Positions 1 to 50,400 of a DNA stretch of 50,400 bases are shown here, piece after piece (positions within the stretch are counted from its first letter, which is position 1; every line of letters starts with the position of its first letter). The notes below the pieces were generated by a model. It saw nothing but the letters and a program-made list of their open reading frames with translations, was not told the DNA's origin and searched no databases. Both the position numbers and the translations under genes were made by a program. Origin of the DNA: Sulfurospirillum sp. (GTDB lineage: Bacteria > Campylobacterota > Campylobacteria > Campylobacterales > Sulfurospirillaceae). The DNA is taken from the NCBI GenBank assembly GCA_014859685.1, contig JACUTU010000009.1:1-50400 (forward strand), in the 5' to 3' direction.

Positions 1-112
1 ATCAAATAGCAAATTTCTACGCAAGGCGTTAGCTTTAGTGCGAGGAATTTTAGAAACATCAAATAGCAAATTTCTACGCAAGGCGTTAGCTTTAGTGCGA
101 GGAATTTTAGAA
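1..112 (+). repeat. 57-bp tandem direct repeat, two copies, upstream of argF
   Basis: Bases 1-57 are repeated from base 58; the second copy matches through base 112. Each unit carries a short stem (ACGC-AAG-GCGT) followed by GCTTTAGTGCGAGGAATTTT. The same architecture, a small hairpin followed by CTTTAGT and GAGGAATTT or GAGGGGAATTT, recurs at 47481-47530 and 50345-50385, so this is a dispersed intergenic element that happens to be duplicated here. A separate hairpin (AAGGGC-TTT-GCCCTT, 111-125) lies between it and the argF ribosome binding site. No coding potential is visible. The first copy may extend off the left edge. Confidence 0.9.
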
Positions 113-143
113 GGGCTTTGCCCTTATGAAAGGAGACATAAAA

Positions 144-1067
144 ATGAGGCATTTTTTGACATTGAAAGATTTTAGCAAAGAAGAGATTCTAGCTATGATT
201 GATCTTGCTGTGCAGATTAAGAAAGAAGCAAAAAAAAAGATTTATGAGCCTTTTTTGAAAGATCAAGTTTTAGGGATGATTTTTGAAAAAAGCAGCACCA
301 GAACTCGAGTGAGTTTTGAAGTTGGCATACATCAATTGGGAGGCAAAGGAATTTTTCTCTCATCAAATGATTTGCAATTGGGACGCGGTGAGCCTATGAA
401 AGATACTGCTCGTGTGATTAGTCGTATGGTGGATATGGTGATGATCCGCACCTTTGCACAAAGTAAGTTAGAGGAGTTTGCACGCTATTCAAAAGTACCT
501 GTTATCAGTGGCTTGAGCGATTCTTATCATCCTGTGCAATTGATGGCAGATTATCTTACTATCAAAGAGTATGGAAAAGAAAAAGATCTCGTAGTAGCCT
601 ATATCGGCGATGGAAACAATATGGCACATTCTTGGTTAATGCTTGCTTCAAAACTTGGATTTGAACTTCGAATTGCAACACCAAAAGGATATGAAGTTGA
701 TGCGGCTATACTTGCTGATGCACAAGCTTTTGCCGCACAAAGTGGTGCAAAAATCATTATAGGCAATGATCCAAAAAGTGCTTGTGAAAATGCAAGCGTT
801 ATCACAACTGATACATGGATTTCAATGGGGCAAGAGAGCGAAAAAGAGCAACGGATAAAAGATTTTGAGGGCTTTATGGTCGATGCCACCTTGATGGCAC
901 TTGCTAAAAGAGGAGCTATGTTTTTGCACTGTTTGCCGGCGTACCGTAACTATGAAGTGAGTGAAGAGGTTTTTGAAGCACACAGTGAAGAGATATTTTG
1001 CGAGGCAGAAAACAGATTGCACGCTCAAAAAGGTGTAATGGTGTGGCTTGATCGACAAAAAGATTAG
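144..1067 (+). CDS. argF: Ornithine carbamoyltransferase
   Basis: Cytosolic arginine-biosynthesis enzyme that joins carbamoyl phosphate and ornithine to give citrulline. The 307-residue product has the family length. It shows the carbamoyl-phosphate-binding STRT motif at residues 51-54, a DSYHPVQ segment near residue 125, and the HCLP ornithine/active-site motif at 262-265. An upstream in-frame ATG at 126 is possible, but AAAGGAG at 129-135 sits 8 bases before the ATG at 144 and overlaps the start of the longer form, so 144 is preferred. The gene stands alone: hemN follows after 60 bases, and upstream are repeats. No other arg gene is in the window. Identification is firm; only the start is a judgement. 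Confidence 0.95.
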
Positions 1068-1127
1068 ATTTGTCAAATATTAAAAAAAGAGTTTTATACT
1101 GTTTTTTAAAAAACTAAAAGAGATAAT

Positions 1128-2495
1128 ATGATAGATTTTGAACAATTTTCCAAGTATTCCAAGCCAGGTCCTCGATATACGAGCTATCCAACAGCCCCAG
1201 AGTTTCACGAGGGTTTTGGTGCGAAAGAGTATGCTGCGATTTTGCATAAAAGAGATAAAAACAGAAGCCTTTCGCTTTATTTTCATCTGCCTTTTTGTGC
1301 AAGTGCATGTTATTTTTGTGGTTGCAATGTGGTTTATACCTCAAAAGAGGATAAAAAAGAACGCTACATCAGCTATCTTGAGAAAGAGTTGGCTATCCTC
1401 TCAACCCATCTTGATACAAGTGCGCAAGTGATTCAGATGCATTTTGGTGGAGGTACGCCTACTTATTTTAACGCGGAGCAACTTGAGCGAATCATTAAAC
1501 TTATCAAAGGGTATTTTAAAAATTTTAGTAATGACGCTGAGATTAGTTGTGAGATAGATCCTCGTTATCTCGATAGCGATCAGGTGCGAGTGCTTGTTGC
1601 CAATGGATTTAATCGTGTGAGCTTTGGTGTACAAGATTTTAATGAAACAGTACAAAAAGCAATCCACCGAATCCAGCCTTACGAAGTTACAAAAAATGCT
1701 GTGGATATGGTGCGAAAAGCTGGTATAAAATCGGTCAATATGGATCTCATTTATGGACTTCCTTATCAGAGTTTTGAGAGCTTTCAAGAGACTTTGCATC
1801 AAGCGTTGAGCCTTGGTACTGATAGATTTGCGGTGTTCAATTATGCACATGTACCATGGATGAAAAAAACGATGCGAAAAATCGATGAAACTACCTTGCC
1901 AACACCGACTCAAAAGCTTGCTATTTTGCGATATACCATCGATTATCTTACAAAAAATGGCTTGAAGATGATAGGTATGGATCACTTTGCAAAACCAAAT
2001 GACGAGCTTTTTTTAGCGATAGAAAAAGGCGAATTGCATAGAAATTTTCAAGGCTACACTACAAAAGGTGGCGCTGATCTTATTGGTATTGGGCTTACAA
2101 GTATTGGCGAGGGAACGGCGCATTATGTACAAAACTTTAAAGATATGCACGCATATGAAACCGCACTTGATGCCGGTGTTTTACCGGTGCATCGAGGTAT
2201 TACGCTGAGTGAAGATGATGTACTTCGTAAAGCAGTAATTATGGAGATGATGAGCAACTTTAAGCTTGATATTGTCAAGATAGAGCAACAATTTGGAATA
2301 GATTTTAGAGTATATTTTGCAGATGCTTTGGAGGCACTCAAGCCTTTTGAAACAGAGGGACTTTTGAGTATCAATGCAAAAAGTATAAGTGTAAGTCCAA
2401 CAGGCGGGATGCTTATACGCAATATAGCGATGCCATTTGATGCGTATTTGCAAAAAATTCCTGAAGCAAATCGAAGATTTTCAAAGACAGTATGA
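1128..2495 (+). CDS. hemN: Oxygen-independent coproporphyrinogen III oxidase (radical SAM)
   Basis: Cytosolic radical-SAM enzyme that decarboxylates coproporphyrinogen III to protoporphyrinogen IX without oxygen. The radical-SAM cysteines are C57, C61 and C64 (CxxxCxxC), followed by C66, as in true HemN. An HFGGGTPTYF segment lies downstream, and the 455-residue length fits HemN rather than the shorter HemW. Its stop overlaps the start of the Fe-S oxidoreductase by four bases (ATGA type), so the two are translationally coupled. With hemJ two genes on, the cluster covers consecutive late heme steps. The ribosome binding site before 1128 is weak (AAAAGAGATAAT). Confidence 0.95.
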   Translation: MIDFEQFSKYSKPGPRYTSYPTAPEFHEGFGAKEYAAILHKRDKNRSLSLYFHLPFCASACYFCGCNVVYTSKEDKKERYISYLEKELAILSTHLDTSAQVIQMHFGGGTPTYFNAEQLERIIKLIKGYFKNFSNDAEISCEIDPRYLDSDQVRVLVANGFNRVSFGVQDFNETVQKAIHRIQPYEVTKNAVDMVRKAGIKSVNMDLIYGLPYQSFESFQETLHQALSLGTDRFAVFNYAHVPWMKKTMRKIDETTLPTPTQKLAILRYTIDYLTKNGLKMIGMDHFAKPNDELFLAIEKGELHRNFQGYTTKGGADLIGIGLTSIGEGTAHYVQNFKDMHAYETALDAGVLPVHRGITLSEDDVLRKAVIMEMMSNFKLDIVKIEQQFGIDFRVYFADALEALKPFETEGLLSINAKSISVSPTGGMLIRNIAMPFDAYLQKIPEANRRFSKTV

Positions 2496-3763
2496 TGCAA
2501 TTTAACTACACCAAAATAAGCGATGCTTGCATAAAATGTGGCAAATGTATTCCTACATGTACGATCCATCAAGTAAACCCAGATGAAACCACCAGCCCAC
2601 GAGGTTTTTTAGAACTTTTAGGTGCGTATCAGGCTGGGCATCTTGAACTTGATAAAAATGCCAAAGATATTTTTGAGAGTTGCTTTTTGTGTACCAACTG
2701 CGTGGACGCGTGTCCAAATGATTTACCAGTTGATATGATTATCGAGCAAGTTCGTGATGATATAGCGAAAAAGTTTGGCATTGCTTGGTACAAGAGACTT
2801 GTTTTTTTCTTCTTACGCAATAGAAAATTTATGGATATAGCAGCAAAATTTGGTTTTGTTTTCCAGTCTTGTGGCTTTAAGATAGATCCAGCAAGAAGCT
2901 CTATGTCTTTGCGTAACATTCCCCTTGTAAAAATGCGAAGGCTTATTCCAAGTTTGAAGCAAAAAACTTTTCTCAACACTTATCCAGAAGTGATTCGTAA
3001 CGGCGGCAAAGGTAAAGTTGGGATTTTTATAGGTTGTTTAGCTAATTACATGTATACCGATATTGGCAAATCACTTTTAGAGATTTTGAAAGTCTTGCAA
3101 ATAGATGCGTATCTCATCAAGCAGCAACGATGTTGTGGTGCGCCAATGTATTTTACGGGTGATTTTGCAAGTGTAGACGCATTGGCTAAATTCAATATCG
3201 AATACATTGAGAGTTTTAAAAATGAGCTAGATGCGATCATCATTCCAGAGGCTACATGTAGTGCTATGATCAAAGAAGATTATGTGCATTTTTTTCATGA
3301 TCAGCCAACTTGGCAAGCTCGAGCAGAAGCGATTAAGCCACTCATCTATATGGCTACTGAATATTTAGAAAAGAAAACTGATTTGGCTAGTGTGTTGGCA
3401 AAAAAAGAAAAAAAACCTTTCAGTATCACTTATCATGATCCATGCCATGCTCGAAAAATGCAGGGTATTTTTCAAGAGCCACGACACCTTTTAGCACAAA
3501 ATTATGTGATGAAAGAGATGAGTGATCCAAATCGTTGCTGTGGCTTTGGAGGCGTAACGATGCAGAGTGAAAAATACCACTTTGCAAAAGCTGCTGGTAT
3601 GCCAAAAGCTGCGATGATTCGTGATGCAAAGACTGATTTTGTAAGTGCTGAATGCAGTGCTTGTCGTATGCAGCTGAGTGATGCCATGTACCATCAAAGC
3701 GTAGATGTAATCTTTAAAAATCCTATAGAACTTATAGCAGAAGCACTCAAAGAGGAGGAATAA
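2492..3763 (+). CDS. CCG-domain iron-sulfur oxidoreductase (GlpC/LutA/GlcF-like)
   Basis: A 423-residue protein with two ferredoxin-type [4Fe-4S] motifs near the N-terminus (C13/C16/C19/C23 and C64/C67/C70/C74), followed by two cysteine-rich CCG domains (CCGAPMYF and CCGFGGV). This is the layout of the GlpC, LutA and GlcF subunits that pass electrons from a flavin dehydrogenase towards quinone or another acceptor. No flavin partner is adjacent. Instead it is coupled by a four-base overlap to hemN and abuts hemJ. A Helicobacter pylori gene next to hemN is annotated glpC (from memory), so the pairing looks conserved. Substrate and partner cannot be read from the sequence. A role as electron acceptor for heme synthesis is inference only. 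Confidence 0.85.
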   Translation: MMQFNYTKISDACIKCGKCIPTCTIHQVNPDETTSPRGFLELLGAYQAGHLELDKNAKDIFESCFLCTNCVDACPNDLPVDMIIEQVRDDIAKKFGIAWYKRLVFFFLRNRKFMDIAAKFGFVFQSCGFKIDPARSSMSLRNIPLVKMRRLIPSLKQKTFLNTYPEVIRNGGKGKVGIFIGCLANYMYTDIGKSLLEILKVLQIDAYLIKQQRCCGAPMYFTGDFASVDALAKFNIEYIESFKNELDAIIIPEATCSAMIKEDYVHFFHDQPTWQARAEAIKPLIYMATEYLEKKTDLASVLAKKEKKPFSITYHDPCHARKMQGIFQEPRHLLAQNYVMKEMSDPNRCCGFGGVTMQSEKYHFAKAAGMPKAAMIRDAKTDFVSAECSACRMQLSDAMYHQSVDVIFKNPIELIAEALKEEE

Positions 3764-4333
3764 ATGGAGTATTATCAGTATATTTTGATTTTTCATATTT
3801 TGTCATTTTTATCATGGATGGCGGGACTTTTTTACTTACCACGCTTGTTTGTGTATCACGCAGAACACATGGATAAGCCAGATTTTGTGAAAATAGTTTC
3901 GATACAGGAGTATAAGCTGTACAAATATATAGATTTTCCAGCTATGCTTGCTACCGTGTTGAGCGGTATAGTATTGTTTGCTCTTAACAGCGGACTTTTT
4001 GATATAGGTATATGGGCGTATGCAAAGATATTAGCTATTATTTTACTTGTAGGATATGATCTTTCTATGAATTATTATAGAAAAGAGTTGCTCAAAGGTA
4101 CATGTAGGCGAAGTGGCAAGTTTTTTAGAGCATATAACGAGTTCCCAACGCTACTTTCGATCTTGATAGTAACTTATGTTGTCTTAAAAGATGTGCCTCT
4201 GGTTTTCACGCTAATTATGGTTGTAATCTTTGCACTGATAGTACGAGTTTTGCTCAAACACGCCAAAGAACCAAACCTTAAAGTAGCAGAATATGAGCTA
4301 GCAAAGTTGCAAGATGAAGAAAATTCTTTATAA
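3764..4333 (+). CDS. hemJ: HemJ-family protoporphyrinogen IX oxidase
   Basis: Inner-membrane protein of the HemJ (UPF0093) family, which oxidises protoporphyrinogen IX to protoporphyrin IX. Family hallmarks are visible: a histidine in the first membrane segment (H11), the WMAGLFYLPRLFVYH signature at 18-32, and a lysine in a later helix (K88). Four to five hydrophobic helices are present. At 189 residues it is longer than the usual 140-150, with the extra length at the C-terminal side. The ATG abuts the preceding stop, with AGGAGG just upstream. It directly follows hemN in the pathway, which supports the assignment. Confidence 0.85.
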   Translation: MEYYQYILIFHILSFLSWMAGLFYLPRLFVYHAEHMDKPDFVKIVSIQEYKLYKYIDFPAMLATVLSGIVLFALNSGLFDIGIWAYAKILAIILLVGYDLSMNYYRKELLKGTCRRSGKFFRAYNEFPTLLSILIVTYVVLKDVPLVFTLIMVVIFALIVRVLLKHAKEPNLKVAEYELAKLQDEENSL

Positions 4334-4339
4334 AAATAT

Positions 4340-4500
4340 ACGCATCAAGTAACTGCTGTTATGCACTAAAACAAATGCGTCCGTTTTCCTAAAGAAACCT
4401 CGTTTTTTAGCAGAAACAAATGCTCCTACAGTCCCCTAAAGCGACGAAAAGAGTACTTTTTGAGAAAATGAGAGGTATTTACGAACTTTTTCACCAAGAT
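4340..4500 (-). repeat. Dispersed hairpin-rich intergenic repeat, copy 1
   Basis: Read on the minus strand, this stretch matches 21423-21556. A block of about 56 bases beginning AAAGTTCGTA and ending CTTTAGGGG differs at only about five positions. After a gap region the copies align again at GCATTTGT, AAAACGGACG and TTTTAGTGC(A/G)TAACA. Each copy folds into several short stems whose sequences differ while pairing is largely kept, for example AAAAG-TACT-CTTTT here versus CGAAAAG-TACC-CTTTTCG there. No open reading frame is shared. It fills most of the 205-base gap between hemJ and lgt. It could be a structured RNA, a MITE-like element or a REP-like sequence. Confidence 0.85.
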
Positions 4501-4538
4501 GCGTAAGGTTGATCAGGTAACTAAGAAAAGGAATTTAA

Positions 4539-5372
4539 TTGCAATTTTGGAATGATATTTATTCACATTTTGATCCAGTGGCTTTTAGCGTGGGTTCTGT
4601 GGGTGTGCATTGGTATGGAATTATGTATGTGTTGGCACTTTTGAGTGCGCTTGGGGCTGCGAAATGGTTTTGTAAGCGAGATAAGTTACCTTTTTCAGAT
4701 GAGCTTTTAGATAAGTATTTTATCTGGGTTGAGGTAGGTGTTATATTGGGTGCTCGTTTTGGTTATATACTTTTTTATGATCCACAAACGAGCTACTATG
4801 TAAGTCATCCATGGCAAATCTTCAATCCATTTGCGTCAGATGGCTCTTTTGTTGGTATTCGTGGCATGAGTTATCACGGGGCGCTATTGGGATTTTTGGT
4901 AGCAACGATAGGTTTTCATTATAAAAATAAAACAAATACTTTTGCACTTTTGGATTTGGTTGCCATAAGTGTTCCGATTGGTTACATTTTTGGCAGAATC
5001 GGCAATTTTCTCAATCAAGAACTTGTTGGACGCACAACCGATGTTCCGTGGGGTATCTTTGTAGAGGGTGCTTTGAGGCATCCATCGCAATTGTATGAAG
5101 CATTTTTGGAAGGTTTTTTAGTCTTTATTGTGCTTTACATGTATAGAAGATACAAAAGATTTGATGGCGAACTTATAGCCTTATATGCTCTTTTGTATTC
5201 GCTTGCAAGGTTTGTAGCAGAATTTTACAGACAACCAGATAAGCAGATAGGATTTGTATATAAAGATTGGCTAAGTATGGGACAATTACTCTCATTTTTT
5301 GTCGTATTTATGGGTATTTCTCTCTACATGTATCTTTTTTTCCAATCAAAAAATAAGCAACATAAAAAATAA
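4539..5372 (+). CDS. lgt: Prolipoprotein diacylglyceryl transferase
   Basis: Inner-membrane enzyme that transfers diacylglycerol from phosphatidylglycerol to the lipobox cysteine of prolipoproteins, the first step of lipoprotein maturation. The 277-residue product has about seven hydrophobic helices, the HGALLGF segment, the Lgt signature [10 protein letters not shown] with its essential arginine region, and HPSQLYEA. The start is a TTG at 4539 behind AAAAGGA. It stands alone between the dispersed repeat and frdCAB. Several predicted lipid-anchored proteins, such as the one at 22048, would be its substrates. Confidence 0.96.
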
Positions 5373-5559
5373 TAAACCACAACAAAATATCTTTGAAAGT
5401 CCCTTTTTTCTCCCAAAAAAGACGGTAAAATACTCTAATTTGGCACTAAAATTTATTGAAAAATGTATCTTTTTTACATAACAAAAATTTAATGCTAAAA
5501 GTAGTAATATTGACGCAAATACGCAAATTGTGAATACATTATCACAGAAAGGATGTATA

Positions 5560-6342
5560 GTGAGTGAACTCATTGAGGGTTTTTTAGGTAAGTCAATCGA
5601 GGGGCGAAAAAGTAGATTGCCCGCAAAGCTCGATTATCTTCAGAGTGCAACAGGCTTGTTTTTAGGCTTGTTTATGTGGGGGCATATGTTCTTTGTTTCA
5701 TCTATTTTGATAAGCAAAGATTTTATGTATGCAGTGGCGAGGTTTTTTGAGGGTAGTTTCATCTTCGAAGAGCCAAAACCAGGTTTGGTTTCTATCGTAG
5801 TTGCGGTAGTTTTTTTAATTTTTATTGTACATGCCGCACTTGGTATGCGAAAGTTACCTGCCAATTTTAGACAATGGCAAGTGTATCGTACGCATATGAA
5901 GATGATGAGTCATGAGGATACAACACTATGGTTCATACAAGCTATTACAGGCTTTGCTATGTTTTTTATGGGATCAGCTCATCTTTTCTTGATGCTCACA
6001 CAACCATCAACCATAGGACCATTTGGTTCGGGTGATCGTATGGTATTTATGTGGCCATTTTATCTTCTGCTTCTTCTAGCAGTTGAGTTTCATGGTGGTA
6101 TTGGTTTGTACCGACTCAGTGTCAAATGGGGTTGGTTTGAGGGTGAAAATGCAAAGCAAACACGAGCAACACTCAAAAAAGTAAAATGGGCTATAACCGT
6201 TTTCTTTTTAGCTTTGGGTACATTGACCCTTGTTGCGTATCTCAAAATAGGTCTTGAAAATATTGACCAAAACCGTGTTGGACAAAAGTACGCGCCAACA
6301 ACACAGATTCATGAGATATATCAAGCAAAGGTTAGGGCATAA
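5560..6342 (+). CDS. frdC: Fumarate reductase cytochrome b subunit (di-heme)
   Basis: Membrane anchor of the quinol:fumarate reductase, passing electrons from menaquinol through two b hemes to FrdB. The 260-residue protein aligns by eye with the Wolinella succinogenes subunit. Four histidines, H42, H91, H141 and H178, sit where the Wolinella heme ligands H44, H93, H143 and H182 lie, and E64 corresponds to the E-pathway Glu66. The GTG at 5560 is chosen because AGAAAGGA lies 7 bases upstream and the Wolinella N-terminus starts at about this place; a longer form from 5530 lacks a good binding site. First gene of frdCAB, with two bases between it and frdA. Confidence 0.95.
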
Positions 6343-6344
6343 AA

Positions 6345-8330
6345 ATGAATGTAAAATATTGTGACGCGCTAGTAATAGGTGGCGGACTTGCAGGTCTTAG
6401 AGCCGCAGTTGCTGCCCAATCAAAAGGTTTAAGTACGACAGTTTTGTCATTGGTTCCAGTAAAAAGATCGCATTCAGCAGCTGCACAAGGTGGTATGCAA
6501 GCGAGTATTGGTAATTCAAAAATGAGCCGTGGCGACAATGAAGATGTCCACTTTGCAGACACTGTTAAGGGTAGCGACTGGGGTTGTGACCAAGAAGTTG
6601 CAAGAATGTTTGTAACAACAGCTCCAAAGGCAATCCGACAATTAGCAAGCTGGGGCGTGCCGTGGACTAGGATAACAAAAGGTCCACGCGAAGCGGTTAT
6701 GAATGCCGAACGAACAACAATCGTTGAAGATGAAGAAGTGCATGGGTATATCCACTCTCGTGACTTTGGTGGTACAAAAAAATGGCGAACATGCTTTACG
6801 GCTGATGCAACAGGTCACACAATGCTCTATGGTGTTGCAAATGAAGCATTAAAACATAATGTAAGCATTGAAGATAGAAAAGAAGCTATCTCTCTTATCG
6901 TTGAAAATGAACGATGCTATGGTGCTATAGTGCGTGATCTTGTAAGTGGGGAATTGTGTGCATATCTTGCAAAAGGAACTCTCGTTGCAACTGGTGGATA
7001 TGGAAGAGTGTACAAGCAAACTACAAACGCCGTTATTTGTGAGGGTATTGGTGCTGCTTTAGTGCTTGAAAGTGGCGTTGGTATGCTTGGAAATATGGAA
7101 GCGGTACAATTTCATCCAACACCAATAGTGCCATCAGGCATTCTTTTAACTGAAGGCTGTCGTGGTGATGGCGGTGTACTTCGTGATGTGGATGGTTACC
7201 GATTTATGCCAGATTATGAGCCTGAGAAAAAAGAACTTGCGAGCCGTGATGTTGTGAGCAGAAGAATGCTTGAACACATCCGCAATGGAAAAGGTGTTCC
7301 ATCTCCTTATGGTCACCATTTGTGGCTTGATATCTCCATCTTAGGACGCGAACATATCGAGAAAAACCTCAGAGATGTACAAGAAATTTGTATGATATTT
7401 AACGGCATTGATCCAGCCGATGAGGGTCCAAAAGGTTGGGCGCCAGTGCTTCCAATGCAACACTACTCTATGGGTGGTATCAAAACAAAACCAACAGGTG
7501 AATCCCCAACACTTAAAGGACTTTTTTCATGTGGTGAAGCTGCGTGCTGGGATATGCACGGGTTTAATAGACTTGGTGGAAATTCCGTGAGTGAAACTGT
7601 TGTTGCCGGTATGATTGTTGGTGATTATTTTGCACAATTTTGTGCTAGTAACGAAATAGATATAAGCTCAGCAACACTCCAAAAAGCAGTAGATGAAAAA
7701 ACACAATATATCAATGATTTGCTCGCAAAAGAGGGTGCAAATGATGTATTTGAGATCAAAAATCGCATGAAAGAGATCATGTGGGAAAAAGTTGCTATCG
7801 TAAGAAATGAAGAGGGCTTGAATAGCGCTGTAAAAGAGCTTGAAGAGTTGTATAAAAAATCACTTGATGTCAAAGTCACATCTAAATCTCTTGCTGCAAA
7901 TCCACATCTTGAAGAAGCATACAGAGTCCCTATGATGCTCAAAGTTGCGTTATGTATTGCTATGGGTGCATTGAAAAGACAAGAAAGCAGGGGCGCACAT
8001 TATAGAGAAGATTATCTTATGCGAGATGATAAAAACTGGCTCAAGCGAACGCTTACTTCATGGAAACAAGGTGACACGCTGCCAACTGTAAACTATGAGC
8101 AACTAGACATTATGAAGATGGAAATGCCACCAGCATTCCGTGGATATGGTGCAAAAGGTATGCTCATTGAAAATGAATTGAGTATTAAAAGACAAGAAGA
8201 GGTTGATCGCATTCGTGAAGAAATGGAATCTGCGGGTAAAGATCGACATGAAATTCAAGAAGCGCTTATGCCTTTTGAATTACAACCATACTTTAAAGCT
8301 AGAAATGAGAGATTTGGAGATGCAAAATGA
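6345..8330 (+). CDS. frdA: Fumarate reductase flavoprotein subunit
   Basis: Catalytic subunit that reduces fumarate to succinate on the cytoplasmic side of the membrane. It shows the dinucleotide fold GGGLAG at residues 12-17, H43 in HSAAAQGG (the usual covalent FAD attachment site), the QFHPTP active-site segment, EGCRGDGG, and the C-terminal flavoprotein domain. Its 661 residues match the family. It overlaps frdB by four bases. The frdCAB order and close match to Wolinella favour a respiratory fumarate reductase, although such enzymes can also act as succinate dehydrogenase. Confidence 0.97.
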
Positions 8331-9046
8331 GTAGAACGATAACTATAAAAGCCCTAAAATACAATCCAAATTCAAAGGTCTCAAAGCCACATGTAGCAGA
8401 ATATAAACTCGAAGAAACTGATGGGATGACACTTTTTGTTGCACTCTCAAAGATACGAGAAACGATGGATCCAGATCTTTCATTTGATTTTGTTTGTCGT
8501 GCTGGTATCTGCGGTAGTTGCGGTATGATGGTCAATGGCAAGCCAGCGCTCGCATGTCGTACCTTGACAAAAAATTATGAAAGTGGCGTGCTTGAACTTT
8601 TTCCTATGCCTGCTTTTAAGCTCATCAAAGATCTTTCGGTTGATACAGGTAATTGGATGAACGATATGAGCAAGCGGGTTGAGAGTTGGATTCATACAAA
8701 TGAAGAGGTAGATTTTTCAAAACTTGAAAAACCAATTGAACCAGAAGTCGCTCAAGAAGTATTTGAACTCGATCGCTGTATCGAATGTGGTATTTGTGTG
8801 GCTGCTTGTGGTACTAAATTGATGCGACCAAACTTTGTGGGCGCTGTTGGACTCAACCGTGTTGCAAGATTTGAACTTGACCCACACGATAACCGTACTA
8901 TCGAAGATTACTATGAATTAGTTGGTGATGATGATGGTATCTTTGGATGCATGAGTTTGCTTGCATGTGAAGATAATTGTCCTAAACACTTGCCATTACA
9001 AAGTAAAATAGCTTATATGAGACGCAAACTCGTTTCTCTTCGCTAA
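8327..9046 (+). CDS. frdB: Fumarate reductase iron-sulfur subunit
   Basis: Electron-transfer subunit linking FrdC hemes to the FrdA flavin. The [2Fe-2S] ligands are in [10 protein letters not shown] plus the later LACRTL cysteine. The C-terminal ferredoxin domain has [12 protein letters not shown] and [13 protein letters not shown], which supply the [4Fe-4S] and [3Fe-4S] clusters. Its 239 residues match the Wolinella-type subunit. The start overlaps the frdA stop by four bases. It ends the frd operon and is followed by an inverted repeat. Confidence 0.97.
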
Positions 9047-9049
9047 TTT

Positions 9050-9079
9050 TTAGAGAAGGGGAAATATCCTCTTCTCTAA
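9050..9079 (+). terminator. Probable terminator after frdB
   Basis: The arms TTAGAGAAG and CTTCTCTAA form a 9-bp stem four bases after the frdB stop. The following tract (CTTTCCTT) is only moderately T-rich, so termination is likely but not certain. Confidence 0.5.
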
Positions 9080-9164
9080 CTTTCCTTAAAAATTACATGT
9101 AAATGTTTAATAATTTATGAATTATAAAAAATATTGATATAATTTTCACTAAAAAAAGAGAACT

Positions 9165-11534
9165 ATGCACATACTTAATGATTTTTTTCTTCTTGTATGG
9201 CAAGAAGATGCGAGAGTTATCTATTTAAGTACTCACGATATCCACGATCATCTGCTGAGTACTTACAAAAAAGATTATGAAACTTTTTGCGATTATGCGA
9301 CTATTGTTTTGCTTATCGATGCAAAAAATTTAGCATCATTTAAGAGTTTGCAAGAGCCTAAAAATGCGCTCAAACATCTTAGTGGTGTGCATGATTTTGA
9401 CAAACAAAGAGTGCAATACTTGCAAAAAGAACTTCTTTTTTTTCTCACGCATGAAGGAAATCTTGATCTCAATAAAGCAATCCAAAAAAGAATTGATCTT
9501 TTGCGAAAAGAGGAGATTGTCGGGTATGAAAAAGCTCGCAAACTTATCACTGTTTTAGCACTTATTAAAGAAAAAAAAGAGGAAGCTACTCAAGAAAAAA
9601 AAGAGGAAATTGCTCAAAAAGGCGATAATTTTTATCAAGATATGTGCTTACATGTAGAGGCACTTCTTGAAGATATGCGTCAAAATATAGAATCAAAAAA
9701 TCTCTTGCAAAGAGTCAATACTATTCCAGAAAAAATAGCAGCACAACGATTTTCTATAGGTGTAAGTGGTGTTATGAATGCTGGTAAGTCAACTATGCTC
9801 AATGCCTTGTTGCAAGCAGAGATTTTAGGCACTTCTGTTGTCCCTGAAACTGCCAATCTTAGTATTTTGCATTATGCTCAAAACCCACATGCGAGAGTAA
9901 ATTTTTGGGATCAAAAAGAGTGGCAAAGTATAGAAGAAAGTGCAAGCACGACGCCTAGTTTAGAAAAATTTGTTCGTGAAACAAAAGCCCATTTTGCTAA
10001 AAATTTCGATTCATTTATTCAAAAACAGTCTCTGCAAAAAGATATCAAACTAGACGAACTTGCAAACTATACTTCTGCAAAACATTCAGATAAATTGTGC
10101 AATTTGGTAAAAAGCGTAGAGCTTTTTAGTGATCTGGATTTTTTAAAAGATGGTGTAAGTATCGTCGATACGCCAGGACTTGATGATCCTGTTGTACAAC
10201 GAGAAGAGATAACAAAAGCCTATCTTAGCGAGTGTGATTTACTCATACATCTTATGAATGTAAACCAATCAGCAACACAAAAAGATATAGAATTTTTATG
10301 CGATACTATTTTGTATCAAAATGTTTCACAAATATTGATTGTTATAACAAGGATTGATACAGTAAGCCAAAAAGAGTTAGATGAAGTAATTGCCTATACA
10401 AAAAAAAGTATTCATACAAAACTCCAATCACTTAACAAAGAAAATCGTTTTGATTATCTCATCTCTAAACTCCATTTTATTCCTCTTGCTGCTTTGATGG
10501 CGTTACACCATTACACTGGTCGTGAAAAAATAGCAAAAGAGAGGGGATATCCTTTGGAAAAAACTGGTATTTTTGAACTCAGAGCCTATCTTGCAGAGGT
10601 GCTTTTTGGAAAAGATGCACAAAAAATTAAAATCCTCTTTGCTTTTGTGTTCAAAGAGATGCAAACTATCCTCGCTCAATCAAATGCACTCTATGCTCAA
10701 GAGGTGCAGTTGCTAGGCAAAAGTAGCGATGAGCTTACCATTGAAGTGGATCGATTTTTGATTGAATTTCAAGCGATACAGAAAAAAAGAGAATCTTTGT
10801 ATGCACAAGTACAAAATGCACGGCATGAGCTTTTAGAATACACAAAAGTGATGCAAAATTTTACAAGCAATAAGATCTTGCAACTCCAAGCAAATATCAA
10901 ACGAAGAGTAAGCGATGATGTATCTTATGAGATGCGTAAAAATAAAAAAAGACCGCAAAAACAACGCATCGATACTATTATACAAAGCGGTATTCAAGAC
11001 GGGTATTTTGATATTTCGAGAGACTATCGCCATCTTTTTATGCAGCGATTGGAAGAAATTTTTGAAAGATTGCAAAATGCTTTTGAAAATTTTGAAACCA
11101 ACTTTGAACAAAAAGATGCGAAAGAGTTTTTCAATGAACAATTTAGTGATTTTGTTTTTATAAAAAATACCCAATCACTTTTAGAAAAAAGCAATGCACT
11201 TATAGATTTACATGTAAAAGATATCGAAAAACTAGACCATGCTTTAGGTAAAATTTTTCAGCCATTTTTTGGTGAAATCAAGGAGTTATTGGAAAAAAAT
11301 AGCGCCATCATAAATGAAAAAATTCTTCAAGAGTTTACCCACCACACACAAACCTTACTTGTACAGATTGATGCAAAAAATAGTGACATAAAAGAGATGC
11401 TACTAGCAACACAAAAGCAATTACAAAATCAAGATTTTGATGCAACAGCAAGGGTAGAGTCTTTAGAAAAAAAACAGATAGCATTGTATGCTATCGCCCA
11501 AAAAATAGACTCATTAAGGAGTTTTGGTGAGTAA
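9165..11534 (+). CDS. Bacterial dynamin-like GTPase, first of a pair (DLP1-like)
   Basis: A 789-residue large GTPase. The P-loop GVMNAGKS is at residues 202-209, after an N-terminal extension of about 190 residues with a lysine/glutamate-rich stretch (135-152). The switch-II motif VDTPG lies near residue 335, and long helical, coiled-coil-like segments follow. Gene order (frdCAB, then two dynamin-like genes) matches C. jejuni Cj0408-Cj0412, whose DLP1/DLP2 products form a hetero-oligomer that tethers membranes. The partner begins before this gene ends, giving translational coupling. A membrane-remodelling role is inferred from the family. Two TTACATGTAA-type motifs lie within it, read as Leu-His-Val. 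Confidence 0.88.
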   Translation: MHILNDFFLLVWQEDARVIYLSTHDIHDHLLSTYKKDYETFCDYATIVLLIDAKNLASFKSLQEPKNALKHLSGVHDFDKQRVQYLQKELLFFLTHEGNLDLNKAIQKRIDLLRKEEIVGYEKARKLITVLALIKEKKEEATQEKKEEIAQKGDNFYQDMCLHVEALLEDMRQNIESKNLLQRVNTIPEKIAAQRFSIGVSGVMNAGKSTMLNALLQAEILGTSVVPETANLSILHYAQNPHARVNFWDQKEWQSIEESASTTPSLEKFVRETKAHFAKNFDSFIQKQSLQKDIKLDELANYTSAKHSDKLCNLVKSVELFSDLDFLKDGVSIVDTPGLDDPVVQREEITKAYLSECDLLIHLMNVNQSATQKDIEFLCDTILYQNVSQILIVITRIDTVSQKELDEVIAYTKKSIHTKLQSLNKENRFDYLISKLHFIPLAALMALHHYTGREKIAKERGYPLEKTGIFELRAYLAEVLFGKDAQKIKILFAFVFKEMQTILAQSNALYAQEVQLLGKSSDELTIEVDRFLIEFQAIQKKRESLYAQVQNARHELLEYTKVMQNFTSNKILQLQANIKRRVSDDVSYEMRKNKKRPQKQRIDTIIQSGIQDGYFDISRDYRHLFMQRLEEIFERLQNAFENFETNFEQKDAKEFFNEQFSDFVFIKNTQSLLEKSNALIDLHVKDIEKLDHALGKIFQPFFGEIKELLEKNSAIINEKILQEFTHHTQTLLVQIDAKNSDIKEMLLATQKQLQNQDFDATARVESLEKKQIALYAIAQKIDSLRSFGE

Positions 11535-13551
11535 ATTAGCATATTTTATTCAAGAATTTAAAGATAATTTTGTGAAAAATATACCTGTGTTTGATGCAAA
11601 TCTTTTGGGACTTTTGGAGCGAGTAAAATTTGTTTTGCTTGATGAGAGTATGTCCGCTTCACTTGAATTAAAAGAGAAGCTTGCAAAACTACAAATAAGA
11701 GCAAAAGAACCTATGAAAGTTGCAATTGTAGGACAATTTTCGAGCGGTAAATCCACATTTTTAAATGCAATTTTAGCGCAAAATATCCTTCCGACTGGTA
11801 TCACACCGGTGACATCAAAAATAAATTATATCAAATACGCCAATGAATTGATGATCAAGGTCACCTATCTTGATGGCTCAGAAAAATACCACGACATTAA
11901 AGATATAGCCAAGTTCACAGATCAGCGAGGTGAAGTTGAACAAATAGCGTATTTAAGTTTATATGCCCCGCTTGAAATTCTTAAAGAGATCACATTTGTT
12001 GATACTCCTGGACTTAATTCGCAAGATACAAGTGATACACAAACCACACAAAAAGTCTTAAAAGAAGTTGATGGCATCATCTGGTTATCTTTAATGGATA
12101 ATGCTGGAAAGATGAGTGAAGCTAGAGTTCTTGAACAGTTTTTGGGTGAATATCAAAATAAGTCCCTGTGCGTTTTAAATCAAAAAGATAAATTTACGCC
12201 ACAAGAAGTTGCACAAAGTCTTTCGTATGTTGAAAAAAGTTTTGCAGCATACTTTGCAAAGGTTGTGGCCATATCTGCCAAAATGGCGCTTGATGCAAGA
12301 AGTCACGATAAAAAAATTCTCCAAAATCTTGAATTAGAAACTTTTTTGGCAACAATCAAAGAGGAGTTTTCAAGTTTACATGTAGCACAAAAAGAGCAGT
12401 TTTTACAAGAACAATTCAGCCTTTTTCAAAACCAACTCGACACGATAACCCAAAGTGATCTTAGTGATAATTTGAGACTACAAAAAGAATCAAATATCGA
12501 TCAAGTTTTGGCATTTATCCAAGAAGAGATCAGACCAAAAGCGTTACAAGCCAAAGAATTTGCTATCAAAAAAGAGTTGCAACACCTTACACACAAGCTC
12601 ATACAAGAGCGAAAAATATTTTTAAAAATCTACGATGATCTAGCAGTTGAGATTGAAAATTTTGAACAAGAAGCAAGTTTGAAATTGGAGCTACTCAAAA
12701 AACAATTTAGCACTGATCTACGAGCTGCATACATTAAAATTGAAGAAATTATCGATACGATTGCAAATACTATTTTCAGCCATATACAACAAAGCGCTAG
12801 ACACAGATATATAAAAAAGAAAAACAGACTTTTGAGAAATACGCAGAGCTATGAACTTGTAGAATTTCAAGCACCAAAAATCAACGCCGATGCAACTTAC
12901 AAAGAACTTTTTTATGATGATGAGCTTGTTGCAAGGATGTTTAAACGCTATGTAAAAAATCTTCAAAGTATTCAAGATGAGGTCAATGAGCAAAATGCTT
13001 TAGTTTATGATTTGCTCAAAACTCGCATAAGAAGATGGCAAGGACCGCATGAATTGCTCACTAAATCAGATGCAATCTATTCGGATATTGAATTTGCCAA
13101 TAAAAGAAAATTTGCTTCAAAAGCGTATGAAAACATACTCAAAGCATTCCGTGATGAGGTGCAAGATTCTTACGCAAAGATCAGTTCGCAGTTTGAACAT
13201 CTAAGTTCCGCTGTGAGTTTTAACTATCAAAATGCAACTGAAGTTAGTGTGGCATTTTTGGAAAAAAAGATAGAGCAGTCAGTGCTATTATATGAGCAAA
13301 ATCCTACGAAATTTAGTCTTTATTATCCAAAACTTGAAGAGATAAAAGAACGATTGCGAGGATCTTTTTATCTGTATGAGCTTGAAAATATGATGGTTTC
13401 CAAACACAGCTTTTTAATCAAAAATTACGATAGACTCAAGAGTGAATTTGCACGCATAACGCAAGAAAAAAAAGAGTTTATACACCAGCGAGAACAAAGA
13501 CATTTGAGGATTATTGAAAAGCTGAACGAACTCTTAAAACAAATTGATTAA
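11527..13551 (+). CDS. Bacterial dynamin-like GTPase, second of a pair (DLP2-like)
   Basis: A 674-residue dynamin-family GTPase with GQFSSGKST at residues 69-77, VDTPGLNS as switch II, NQKDK as the guanine-specificity motif, and a long helical C-terminal half. A TTG at 11524 is also open, but AAGGAG at 11516-11521 is five bases from the GTG at 11527 and only two from the TTG, so 11527 is preferred. It overlaps the preceding dynamin gene by eight bases, consistent with co-translation and assembly as a pair. The 3' end meets a convergent transcript at a 20-bp palindrome. Confidence 0.88.
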   Translation: MSKLAYFIQEFKDNFVKNIPVFDANLLGLLERVKFVLLDESMSASLELKEKLAKLQIRAKEPMKVAIVGQFSSGKSTFLNAILAQNILPTGITPVTSKINYIKYANELMIKVTYLDGSEKYHDIKDIAKFTDQRGEVEQIAYLSLYAPLEILKEITFVDTPGLNSQDTSDTQTTQKVLKEVDGIIWLSLMDNAGKMSEARVLEQFLGEYQNKSLCVLNQKDKFTPQEVAQSLSYVEKSFAAYFAKVVAISAKMALDARSHDKKILQNLELETFLATIKEEFSSLHVAQKEQFLQEQFSLFQNQLDTITQSDLSDNLRLQKESNIDQVLAFIQEEIRPKALQAKEFAIKKELQHLTHKLIQERKIFLKIYDDLAVEIENFEQEASLKLELLKKQFSTDLRAAYIKIEEIIDTIANTIFSHIQQSARHRYIKKKNRLLRNTQSYELVEFQAPKINADATYKELFYDDELVARMFKRYVKNLQSIQDEVNEQNALVYDLLKTRIRRWQGPHELLTKSDAIYSDIEFANKRKFASKAYENILKAFRDEVQDSYAKISSQFEHLSSAVSFNYQNATEVSVAFLEKKIEQSVLLYEQNPTKFSLYYPKLEEIKERLRGSFYLYELENMMVSKHSFLIKNYDRLKSEFARITQEKKEFIHQREQRHLRIIEKLNELLKQID

Positions 13552-13569
13552 GCCTTACATGTAAGGCTT
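13550..13569. terminator. 20-bp perfect palindrome between convergent genes
   Basis: AAGCCTTACATGTAAGGCTT is perfectly self-complementary, is centred on the iterated TTACATGTAA motif, and is followed by TTTT. It lies exactly between the convergent ends of the second dynamin gene and the AI-2E family gene, so it probably acts as a bidirectional terminator. With no unpaired loop, a real hairpin would open the central bases. Confidence 0.55.
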
Positions 13570-14607
13570 TTAGAGAAAATTTTTGCTTTTCAAAATCTCA
13601 TAAAGTTTGATAAGCGCCACAAACAATGCAGTCAGAGCAGGCCCTAGTATCATACCCCAAAAACCAAAAGTACTCAGTCCTGCTAAAATGGCTAAAAAGA
13701 TAAGCAATTCATTGATCTGCGTTGGTACTCTAGAAAGTTTGTTGATGTATTTGATGATGAGAGGTTTGATAAAAGTATCTGCTATGATTGAGATAACAAC
13801 TATCGAGTACACAGCGATACTTATAGCCTCAGTGATATTGTCATTTGCAAGTGCATACGCACTTAAAGGCACCCACATCAAAGCCCCACCAACCACAGGA
13901 ATTAAAGAAGCAAATCCATACAAGATACCAAGCAATAAACCATCATAGCCATAATACATACCAATGAACGCAAACAAAAGCCCCTCAAAAATTGCGGTTA
14001 CTAAAATCGAATAAAAAAGCACACTCATAACATTTGAAACTTCTGAAAAAACAAAATCTATCTCATTGTCATCCATCGGCGTTGCTTTTTTTACATACGA
14101 AACAAGTGTTGGCCCATAAAGGTTCGTAAAAAAGAAAAATACAACGATGAGAAACATATCTTTTAAAAATGTTGCACTGTTTTTTCCTATGTAAGCACTG
14201 TAACTAAGTGTTTGTGTGCTAAAGCTCTTGATGTCAAAACTACGCATAGCATCATCGATATGTGGTTGCAAAAATTCCAAAGACGCGGGCAGTGTAGGGT
14301 TGAGTGTTTTTACATAATTGATAACTTTATCGATAGTAGAAGTATTAAAATCATCTACAATTCCACCGATTGAAGTGATAATGTACACAATCGGTACAAA
14401 AAAGAGTATGGAGAGTAAAAGCGTAGAGAGCAAGGCCGCTAGAGTGTTGTTTTTTGTATAGTGAATGAGTTTGATATTGATTCTATAAGTCGCCATACTT
14501 AAAAGTGCAGAGATAACAAAAGTCAATAAAAAAGGCTCATACAATCTTAAAATCCAGTATAACACAGTAAGAAATATTGCAGCTAAAAAGATACGGTTAC
14601 TATTCAT
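13570..14607 (-). CDS. AI-2E family (PerM/UPF0118) membrane transporter
   Basis: A 345-residue inner-membrane protein with a TM pair at the N-terminus, a hydrophilic domain and about five further helices, ending in [21 protein letters not shown], the signature end of this family. Members have been linked to export of autoinducer-2 or to ion/proton antiport, so the substrate here is unknown. Its start overlaps the ruvB end by eight bases, making it the last gene of a panB-ruvB operon. Nothing in the sequence points to quorum sensing. Confidence 0.85.
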
Positions 14608-15622
14608 CTAAATCTCCAAAAAGTCCAGTTTTATAAGGGATTGTAAATTTTAAAACTTCATAGCATTTTGGCGTTGCAATTCTGCCTCGTGCGGTTCGTT
14701 CGATAAAGCCTTTTGCGATGAGATAAGGCTCAATCACATCTTCAATTGTCCCCTCATCTTCACTAAGTGCCGCTGCTATGGTACTCAAACCAAGCGGTCT
14801 GCCTTTGGCTTCTATAAGAGTTTGTAAAAATCGTAGATCAAGTTCGTCAAAACCTTGATCGTTTACACCCAATTCGTTGAGTCCAAAGCAAGATCGTTCA
14901 AGTGAGATCGCATCTTCTCTCGCTACATCTGCAAAGTCTCGCACCCTTTTTAAAAGTCGCAAGGCAATTCTTGGGGTTCCTCTGCTTCTTTTTGCCATTT
15001 CGTTTGCCGCTTCTAGGTTGCATATTTTCTCAAGTTTTATAGAAGCTCGCGTGATGATAGTGGAGAGTTCAAGCGGAGTATAAAATTGTAAGCGAAAATG
15101 CATACCAAATCGATCTCGTAAAGGTGAGCTTATCATGCCAGCCCTTGTGGTTGCCCCTATAAGTGTGAATTTGGGCAAATCTATTTTGATAGTTTGTGCC
15201 GCAGGCCCACTTCCTATGATGATATCAAGTCTAAAATCCTCCATCGCAGGATAGAGTATCTCTTCTATGGCGGGCGAAAGTCTATGAATTTCATCGATAA
15301 AAAGGATATCGCCTTCTTGCAAATTGGTCAAAATTGCTGCTAAATCACCGCTTTTTTCTATCATAGGTGCTGCGGTCATTTTTATATTAGCTTGCATATC
15401 ATTTGCGATTATGTAAGCTAGTGTTGTTTTTCCAAGCCCAGGAGGTCCAAAGAAAAGCACATGATCAAGACACTCACCACGCATTTTGCAGGCCTGTATA
15501 AAAACTTGAAGATTTCTTTTGATCTTTTCTTGTCCGATATAATCATCCCAACAATTAGGTCTTAGGCTTTTTTCATACTCATTTTCGAAAGTGAGTTTTT
15601 CTATTTCGATAATTCTTTCCAT
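14600..15622 (-). CDS. ruvB: Holliday junction branch migration ATPase RuvB
   Basis: AAA+ motor that drives Holliday-junction branch migration with RuvA. The 340-residue protein has Walker A (GPPGLGKTT), Walker B (FIDEIHRL), sensor 1 (IGATTRAG), the arginine-finger region (SPLRDRFG) and a C-terminal winged helix ([17 protein letters not shown]). The first base of the ruvB ATG is shared with the panB stop (TAATG). ruvA and ruvC are not in the window, which is common in this phylum. Confidence 0.97.
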
Positions 15623-16404
15623 TAGTAAGTATGCTCACTTGCGGGAAATTTTCTTGTTTGTACATCGTGAACAAAAGCATCGAGTGCATTTTTCACTAAA
15701 TCTGCTCCATCAAGATACTGTTTGACAAATTTTGGCTGGAATGCCTCAAAAAAGCCAAACGCATCACTCCACACAAGTACTTGCCCATCTGTTTGACTTC
15801 CGGCGCCTATACCTATAGTTGGAATTGAAATCGCCTCAGTAATTCTTTGTGCAACTTCTGCCTTCACGCCCTCAATGACGACACAAAAAGCTCCAGCAGC
15901 TTCGATAGCTTTGGCATCTTCTATGAGTTTCTGTGCTTCTTGCTCGTTTTTGCCTTTGACTATATAGCCACCCTCACTTCTAACAAATTGAGGCATAAGT
16001 CCTATGTGTCCAACTACGGCAATGGAGTTACATGTAAGGGTTTTGATTATGTTTGCTCGCTCCATCCCGCCCTCTATTTTCACAGCATGAGCGTTTGTTT
16101 CAAGATATACTCTCGAGCAATTTTTAAGTGCATCTTGCTCGTTTGTATAAGTTCCAAAGGGCATATCAGCTATCACAAAAGTATCGGGCGCACCTTTGCA
16201 GACAGCTTTTGTGTGGTAGAGCATCATCTCAAGCGTGGCACTTAGCGTATCGCCCGCACCATTAAAACTCATATTGAGGCTATCACCCACTAAAATCATA
16301 TCTACTTTTTTGTTAAACAATGCAGCAAAAAGTGCATCATACGCTGTGATGACAACGAGTGGCGTTTGTGCTTTTGATTTTTTGATAGAGTTGATAGTTC
16401 GCAT
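15622..16404 (-). CDS. panB: 3-methyl-2-oxobutanoate hydroxymethyltransferase
   Basis: First committed step of pantothenate synthesis: 5,10-methylene-tetrahydrofolate plus ketoisovalerate gives ketopantoate. Visible motifs are the N-terminal [15 protein letters not shown] (metal-binding Asp), [11 protein letters not shown] and GIGAG. Two start codons are possible. The ATG at 16410 is immediately next to its GGGG, whereas the ATG at 16404 is six bases from AAGGGG, so 16404 (260 residues) is preferred. It is the first gene of a minus-strand operon, divergent from the HPt gene. A TTACATGTAA motif lies at 16028-16037. Confidence 0.95.
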
Positions 16405-16480
16405 AAGCATCCCCTTTTTGGAAGAAATTTTATCTAAAAAATGGTATGATAATGATTAATCATTTTTATGTGGGAAAAAT

Positions 16481-16891
16481 ATGGGTTTACTTAAGCAGCT
16501 TGAGATTGATTTTGATATGGACATCTTAGAGGACTTTATTTCACATTATGCAATTATGTCTGAAAATATGGAACCTTTGATCATTGCACTTTCAAAAGTT
16601 GCGTATTTTGAAGAAAATATTCAAGAGCTTTTTCGAATTTTTCACAACCTCAAATCAGCCGCTGGATTTTTAAAACTTGATCCCATCATCAAACTTGCAA
16701 CTTTGTGCGAAGATGTGTGCGAAGAGGCAAGGATACTTGAAGGTCCCGCAACAGAAGAATTTATCGATTGGCTCTTGCTAACAAGTGACCAGTTCAATAA
16801 ATACCGCAATGATATAGAAAATGACGCAGAGTACTTTAGTATGCTTGAACCGCTTATCATAAAAGTACCATTACAATTGGAGAAACATTGA
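16481..16891 (+). CDS. Stand-alone HPt (histidine phosphotransfer) domain protein
   Basis: A 136-residue all-helical protein with FHNLKSAAGFLKL at residues 54-66, the HPt signature (HxxKSxAG), with H55 as the likely phospho-acceptor. No kinase or receiver domain is attached and none is adjacent, so it would relay phosphate between unlinked partners. The stop overlaps the TTG start of trpA by four bases, tying it to tryptophan synthase alpha for no obvious reason. The binding site before 16481 is weak (GTGGGAAAA). If the lysine and serine are not functional it could be a degenerate scaffold, but the motif looks intact. Confidence 0.75.
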   Translation: MGLLKQLEIDFDMDILEDFISHYAIMSENMEPLIIALSKVAYFEENIQELFRIFHNLKSAAGFLKLDPIIKLATLCEDVCEEARILEGPATEEFIDWLLLTSDQFNKYRNDIENDAEYFSMLEPLIIKVPLQLEKH

Positions 16892-17628
16892 AAACACTCG
16901 TAGCGTACATAACAGCTGGATTTCCTGATATTGCATTCACAAAAGATTTAGCTCTAGGATTAGCAGATGCTGGAGCTGACAAGATCGAGTTAGGCATCCC
17001 CTTCTCCGATCCTGTAGCAGATGGTCCCGTGATTGAAGTTGCAAATCTCAAAGCCTTGCAAGCAGGTTTTAAACTTGAACAGCTTTTTGACATCGCAAGT
17101 CATATAGCCCCGCAAATCGATACCTACTGGATGGGATATTTTAACTCTTTTTATCATAGAGGCTTTGAATCTTTTGCTAAAAAGGCTCAAGAGTTAGGCG
17201 TCAAAGGATTTATAGTCCCAGATATGCCTTTTGAAGAATCAATACAATATGCAAAAATTCTTGATCAAACAGCACTATCTCTCGTGAGTTTTGTAGCACC
17301 GACAGATGATGAGGCGAGAATCAAACGCATTTTGAAAAATGCCAAAGACTTTGTTTATCTTGTAGCTTACGCCGGTATCACAGGGAGCGGCGTAAGTGAA
17401 GATTTGCAAGATATCCTTACACAAATCCGCTTGCAAACTAAAACACCCGTTTTTGTAGGTTTTGGTGTAGATGAAAAAACAGCCAAACAAAAAGCTCAAG
17501 GTGCCGATGGTGTTATCGTTGGAAGTGCTTTTGTAAAAGTGCTTTTAGATGAAAGTTTAAATGGAACTCAAAAAATAGAAAAAATTACCTCTTTGGCAAG
17601 AACTATCAAAGAGAGTATTAACTCTTAA
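16888..17628 (+). CDS. trpA: Tryptophan synthase alpha chain
   Basis: Cleaves indole-3-glycerol phosphate to indole and glyceraldehyde-3-phosphate as the alpha subunit of tryptophan synthase. The 246-residue TIM barrel carries KIELGIPFSDPVADGPVI with the catalytic glutamate and aspartate region, YAGITGSG and the phosphate-binding VGFGV and VIVGSAFV. The TTG start at 16888 follows GGAGA by about six bases and overlaps the HPt stop. The other trp genes are not here, so the pathway is dispersed. Its stop overlaps the end of the convergent RND gene by four bases. Confidence 0.96.
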   Translation: MKTLVAYITAGFPDIAFTKDLALGLADAGADKIELGIPFSDPVADGPVIEVANLKALQAGFKLEQLFDIASHIAPQIDTYWMGYFNSFYHRGFESFAKKAQELGVKGFIVPDMPFEESIQYAKILDQTALSLVSFVAPTDDEARIKRILKNAKDFVYLVAYAGITGSGVSEDLQDILTQIRLQTKTPVFVGFGVDEKTAKQKAQGADGVIVGSAFVKVLLDESLNGTQKIEKITSLARTIKESINS

Positions 17629-20051
17629 ATCTTAAAGGTGATGAGGAGTCTTGGTAAAAGTAACAAGGCTCCAAGCAACGCCGCGATCATAACAAGAACC
17701 GTTAAAAGTCCAAAATATACAGTCGGAACAAAATTTGAAAGCATCAAAATAGAAAATCCCAACACAATTGCAAAAGTTGTATAGTACATCGCATAACCGA
17801 TGCTCTCGTGAGATCGCTGCATAGCTAGAGAATGATTCCCATCTTTTTGCAACTCTTCATAAAATCGATGAATATAATGAATTGTATCATCAACCCCGAT
17901 TCCCAAACTAATGGCTGCGATCGTGATAGTCATAAGATCAAGGGGTATATGAAAGTAGCCCATAAAACCAAAAATGATACTCATAGGTATGATATTTGAT
18001 GTGATGGCAATGATTGCAATTTTGAGCGAACCAAAGATAATCCAAAACATTAAAAAGAGGCTTATTGCCACAAATCCAAGAGTTAAAATTTGTGAGCTAA
18101 AAAGACTTTGTAACATATTGTTATATAAAACCATAAGATTTGAAAGCCTATGTGTGCCACGGTCTTTGATCATAGTATCAATGTCACTATCTATTTTTTG
18201 CAGCAGCGCCTTTCTGCGTAAAAGTGGATTAGAATCTGCGATCCGCATAGAAAAACGAACCTCATTTTCTTCGATATTGACATAAGGATCAAGGATGGTT
18301 TTTTTATACTCAAGCGGGATTTTATTGTAAAGCAGGGCAAGTTTGAAGTTATCTAAATCCTTGTTTTCATTGAGCATTCGTCCAAGTTTGAGGATATTTG
18401 CCAAAGATTGAACGCTTCTCGTCTCATCGAGCAAATTAAGATAATCATGAATTTTTTCAACAAGAGCCATCTTTTCGCCTGTAAACCAGTATTGTGCTTC
18501 GTCTTTTTCACCTAAAAACTCCGAAAAAAATTCATCAAGCAAGCTAGGGTTTTTTTCTTGCTCAACTTGTTTCTCGGGTTCATTGAATTTTACGATGAGA
18601 TCAAGCGGTGTCGTGCCACCAAGTTTTGCATCGATAACCTCCATCCCTTTATAAATTTGCGTTTCGCTTTTAAAATAGTTGATAAAGCTATTTTCAACCA
18701 TCAATTTTGTGCTTCCACTGAGACTAAAAAGTGCGATCAGTATGGTTGCAAAATATATATATTTTCCTCGATGCAACACAACATTCGCAAGTGTTTTGGT
18801 AAGGGTAAAGCTTTGCTCAAAAGAGCATTTTGGTGTGGTTTTGGGAAGCATCAGAAGAAGTGTTGGAAAGAGTAAAAAAGCGATAAACAATGATATAAAA
18901 ATGCCACTACTCATCATCCAGCCTAGATTGATGATGGGCAAGATATCTGAGAGCATAAGTGAACCAAATCCCACGATAGTCGTAATGATTGCAAAAAATG
19001 ATGGCGCGAGTTTTGAAAGCATCGTTTCTAAAACCAATTCTTTTTGTGAATTTTGTGGGTATAAAAGCACCAATTCTCGATAGCGAACGATTAGGTGTAA
19101 AACGATAGAGAGCGTGATGATAAGTTGCAAAGAGACAAAATTTGAAGATATAACAGTCACTTCCCAGCCAAATAATCCAAGTATGCCAGTAGTCGCAAGG
19201 ATTGAAAATCCACAGATAGTAATGGGGATAATAATCCAACGAATTTCTCTGAAAACTATCCACAAAACTCCCGCCAAAAGTACCAACAGTGCAGATCCGT
19301 AGAGTAAAATGTCATTATAAATGAAGCCTATCATATCATCGGCTATCATATTTACGCCACCTAAAAAGAGTTTGCCACCATGTCTGTGTTGCGCAAGTAC
19401 GGATCGTACATCTTGTATAAACTGATGGTTGCTTACACGCATAGCATCACGGTGTTCTTTGAGTTCATCTTTGGCTTTTTGCAATGCCACGCCATCATTT
19501 TTTACAAGTGAAAGGTTTTTTTTGAGAGCGGTATATTGGGCATCATCTTGTAATTCAAGCACGATTGCTGTGGTGCTCAAATCCTTACTCACAAGGTTGT
19601 TTTTGTAAAAAGGATTGTTAAGAAATTCCTCTTTTACAAGAGCTTTATTGATGTTCGGTGAACGGAGTGTTTTGACATCTTTGACAAGTTCGCTGATAGG
19701 TAAAATGGGACTTAAAAACAGAGGTACATTCAAGATGGAAGTGACGCGTTTTATTTGTGGAAATTTTTCAAAAGCTATGCTGAGACTTTGCAACACTGCT
19801 AGCGTTTCTTCGCTAAGCAGATCATTAGCTGGAGTAAATGCGACAACAAGCATATCTGAAGATTTGTAGCGTTGATTTATCTGCCTCGTAAATGCTAGAT
19901 CACTATCACCCTCAAGCAGCAAAGTATCAGCAGAAGCATCTATGCGAAGATCTTTGCTAAAATATCCCAATGATGCAATACTAAATATAACAATAAAAAG
20001 CGTTATAAGCGGGTATCGTAAAAGTGTATTTTGATAAAATGATCGTATCAT
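17625..20051 (-). CDS. RND-superfamily (MMPL/HpnN-like) transporter of the Mla-type operon
   Basis: An 808-residue inner-membrane protein with the RND layout: TM1 at the N-terminus, a large periplasmic domain, about five TM segments near the middle, a second periplasmic domain, and five more at the C-terminus with GVDDTIHYIHRF, typical of the MMPL subgroup. It directly follows mlaC (stop and start are adjacent), and mlaA precedes that. C. jejuni Cj1371-Cj1373 has the same order. Instead of an MlaFEDB ABC transporter, this RND protein is the probable energised component for moving phospholipid or another hydrophobic molecule between membranes. That role is inference from context. Confidence 0.85.
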   Translation of the reverse strand: MIRSFYQNTLLRYPLITLFIVIFSIASLGYFSKDLRIDASADTLLLEGDSDLAFTRQINQRYKSSDMLVVAFTPANDLLSEETLAVLQSLSIAFEKFPQIKRVTSILNVPLFLSPILPISELVKDVKTLRSPNINKALVKEEFLNNPFYKNNLVSKDLSTTAIVLELQDDAQYTALKKNLSLVKNDGVALQKAKDELKEHRDAMRVSNHQFIQDVRSVLAQHRHGGKLFLGGVNMIADDMIGFIYNDILLYGSALLVLLAGVLWIVFREIRWIIIPITICGFSILATTGILGLFGWEVTVISSNFVSLQLIITLSIVLHLIVRYRELVLLYPQNSQKELVLETMLSKLAPSFFAIITTIVGFGSLMLSDILPIINLGWMMSSGIFISLFIAFLLFPTLLLMLPKTTPKCSFEQSFTLTKTLANVVLHRGKYIYFATILIALFSLSGSTKLMVENSFINYFKSETQIYKGMEVIDAKLGGTTPLDLIVKFNEPEKQVEQEKNPSLLDEFFSEFLGEKDEAQYWFTGEKMALVEKIHDYLNLLDETRSVQSLANILKLGRMLNENKDLDNFKLALLYNKIPLEYKKTILDPYVNIEENEVRFSMRIADSNPLLRRKALLQKIDSDIDTMIKDRGTHRLSNLMVLYNNMLQSLFSSQILTLGFVAISLFLMFWIIFGSLKIAIIAITSNIIPMSIIFGFMGYFHIPLDLMTITIAAISLGIGVDDTIHYIHRFYEELQKDGNHSLAMQRSHESIGYAMYYTTFAIVLGFSILMLSNFVPTVYFGLLTVLVMIAALLGALLLLPRLLITFKI

Positions 20052-20636
20052 TTATTGGGCGTTTTGGATCTTTTCAAGCAACACTGCGAAAGTGTTTGCA
20101 TTTAAGATATCTTCAAATTGCGCTCGATAAGTTTTGATGATACTCACACCAATCACATCTACATCATAGATAAGCCAGTCATTTTGTGGATTTTTATAAA
20201 ATTTATAAATGATATCAAAATTCTCTTTTTCGCCAATGAGTTGTGTAAAAAGCCAGATACGATTTTCTTGTACCTTTTTGTTTTGTGTTACGACTATTTT
20301 TTCATTTGTGTAGAGTTCGAGTTTGTCGATATATGATTTTTTCATATAACCCTCAAATGCTTTGACAAATTTTTCTTGCTGCTCTGTGTTAAGTGTAGCA
20401 AAGTGTTTACCTAGTGACAATCGTGCCATCAAGGCAAAATCAAATGTCGCATCAAGTTCTTCAAAAATCATCGAAGCTTTGGTGGCGAGTGTCAGATCTT
20501 TTTTTTGTAAAATCATCGCTGCTGAGTCAATCTTTGTTTGCATTGTTTCTTTGATCTGTTCCTCTTTGAGGGCAAAAGCATCTACATGTAAGAATAGGAG
20601 TATGCAGAAAAATAGGACTAACTTTTTAAGTATCAT
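20052..20636 (-). CDS. mlaC: Periplasmic phospholipid-binding protein MlaC (Ttg2D) family
   Basis: A 194-residue protein with a Sec signal peptide (hydrophobic stretch to about residue 21, cleavage near DAFA) and an MlaC/NTF2-like body containing LGKHFATLNTEQQEKFVKAF. In E. coli MlaC shuttles phospholipid between MlaA-OmpC and MlaFEDB. Here it lies between mlaA (four-base overlap) and an RND transporter. The signal peptide contains FLHVDAF, and its Leu-His-Val is encoded by the iterated CTACATGTA motif (20582-20591). Confidence 0.88.
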   Translation of the reverse strand: MILKKLVLFFCILLFLHVDAFALKEEQIKETMQTKIDSAAMILQKKDLTLATKASMIFEELDATFDFALMARLSLGKHFATLNTEQQEKFVKAFEGYMKKSYIDKLELYTNEKIVVTQNKKVQENRIWLFTQLIGEKENFDIIYKFYKNPQNDWLIYDVDVIGVSIIKTYRAQFEDILNANTFAVLLEKIQNAQ

Positions 20637-21337
20637 TGCTGTATCTCTCTTTCTCTTTTTTGTTCATAAGCATTTTTCAAGACGATATAAAGATCAAAAG
20701 CATCTTTTTGTATCGCTTCATATTTTTTGTAGTAAAACGAACCCTCATTGAGTCTATCGCCCGTTTTTGCATAAATTGCTTGATCGTTATTTTCAAGCAA
20801 ATTCCCTCTGCCTTCTATGTAAGAAAGTGGACTCGCATAATAATCTCCGCCCATTCCCACGATATCTCGTAGATTTGATGGTCCAAGGAGCGGTAAAACT
20901 ATGTAAGGTGAGTCACCAATGCCATAATACCCAAGCGTTTGCCCAAAATCCTCATTTTTCGCCTTGATGTCAAATTGATCCTTGGCAACATCCATAAATC
21001 CGACGATACCAAAGGTAGTATTGATCAAAAATCGTTGCAATTCTATGAAAGAGTTTTCAAATTTGAGTTGCAGTAAATTGTTGATAAAACTGATAGGAAA
21101 CTTGAGATTTGAAAAAAAGTTCGATATGCCAATGCGTGCATTTTGTGGCACAACAACGGTATAGCCTTCATAAAATGGTCGCAACACATAAGTAAAAACT
21201 TTATCATTGACATCTGTCATAAAAACATTGTAAGGTCTCAAGTTATCTTTTTTAACGCTCTCTTGCGCAAATTCATCATCAAAATTTTGAGCAAATACAA
21301 AAGAAACAATGAGGAGTGCGCCAAGCAAAAATCTCAT
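20633..21337 (-). CDS. mlaA: MlaA (VacJ)-family outer-membrane lipid asymmetry protein
   Basis: A 234-residue protein of the VacJ family, with NTTFGIVGFMDVA and GQTLGYYGIGDSPYIVLPLLGPSNLRD-like family motifs. In E. coli MlaA removes phospholipid from the outer leaflet of the outer membrane. E. coli MlaA is a lipoprotein, but this N-terminus has a plain signal peptide ending FVFAQN with no lipobox cysteine, so it is probably not lipid-anchored. The ATG follows GGAGAT by about seven bases. First gene of the mlaA-mlaC-RND operon, downstream of dispersed repeat copy 2. Confidence 0.9.
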   Translation of the reverse strand: MRFLLGALLIVSFVFAQNFDDEFAQESVKKDNLRPYNVFMTDVNDKVFTYVLRPFYEGYTVVVPQNARIGISNFFSNLKFPISFINNLLQLKFENSFIELQRFLINTTFGIVGFMDVAKDQFDIKAKNEDFGQTLGYYGIGDSPYIVLPLLGPSNLRDIVGMGGDYYASPLSYIEGRGNLLENNDQAIYAKTGDRLNEGSFYYKKYEAIQKDAFDLYIVLKNAYEQKREREIQQ

Positions 21338-21422
21338 ATTTTCATCTCCAAAAAAAACAAGACATTAAAAAAATAATAACATTAAAATTATATTTTTAAG
21401 TTTAAAAACTGACTTTACACAC

Positions 21423-21556
21423 TTTTGTAAAAAAGTTCGTACATACCTCTCATTTTCTCGAAAAGTACCCTTTTCGTAGCTTTAGGGGGGGGTTATAAGG
21501 GCATTTGTCCCTATAACTAAAACGGACGATCGTTTTAGTGCGTAACATCAGTTAAA
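21423..21556 (+). repeat. Dispersed hairpin-rich intergenic repeat, copy 2
   Basis: Matches the minus strand of 4340-4500. Three successive stems are visible: CGAAAAG-TACC-CTTTTCG; a GTTATAAGGG arm against CCCTATAAC with a CATTTGT loop; and ACTAAAACG-GACGAT-CGTTTTAGT. It fills the gap between the mlaA start and the 3' end of ssrA, so in the mlaA direction it lies directly upstream of that operon. No protein is encoded. Confidence 0.85.
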
Positions 21557-21571
21557 AAGATTTATAAAAAT

Positions 21572-21945
21572 TGGTGGAGCTGTCCGGAATTGAACCGGAG
21601 TCCAAAAATAGCCACCTATGACATCTACATGCTTAGAAAAATTGTTTGTTTTTTAATTTTGCTTCATACAACTTACAAAACTACGCAAAACGAGTTTTTA
21701 ACTTTCATCCAAAGCCAAAACACTCTTTGGGTATATCTATCATGCCTATGATACTTCCAAAGTCTTCCTTGGATAGAATCGGAAGTGGAAGCAGTCCTTG
21801 TTAGTTAAAACTTACGCAGCAGCGTAAGCAGGACGATAGTTACTGTTGTTAGCAGTTATGATTTGAAGGTTGTCTAACGCAAGACCCTCACTCGCGACAT
21901 GCAGCCATAAGCTAAAACTACTCCTGTCGAAGCCACATCAGCCCC
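21572..21945 (-). ncRNA. ssrA: Transfer-messenger RNA (tmRNA)
   Basis: One-piece tmRNA that rescues stalled ribosomes with SmpB. The 5' end GGGGCTG pairs with the 3' end CAGCTCC followed by ACCA, and the T arm reads GGTTCAATTCCGG. The tag reading frame encodes ANNSNYRPAYAAA followed by a stop (resume Ala codon included), which has the pattern of campylobacterial tags. The 3' CCA is encoded. Length is 374 nt. The gene is divergent from the small lipoprotein gene, with a TTACATGTAA motif (22004-22013) in the spacer. Confidence 0.97.
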
Positions 21946-22047
21946 ACAAAAAGAATCTGCATTCTAGCTAAATTTCACAAATTTCACAAGACTCACATTT
22001 GCTTTACATGTAAAATGTTGTAAAATGCCACAAAAAAAGGATCGTTT

Positions 22048-22536
22048 GTGCATTTTATCGCCTATCTCGTTTTAGTACTTTTTTTCACAGCCTGCTCGCA
22101 AAGTGTTTATGTGCCACTTGCCGATACGCCATTACAGCAAAAAACACAGCAAAAAACGCACAATCTCCCCATTTTTGAAAAAAGTGGTATCATCAAAGGC
22201 ATTATAAAAGTGCAGAAAAAAGATACGAAAACAGGTCTATGGTTGCACGAAGTACACGCAAATGATACAGCAAATGGAAAACTCTCTTTCGCGAGATTTT
22301 ACGACGCAAAACGAGTTGCAAGTGTTGGTGAAAAAATTTATGCCATCATCAAAGAGGAAAAGTTACAAGAATTTTATCTGTTAGCGCGTGCAAAGATTAT
22401 CACTAAAGAGCCAAAAAAACAAGAAAAACCAAAAATTGCGCAGGAGAAAAAAACTCAAAAGCCACAAAAAAGAACAAAAGCTAAGAAAAATCCGCAATTT
22501 GCAGTGCCACAAAGTGAGATGATTACTCTTGATTAA
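22048..22536 (+). CDS. Small predicted lipoprotein of unknown function
   Basis: A 162-residue protein with a signal peptide ending in a lipobox (FFTAC, cysteine about residue 16), so it is probably lipid-anchored after Lgt processing. A compact middle region of about 80 residues with VHANDTANGKLSFARFYDAKRV and GEKIYAIIKEEKL is followed by a lysine/glutamine/proline-rich, low-complexity tail (about 120-155) that could cross the periplasm. The GTG start at 22048 follows AAAAAAAGGA. I do not recognise the family. It converges with the histidine kinase gene. Confidence 0.75.
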   Translation: MHFIAYLVLVLFFTACSQSVYVPLADTPLQQKTQQKTHNLPIFEKSGIIKGIIKVQKKDTKTGLWLHEVHANDTANGKLSFARFYDAKRVASVGEKIYAIIKEEKLQEFYLLARAKIITKEPKKQEKPKIAQEKKTQKPQKRTKAKKNPQFAVPQSEMITLD

Positions 22537-22605
22537 CCGATGATTTACTCTAAGATTTTATACTTCCATCAAGCAAATTTCATATCCAATAAAAACTCTA
22601 CATGT

Positions 22606-22629
22606 AAGGGGTCCCGCCAAGCGCCCCTT
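22606..22629 (-). terminator. Probable terminator between convergent lipoprotein and kinase genes
   Basis: The arms AAGGGG and CCCCTT enclose a 12-base GC-rich loop immediately after the kinase stop on the minus strand. A T run (GTTTTT) lies about 12 bases further on. The iterated CTACATGTAA motif (22598-22607) overlaps one arm. Confidence 0.45.
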
Positions 22630-22632
22630 GCA

Positions 22633-24195
22633 TCAAATCCGTTTTATCTTTACGACAAACTTCGCTCCATTTTGTGTATTGCTTACGCTCAGAATTCCAC
22701 CCATATTTTTTTCGATGATGATTTTTGACATGTAAAGCCCGATGCCCGTGCCACCATTTTGTTCTTTTGTCGTAAAATACGGCTCAAATATCTTTTCTAA
22801 AGGTTCGACTGTAATGCCTCCTGCATTGTCTTCTATGCTGATAATGGTGTAATGCTTACTCTTGGCAGATTGGATTTTGATCCAGCTATTTGGTATTTGT
22901 TTGTGGTATAAAATCTGTTTTGCATTTGTAAGGATGTTGAGAATCACTTGCTCAAACTCATTTTTATAACCATAAATTTTTTCTTTCTCATCTATATCGA
23001 CTTGCATGATGATATTTCTATGCTTTGTTGTTGCTCTTATGATGTTCATACTCGCCTCTATGGCGTCTTTGAGGTAAAACTCTTTTTTCTCTTTTGCAGG
23101 CATAAAAAACTCTTTAAAATCATCGATAGTTTTTGACATGTACTCCAAAAGCATTTCCGCTTCGTGGCTTTTTGCATTCATGATTTCATTATCCATTTTG
23201 CCTAGATTGTATCTTAATTTGAGTGTCATCATAATTGCTGAAAGTTCACTGAGTGGTTGTCGCCATTGGTGTGCTATGTTGCTGATCATCTCTCCAAGGG
23301 CGATAAACTTTGATTTTTGAATGATGATCTGTTCTTGTTCTCGTACTTTTGTAACCTCTTGCGAAACGCGTAAAGAGAGATTTTTATTGAACTCTTCTAG
23401 CTCTTTTGTTTTGTGCTTGACCTCGTCATTGTAATTCTTCAAAAATATCTCAATGCGTTTGCCTAAAAATATAGCAAAAGCATTGGCTATGAGTGAGAAA
23501 AAGAGAAAGATGATGATCGCAGAAGTGATTTCTACCTGAACATTGCGTTTGAGATTTGCCTGTTTTTGTGCTATTTGTACATCTATATCATCTAAATACA
23601 CGCCAGCTGCTATCACCCAATTGTATTTTTTATAGAGACGAAAATACGATATCTTGGGACGCACTTCAAGGGAGTTTGGTTTTTTGTACATGTAAGTCAC
23701 ATACGAAGATCCCTTTTTGCGGATTTCATCTAAAAAGATTTTGCGAAACTCTTTACCATCGGCATCTTTGTAGCTATCGGATATATATTTGCCCTCAAGA
23801 TCCGGTCTGTTGGCATTTACTAGCATTTTGGCAAATTTATCCCCGCCATTGATATCTTCTATCGCATAAATGAACAGATAACTATCATTTTTCTTGCCAA
23901 ATCGCACATTTCTAGCCCAATCAAGTAGTTCTTGCTTTAAAAAAAACTCATCCGTTTTTGTATATGCCTCATTGAGTTTAAACTCACTTAGCTGTATGAA
24001 AACATCCACCTCTCTCTTTATAAGCTCCTTTTGTGAAGCGATATAAGTTTGCTTGCTTTCAAGAATTCCTTGTTGCAAGATGGTTTGTTGTTTTGAGATA
24101 AAATAGTATCCCGCACAAAAAGTTAAAACAGTGATGATGAGCATGGAGCTTGCTATGATGACATTGGAGATATTGTCTTCTTTGATGATTTTCAA
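22633..24195 (-). CDS. Cache-domain sensor histidine kinase, probable C4-dicarboxylate sensor
   Basis: A 520-residue membrane kinase: TM1 about 11-33, a periplasmic Cache sensor domain about 34-215 (KYISDSYKDADGKEF and YNWVIAAGVYLDDID are typical of Cache folds), TM2 about 222-246, a coiled-coil linker, an H box with H309 in HQWRQPL, then N box (NILTNAK), DNAGGI and GGTGIGLYMSK of the ATPase domain. It is divergent from an OmpR-type regulator gene that precedes dctPQM. Kinases with this layout beside TRAP genes usually sense the transported dicarboxylate. The ligand is inferred from position only. Confidence 0.88.
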   Translation of the reverse strand: MKIIKEDNISNVIIASSMLIITVLTFCAGYYFISKQQTILQQGILESKQTYIASQKELIKREVDVFIQLSEFKLNEAYTKTDEFFLKQELLDWARNVRFGKKNDSYLFIYAIEDINGGDKFAKMLVNANRPDLEGKYISDSYKDADGKEFRKIFLDEIRKKGSSYVTYMYKKPNSLEVRPKISYFRLYKKYNWVIAAGVYLDDIDVQIAQKQANLKRNVQVEITSAIIIFLFFSLIANAFAIFLGKRIEIFLKNYNDEVKHKTKELEEFNKNLSLRVSQEVTKVREQEQIIIQKSKFIALGEMISNIAHQWRQPLSELSAIMMTLKLRYNLGKMDNEIMNAKSHEAEMLLEYMSKTIDDFKEFFMPAKEKKEFYLKDAIEASMNIIRATTKHRNIIMQVDIDEKEKIYGYKNEFEQVILNILTNAKQILYHKQIPNSWIKIQSAKSKHYTIISIEDNAGGITVEPLEKIFEPYFTTKEQNGGTGIGLYMSKIIIEKNMGGILSVSNTQNGAKFVVKIKRI

Positions 24196-24343
24196 AAATA
24201 TAACCCTTTTTTAATGATAATAAAAAAGATATTATACTACCATTATAAATGCAAAAAAATATCTTAAGTCTTACATGTGAGCAAAAAATTCAAGATTTAC
24301 ATCCCTCCAAGAGCAAAGCTTTGGTGAAAAGGAGACGATAAAT

Positions 24344-25018
24344 ATGAAGCAGATTATGCTAGAGAAACTCGCAAACTACACAGTGCTTTATGCTGAAGAC
24401 AATGACGGAGTACGCAAAAATGTTGCAGAAATGCTCGAATTACTTTTCAAAAAGGTTATTTTGGCAAAAGACGGGCAAGAAGCGTATGAGCTTTTTTGCA
24501 CAAACGAGATCGATCTGCTTATCACAGATATAAAAATGCCCCGCTTAAGTGGATTAGAGCTTGCCAAAAAAATCCGCAAAGAGAACAAAAAGATCGAGAT
24601 CGTTATCCTCTCAGCACACACAGAGGTGGATTTTATGCTAGAAGCAGTTGAGCTTAATTTGATTCGTTATCTCATAAAGCCGATTACAGAGGCAAAACTT
24701 ATCGATGTATTACAAAAATTTTTAGACTCACAAGCAAATGAAAATTGCCATAAACTTGCAGATGGGTGGATGTATGATAGTTTAGAAAAAATTATCATAC
24801 ATGATGATAATATGTATGAACTCACAAAAAAAGAGGCAAAATTTTTAGATGTGCTGCTCAAACGAAAAAGCGTGTTGAGCTATGAAGAGATAGAGAGTGT
24901 GCTTTGGGGCGATGAATATATGAGCCTCAATGCGATGCGGCTCATGATAAAAAACTTTCGCAAGAAACTTCCAGAGGGGTTGATCAAAAATATTCAAGGT
25001 TTTGGCTACAAGTTGTAA
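24344..25018 (+). CDS. OmpR-family response regulator next to dctPQM
   Basis: A 224-residue regulator: receiver domain about 12-125 with acidic pocket E18/D19 and phospho-acceptor D62, a switch threonine/serine region (ILSAHTE, then lysine in LIKPIT), followed by a winged-helix effector about 145-224 ending NIQGFGYKL, typical of OmpR/PhoB C-termini. A clear ribosome binding site, AAAGGAGAC, precedes the ATG at 24344. It is divergent from the kinase and upstream of dctP, so the likely target is the dct operon. The sequence before the start resembles the leader of argF. Confidence 0.88.
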   Translation: MKQIMLEKLANYTVLYAEDNDGVRKNVAEMLELLFKKVILAKDGQEAYELFCTNEIDLLITDIKMPRLSGLELAKKIRKENKKIEIVILSAHTEVDFMLEAVELNLIRYLIKPITEAKLIDVLQKFLDSQANENCHKLADGWMYDSLEKIIIHDDNMYELTKKEAKFLDVLLKRKSVLSYEEIESVLWGDEYMSLNAMRLMIKNFRKKLPEGLIKNIQGFGYKL

Positions 25019-25164
25019 CATGAAAACAGTGCTTACATATAAAAAGTTACTATTTGTAACTTTACTCTACTTCCACCATAAAAAATCAAAAGTGTAGATA
25101 AGCCTACATAATTCTTACATATATTTACATTATACTCGTTCCAAATCAATCCAAAGGAGTTTAT

Positions 25165-26154
25165 ATGAAGAAAATTCTCAGAGTTTTAGCTGCAACAGCA
25201 GTTTTGGCATCAGCATCATTTGCGGCTGATTATACAATCAAAATGAGCCATGTGGTCAGTGCGGCTACACCAAAAGGTCAAGCGGCTGATTTCTTTGCAA
25301 AAAGAGTTGGTGAGCTAACAGGTGGCAAAGTTGAAGTGGCAGTTTTCCCAAATGCACAACTTTACAATGACAATGCGGTTATGAAAGCCCTTAAAATAGG
25401 CAATGTTCATATCGCCGTTCCGAGCTTTTCAAAATTTACAAGTCTCGTTCCTGCGATGCAACTTTTTGATTTACCGTTTTTATTTAGAGACAGAGCGCAC
25501 CTTCACGCAGTGCTAGACAGCGAAGTAGGTCAGATTCTCAAAGACCAAGTAACCGCAAAAGGCTTTGTGGCACTTGATTATTGGGATGCTGGATTTAAAC
25601 ACTTCTCTTCAAGTAAAAAACCTGTTATAAATCCAGAAGATGCGGCTGGTCAAAAATTTAGAATTATGTCTTCAAAAGTTCTTGAAGCACAGATGAAAGC
25701 AGTTAATGGAAGTGTACAAGTTTTGCCATTTTCTGAAGTGTATTCAGCGTTACAACAAGGTGTAGTTGATGGTGCAGAAAATCCACTTTCAAACTTTGCG
25801 ACAAAAAAATTTAACGAAGTACAATCAAGTCTCACACTTAGCGAACACGGCTATTTGGGCTATCTTGTTATCATGAGTGAAAAATTTTGGAGCAAATTTC
25901 CCGATGAATACAAAGGCAAAGTACTTCAAGCTATGAAAGAAGCGACTGCATTTGAGCGAAACTTAGCAGCAGAAGAAGATGCAAAACTTTTAGCACAGAT
26001 GCAAGAGTATGCAAAATCAACTGGCAAGATGAAGATATACACGCTTACACCAGAACAAAAAGCAGCATGGGCTAAAATTATGGAAGGTATCTATCCACAA
26101 TTTTATGAAACAATCGGCGAAGATTTGATCAAAAAAGCACAAGCCGTAAAGTAG
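25165..26154 (+). CDS. dctP: TRAP transporter substrate-binding protein
   Basis: A 329-residue periplasmic receptor with a signal peptide cleaved near SASFAAD and the DctP fold: KMSHVVSAATPKGQAA at the mature N-terminus, the LPFLFRDRAH segment, and a GVVDGAENP motif near the substrate-binding arginine/asparagine region. It captures a C4-dicarboxylate or similar organic acid for the DctQM permease encoded 13 bases downstream. AAAGGAG precedes the ATG. The 146-base gap upstream contains AT-rich promoter-like sequence near 25117-25140, but no certain boxes. Confidence 0.93.
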   Translation: MKKILRVLAATAVLASASFAADYTIKMSHVVSAATPKGQAADFFAKRVGELTGGKVEVAVFPNAQLYNDNAVMKALKIGNVHIAVPSFSKFTSLVPAMQLFDLPFLFRDRAHLHAVLDSEVGQILKDQVTAKGFVALDYWDAGFKHFSSSKKPVINPEDAAGQKFRIMSSKVLEAQMKAVNGSVQVLPFSEVYSALQQGVVDGAENPLSNFATKKFNEVQSSLTLSEHGYLGYLVIMSEKFWSKFPDEYKGKVLQAMKEATAFERNLAAEEDAKLLAQMQEYAKSTGKMKIYTLTPEQKAAWAKIMEGIYPQFYETIGEDLIKKAQAVK

Positions 26155-26167
26155 AAAAGAGTAAATT

Positions 26168-26731
26168 ATGGGCAAATTCTTTACGATCTTTGATCTAGGA
26201 ATTGCCGCAATCAATAAAAATGTAGCCGTTATCGGCATATCTTTAGGAGTAATCTTAGCCTTCATCAATGTTGTGCTGCGATACTCCTTTGGAACAAGTC
26301 TCACATGGGCAGGAGAGCTAACCAACTATCTGTTCATGTGGTCTGCATTGTTTGGCGCGGCATACGGGTTTAAAAAAGGGATTCATATATCAGTAACGAT
26401 CTTGCTTGCACTTTTTCCAGTGTCAGTCGCAAAAGCTTTTGTTATATTTTCCCATATGGTATCTTTCGTATATCTTGCTATGATGTCGTATTTTGGGTAT
26501 CAGCTCATCATTATCATGCAAGAATTTGGCGAGATGAGTATAGATCTCAATATTCCTATGTGGATTCCACAACTTGTACTTCCCATAGCTTTTGCCGGCG
26601 CTGCATTTAGAGCAGGTGAAAAGATATTTGAAGTATCTGTGATGGATGCAGATAAGGTACTAAAAAACAACGAACACGAAGTTGTTCACGATGCATCAGA
26701 GCGATCAGGAGTACACTATGATAATGACTAG
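26168..26731 (+). CDS. dctQ: TRAP transporter small permease subunit
   Basis: A 187-residue inner-membrane protein with four hydrophobic helices and the DctQ-family motif LTWAGELTNYLFMWSALFGAAYGFKKG. It forms the small membrane subunit of the TRAP transporter with DctM. Its 3' end overlaps the start of dctM by 14 bases in another frame. The C-terminal 30 residues are hydrophilic and acidic. Confidence 0.92.
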   Translation: MGKFFTIFDLGIAAINKNVAVIGISLGVILAFINVVLRYSFGTSLTWAGELTNYLFMWSALFGAAYGFKKGIHISVTILLALFPVSVAKAFVIFSHMVSFVYLAMMSYFGYQLIIIMQEFGEMSIDLNIPMWIPQLVLPIAFAGAAFRAGEKIFEVSVMDADKVLKNNEHEVVHDASERSGVHYDND

Positions 26732-28001
26732 CCTTTTTGGAATACTTTTTGGGCTTATGCTCATAGGTGTTCCGGTAGCCGTTTCACTCGGTGTTTCTAC
26801 TATGTTTACTGCGATGATATTTACTGATTTTGATGTATTGGGTGTTACTTCACATGTATTTGATGGTTTGAACAAATACTCACTTATGGCGATTCCTATG
26901 TTCATTCTAGCAGGTGCCTTTTTGGCACGCGGAAGTGCTGCTGGGCGTATCATAGAGTTTGCAAAATCCATAGTAGGGCATCTTCCGGGCGGGTTGCCTA
27001 TAGCGGCAATCTTTGCGAGTATCATCTTTGCAGCGGTTTCAGGAAGTTCTCCGGCAACTGTTGTGGCGATAGGATCTGTTATGTATGGCGCTATCAAAGA
27101 AGCTGGATATCCAGCAAAATATGCCATCGGTACTATCGCAACAGCCGGCTCTTTGGGTATCTTAATCCCGCCATCTATCGTATTTATAGTTTATGGCGTT
27201 ACTGCTGATGAGTCTATCGGTAAACTTTTTATGGCAGGTGTTATCCCTGGATTTATGCTCGGTGGAATGCTCATGCTTGTTACTTATATCGGAGCTAAAA
27301 AACTTGGATTTGAGCGGAGTGAACCTGCCCCATTTAAAGAGAAATGGGAAAAGTTCAAAAGTGCTTTTTGGGCATTGATGCTTATCGTTCTTGTTATCGG
27401 TGGTATCTATGGCGGTATCTTTACCCCAACAGAAGCAGGCGCTGCAAGTGCTGTGTATGCCTTTTTTGTGGCGTTTTTTATCTATAAAGATCTCAAATTC
27501 AAAGATCTCTATCCTATCATCTTAGATTCTGCGATGACAACTGCGATGATCTTTTTTATCATAGCAAACGCGATGATCTTTTCTCACTTTTTAACAGATG
27601 AGATGATTCCGCAACACATCACGCAAGTGATTCTTGATGCAAATGTCGGACCGATTATGTTTTTGATCATTGTCAATGTTCTTTTGCTCTTGATGGGACA
27701 GTTTATGGAGCCTAGTTCAGTAGTTATGATCACCGTACCACTGCTTTTACCAATCGCAAAAACACTCGGCATAGATCCTATCCATTTTGGTGTTATCATG
27801 GTTGTAAATATGGAAATCGGTATGATCACTCCACCTGTGGGGCTGAACCTCTTTGTGGCAAGTGGCATAACAGGACTCGATCTCAAAGAAGTCATCATGG
27901 CAGCCTTGCCATGGAGCTTAACCATCTTAGTGGGCTTACTCTTAGTAACCTATATCCCGATCATCTCCTTGTGGCTACCAAACTTGATGTTTGGAACTTA
28001 A
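26718..28001 (+). CDS. dctM: TRAP transporter large permease subunit
   Basis: A 427-residue membrane protein of the DctM/ion-transporter superfamily with about 11-12 helices. PMFILAGAFLARG, the SGSSPATVVAIGS loop, GTIATAGSLGILIPPSI and EIGMITPPVGLNLFV are family hallmarks. It carries out sodium-coupled substrate translocation. An upstream ATG at 26682 is in frame, but AGGAG at 26707-26711 is six bases from the ATG at 26718, which gives the canonical N-terminus. An inverted pair of TTACATGTAA motifs follows the stop. Confidence 0.93.
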   Translation: MIMTSLFGILFGLMLIGVPVAVSLGVSTMFTAMIFTDFDVLGVTSHVFDGLNKYSLMAIPMFILAGAFLARGSAAGRIIEFAKSIVGHLPGGLPIAAIFASIIFAAVSGSSPATVVAIGSVMYGAIKEAGYPAKYAIGTIATAGSLGILIPPSIVFIVYGVTADESIGKLFMAGVIPGFMLGGMLMLVTYIGAKKLGFERSEPAPFKEKWEKFKSAFWALMLIVLVIGGIYGGIFTPTEAGAASAVYAFFVAFFIYKDLKFKDLYPIILDSAMTTAMIFFIIANAMIFSHFLTDEMIPQHITQVILDANVGPIMFLIIVNVLLLLMGQFMEPSSVVMITVPLLLPIAKTLGIDPIHFGVIMVVNMEIGMITPPVGLNLFVASGITGLDLKEVIMAALPWSLTILVGLLLVTYIPIISLWLPNLMFGT

Positions 28002-28021
28002 ACTTCTTAACTTAAATTTCT

Positions 28022-28059
28022 TTACATGTAAGGGATTTTCTCTTACATGTAAGCTTTTT
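28022..28059 (+). terminator. Terminator built from two inverted TTACATGTAA motifs
   Basis: The arms TTACATGTAAGGGA (28022-28035) and TCTCTTACATGTAA (28039-28052) pair at 13 of 14 positions around a three-base loop and are followed by GCTTTTTC. The site lies 20 bases after the dctM stop. It is the clearest case of the iterated palindrome acting as part of a terminator. Confidence 0.7.
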
Positions 28060-28106
28060 CTTGCTTTGTTTTTTTGTTTTGTGTAAAATTTCTCAAAGGA
28101 TGTACA

Positions 28107-28407
28107 ATGCAAGAAGATATAAGGTACAAGCAAAGATTTGAAAATTTTGAGCGTTCATTTTTACTTTTGAAAGAAGCCCTACAGATATAAAATCCCCAAG
28201 AGATGCCATCAAAACGGCTTTTGCCATTGAGATCATTCATGGCTAGAAGCTTTAAGTGATCGAAATCTCACCGTACATACTTATGATGAAGCGATAGCAC
28301 AAAAAGTTTATATGAGTGTGAAAGAGGATTATTTTCCACTCTTAGAAAAATTTCATAAACTTATGAAAGAAAAAATATGTGCAGATAAAAGATATCTTAG
28401 AAAATGA
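28107..28407 (+). pseudogene. Decayed HI0074-type nucleotidyltransferase partner (HEPN-like)
   Basis: The ATG at 28107 sits six bases after AAAGGA and opens a frame reading QEDIRYKQRFENFERSFLLLKEALQI, then a stop. The next frame gives SPRDAIKTAFAIEIIH, then another shift leads into SWLEALSDRNLTVHTYDEAI and on to FPLLEKFHKLMKEKI. Joined, these match the HI0074 family encoded beside minimal nucleotidyltransferases, with the central segment (expected FELAWK region) deleted and at least two frame disruptions. The intact MNT gene begins within its last 29 bases, as in functional pairs. A toxin-like or partner function is therefore lost. Confidence 0.8.
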
Positions 28408-28624
28408 AAATATAAAAGAGTGCATCGTGTTTGGCTCTCGGGCAAAGGGAAACTACAAAAAAGGAAGCGATGTTGACCTTGCTATCAAAGGAGATGAAAA
28501 ACGCCTCTCCTATCTACTCAACGAAGAGAGCAATCTCATCTACTACTTTGATGTATGTAATATCGAACAGATAAAAAATCAAAAACTAAAAGAGCATATA
28601 CAAAGAGTAGGGAAGTATATCTAA
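28379..28624 (+). CDS. Minimal nucleotidyltransferase (MNT/MntA family)
   Basis: An 81-residue protein with the nucleotidyltransferase signature GSRAKGNYKKGSDVDLAI: GSxxxG at about 21-26 and the paired aspartates D35/D37 in SDVDL. In MNT-HEPN systems this protein AMPylates and silences the HEPN toxin. It is somewhat short for the family and its partner (28107-28407) is broken, so it may be an orphan antitoxin. The GTG start at 28379 overlaps the pseudogene. A truncated second copy lies at 28922-28986. Confidence 0.8.
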   Translation: MQIKDILENENIKECIVFGSRAKGNYKKGSDVDLAIKGDEKRLSYLLNEESNLIYYFDVCNIEQIKNQKLKEHIQRVGKYI

Positions 28625-28629
28625 AAAAC

Positions 28630-28875
28630 TTACAGTAGTTTTACAAGTGTAGCGACTATAGCAGCTTGTGCGACAAGCATGCCTGCAACCCATTTGATGA
28701 GATCTATCTTGACTTCACTGAGGTCTTGTTTGGTTGTCAATTCTTCTTTTTGTTGCTTGATGATAGACTCAGCACTATCTTTTAGTATCTGAGAAAACTC
28801 TCTTGCGATTGCGTCATCAAGATTTACCTTTCGTAAACGCTCATAAATCGATAGAGTATCTATGTTTAGAGTCAT
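28630..28875 (-). CDS. Small coiled-coil membrane protein (DUF1640-like)
   Basis: An 81-residue protein with a helical N-terminal part, a TKQDLSEVKIDLIKW coiled-coil stretch (about 48-62), and a C-terminal membrane helix (VAGMLVAQAAIVATLVKLL). This layout is typical of small DUF1640/CCDC90-like proteins that are often found beside mobile or toxin-antitoxin genes; the function is unknown. It is convergent with the MNT gene, with only five bases between them. Two further MNT fragments flank it on the far side, suggesting it inserted into, or was left within, a decaying duplication. Confidence 0.6.
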   Translation of the reverse strand: MTLNIDTLSIYERLRKVNLDDAIAREFSQILKDSAESIIKQQKEELTTKQDLSEVKIDLIKWVAGMLVAQAAIVATLVKLL

Positions 28876-28921
28876 GTTAAGCCTCTTTTCTTTAATTTAG
28901 AGTTATTATAGCATAGAAACG

Positions 28922-28986
28922 ATGCAGATATCTAATACTTGAAAATAAAATATGAGCATATAAAAAGAATAGGGAAATATCTCTAA
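28922..28986 (+). pseudogene. Remnant of a second MNT nucleotidyltransferase gene
   Basis: The first part (ATGCAGATA, then CTTGAAAATAAAA) resembles the start of the MNT gene at 28379, and the last part reads EHIKRIGKYL then stop, against EHIQRVGKYI then stop in the intact gene. The catalytic middle is missing. This looks like a duplicated gene reduced to its two ends by an internal deletion. The alignment is short, so confidence is moderate. Confidence 0.55.
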
Positions 28987-29152
28987 GCGATGATTTTACC
29001 TTTTTGTAAAAATAAATTTTACTTTGCAATCAATATGATTACAAACTTGTAATAAAAAGCAAAAAAATCCACAATTTTGTAAAAATTTATTGAAATCTAC
29101 AAAACTTTCTGCTACACTTACCGCGTAATTAAAATTTTCTAAGGAGAAATAT

Positions 29153-30334
29153 ATGAAATTAGCTAAACTAAGCTTGGCAGCTATAGTTGTTGCAGGTCTT
29201 GCAACAAGTTCATTTGCAGCAGACACACTTGCTGATGCATTCAAAAATGGTAAAGTAAAAGGTGATATCAAAGCGAGATATTGGGATAGAGACAATGGAG
29301 CAAAAAGCGAAGATATCGTAATGTTTGGTGCTGTTTTAGGATATGTTACTGATTCATTCAATGGTTTTAAATTGGGTTTAACTTTTCAAGCAAATAGTTC
29401 ACCATTTATTGATGATACAGCAAAACCATTTTATCAAAAAAACGAATATGGTCCAGGTGCAGTTCTTTCAGAATCTTATCTCCAATACTCAATGGGTAAA
29501 ACTACAGCAAAATTGGGTCGCCAATTTATCTCTAGTCCACTTGTAGCAGGAAGCGGTTCAAGAGTAATTAGACAATCATTTGAAGCTTTAACTTTTGTAA
29601 ATACAGACTTGCCACAAACAACATTGATAGCTGGTTATGTTGATAAGTTTCAAAATAGAACAGATGGAGCCGGCAATATAGGTGAATTCAAACAGGTAGG
29701 AACTGATGGTGCTTATACAATCGCAGCTATCAACAAATCTATCGCTAATTTAACCGTTACAGCTGCTTGGGCTCAAGTAGTTAATAGCTCTGATCACTAC
29801 TACCTAGAAGGTGCTTATGCTGGTAAAACAGATAGCTTTACTTATGGTTTAGCAGCACAATACGCTCTTATTTCTTTTGATGCAGCTGGAATAAAAGATG
29901 CTGATGCATTTGGTTTGAAAGCAAGTATGGGAATGGGCGCATTCAGTGGTTTTGTTGCCTATGCTACAACAGGTAAAGATACAAATATTGGTAGTGGATT
30001 TGGTCTAGGCGGCGGAACAGATAATTTATTTACAAACAACATCATAGGCGCAAATGATGGATCTGCTTATTCAAGAGATACTAATTCTTATGCTGCAAGA
30101 CTTCAATATGCTATAGCAAAAAATGCTAGAGTTGGCGCACAATACCTTTATACAGATAGTGGTGTTACAATTGCAGGACAAGATGATACAACTAATTCAA
30201 TAGATCTTTTTGGCTCATATGCATTTGAAGGTGCACTCAAAGGTTTTAGTATTGATGTAGTTTACGAAGATGCTGAAGATAGAGCAGGCGTTAATAAATC
30301 TGAACTTAGATTTAACACAACTTATAAATTCTAG
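29153..30334 (+). CDS. Outer-membrane porin (campylobacterial Opr-type), paralogue 1
   Basis: A 393-residue beta-barrel protein with a signal peptide cleaved at SSFAAD, alternating hydrophobic/polar strands, repeated GAxYA or YxY strand patterns, and a C-terminal aromatic residue (TTYKF) as used by the BAM complex. Residues 1-35 are identical to those of the next porin, and the ribosome binding site (TCTAAGGAGAAATATATG) is identical too. The barrel bodies differ, but share segments such as AGYV.KFQ.RTDGAGNIG. Probably a general or organic-acid channel; its solute is unknown. A strong terminator follows. Confidence 0.88.
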   Translation: MKLAKLSLAAIVVAGLATSSFAADTLADAFKNGKVKGDIKARYWDRDNGAKSEDIVMFGAVLGYVTDSFNGFKLGLTFQANSSPFIDDTAKPFYQKNEYGPGAVLSESYLQYSMGKTTAKLGRQFISSPLVAGSGSRVIRQSFEALTFVNTDLPQTTLIAGYVDKFQNRTDGAGNIGEFKQVGTDGAYTIAAINKSIANLTVTAAWAQVVNSSDHYYLEGAYAGKTDSFTYGLAAQYALISFDAAGIKDADAFGLKASMGMGAFSGFVAYATTGKDTNIGSGFGLGGGTDNLFTNNIIGANDGSAYSRDTNSYAARLQYAIAKNARVGAQYLYTDSGVTIAGQDDTTNSIDLFGSYAFEGALKGFSIDVVYEDAEDRAGVNKSELRFNTTYKF

Positions 30335-30351
30335 TTCTTTCTTAAGAATAT

Positions 30352-30387
30352 GTAACGGTAGTATATTGCTACCGTTACAATTTTTTT
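30352..30387 (+). terminator. Rho-independent terminator after porin 1
   Basis: A perfect 10-bp stem, GTAACGGTAG against CTACCGTTAC, with a seven-base loop, followed by AA and seven T. It separates the two porin genes into independent transcripts. Confidence 0.88.
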
Positions 30388-30568
30388 ATATCTTACTTCA
30401 TTTTTTTTCACTCCATACGATTAACTCACAATATTTTCTCTCACTATCAAAATAAATTGTTACTTTTCGAATATTTTTTTTAAAAGATTACTTTTAAATT
30501 ACTTATTTTATTGATTTAGAGTTTATTTTTTGTATAATTAACTTCTAATTAATTCTAAGGAGAAATAT

Positions 30569-31702
30569 ATGAAATTAGCTAAACTTAGCTTGGCAGCTAT
30601 AGTTGTTGCGGGTCTTGCAACAAGTTCATTTGCAGCAGACACACTTGCTGATGCATTCAAAAATGGTAAAGTATCTGGTGCGCTTCAAGGCTACTACTTT
30701 CAAAGAGATGATGGCACTACCGACGCTGATATCTTTACTTCAGGCGTAGATTTGAGTTTTGAAACAGATAGATATATGGGATTTGGTATGAAAGCTACTT
30801 TCCAAGGTACAAATTCTCCATTTGTTGATAGAGCAGCTAAAACTATGTTTAATGGAGATATGCACGGAACAGGCGCGCAACTTTCTGAAATGTACCTTTC
30901 TTATGTAACAGGAAAAACAACAGCACTTGTAGGCCGTATGTATCTTTCTACTCCGCTTGTAGCTTCAAGTGGTTCAAGAGTAACAAAGCAAGCTTTTGAA
31001 GGCGCAGCAGTTATCAACACTGATATTGCAGATACAACTTTGATAGCAGGTTATGTACAAAAGTTTCAAGCGAGAACAGATGGAGCAGGCAATATTGGTA
31101 AATTTGAAAAATTCAATGAAGATGGTGCTTATACAATCGCAGCTATCAATAACTCTGTAAAAGATGTAACCTTAACAGTTGCTTGGGCTGATGTACGATC
31201 TGTTTTGAGCGTTGGATACGCAGAAGCTGCATATGCTACAGATACTTTCGGTGTGGCAGGTCAGTATTACTATAATGACTATGATAATGGCACAGATTCT
31301 AATCTTTTCGGTATTAAAGCTGATGCAACTTTTGGTCCTGCAAATGTTTTTGCTGCATACTCTAAAGTAGGCGACAAAAAAACAGATGTTATTCCAGGCT
31401 TAGGCGGTGGTGCAGATTTAGCATACACTGGTTCACCATTTAATTCAGATAGTTATGTCGCTGATACAAAAGCATATATACTAGGTGCTAGCTACGCAGT
31501 AATGCCAAATGCAAATATAGGCGCAAGTTACACTGTCAATAAAATGGATGCTACTTCAGTTGAAAATTCTTACTTAGCTGTTGAAGTAGATTATGCTTTT
31601 GAAGGTGCTTTGCAAGGTCTTTCAGTATATCTAGGATATGAAGATCAAGGTAAAGATGCCGATGGAAGCGAACTAAGATTTCAAGCTAACTACGCATTTT
31701 AA
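30569..31702 (+). CDS. Outer-membrane porin (campylobacterial Opr-type), paralogue 2
   Basis: A 377-residue beta-barrel porin and tandem paralogue of 29153-30334. The signal peptide and first mature residues (through NGKV) are the same and nearly identical at DNA level, after which the barrels diverge in loops and length. The C-terminus ends LRFQANYAF. It has its own AT-rich upstream region, with GTATAATTAA near 30533 as a possible -10 region. The unusual near-identity of the 5' ends compared with the diverged bodies suggests gene conversion or recent recombination. It is followed by a REP-type palindrome that can act as a terminator. Confidence 0.88.
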   Translation: MKLAKLSLAAIVVAGLATSSFAADTLADAFKNGKVSGALQGYYFQRDDGTTDADIFTSGVDLSFETDRYMGFGMKATFQGTNSPFVDRAAKTMFNGDMHGTGAQLSEMYLSYVTGKTTALVGRMYLSTPLVASSGSRVTKQAFEGAAVINTDIADTTLIAGYVQKFQARTDGAGNIGKFEKFNEDGAYTIAAINNSVKDVTLTVAWADVRSVLSVGYAEAAYATDTFGVAGQYYYNDYDNGTDSNLFGIKADATFGPANVFAAYSKVGDKKTDVIPGLGGGADLAYTGSPFNSDSYVADTKAYILGASYAVMPNANIGASYTVNKMDATSVENSYLAVEVDYAFEGALQGLSVYLGYEDQGKDADGSELRFQANYAF

Positions 31703-31709
31703 TACAAAA

Positions 31710-31745
31710 TGGGGACAGGCTACTTTAATTAAGCCTGTCCCTTTT
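31710..31745. repeat. REP-like palindrome, also a probable terminator for porin 2
   Basis: GGGACAGGCT (31712-31721) pairs perfectly with AGCCTGTCCC (31732-31741) around a ten-base loop, and TTTTCTT follows. The left 20 bases are identical to the sequence at 32386-32405, at the left end of the RAYT gene. It is therefore the same repeat that brackets the transposase, in palindromic form, placed about 640 bp upstream. A degenerate relative (GGGTACAGGTCTAAACTTT) lies near 31776-31794. Confidence 0.85.
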
Positions 31746-31801
31746 CTTACAATAATATAAAAAATAAAGACAAAAGGGTACAGGTCTAAACTTTAAACTT
31801 T

Positions 31802-32074
31802 TTATCCAAAAAGCTGTGCGTGACTACCTACTTCAACAAGTATAAGTTCCAGTTCACTATCATTTATCCTGTAAACAAGAAGTAGGTCGGGTTTCACATG
31901 ACATTCACGACAATCCTTGATGTTTCCAGTAAGTAGATGGCCTTTATATTTTGCTTCTAAACTTTCCCCATCTGCAAGTTTTGTGATTACATCTAAAACT
32001 AAATCTTGGTTATTGGATGGAAGCTTTTTGAATGCCTTCTTAAAAGAACTTGTCCTAAAGATTGTATATTTCAC
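31802..32074 (-). CDS. YafQ-type mRNA interferase toxin
   Basis: A 90-residue RelE-superfamily toxin. Residues H46, H59, D63, H85 and F89 line up by eye with the E. coli YafQ set H50, H63, D67, H87 and F91; the motif is HLLTGNIKDCRECHVKPDLLLVY with a terminal GSHAQLFG. YafQ cuts translated mRNA in the ribosome. The toxin start overlaps the antitoxin stop by four bases. The acidic residue corresponding to YafQ D61 appears as E57. The locus looks intact. Confidence 0.88.
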   Translation of the reverse strand: MKYTIFRTSSFKKAFKKLPSNNQDLVLDVITKLADGESLEAKYKGHLLTGNIKDCRECHVKPDLLLVYRINDSELELILVEVGSHAQLFG

Positions 32075-32322
32075 GAAAGCAAATCTTCACGGAGCTCTTT
32101 GATACTCTTAAAGCGCTTTCCTTCTCTTTTTTCTAGCTCTTCTAATGCTTTTTGCATACGCTCACTTGGTACTTTGAGTTCAAAGGGTATAGAGTGCGTC
32201 ATCGCAACTTGCTTACAAAAAAGATTTATCCCTTCACTCAGACTCATACCGTACTGTTTTAGCACCTCAGAAGCTATGAGCTTTGCTTCTTCATCGATAC
32301 GAACACTTGTGCTTGTTCTCAT
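32071..32322 (-). CDS. DinJ/RelB-family antitoxin
   Basis: An 83-residue protein with an N-terminal ribbon-helix-helix (TSTSVRIDEEAKLIASEVLKQYGMSLSEGINLF, about 3-37) for DNA binding and dimerisation, and a charged C-terminal tail that should wrap the toxin. It is the first gene of the pair, as in dinJ-yafQ. AAGGAG lies seven bases before the ATG, and an imperfect palindrome lies upstream, consistent with autoregulation. Confidence 0.88.
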   Translation of the reverse strand: MRTSTSVRIDEEAKLIASEVLKQYGMSLSEGINLFCKQVAMTHSIPFELKVPSERMQKALEELEKREGKRFKSIKELREDLLS

Positions 32323-32348
32323 GATAGCTCCTTAAACTTTATATTATT

Positions 32349-32370
32349 GTACCACAAATGTAGTGCAACT
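32349..32370 (-). promoter_or_regulatory. Putative operator/promoter of the toxin-antitoxin operon
   Basis: On the minus strand TTGCACTAC and GTGGTACAA form an imperfect inverted repeat (7 of 9 pairs) around CATTT-type spacer sequence, upstream of the antitoxin start. TTGCAC can serve as a -35 box with TAATAT about 16 bases on. Position and symmetry suit an RHH autoregulator. The exact boundaries are uncertain. Confidence 0.45.
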
Positions 32371-32384
32371 TACAAGGAAACTAT

Positions 32385-33140
32385 TGGGGACAGGCTACTT
32401 TAATTTTAAATTTATCACTTTCTTGCTATAGTTCAAAATCTTTACATGTAAGAGGTGACAAATGCCACGAATTCCAAGAGGCGAGAGTGTTGGCGGACTT
32501 TATCATGTTATCAACCGTGGAAATATGCAAATGCAGGTATTTCATGATGATCAAGATTATAACTATTTTTTACAATTACTAGAGGATGGTTTAAAAAGAG
32601 AAGCTGTTAGTCTTCAGGCGTATTGCCTTATGCCAAATCATTTTCATCTTTTACTAAAGCCTGAAATAGAGGGAAGTTTGAGCCGACTTATGCAATGGCT
32701 TATGACATCACATGTGCGGCATTTTCATAAAAAGAACAAAACAAGTGGTCATATCTGGCAAGGACGATACAAGAGTTTTTTGGTACAAAAAGAGAGCTAC
32801 TATCTAAGCGTAATGCGTTATATAGAAGCCAATGCATTACGAGCAAAACTAGTAGATGATGCAGGTTTGTGGATGTATGGTTCGTTGTGGGAGCGGATGA
32901 ATCACGAACGAGAATTGCTAGATGAGCCATTGATGGAGTTGGGAAAAGATTGGGCTTTACATGTAAATGCACATATTAAAAATGAAGAATTGGAAGTGTT
33001 AAGAAATAGTGTCAATCGGCAAAGCCCGCTGGGCGATTTAGAATGGGTGATGCAAATGGCATATACATATGGTCTAAGAGCAACACTCAACCCACGAGGC
33101 AGACCAAAAAAAGAGTAGAATAAAAAGTAGCCTGTCCCCA
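32385..33140 (+). mobile_element. RAYT unit: transposase gene bracketed by 17-bp inverted REP repeats
   Basis: TGGGGACAGGCTACTTT at 32385-32401 is repeated exactly in inverse orientation at 33124-33140 (AAAGTAGCCTGTCCCCA). The gene between them encodes a Y1/HUH transposase of the RAYT family. A third copy of the repeat, as part of a palindrome, lies at 31710-31745. This fits a REP/RAYT arrangement in which the domesticated or single-copy transposase acts on the REP sequences around it. Confidence 0.8.
32462..33118 (+). CDS. REP-associated tyrosine transposase (RAYT, Y1/HUH family)
   Basis: A 218-residue protein of the Y1 transposase (IS200-like) superfamily. The HUH motif is H60-F-H62 in MPNHFHLLL; the catalytic tyrosine is Y113 or Y114 in QKESYYLSVMRYIEANALRA. 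The N-terminal PRGESVGGLYHVINRG and the WQGRYKSFLV segment are typical RAYT features. It is intact, is preceded by AAGAGGTG overlapping a TTACATGTAA motif, and lies within 17-bp inverted REP repeats. RAYTs are usually single-copy and vertically maintained rather than active insertion sequences. Confidence 0.88.
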   Translation: MPRIPRGESVGGLYHVINRGNMQMQVFHDDQDYNYFLQLLEDGLKREAVSLQAYCLMPNHFHLLLKPEIEGSLSRLMQWLMTSHVRHFHKKNKTSGHIWQGRYKSFLVQKESYYLSVMRYIEANALRAKLVDDAGLWMYGSLWERMNHERELLDEPLMELGKDWALHVNAHIKNEELEVLRNSVNRQSPLGDLEWVMQMAYTYGLRATLNPRGRPKKE

Positions 33141-33201
33141 TTTTTGAAAAAAAATCAGCTATAATAATATTTCAAAAAATCAAAATTTTAAAGGAGAATA
33201 T

Positions 33202-34320
33202 ATGAGAAAACTTGCAACTATTGCTACTTCAGTTGCATTGATTGCGTCTTTTAGCGTTGCTAAGGAGATCAAAATCGGTGCTGTTATGCCTATGAGTGGA
33301 CCACTTGCTGCGTATGGTCAGGTAACATATGAGGGTATCGAATATGCTAACACGCTACAGTCGACACTCAAAAATGGAGATACGCTCAAGCTTGTACTTG
33401 TAGACAATAAGGGTGACAAAGTTGAAACAGCGACAGCTACTACACGACTTATAAGCTCTGATAAAGTTACCGCTATCCTTGGCGCGTTAACAAGTACAAA
33501 TACGGCACAAGTTATCGCAATTGCAGATAAAAGTAAAATCCCAGTGATTGCTTCTGTTGCAACTAATGACAAACTTACTACAAAAAGAGAGTATGCAAAC
33601 CGTGTTTGTTTTATGGACTCTTTTCAAGGTGAAGTTGTAGCAAATTATGCCTTGCGTGATCTCGGTCTTAAAACCGCAGTTGTAATCGTGGATCAAGCTC
33701 AAGTTTACTCGCTCGGTCTTGCAAAAGCATTTAAAGAGGCGTTTACAAAAGGTGGCGGTAAAATCGTCAAAGATATCAAAGTTACATCAGGTGATAAAGA
33801 TTTCAAAGCGGTAGTTTCTCAAATCAAATCAGTAAATCCTGATTTTATGTTCTTGCCACTTTATCACCCAGAAGCTTCGATGATCGCACGACAAGCAAAA
33901 CAAGTTGGACTTGATAAACCGATGTTTTCTGGCGATGGTGTAGCAAATCAGACATTTATAGACCTTGGTGGCGATGCTGTTGAGGGGTATATGTTTACAG
34001 ACTTTTTTGATTATAGTGCGCCTCCGACACAAGCTTCAAAAGATTTCATAGCAGGATATGCAAAAAAAACAGGCAAGATGGATATGAACTCTTTTACAGC
34101 ACTTGGTGCGGATAGTTACTTTTTGCTCTTAGATGCCATGAATAGATGTGCCGATCCTGCTGATAGCGTTTGCGTTAACAGTGAGATTAAAAAAACAAAA
34201 GGATTTGAAGGAGTTTCTGGCATCTTAAATATAGATGCACAAGGAAATGCTTCTCGTTCAGCTGTTATAAAAACAGTTAAAGGTGGAAAAGCTGTTTACA
34301 AAACAACAGTCAATCCATAA
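33202..34320 (+). CDS. livJ: Branched-chain amino acid ABC transporter substrate-binding protein
   Basis: A 372-residue periplasmic binding protein with a signal peptide (cleavage near SFSVAKE) and a type I Leu/Ile/Val-binding fold: KIGAVMPMSGPLAAYGQ, GAVTS-type GALTSTNTAQV, and IKSVNPDFMFLP. It delivers leucine, isoleucine, valine or related ligands to LivHMGF. AAAGGAG precedes the ATG at 33202. A terminator follows, which would make livJ mRNA more abundant than the rest of the operon. Confidence 0.93.
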   Translation: MRKLATIATSVALIASFSVAKEIKIGAVMPMSGPLAAYGQVTYEGIEYANTLQSTLKNGDTLKLVLVDNKGDKVETATATTRLISSDKVTAILGALTSTNTAQVIAIADKSKIPVIASVATNDKLTTKREYANRVCFMDSFQGEVVANYALRDLGLKTAVVIVDQAQVYSLGLAKAFKEAFTKGGGKIVKDIKVTSGDKDFKAVVSQIKSVNPDFMFLPLYHPEASMIARQAKQVGLDKPMFSGDGVANQTFIDLGGDAVEGYMFTDFFDYSAPPTQASKDFIAGYAKKTGKMDMNSFTALGADSYFLLLDAMNRCADPADSVCVNSEIKKTKGFEGVSGILNIDAQGNASRSAVIKTVKGGKAVYKTTVNP

Positions 34321-34327
34321 ACACTAC

Positions 34328-34350
34328 AAAGGGGCATTAGGCCCCTTTTT
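34328..34350 (+). terminator. Terminator/attenuator between livJ and livH
   Basis: AAAGGGGC pairs with GCCCCTTT around a short loop and is followed by a T run, eight bases after the livJ stop. livH follows 76 bases later with no strong promoter visible, so partial read-through is likely. A TTACATGTAC variant motif follows at about 34352. Confidence 0.8.
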
Positions 34351-34425
34351 CTTACATGTACTGTATAAAATAGAGGATTTACAATAAATTTTCTATTTTA
34401 TATAAAAACAAATAAAAGGTAATGA

Positions 34426-35322
34426 ATGGATTTTTCTGTTTTTATGCAGCAGATGGTCAATGGTTTTAGCCTTGGCTCTATGTATGCTCTCATAGCCATA
34501 GGTTATACGATGGTTTATGGCGTGTTGCGTCTTATCAACTTTGCCCATGGTGATATCATGATGGTGGGCGCTTTTTTAGCGTATTTTGGGATTGCTTTTT
34601 TAGAGTTGCCTTTTGTAGCAGCTGTACTCTTGGCTATCTTTGGTTCAGCACTTTTAGGAATGCTTACAGACAAGATAGCGTATAAACCTTTGCGGGAAGC
34701 GCCAAAAATCTCACTTTTGATTACAGCGATTGGTATCAGCTTCTTTTTAGAAAATGCCTTCAATGTTTTTTTTGGCGGTGTTCCACGAGCATTTCCTGTG
34801 CCTGATTATATGGAATACATCATCAATCTCGGCGGGCTTACTTTTTCTGTCGCTTCATTGCTTGTACCGATTGTGACGCTTATACTTTTGGCTCTCATAC
34901 TCCTTGTGCTTTTTAAAACAAAATACGGCATGGCGATCCGTGCTTTGGCATTTGATGTAAATACAGTCAATCTCATGGGCATAGATGCAAACCGCATCAT
35001 CATGTTGGTTTTTGGTATGGGTTCAGCCCTTGCCGCAATTGGCGGTGTATTTTGGGCGCTCAATTATCCAACTGTAGAACCAATGATGGGCGTTCTTATA
35101 GGTCTCAAAGCCTTCGCAGCGGCTGTAGTTGGCGGCATTGGGAGTGTAACCGGAGCGGTGCTTGGCGGTTTTATTATTGGATTTACCGAAGTTGTAGTGA
35201 TAGCTTTTATGCCAGAACTTGGCGGCTATAAAGATGCTTTTGCCTTTGTATTTTTGATCCTTGTTTTATTGTTTAAACCAACAGGGATATTGGGCTATGA
35301 TTTTGAAAAGAGTAGGTTTTAG
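34426..35322 (+). CDS. livH: Branched-chain amino acid ABC transporter permease LivH
   Basis: A 298-residue membrane protein with about eight helices and family motifs GYTMVYGVLRLINFAHGDIMMVGAF, ALAAIGGVFWALNYP and the cytoplasmic coupling loop FAAAVVGGIGSVTGAVLGG. It forms the membrane channel with LivM. It is two bases upstream of livM. The ATG follows AAAAGGTA. Confidence 0.95.
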   Translation: MDFSVFMQQMVNGFSLGSMYALIAIGYTMVYGVLRLINFAHGDIMMVGAFLAYFGIAFLELPFVAAVLLAIFGSALLGMLTDKIAYKPLREAPKISLLITAIGISFFLENAFNVFFGGVPRAFPVPDYMEYIINLGGLTFSVASLLVPIVTLILLALILLVLFKTKYGMAIRALAFDVNTVNLMGIDANRIIMLVFGMGSALAAIGGVFWALNYPTVEPMMGVLIGLKAFAAAVVGGIGSVTGAVLGGFIIGFTEVVVIAFMPELGGYKDAFAFVFLILVLLFKPTGILGYDFEKSRF

Positions 35323-35324
35323 AT

Positions 35325-36356
35325 ATGAATATAGTCATAAGAAAAGATCAATGGATCAATCTAGCTTTGGTCGCAACAACGCTGTGGTTTATCTGGTTTG
35401 CACAGTCACATTTTGATGATTATAGTGTACGGATTTTGAATAATATCGCTATATTTATCATCCTTGCTGTGAGTTACAATCTTATCAACGGTGTTACAGG
35501 TCAATTTTCACTTGAACCAAATGGTTTTGTGGCTGTTGGTGCTTATGTTGCGGCACTTTTGTTACTTGATGGCGAAGCAAAAGAGTATCAGTATGATATC
35601 GTTTCCCCATATCCTTGGATTTTGCACCTGCAAGTTGATTTTATCTGGGCTTTATTATTTGCTGGGATCTTCTCGGCTTTGCTCGCCTTAGCACTCGCAG
35701 CTCCTGTTTTTCGTGTACGGGGCGATTATCTAGCGATCGTTACTTTGGGATTTGGATTTATCATCAGAATACTAGCTATTAACAATCCAGAAATTACCAA
35801 CGGCTCACTCGGGCTTAACGATATTCCAGAATTTTCCAATCTTTATTGGACTGGTGGCGTTGCCATTTTTGCGGTAATTGCTATCTTAAATATTGTTAAT
35901 TCAAAATATGGCAGAGCCATGAAAGCAGTGCGTGATGATGAAGATGCGGCGATAGCCATGGGTGTAAATACTTTCAAAACAAAAACCTTAGCATTTTGTA
36001 CGAGTGCTTTTTTTGAGGGCGTTGGTGGTGGTTTGCTTGCTGCACTTTTGACGAGTATTTCTCCAGACCTCTTTACATTTTTCTTTACATTTCAACTTCT
36101 CATCATCATCGTCTTAGGTGGTCTTGGAAGTACAACGGGTGCTGTGATTGGAACTGTGCTTGTTATCGGTGGTAGTGAATGGATGCGATTTTTGGATGAG
36201 CCTATGAATTTTGGATTTGTACAAACTCCTGCAATGCCTGGTATGCGGATGGTTGTTTTTTCTATTATTCTTATTTTTGTTATGCTCTTTGCTCGTGAAG
36301 GAATTATGGGCAAAAAAGAACTGAAAGACCTTTTTAAGAAAAAAGGTGAATTATGA
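35325..36356 (+). CDS. livM: Branched-chain amino acid ABC transporter permease LivM
   Basis: A 343-residue membrane protein with the LivM motifs LAVSYNLINGVTGQFSLEPNGFVAVGAYVAA, FRVRGDYLAIVTLGFGFIIR, VRDDEDAAIAMGVN and the coupling loop IIIVLGGLGSTTGAVIG. It partners LivH and is energised by LivG and LivF. Its stop overlaps the livG ATG by four bases. Confidence 0.95.
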   Translation: MNIVIRKDQWINLALVATTLWFIWFAQSHFDDYSVRILNNIAIFIILAVSYNLINGVTGQFSLEPNGFVAVGAYVAALLLLDGEAKEYQYDIVSPYPWILHLQVDFIWALLFAGIFSALLALALAAPVFRVRGDYLAIVTLGFGFIIRILAINNPEITNGSLGLNDIPEFSNLYWTGGVAIFAVIAILNIVNSKYGRAMKAVRDDEDAAIAMGVNTFKTKTLAFCTSAFFEGVGGGLLAALLTSISPDLFTFFFTFQLLIIIVLGGLGSTTGAVIGTVLVIGGSEWMRFLDEPMNFGFVQTPAMPGMRMVVFSIILIFVMLFAREGIMGKKELKDLFKKKGEL

Positions 36357-37120
36357 TATTGAAAGTAAACAATATAACCAAAAAATTTGGTGGTGTAACT
36401 GCTATCAAAGAGACAAGTTTTGTTGTCGAGCCAGAACAGATTTATGGCATAATAGGACCAAATGGCGCTGGAAAAACAACTATGTTTAACATTATCACCG
36501 GCAACTATGAAGCGAGTGAAGGTGAGGTACTGTTTCGAAATCAGTCATTGAGTGGATTAAAACCTCATGAAATTGTGCGAAAAGGCATAGCTAGAACATT
36601 TCAAAATATCCGACTTTTTAAGTCTATGAGTGTGATGGAAAATGTGCTTATTGGATTTGATTTTCAAGCTCATTATTCATTCGCAGAATCAATTTTGCGT
36701 TTGCCGCGGTTTTTTGGCGAAGAGAAGCGAATCAAAAAAAGATCCATGGAGATACTTGAGTATTTGGGCATTGAAAAATTTGCAAAACAAAAAGCTACCG
36801 ATCTGAGTTATGGTGTGCAAAGAAAAGTAGAGATTGCAAGAGCTTTGGCGACAAATCCCGAACTTTTGCTTCTTGATGAACCGGCTGCTGGGATGAATCC
36901 TGCTGAAACAAATGAACTTGCAAACCTCATCTATCAAGCTAGATCAGATTTTAATCTCTCTGTTTTGCTTATCGAACATGATATGAAATTTGTCAATAAA
37001 CTGTGTGATAAAGTGCTTGTTTTGGACTATGGTAAGTCTATATTTGAGGGAAAACCAAGCGATGCAATTAAAGACAAAGAGGTGGTTTCTGCATATTTAG
37101 GAGATTTTATAAATGATTAG
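36353..37120 (+). CDS. livG: Branched-chain amino acid ABC transporter ATPase LivG
   Basis: A 255-residue ABC ATPase: Walker A GPNGAGKTT at 34-42, LivG-type ARTFQNIRLFKSMSVMENVLIG Q-loop region, signature LSYGVQRKVEIARAL, Walker B LLLLDEPAAGMNP and switch histidine in LLIEHDM. Overlaps livM and livF by four and eight bases respectively. Confidence 0.96.
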   Translation: MILKVNNITKKFGGVTAIKETSFVVEPEQIYGIIGPNGAGKTTMFNIITGNYEASEGEVLFRNQSLSGLKPHEIVRKGIARTFQNIRLFKSMSVMENVLIGFDFQAHYSFAESILRLPRFFGEEKRIKKRSMEILEYLGIEKFAKQKATDLSYGVQRKVEIARALATNPELLLLDEPAAGMNPAETNELANLIYQARSDFNLSVLLIEHDMKFVNKLCDKVLVLDYGKSIFEGKPSDAIKDKEVVSAYLGDFIND

Positions 37121-37808
37121 CGTTAAAGACTTACATGTATATTATGGATTGATTGAAGCGGTAAAAGGAATCAGTTTTGAAGTCCAAGAGGGCAGTATCG
37201 TCTCTTTGATAGGGTCTAACGGCGCTGGAAAAACCTCGACACTCGCAGCACTGCTCAACAGCGTTAAAAGAAGTGGCGAAGTGAATTTTAGTGGTTTTGA
37301 TACACGATTTCACAAAACACATACACTTGTGCAAAAAGGTTTAGCACTTGTACCAGAAGGTCGCAGAGTATTTATCAACTTAAGCGTTGAAGAAAACCTT
37401 CGGATGGGCGCATTTAACAATGATGAAAACTACGAACACTTAAAAGAAACGATGTACGAACTTTTTCCACGCATCAAAGAGAAAAGAAATCAGATGGCAG
37501 GAACACTAAGTGGTGGAGAACAACAGATGTTAGCTATCTCTCGAGCGCTTATGTGTGAGCCAAAACTTTTGATGCTTGATGAACCGAGTCTTGGGCTTGC
37601 CCCTAAGATCGTTGGAGAAGTTTTTGAGACGATCATTAAGCTTAAAAATGAGGGTATCACTATTTTGCTAGTTGAACAAAATGCCTTTGCAGCTTTAAAA
37701 ATATCAGATTATGCGTATGTGTTAGAAAATGGACATATCGCAATGGAAGGCGTTGCAGCATCGATGATCGGAGATGATGCTATTCGTGAAAAATATCTTG
37801 GTGGCTAA
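37113..37808 (+). CDS. livF: Branched-chain amino acid ABC transporter ATPase LivF
   Basis: A 231-residue ABC ATPase with Walker A GSNGAGKTS, LVPEGRRVFINLSVEENL, signature LSGGEQQMLAISRAL, Walker B LLMLDEPSLGLAP and the VEQNA switch region, all typical of LivF. It is the last gene of livJHMGF. Its fifth codon onwards reads DLHV, encoded by a TTACATGTA motif at 37129-37138. Confidence 0.96.
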   Translation: MISVKDLHVYYGLIEAVKGISFEVQEGSIVSLIGSNGAGKTSTLAALLNSVKRSGEVNFSGFDTRFHKTHTLVQKGLALVPEGRRVFINLSVEENLRMGAFNNDENYEHLKETMYELFPRIKEKRNQMAGTLSGGEQQMLAISRALMCEPKLLMLDEPSLGLAPKIVGEVFETIIKLKNEGITILLVEQNAFAALKISDYAYVLENGHIAMEGVAASMIGDDAIREKYLGG

Positions 37809-37886
37809 AGGCTAAGTCTAACTTATGATTTAAAAAATATTTATCAATGTGAGTTATCATTCCTCGTTAAATTAAGGGGGAATTTT

Positions 37887-40800
37887 ATGGGTTTTTTAAA
37901 AATTTTAGTTTCTATGAAAGTGGTTATTCTGTTTTTATTTGCTTTTGCAATAGTAAGCGGTGTGGCTACTTTTGTGGAAAATGATTTTGGTACCGATGCT
38001 AGTTGGTCTGTTATTTACACAGCAAAATGGTTTGAATTTATCCAAATTGTCCTTGTTGTTGCTCTCATTTCAAATATCTACAAATACAAACTCTATAAAA
38101 AAGACAAACTACCAGCTTTTATATTTCATGTAGGTTTTGTTGTGATTTTATTAGGTGCTGGAATAACGCGTTACTTTGGTTATGAAGGCTCTATGCATAT
38201 CCGTGAAGGTTTTGAAGAAAATCGTATCGTCTCAAGTGATGTATTTATCAGTGTACTTGCACAAAAAGATGAAAAAAATTATGGCAAAAGTTACAAAAAA
38301 ATTGTTTCATCTTTCGGTGGCAATGATTTTTCTTTTAGCCTTGATGTAGATGGAAAAGACCTACATGTAAGCTATAAAGATTTTATCCCAAATGCCAAAT
38401 ATGATGTTGTTGATGATCCTAATGGCATCCCTATGATATCAATGATGCTTAGCAGTAAAGGAAACGCAATCAATGCTATCTTGAGTGACGGCGACATAAA
38501 AGAACACGAAGATTTTATCTTTACTTTCAATGCAAAATCACCTAGTATTGTGAAGCCAAGCGTTAATTTTTATACAAAAGATGGCAAGATTTATGTGCAA
38601 AGCTCACAAGAGATAGCATGGTTTCGTATGATGGAAAACACAAAAGGAGCTTATGGATCAAACGAAGAGGTAGAGTTTGTCAGAGGACAACTTTACACGA
38701 TTGGTGAGACGAATTTTGCTCCAAAATATATCGGTATGAATGGAATGAGTAAAGTAGTAGAAGATGAAAATCCATCACCACAGATTAATACAGCTGCTTT
38801 GATAGTGAATGCACGCTTTGATGGCCAAACAAAAGAGATTGCATTGCTCGGCAGAGGAAAAGGATCAGCTGGATTGGAAAATAAATTTGAACTAGCAAAT
38901 CAAGAATTTACTATGAGTTGGGGCTCGGAAGTATTTGCCTTGCCTTTTTCATTGAGACTTATAGATTTTCAACTTGACCGTTATCCAGGCTCAAAATCCC
39001 CAATGTCATATGCGAGTGAAGTGGAAGTCATCGACAAAGCAAATGGAGTTACCATGCCGTTTCGAATATATATGAATCATGTTTTAGATTATCAAGGATT
39101 TCGTTTTTTTCAATCTTCTTATGATCAAGATGAGATGGGAACTATACTTTCTGTAAATAAAGATCCAGGAAAATGGCCAACTTATCTGGGGTATTTTTTA
39201 CTTTCATTGGGATTACTGCTAAATCTAGTCAATCCAAAGAGTAGATTCCGTAAACTTTCAAGTATGATCCAACGCGATATGCAAAAAATGAAAGCATCAC
39301 TATTTGTGTTGCTACTTGCTTCAAGTGCAACTTTTATCACTCCTGCATTTGCATTGAACCCAACTGAAACGCTTAATTTATTGCAATCATATGACAAAGC
39401 ACACGCTGAAAAATTTGGTGAAATTCTTGTACAAAGTGCCGATGGAAGAATTAAACCTATAGATACAGTTTCAAGTGATGTACTCAATAAAATTTATAAA
39501 AAAGCAAGTTATGATGGTATGAGTGCCAATCAAGTTTTATTAGGTATGATGACATATCCTTTTGGCTGGCAAATACAACCGATGATTTATGTGTACCATG
39601 ATGAGGTACGAAAGATACTTGGGTTTAAAGATGGTCAAAAATATGCAAGTTTCAATGACTTTTTTGAAGAGGGTGGAGAATTTGAATATAAGCTTGCCAA
39701 ATATGCCGAAGAAGCAGGCAGAAAAAGACCCGCTTTGAGAAACAAATTTGATAAAGAGATAATCAAAGTTGATGAGAGAGTCAATATCGCTTATATGGCA
39801 TATACCGGAGAGCTTTTTCGTATGATTCCAAAAATTGGAGATGAGAATTTTACTTGGTATAGTCCAAAAACTGCGATTTCTCGCTTTCCAGAAACAGAGA
39901 GTAAATATGTTCGCGAATTACTTGCTAATTACTTTGATGGTGTACAAAAAGGGATAGAAACTGGTAGCTGGAAACTAGCAGATGCGGCTGTTGAGAAGAT
40001 CAAACTCTACCAAGAGCAGAATGCACAAGAGATTATGCCATCAAGTAGTAGAATACAAACAGAAATGTTTTTCAACAAAGCACAAATTTTTGAAAAACTT
40101 ACACCAGTGTATCTCTTGAGCGGATTATTTTTACTTGTTTTTATCTTTATCAAGATGCTCAAACCAACACTCAACCTTACTAAAATTACAAAATTTATCT
40201 TTGCTATCAATATTTTAGCATTTATCGCACATACCACAGGACTTGCTCTTCGTTGGTATATAGCGCAACACGCACCGTGGAGTGATGGGTATGAGTCGAT
40301 GATTTATATCGCTTGGGCAATCGCGCTTGCTGGGATATTTTTCTCTAAACAATCCATCGTTTCACTTGCGCTCACTTCTATACTTGCAGGAGTAACACTC
40401 TTTGTAGCGCATCTTAGTTGGATGGATCCGCAGATCACAACACTTGTGCCTGTACTAAAATCTTACTGGCTCAATATCCATGTTTCTATCATTACGGCGA
40501 GTTATGGATTTTTAGGCTTGTGTGCGTTATTGGGATTTTTCACGCTTATACTTTTTATCTTTAAGCAAAAAAATGTCCAATCAAGCCGCAATGCTGAAAT
40601 CGAGAGAAATATCGTAGAGGCTACAAGAATCAATGAGATGGCGATGATTTTAGGCTTGAGTCTAATTACTGTTGGTAACTTTTTGGGCGGTGTTTGGGCA
40701 AATGAAAGTTGGGGTCGATACTGGGGCTGGGATCCAAAAGAAACATGGGCGCTTGTTTCTATCCTTATCTATGCAGCCGTCGCCCACTTTCGTTTTGTTC

Positions 40801-41021
40801 CAGCTCTGAATGGACAATTTGCTTTCGCAGTCGCATCAGTACTGGCTTTTTCATCGATCATTATGACCTATTTTGGAGTAAATTTTTATCTCTCAGGAAT
40901 GCACTCATACGCAGCTGGTGACCCTGTGCCGATTCCTACTTTTGTGTACTACACGCTAGCGGTTGTTTTTGCAATTATCGCCTTAGCTTTTCCAAAAAGA
41001 GAACTCTCTAAAAAACTTTAA
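37887..41021 (+). CDS. ccsBA: Fused cytochrome c biogenesis protein CcsBA
   Basis: A 1044-residue System II cytochrome c synthase that exports heme and attaches it to apocytochrome CXXCH motifs on the periplasmic side. The N-terminal half is CcsB/ResB-like, with TM segments at about 8-27, 48-68 and 78-98, a large periplasmic domain and a further TM near 430. The C-terminal half is CcsA/ResC-like, with multiple helices and the WWD heme-handling motif WANESWGRYWGWDPKETWA (about 940-960) and flanking histidines. This fusion is characteristic of Campylobacterota. GGGGGAA precedes the ATG at 37887. It stands alone between livF and a small membrane protein gene. A CTACATGTAA motif at 38361 is read DLHVS. 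Confidence 0.95.
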   Translation: MGFLKILVSMKVVILFLFAFAIVSGVATFVENDFGTDASWSVIYTAKWFEFIQIVLVVALISNIYKYKLYKKDKLPAFIFHVGFVVILLGAGITRYFGYEGSMHIREGFEENRIVSSDVFISVLAQKDEKNYGKSYKKIVSSFGGNDFSFSLDVDGKDLHVSYKDFIPNAKYDVVDDPNGIPMISMMLSSKGNAINAILSDGDIKEHEDFIFTFNAKSPSIVKPSVNFYTKDGKIYVQSSQEIAWFRMMENTKGAYGSNEEVEFVRGQLYTIGETNFAPKYIGMNGMSKVVEDENPSPQINTAALIVNARFDGQTKEIALLGRGKGSAGLENKFELANQEFTMSWGSEVFALPFSLRLIDFQLDRYPGSKSPMSYASEVEVIDKANGVTMPFRIYMNHVLDYQGFRFFQSSYDQDEMGTILSVNKDPGKWPTYLGYFLLSLGLLLNLVNPKSRFRKLSSMIQRDMQKMKASLFVLLLASSATFITPAFALNPTETLNLLQSYDKAHAEKFGEILVQSADGRIKPIDTVSSDVLNKIYKKASYDGMSANQVLLGMMTYPFGWQIQPMIYVYHDEVRKILGFKDGQKYASFNDFFEEGGEFEYKLAKYAEEAGRKRPALRNKFDKEIIKVDERVNIAYMAYTGELFRMIPKIGDENFTWYSPKTAISRFPETESKYVRELLANYFDGVQKGIETGSWKLADAAVEKIKLYQEQNAQEIMPSSSRIQTEMFFNKAQIFEKLTPVYLLSGLFLLVFIFIKMLKPTLNLTKITKFIFAINILAFIAHTTGLALRWYIAQHAPWSDGYESMIYIAWAIALAGIFFSKQSIVSLALTSILAGVTLFVAHLSWMDPQITTLVPVLKSYWLNIHVSIITASYGFLGLCALLGFFTLILFIFKQKNVQSSRNAEIERNIVEATRINEMAMILGLSLITVGNFLGGVWANESWGRYWGWDPKETWALVSILIYAAVAHFRFVPALNGQFAFAVASVLAFSSIIMTYFGVNFYLSGMHSYAAGDPVPIPTFVYYTLAVVFAIIALAFPKRELSKKL

Positions 41022-41083
41022 AAACTTTAAAAAGATATACGGTATACTAAGTGTGTCGTATATCTTACATGTAAGGTTCCATT

Positions 41084-41536
41084 TTGGATGAAAAACAACT
41101 CGTAGTTTCTTTGATTATAGCCTTTTCTTTGATTATTGTGCTTGTTATTGTTGTTGTATTTTTTTCTTTGGGAAAAGAGACTGAAGAAAAAAAACAAGCA
41201 AATCAGACTACGGTTCAAAATGAGAAAAAAAAGAAGATAGCAATTGAAGAGATGGTGGAGATCGCTGCAAATAGAAATAGCTCAAAAAATGATCTTACAA
41301 ATGCAATTATAAAAGTATCTAAAGAGTGTTTATTTCCGGAAAAAATTAAAGGAATAGCTCCAAAAGATGCCAAAATTTACCTCAATTTTGTACTTCTTGT
41401 AGCCAGCCATAAAAATGCCAATGCAAAACTTATCGCATTTATGGATTTTGAACTAAAAAAAGCTAATAAAAACTACGGCACAGAGATAGATATCTATGAA
41501 ACTGAAGGATTAAAACAAAGAGGAAAAAGGATATAA
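41084..41536 (+). CDS. Single-pass membrane protein of unknown function
   Basis: A 150-residue protein with an N-terminal TM helix (about 7-30, VSLIIAFSLIIVLVIVVVFF), a lysine-rich linker (33-53) and a soluble helical C-terminal domain (about 54-140, LTNAIIKVSKECLFPEKI). The TTG start at 41084 has AAGG nine bases upstream, and that AAGG is the end of a TTACATGTAAGG motif. I do not recognise the family. It is downstream of ccsBA and convergent with the tRNA operon, ending only five bases from tRNA-Asp. Confidence 0.65.
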   Translation: MDEKQLVVSLIIAFSLIIVLVIVVVFFSLGKETEEKKQANQTTVQNEKKKKIAIEEMVEIAANRNSSKNDLTNAIIKVSKECLFPEKIKGIAPKDAKIYLNFVLLVASHKNANAKLIAFMDFELKKANKNYGTEIDIYETEGLKQRGKRI

Positions 41537-41541
41537 ATTGG

Positions 41542-41618
41542 TGGCGCGGCGGACGGGACTCGAACCCGCGACCCTCGGCGTGACAGGCCGATATTCTAAC
41601 CAACTGAACTACCGCCGC
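41542..41618 (-). tRNA. tRNA-Asp (GTC)
   Basis: Cloverleaf read on the minus strand: acceptor GCGGCGG/CCGCCGC, anticodon GTC in CCTGTCAC, T arm GGGTTCGAGTCCC, discriminator G and encoded CCA. Last gene of a four-tRNA operon. Confidence 0.97.
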
Positions 41619-41629
41619 GTCTGTGACAA

Positions 41630-41705
41630 TGGTGGTCGCTATAAGACTCGAACTTATGACATCCACCTTGTAAGGGTGGCGCTCTACCAACTGAGCTAAG
41701 CGACC
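41630..41705 (-). tRNA. tRNA-Val (TAC)
   Basis: Minus strand: acceptor GGTCGCT/AGCGACC, anticodon TAC in CTTACAA, T arm AAGTTCGAGTCTT, discriminator A, encoded CCA. Third of the operon, 11 bases before tRNA-Asp. Confidence 0.97.
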
Positions 41706-41747
41706 GAAAAATGAAAGATTTGTGTCCAGGAACAAGAAATTAAATTA

Positions 41748-41823
41748 TGGCGACCCCAAGGGGATTTGAACCCCTGTTACCGCCGTGAAAGGGCGGGGTC
41801 CTGGACCACTAGACGATGGGGTC
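41748..41823 (-). tRNA. tRNA-Glu (TTC)
   Basis: Minus strand: acceptor GACCCCA/TGGGGTC, anticodon TTC in CTTTCAC, T arm GGGTTCAAATCCC, discriminator G, encoded CCA. Besides translation it would feed the C5 heme pathway through glutamyl-tRNA reductase, if that enzyme is present. Confidence 0.97.
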
Positions 41824-41834
41824 GCTTGAAACAA

Positions 41835-41910
41835 TGGTGACCCGTGTTGGATTCGAACCAACGGCCACCTCCTTAAAAGGGAGATGCTCTACCGGCTGAG
41901 CTAACGAGTC
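41835..41910 (-). tRNA. tRNA-Lys (TTT)
   Basis: Minus strand: acceptor GACTCGT/ACGGGTC (with a T-G pair), anticodon TTT in CTTTTAA, T arm TGGTTCGAATCCA, encoded CCA. First gene of the operon, 34 bases downstream of the -10 box. Confidence 0.97.
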
Positions 41911-41943
41911 ATTTTTTTAACTTCATCTCGTAATGAGGTTGAA

Positions 41944-41972
41944 ATTATAGAGAAAAAACTCTTCTTTGTCAA
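41944..41972 (-). promoter_or_regulatory. Perfect sigma70-consensus promoter of the tRNA operon
   Basis: On the minus strand, TTGACA (41972-41967) and TATAAT (41949-41944) are separated by exactly 17 bases. Both hexamers are perfect matches. Campylobacterota promoters usually lack a conserved -35 box, so this fully consensus promoter fits strong stable-RNA transcription. Confidence 0.9.
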
Positions 41973-42016
41973 GAGAAATTTGAAAAAATTGAAAATTCAT
42001 CAATAATGCTTTGTAA

Positions 42017-43114
42017 CTATTTTGCAAAAAAGAGATCTTCAGCTACGCGTAGAAGTAATTTTAACGCATGATAACAACTTTGTTTTTGGATATATGCTCT
42101 ATCTCCTCGCAGTAAAAGTCGCTCTATAAGCACGGCTCCATTTTTACCCTTTGCCCCAACAAAAACAGTTCCTACGGGTTTGCTCTCACTGCCACCATTC
42201 GGCCCTGCTATACCACTTGTTGCCACAGCAAAGTCCGCTTTACTAGCATCTAATATCCCCTCAAGCATTTGTGAAAGACACTCTTCACTCACTGCTCCAA
42301 AATGATGTAGCGTTTCTTCGTTCACTCCAAGCCAAGCGTGTTTGATCTCATTTGCATAACTTACTATGCCTCCATCAAACACAGCAGAAGAGCCGCTAAC
42401 GCTCGTAATAAGCGATGCGATAGAACCGCCCGTACAACTCTCAGCCGTTGCGATTTTTTTACCATAAGTACTCAAAGTATTGACAATAAATTTTGCAATA
42501 TTTTGCTCTTGTATAAATTTATTTGGAAAAAGAGATTTGGTGGCTTTGAGAAAATTTTCACGATCTCCATATTTGAGCGTTTGTGCTTGTACAAGAACCC
42601 AGCCTTCAATAAGTGTTGATGTTGCGAGTTTGATCTCATAGGTTGCAGCAAGCGGTTCTAGAAAAATTTTTACAGCATCCTCATCAAGATCAATGAGTGA
42701 AAAAACACGATTCTGCTCTTTTTGCTTTACATGTAAGCTCGGCAAGCCATAAGTTTCTTCAGCCAATATCACCGAAACACTAAAATTTTCTGATTCTAAT
42801 AAGTAAGAATTTTTTGAAAAATTTTGTGCTTTAGAGGGGATTAGTGTATCGTTTTTAAGTACCAACGAGTCTTCGCTTAATGTGGCTATGATCTTGTTTG
42901 CAAGGTTAAAACTATCTTTTGAGGCAACAATGTAAGTCATCTGTGAAGATTTTAAAATATTTTCTAACCGCAAAAAGATATCTTTATCACTCTTATCAAG
43001 AAATACACACTGTTCGTATTCTCCTATGGCTTGGTTTACATGTGAGTCTATGTATTGCAAAAAAATTGTATTTGGTCTCAGTGAATTACCTAAAATAATC
43101 AGTGAAGTTTGCAT
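42017..43114 (-). CDS. CinA-family protein with PncC-type nicotinamide-nucleotide amidase domain
   Basis: A 365-residue protein. The C-terminal ~160 residues are a clear CinA C domain: TAESCTGGSIASLITSVSGSSAVFDGGIVSYANEIK and TSGIAGPNGGSESKPVGTVFVG, which deamidates nicotinamide mononucleotide in NAD recycling. The N-terminal ~200 residues lack the typical MoCF-like motifs of full CinA and are poorly conserved, so this is a CinA variant of campylobacterial type. It is divergent from ileS. Despite the historical name (competence-damage inducible), no competence role is shown. A TTACATGTAA motif at 42727 is read SLHVK. Confidence 0.82.
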   Translation of the reverse strand: MQTSLIILGNSLRPNTIFLQYIDSHVNQAIGEYEQCVFLDKSDKDIFLRLENILKSSQMTYIVASKDSFNLANKIIATLSEDSLVLKNDTLIPSKAQNFSKNSYLLESENFSVSVILAEETYGLPSLHVKQKEQNRVFSLIDLDEDAVKIFLEPLAATYEIKLATSTLIEGWVLVQAQTLKYGDRENFLKATKSLFPNKFIQEQNIAKFIVNTLSTYGKKIATAESCTGGSIASLITSVSGSSAVFDGGIVSYANEIKHAWLGVNEETLHHFGAVSEECLSQMLEGILDASKADFAVATSGIAGPNGGSESKPVGTVFVGAKGKNGAVLIERLLLRGDRAYIQKQSCYHALKLLLRVAEDLFFAK

Positions 43115-43228
43115 AATTTCCCCTTAAAATAATCAACAATTATAGCATATCCACAAGTGCATAAAAGAAGAAATTAAATAGATTTTAGATAAAATTGCCC
43201 TATTTTAGAGAAATGAAGGATAGATGAA

Positions 43229-45988
43229 ATGGATTATAAAGATTCTTTGCTTTTACCAAAGACAGATTTTCCTATGCGAGGCAATTTACCACAAAATGAA
43301 CAGCTTCGATACAAACAATGGTTTGATGGTGATAGTGCTTACAAAAAGATGAAAGCTTTACGAAAAAATGCACAAGAGAAATTTTTCTTGCATGATGGGC
43401 CACCTTATGCCAATGGTCATATCCACATCGGACATGCACTGAATAAAATTTTAAAAGACATTATCGTAAAAACACACTATTTTTTTGGACAAGAAGTGCG
43501 TTATGTTCCAGGTTGGGATTGCCATGGATTACCTATCGAGCAACAAGTTGAAAAAGATATTGGCAAAGAAAAAAAAGATAGTCTTCCTAAAAGTAAGATA
43601 AGAGAATTATGTAGAGCGCATGCAAGAAAATTTATTGATATCCAAAAAGAAGAGTTTAAGGCGCTAGGCGTTATCGGTGATTGGGAAAATCCCTATATGA
43701 CCATGAAATTTGCATTTGAAGCAGATATCTATCGTGCTTTGTGTGAAGTTGCACAAAAAGGACTTTTGGTTGAGCGAAGCAAGCCTGTGTATTGGTCGTG
43801 GGCAGCAAGAAGTGCTTTGGCTGAGGCTGAAGTAGAGTATGAGGATAAAGAAGATTACTCAATATTTGTAGCCTTTACACTCAGCGATGATGCAAAAGCA
43901 AAATTAGAACTTCAAAGCGATGCTTCTGTGGTTATTTGGACAACTACGCCATGGACATTGCCAGCGAATGTTGCTATCTCTTTTAGTCCTGATGAGCTTT
44001 ATGCGTTGAGCGAAGATGGTTTTATCATAGCCGCTGCTTTGCACGAAAAACTTGTGCAAGAAGGTGTTATCAAGGGTAAAATCATAAAAACTTTTGCATC
44101 GCAAATTTTGGAAAATAGTTTTGCAATCAACCCGCTCAATAACCGCCCATCGCAACTTATTTTAGGCTCACATGTAAGCATGGAAAATGGTAGTGGCTGT
44201 GTACATACGGCTCCTGGACATGGCGATGATGACTACAAAGTAGGGCTTTTATACAATCTTGAAGTGCTGATGCCTGTAGATGAAAAGGGCTGTTTTGATG
44301 AAACTGTTGTGCGTGAAAATCTCTTGTGTGATGCACAAAGTTTTGTGGGTGAACATATTTTCAAATCCAATGAACGCATTTTAGAGATGCTTGGTAGCTC
44401 ACTTTTGCAATGCTCAAAATTTACCCACTCCTATCCGTTTTGTTGGAGAACGCATAAGCCTGTAATTTATCGTGCTACAAAACAGTGGTTTATAGCCATG
44501 GATGAGCAAGGAAATAATCCAAAAACACTCAGACAGATGGCACAAGAGGAGCTTGGCAAAATCCGTTTTTATCCACAAAGTGGCATCAATCGCTTAGGAA
44601 CGATGGTTGAAAATAGACCTGATTGGTGCATTTCTCGCCAAAGAGATTGGGGCGTGCCTATCGCATTTTTCCGTGATAAAACAACGGGTAAACCGATATT
44701 TGATGAAAAAGTTTTAAATTTTATTGCGATGATTTTTGAACAACGAGGTGCAGATGCGTGGTGGGATATGGATATCGCTGAACTCCTATATCCAGGTAGT
44801 GGCTATAAGCCTGAAAATTTAGAAAAAGTGATGGATATACTTGATGTGTGGTTTGATAGCGGAAGCACTTGGAAAGCTGTGCTAGAATCAAGAGAATATG
44901 ACGCTGGAGAATATCCTGCTAGCATGTATCTTGAGGGAAGTGATCAGCATCGAGGATGGTTTCAAAGTTCATTGCTTGTTTCCACAGCAGCAAGAGGTTT
45001 TGCACCATATCATAAGATACTCACCCATGGATTCACCGTTGATGAAAAAGGTGAAAAGATGAGTAAATCTAAAGGCAATGTTGTCGCACCTGATGATATC
45101 GCCAAACGCTATGGTGTAGAGATTTTGCGTCTTTGGGTTGCTATGAGTGAATATTCTACTGATCTAAAAATTAGTGAAAATATCCTCAAACAGATAAGCG
45201 AACAGTATAGAAAAATCCGCAATACCAGCAGATTTTTACTTGCAAATACACAAGGACTTGAACAGATAATACCCGTTTCACAAATGGGAATGTTAGATAA
45301 GTGGATTTTATCTGAAGCAAAAAAAGTTTTTGATGCAACTGCTGTGAGTTTTAGTGAATATGATTTTTGTAAAGGCTTTTCGCTACTTTCACACTTTATC
45401 ACCGTCGAATTAAGTGGAATTTATCTTGATATATCCAAAGATAGACTTTATTGTAACGGTGCAAATGATGCCATTCGACTCTCAACGCAAAGTGCCACCG
45501 CACTCATCGCTCGATCGCTTTTTGGACTCTTAGCACCTGTGCTCACTTATAGCGTTGATGAGATTTTGCAGTACGCTCCAAGTATCATCAAACAAAATTG
45601 CGAAGATGTTTTTGACCTTTTATATGTGCCATTGCCAGAGGTTTCACTTGATTTTGATGCGCAGTTTATGAGTGAAGCGAGAGAAAAGTTTTTTGAGATT
45701 GTGGATATGCTTAAAAAAGAAAAAATTATCAAATCAACACTCGAACTCGAAATCGCTACCAAATCGCTACATGTAAGCAAAATGAATCCAAACGACGCTG
45801 AAGATTGGTTTACTGTAAGTAGTGTAGTTAGCGAAGCGCAGGGTGAAAAATTGGGAAGTTTTGTGGTGGGTGATGCTCATTTTACTATCTTTAAAGCACA
45901 ACTACACAAATGCCCAAGATGTTGGAAATACAAAGCTAGCAAAGAAGAAGGTTTGTGTACTCGATGTAAAGAAGTGCTACATGCCTGA
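43229..45988 (+). CDS. ileS: Isoleucyl-tRNA synthetase
   Basis: A 919-residue class Ia synthetase that charges tRNA-Ile. HIGH is at residues 66-69, with the editing CP1 domain ([11 protein letters not shown] and [16 protein letters not shown]), KMSKS near residue 610 in [10 protein letters not shown], an anticodon-binding domain, and a C-terminal zinc finger with CPRCW and CTRC cysteine pairs. The complete bacterial-type layout is present. The last codons overlap the ATG of a 35-codon ORF. A CTACATGTAA motif at 45767 is read SLHVS. Confidence 0.97.
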
Positions 45989-46088
45989 TCTTGCAACGCC
46001 TGTAGCTTTTAGCTTTATTTTACAAACAGTTGCAGTTATTTGCGTGATGATAGCCATTGGAATTTGGCTTGTCAAAATCAAGAAATAA
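45981..46088 (+). CDS. 35-residue single-pass membrane protein between ileS and gatA
   Basis: A small ORF starting at ATG 45981, overlapping the last eight bases of ileS (stop 45986-45988) and ending 11 bases before gatA. The product is almost entirely one hydrophobic helix ([22 protein letters not shown], in two overlapping parts) followed by basic VKIKK, so it is predicted to sit with its C-terminus in the cytoplasm. C. jejuni has a similar tiny predicted membrane gene, Cj1060c, at the same place between ileS and gatA (from memory), supporting a real gene. Function unknown. Confidence 0.7.
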
Positions 46089-46099
46089 AAGGGGTGCCA

Positions 46100-47455
46100 T
46101 TGATTACTTTACAAGAAGCCTTATCACTTCCAAAAGAGGATATCCTCCATATAAGAAGAGAATTGAAAAAAAAGATAGTAGAGCAAAAAGAGCTAGGCGC
46201 ATATGTTGAACAGCTTAGAGACTTGCCTATTAGCGAATATGGCGAGGGAATTCCTATAGCAATCAAGGATAATATTCAGGTGCAAAACTGGAATGTTACA
46301 TGTGGCTCAAAAATTTTACAAGGCTATATTGCACCCTACAATGCCACAGTCATTGACAAACTCTTAGCAAGTGGACTTGCCCCTTTTGGTAGAACAAATA
46401 TGGATGAATTTGCTATGGGAAGTTCAACTGAGACTTCGATTTATGGCAAAACTTGTAATCCGCATAATTTCAAAAGAGTTCCAGGTGGCAGTAGTGGCGG
46501 CAGTGCCGCAGCGGTTGCTTCTGGTCTAGCTATAGCAGCTCTTGGTAGTGATACGGGCGGTTCGATACGGCAACCAGCAGCATTTTGTGGTTGCGTAGGA
46601 CTCAAACCAACTTATGGAAAAGTAAGCCGTTATGGATTAGGGGCGTATTCAAGTTCGCTCGATCAGATAGGGCCTATCACGCAAAATGTACAAGATGCTT
46701 CTATTTTGTATGACATTATTGCAGGGTACGAACCAAAAGATTCAACCAGCCTCAATGCCCTACATGTAAGCACGGCAGATAAGCTTGATAACCAGAAAAA
46801 ACAAACAATTGCCGTTATCGAAAACTACTTACAAGAAGCCAGCGAACCTGTAAGAATTGCAATGGAAAACGCGATCAAAGCCCTAAAAGATGCAGGACAC
46901 ACGATCATTTATAAAAATCTTACCAATTCAAAATATGATATAGCAACATACTATGTGATTGCAGCAGCAGAAGCAAGTGCAAATCTCTCAAGATATGATG
47001 GCGTGCGATACGGCTTTAGAGCAGAAGGTGCAAATCTCAAAGATATGTTCGTAAAAACGCGTAGTGAAGGGTTTGGTGAAGAGGTAAAGCGAAGAATTTT
47101 GTTGGGAACTTTCGTATTAAGTAGCGGCTATTATGATGCATATTATATCAAAGCGCAAAAAGCGAGACATTTGATCAAGTCTCAATTTGAAGAGATTTTA
47201 TCTATTGCTGATGTTATCTTTGCACCAGTTACACCAAGCACCGCTTTTGAATTTGGTGCAAAAAGTGATCCACTCGAGATGTATCTGCAAGATATCTATA
47301 CGATTTCAGTAAATTTAGCAGGATTGCCAGCGATTTCATTACCAATCGGTAAAGATATAAACAAACTTCCAATAGGTGCACAATTCATAGGTCCAGCTTA
47401 TGGTGAGCAAGCGATACTTGATGCTGCTGCAAGTTTAGAAAAAATACTAAAATAA
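46100..47455 (+). CDS. gatA: Glutamyl/aspartyl-tRNA amidotransferase subunit A
   Basis: A 451-residue amidase that generates ammonia from glutamine for conversion of Glu-tRNA(Gln) and Asp-tRNA(Asn) by GatCAB. The amidase signature runs from PGGSSGGSAAAVASG through ALGSDTGGSIRQPAAFCG, with the Lys-cisSer-Ser triad (IAIKDN lysine upstream). The TTG at 46100 is chosen because AGGGG is about six bases upstream and homologues begin there (ITLQEAL); a longer frame reaches back into the small ORF. gatB and gatC are not in the window. Confidence 0.95.
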   Translation: MITLQEALSLPKEDILHIRRELKKKIVEQKELGAYVEQLRDLPISEYGEGIPIAIKDNIQVQNWNVTCGSKILQGYIAPYNATVIDKLLASGLAPFGRTNMDEFAMGSSTETSIYGKTCNPHNFKRVPGGSSGGSAAAVASGLAIAALGSDTGGSIRQPAAFCGCVGLKPTYGKVSRYGLGAYSSSLDQIGPITQNVQDASILYDIIAGYEPKDSTSLNALHVSTADKLDNQKKQTIAVIENYLQEASEPVRIAMENAIKALKDAGHTIIYKNLTNSKYDIATYYVIAAAEASANLSRYDGVRYGFRAEGANLKDMFVKTRSEGFGEEVKRRILLGTFVLSSGYYDAYYIKAQKARHLIKSQFEEILSIADVIFAPVTPSTAFEFGAKSDPLEMYLQDIYTISVNLAGLPAISLPIGKDINKLPIGAQFIGPAYGEQAILDAAASLEKILK

Positions 47456-47480
47456 AAAGGGGAAAACTGATATGAAATTT

Positions 47481-47530
47481 TCATTCTTGCCGGTTGGCAA
47501 AACTTTAGTCGTGAGGAATTTTTGTTGGAA
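47481..47530 (+). repeat. Hairpin plus GAGGAATTTT leader element, gatA-guaB gap
   Basis: TTGCC-GGTT-GGCAA (47487-47500) is followed by AACTTTAGTCGTGAGGAATTTTTG. The same arrangement with another stem sequence occurs at 50350-50385 (TTGCC-AAAA-GGCAA then CTTTAGTGAGGGGAATTTGG) and twice at 1-112. The tail looks like a ribosome binding site placed before TTG codons. Confidence 0.75.
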
Positions 47531-47557
47531 TTATTTAGTAAACAAGGGGCAATCAAA

Positions 47558-49006
47558 ATGAAAATAAGAAAAAGAGCATTAACATTTGAAGATATCTTGC
47601 TTGTACCAAAATACTCAGAGATTCTTCCGCGAGAAGTCAATATCACGAGTAAATTTAGTAAAAATATATTTTTAAATACTCCTTTGGTTTCAGCAGCCAT
47701 GGATACAGTAACAGAATATCGAGCCGCCATCATGATGGCAAGACTCGGCGGGCTTGGAATTGTGCATAAAAATATGGACATTCAAGCACAAGCTAGGGAG
47801 ATACAAAGAGTAAAAAAGAGTGAGAGCGGCATCATTATTGATCCGATTTCTATCCATGCAGATGCAACTATTGCACAAGCTCTTGCGATCATGAGCGAGT
47901 ACCATATATCAGGCGTTCCTGTAGTGGATGAACACAATAAACTCATAGGTATTTTGACAAACAGAGATCTTCGTTTTGAAGATGGTTTTGAGCGAAAAGT
48001 AGTAGAAGTCATGACAAAAATGCCACTCATTACTGTAAAAAAAGGCACTACTCTTGATGAAGCTGAACAGATTTTTAGAACAAATAAAGTAGAAAAACTT
48101 CCAGTTGTAAGTGATGATGGCAAACTTGAGGGACTCATAACTATCAAAGATCTCAAAAAAAGAGTGGAGTATCCACAAGCAAATAAAGATGAATTTGGAC
48201 GCTTGCGTGTGGGAGCTGCCATCGGAGTCGGGCAGATAGATAGGGTAGAAGCACTCGTGAAAGCTGGTGTTGATGTGATTGTTTTGGATTCTGCACATGG
48301 GCATTCAAAAGGAATTATCGATACGGTTAAAAAAATTAAGCAACTTTTTGATGTGGATGTCGTAGCTGGCAATATCGCCACTAAAGAAGCAGCACTTGCA
48401 CTCATTGAAGCTGGTGCAGATGGCGTTAAGGTGGGTATAGGACCTGGAAGTATCTGTACAACAAGGATAGTGGCTGGCGTTGGTGTGCCACAAATATCAG
48501 CTATTGAAGAGTGTGCCAGTGTAGGCAAAAAATATGGCGTACCTATTATCGCAGATGGTGGTATTCGTTATTCAGGAGATCTTGCAAAAGCACTTGCAGT
48601 TGGTGCTAGCTGTATCATGGTGGGAAGCTTGCTTGCTGGATGTGATGAAAGCCCCGGAGAGCTTATCACCTATCAAGGCCGTCAATACAAAACTTACCGT
48701 GGTATGGGAAGTCTTGGTGCAATGAGCAAAGGAAGCACTGATAGATATTTTCAAGAGGGAACTGCTGCGGATAAACTTGTGCCTGAGGGAATTGAGGGAC
48801 GGGTGCCGTATGTGGGCAGTGTAAAAAGTGTCGTGCATCAACTCATAGGCGGCTTGCGATCCTCTATGGGATATGTTGGTGCTAAAGATATTGAGGATTT
48901 TCAAGAGCGAGCTGAGTTTGTAGAGATCACGAGTGCTGGCTTGAAAGAGAGTCATGTACATGATGTATTTGTAACGCACGAAGCTCCAAATTATCGGGTA
49001 AATTAG
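47558..49006 (+). CDS. guaB: Inosine-5'-monophosphate dehydrogenase
   Basis: A 482-residue enzyme catalysing the NAD-dependent oxidation of IMP to XMP, the committed step of guanine nucleotide synthesis. N-terminal barrel start TFEDILLVP, two CBS domains (about 90-205), GVGIGPGSICTTR with the catalytic cysteine, and the C-terminal flap EGIEGRVPY. The ATG at 47558 follows AAGGGG by nine bases; an upstream TTG frame (47522) exists because the leader element reads through. The family and its gene order after gatA match C. jejuni. Confidence 0.97.
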   Translation: MKIRKRALTFEDILLVPKYSEILPREVNITSKFSKNIFLNTPLVSAAMDTVTEYRAAIMMARLGGLGIVHKNMDIQAQAREIQRVKKSESGIIIDPISIHADATIAQALAIMSEYHISGVPVVDEHNKLIGILTNRDLRFEDGFERKVVEVMTKMPLITVKKGTTLDEAEQIFRTNKVEKLPVVSDDGKLEGLITIKDLKKRVEYPQANKDEFGRLRVGAAIGVGQIDRVEALVKAGVDVIVLDSAHGHSKGIIDTVKKIKQLFDVDVVAGNIATKEAALALIEAGADGVKVGIGPGSICTTRIVAGVGVPQISAIEECASVGKKYGVPIIADGGIRYSGDLAKALAVGASCIMVGSLLAGCDESPGELITYQGRQYKTYRGMGSLGAMSKGSTDRYFQEGTAADKLVPEGIEGRVPYVGSVKSVVHQLIGGLRSSMGYVGAKDIEDFQERAEFVEITSAGLKESHVHDVFVTHEAPNYRVN

Positions 49007-50122
49007 TTGGAACTTTTTACAGGCATTCAAAAATTTAACGAACCACTCTATCTTGAGAGTGGTCGTATCCTTGAGCCATACCAGCTTGCATATGAAAGCT
49101 ATGGAAAACTCAATGCAGACAAATCAAATGCCATCATTGTTTTTCACGCCCTCACGGGGAGCCATCATGCGGCAGGAAGGTATGAAAATGATACAAAATC
49201 AGGCTGGTGGGATCCACTCATCGGCGATGAAAAAGTTTTAGATACTACAAAATATTTTGTCATTTGTATCAATGTTTTAGGTAGTTGTTTTGGCTCAAGT
49301 TCGCCTATGGAAAACGGTGATAAAGAGCCTTTACGCTTGAAATTTCCAGTCATCACTATCAGCGATATGGTGAAAGCGCAGATGCGACTTTTAAAACATC
49401 TAGGGATACAAAAAGCCTATGCCATCATTGGCGGTTCTATGGGTGGTATGCAAGCGTTGTGCATGGCTATCGAATATCCAAATTTTAGTGATCGAGTGAT
49501 CTGTATCGCTTCAACTTATGCTACACAACCTTGGGCAATCGCTTTTAATCGTTTGGCAATGGAGGGAATTATCAACGATCCACGCTTTAAAAACGGACAT
49601 TATGACACAGAAGACTTTGCGCAAGAGGGGCTTTTGGGCTTTGCCATAGGTCGAATGGCTGGGCATATAAGTTTTCTCTCTCCAATCTCTATGGATAAAA
49701 AATTTGGTAGAAACTATGTGGAAACAGATGGTTTGTACGAGCTTTTTGGAAGATTTCAAGTGGAGCGCTACATGCAATACAATGGCAACTCCTTTGCAAA
49801 ACGCTTCGATCCTTTGAGCTATTTGTATATTATAAAAGCGATGAATATCTTTGATGCTACGAGAAATTATGACTCTCTTGAGGATTCTTTGGCGCATATA
49901 CAAGCCAAACTCACGCTCATATCTTTTAAAGAAGATAAACTTTTTAGACCTTATGAGATGAAAGAGATCAAAGATACGATGAGCAATATAGGTAAAAGCA
50001 ATCTTGTAAGTTTCGTGTGTATTGATAGCGATTATGGACATGATGCTTTTTTGGTTGAATATGATAAGTTTGATTTTTATATAAAAAAAGCACTAGAAGA
50101 AAAGGCGAGAGATGGAAAATAG
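49007..50122 (+). CDS. metX: Homoserine O-acetyltransferase
   Basis: A 371-residue alpha/beta-hydrolase that acetylates homoserine for methionine synthesis. Family features are YESYGKLNADKSNAI, the HALTGSHHAAG block, the nucleophile S144 in GGSMGGMQAL, and the late DYGHDAFLVE with the catalytic Asp and His. A TTG start directly follows the guaB stop; the upstream Shine-Dalgarno is weak. It overlaps xseB by 11 bases. The related sequence TTGGAACTTTTT is echoed at 50387. Confidence 0.93.
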   Translation: MELFTGIQKFNEPLYLESGRILEPYQLAYESYGKLNADKSNAIIVFHALTGSHHAAGRYENDTKSGWWDPLIGDEKVLDTTKYFVICINVLGSCFGSSSPMENGDKEPLRLKFPVITISDMVKAQMRLLKHLGIQKAYAIIGGSMGGMQALCMAIEYPNFSDRVICIASTYATQPWAIAFNRLAMEGIINDPRFKNGHYDTEDFAQEGLLGFAIGRMAGHISFLSPISMDKKFGRNYVETDGLYELFGRFQVERYMQYNGNSFAKRFDPLSYLYIIKAMNIFDATRNYDSLEDSLAHIQAKLTLISFKEDKLFRPYEMKEIKDTMSNIGKSNLVSFVCIDSDYGHDAFLVEYDKFDFYIKKALEEKARDGK

Positions 50123-50315
50123 CACATTTGAAGAGAAGTTGGAAAAAGCAAAATCACTCTTGCAAGAGCTCAGTGATCCTGATATTCCACTTGCTAGGGG
50201 AATGGAAAAATACACACAAGGTATGCAGCTGTTGCAAGAAGCAACAAAAATGATAGAAGAAGCAAAACTACAGTATGCGTCATTGCAAACAAATGAAGAT
50301 AATGCACATGTGTAA
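50112..50315 (+). CDS. xseB: Exodeoxyribonuclease VII small subunit
   Basis: A 67-residue helical subunit of ExoVII, which together with XseA degrades single-stranded DNA. FEEKLEKAKSLLQELSDPDIPLARGMEKYTQGMQLL matches the conserved XseB pattern in two parts. The ATG at 50112 lies 11 bases before the metX stop. It is slightly shorter than average but complete. xseA is not in the window. Confidence 0.88.
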   Translation: MENSTFEEKLEKAKSLLQELSDPDIPLARGMEKYTQGMQLLQEATKMIEEAKLQYASLQTNEDNAHV

Positions 50316-50344
50316 CGCTTTGCAAAGGACAAGGAGACGGTTAA

Positions 50345-50385
50345 TATTCTTGCCAAAAGGCAAAGCTTTAGTGAGGGGAATTTGG
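50345..50385 (+). repeat. Hairpin plus GAGGGGAATTTGG leader element, after xseB
   Basis: TTGCC-AAAA-GGCAA (50350-50363) is followed by AGCTTTAGTGAGGGGAATTTGG. It parallels the elements at 1-112 and 47481-47530. A possible TTG start at 50387 follows, giving MELV before the window ends. The preceding stretch (GCTTTGCAAAGGACAAGGAGACGG, 50318-50341, in two parts) resembles the argF and response-regulator leaders. Confidence 0.75.
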
Positions 50386-50386
50386 T

Positions 50387-50400
50387 TTGGAACTTGTTTC
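50387..50400 (+). CDS. Possible start of the next gene, truncated by the window edge
   Basis: A TTG follows GAGGGGAA by nine bases and would open MELV. Too short to identify. It is listed only because the preceding leader element elsewhere supplies ribosome binding sites. Confidence 0.3.

Follow-up and report, generated by a model that had tools for sequence, protein, structure and literature searches.

The hairpin-rich intergenic repeat that occurs twice in the stretch of Sulfurospirillum sp. DNA analysed here (the window: 50,400 nucleotides, positions 1 to 50,400 of contig JACUTU010000009.1) is best accounted for as a non-autonomous IS701-type transposon that carries and spreads a three-hairpin module, found across the order, that keeps its fold as DNA. 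We regard this overall account as likely, and its transposon part as well supported.

A family of MITEs with IS701-type ends

An initial annotation, made from the letters of the window, had noticed two imperfect copies about 17 kb apart on opposite strands, and this description stands with the limits now fixed as follows:

4353..4513, + strand: copy A, full-length MITE of 161 bp (long subfamily, 160-161 bp), with ends CTGCTGTTATGCACT ... GATGCGTAAGGTTGAT
4346..4352, no strand: left copy of the target-site duplication of copy A, CAAGTAA, matching the right copy at 6/7 positions
4514..4520, no strand: right copy of the target-site duplication of copy A, CAGGTAA, read directly
4389..4467, + strand: three-hairpin core of copy A (covariance model R2, 56.9 bits, E 1e-10), first hairpin decayed
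21409..21551, - strand: copy B, a 143-bp MITE of the 142-bp subfamily, 20 bp past the tmRNA 3' end
21402..21408, no strand: target-site duplication of copy B, one side, TTAAAAA, exact
21552..21558, no strand: target-site duplication of copy B, other side, TTAAAAA, exact
21454..21541, - strand: three-hairpin core of copy B (covariance model R2, 69.2 bits, E 2e-13)
27972-28052, and flanks of loci L025, L026, L039 and L098 elsewhere: palindrome TTACATGTAA

Both copies are intergenic, as previously noted, and contain no open reading frame: copy A lies between UPF0093 and lgt, copy B between the tmRNA gene and mlaA, and neither overlaps any gene. Chance is excluded as the source of their likeness, since a conserved 23-base word occurs twice in the window with no mismatch where none would be expected even at up to three mismatches; an exact search of genome contigs with a 23-base word gave no match, the right arm being peculiar to this lineage.

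The repeat is far more numerous than the window suggests. In the 2.1-Mb assembly of 23 contigs from which the window comes, copy A as a BLAST query found 43 matches and a core covariance model found 55 at E<=0.01. The family numbers no fewer than 55 core matches and includes at least 48 distinct elements in which both ends are present. Aligned copies share a fixed left end, CTGATGTTACGCACT, and a fixed right end, AGTGCGTAAGGTCAG, which together form imperfect terminal inverted repeats (TIRs). Directly outside these ends lie 7-bp direct repeats, exact in 17 of the 48 two-ended elements and within one mismatch in 28 (mean 2.9 and maximum 9, within one mismatch, when flanks were shuffled), and no 8-bp direct repeats were found at the same flanks. 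Lengths fall into classes of 161/160, 142, 108, 90, 65 and 40 bp, the shorter ones being internal-deletion forms; several short forms, including 40-bp ones, also carry the 7-bp duplication, so the interior, core included, appears dispensable for transposition, derivatives of 40 and 90 bp having moved. Having no transposase coding capacity, a length of 40-161 bp and at least 48 distinct copies, the repeat is a MITE. The initial annotation was thus right to call it a dispersed intergenic repeat, and missed its transposable nature. It had also allowed that the pair might be an old segmental duplication of an intergenic region should no further copies exist, a reading to which the sight of just two copies in the window lends itself; we rejected it, and give it practically no chance, in view of the copy number, the common ends and the target duplications.

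Four 40-bp elements consist of almost nothing but the two inverted ends (L103 2509-2548, L098 3180-3219, L104 2436-2475 and L101 2543-2582); two of them have target duplications within one mismatch, and they are candidate minimal transposable units. The palindrome listed above is itself repeated in intergenic regions, and the MITE has inserted into it at least four times. At locus L105 the end of a 518-codon open frame overlaps with a MITE copy, which may have changed the frame. An empty site for copy A could not be shown, the sister species having other genes between UPF0093 and lgt.

No transposase adjoins either copy, again as first noted, and the clue to the mobile element lies elsewhere in the genome. 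One contig, C18, breaks off 52 bases inside an element that begins with the MITE end sequence, and an open frame on its other strand reads NQITYSELQKLKGA followed by a stop codon that lies inside the end sequence (locus L091). A degenerate search of 399 Campylobacterales genomes returned four further instances of this arrangement in three other genomes, so that IS701 transposase fragments ending inside the same end sequence are found in the present genome and in G247, G258 and G055. Of the C-terminal pieces, the longest matches NCBIfam NF049921 (IS701 family transposase, E 3e-14); a longer transposase copy in G055 scores above the curated cut-off of that model and has CTGACTTTACGCA as end sequence upstream of it. 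Named relatives are 1.1-kb IS701-type elements on plasmids of Polaromonas, Moraxella, Thiothrix and Piscirickettsia: the ends of three are exactly CTGATGTTACGCA or CTGACCTTACGCA and those of two have a single base changed. Exact 7-bp duplications flank three (TATTTAA, TTACTAA and TGACTAT), one has an apparent 8-bp repeat, and one has no visible duplication. An HMM search of the present assembly found no complete autonomous IS701 element, the 14 C-terminal codons at the contig end being all that was seen of one, and the three-hairpin core is absent from the IS loci examined.

With terminal inverted repeats that match those of an autonomous element, and a duplication of 7 bp in both, the repeat is a MITE of this IS701 clade, and we consider it very likely to be moved by an IS701-type transposase. 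Such a transposase, supplied in trans, would bind the MITE ends and, using DDE chemistry, move the element to A+T-rich sites resembling TTANTAA, and the three-hairpin core would be cargo that is not required for moving.

The three-hairpin core and its distribution

The core consists of three hairpins and a conserved single-stranded string (AACCCCCUAAAGCUWC ... GAGA). The first hairpin often has the apical loop GAGCAAAGCYC or GAACnnGTCC, and at one position shows a conserved A-C mismatch (61/80 copies); the second has the form GGGAC-n-GTCCC; the third has the linker AACCCCCTAAAGCTWC before it and GAGA after it. In the linker, conservation of unpaired bases is 88-100%. An inner core word conserved between this genome and a sister genus was found at 57 loci, all in Campylobacterota; a 30-base word is conserved in these loci by construction of the search, and conservation figures were therefore taken from covariance-model matches.

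Covariation is extensive in every alignment. In a structure-free MAFFT alignment of the 57 sequences (A2), 12 pairs show double changes, a number reached in 0 of 500 shuffles, and both pairing and double changes also exceed every slid control. Model alignments give a larger effect: both sides have changed in 24/26 pairs of A3, in 21/26 pairs of A4, which is mostly independent and drawn mainly from other families, and in 22/26 pairs among the copies of this genome alone; in A4 the third hairpin is 99% paired, and some of its positions carry several kinds of pair. The earlier proviso that covariation might prove no greater than sequence decay is thereby answered, the excess lying beyond both shuffles and slid controls. 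The related observation that stems vary yet stay paired holds for the family, of which copy A is a decayed member (fold z -0.62). Copy B folds well (z -4.2 as RNA, z -3.1 as DNA).

The core is present in 83 of 399 Campylobacterales genomes, representing 20 of 87 genera, and is absent from both other genomes of the genus to which the window belongs. Among genomes examined in full, the highest counts are 119, 69, 64 and 46 copies. No copy was found in phages or in viral contigs; plasmids yielded one diverged copy, on Sulfuricurvum kujiense pSULKU01. Of 75 copies in other families, 37 lack any recognisable IS701 end and 18 retain the left end alone, so the IS701 model leaves the spread of those 37 unexplained. 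Several arrangements in these genomes deserve mention: tandem arrays of the core in other families (L225, L227 and L233); core copies beside a tRNA ending CCGTCAGCACCA, apparently at the same site in two genomes (L116 and L254), one of which lacks the first hairpin and retains the linker and third hairpin intact; and, in one family (genome G081), cores inside larger composite repeats with more G+C-rich palindromes (L304, L306 and L308).

Might the core instead be a REP-type palindrome that a RAYT (Y1 tyrosine) transposase recognises or moves? Read on the complementary strand, the second hairpin is TTGTAG-GGAC...GTCC, by eye a GTAG-tagged palindrome, and the window does hold a RAYT gene:

32462-33118, + strand: RAYT-like (REP-associated tyrosine) transposase gene
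31706-31726, 32385-32405 and 33124-33144, direct and inverted: repeats AAAATGGGGACAGGCTACTTT flanking the RAYT-like gene

The flanking repeat, however, is a different one; none of 30 Y1/RAYT genes has a core within 1.5 kb; and no Y1 match came from three genomes rich in cores (G130, G285 and G009), whereas genomes free of the core do have Y1. On these grounds we rejected this partnership as very improbable. Y1 transposases of similar length, often single, occur in most of the Campylobacterales genomes searched.

Folded DNA or folded RNA, and possible constraint on the core

The initial annotation took stems that partly keep pairing while their sequence changes as a hint of selection on RNA structure. 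Were the core a regulatory or processed RNA with a definite structure, distributed by the MITE, this would account for the covariation in three helices, the highly conserved unpaired strings and the constant architecture between families, as well as for the good RNA fold of copy B and the greater conservation of orthologous copies than of flanking genes at most compared sites. In a strand that acts as RNA, G-U pairs are expected to be tolerated far more often than A-C. The 183 aligned copies of A3 and A4 contain 93 G-U and 128 A-C cells beside about 4,160 Watson-Crick cells, a count that leaves out the one position with the conserved A-C mismatch, whereas the acceptor and T stems of 18 tRNAs on the same loci gave 8 G-U and 0 A-C (Fisher P=0.001). 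Because these statistics are drawn partly from model-fitted alignments, whose lean favours G-U, the missing G-U excess is a conservative result. Nor is there a sense-strand bias: the ratio of sense to antisense relative to co-directional neighbours is 13:7 in this genome and 18:14 for TIR-less copies in other families, neither different from even. Copy B folds to a similar degree on either strand, and Rfam yields no match for the element at the gathering cut-off, nor, in four loci that contain copies, at E<=1. Thus, i) the lack of a G-U excess over A-C on one strand, ii) the lack of strand bias, and iii) the lack of an Rfam match together make folded DNA a better fit than RNA, and neither the pair counts nor the even orientation supports the proposal of selection on RNA structure. 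We lean towards a core that acts at the DNA level, and think an RNA unlikely.

Strand symmetry is expected of a hairpin or cruciform in DNA, or of neutral palindrome correction. In the second case covariation would arise without selection: template switching at replication would correct the imperfect palindromes of a neutral MITE in decay. Such correction fits the strict Watson-Crick pairing, the symmetry of the strands and the retention of pairing as sequence changes, but the conserved A-C mismatch of the first hairpin has never been "corrected", the unpaired linker is conserved too, and several orthologous pairs in Sulfurospirillaceae differ far less in the core than in their flanks. We think correction alone improbable as an explanation, to much the same degree as RNA.

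These orthologous pairs come from Sulfurospirillaceae, where several copies occupy a site shared between species; the family label, like the other genus and family labels used here, is provisional. Two species pairs with 18-19% difference in flanking genes show 1-2 changes in the 91 core bases at the first site; at a second, 0/91 bases differ against 11% in flanking genes; at a third, 1/91 against 12%. One further orthologous comparison (core 8/91, flanks 16%) gave no significant difference, and a closely related pair shows the opposite tendency (core 7/91, flanks 4%). The comparisons show a trend that favours constraint on the core, is not uniform, and may owe something to gene conversion between copies. 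Copies without one or both ends lie between divergent genes in 4 cases and between convergent genes in 17 (P=0.007), a deficit not seen in two-ended copies, nor in this genome.

Under DNA-level action, the stems would be kept as DNA hairpins, either as a cruciform or while single-stranded during replication or transfer, and the invariant linker and GAGA would be read by a putative protein. A specific core-binding protein is a candidate at somewhat less than even chances. The fuller proposal, in which the core is an order-wide functional DNA structure read by such a protein, hitch-hikes on IS701 MITEs, and is kept by the host after the ends decay, preferentially away from divergent promoters, is tentative and somewhat doubtful.

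Relation to other repeats

Small hairpin-rich repeats are common in bacteria and usually restricted to one species or genus, and what moves them and why they are conserved is seldom established. Here one hairpin module can be traced through many genera of a whole order, including many sulfur-metabolising relatives of Campylobacter; its likely mover can be named (IS701); pair statistics tell DNA-level from RNA-level constraint; a covariance model is ready for annotating these genomes; and a concrete question is raised, namely which protein reads the invariant linker. We found no description of the element in the open-access literature searched.

The closest known elements are IS701-family insertion sequences of the NF049921 clade (for example WP_011798057.1 of Polaromonas naphthalenivorans), which share the ends CTGATGTTACGCA / CTGACCTTACGCA and 7-bp A+T-rich duplications; unlike them, the repeat has no transposase gene and has a three-hairpin core. 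REP/REPIN elements with RAYT are likewise palindromic and extragenic, with GTAG beside a hairpin on one strand (PMC3733652, GTAG-tagged repeats), and the rarity of TIR-less cores between divergent genes is a further likeness; the core differs in that it is not linked to RAYT genes, is larger, has three hairpins, and in many copies has IS701-type ends. The bcr1 and related repeats of the Bacillus cereus group are also high-copy, intergenic and MITE-like, some with conserved secondary structure, and about half of bcr copies are reported to be transcribed (PMC3446304). Their lineage and ends are unrelated to those described here, and bcr1 was described from one species group (PMC3446304), whereas the present core spans many genera of one order.
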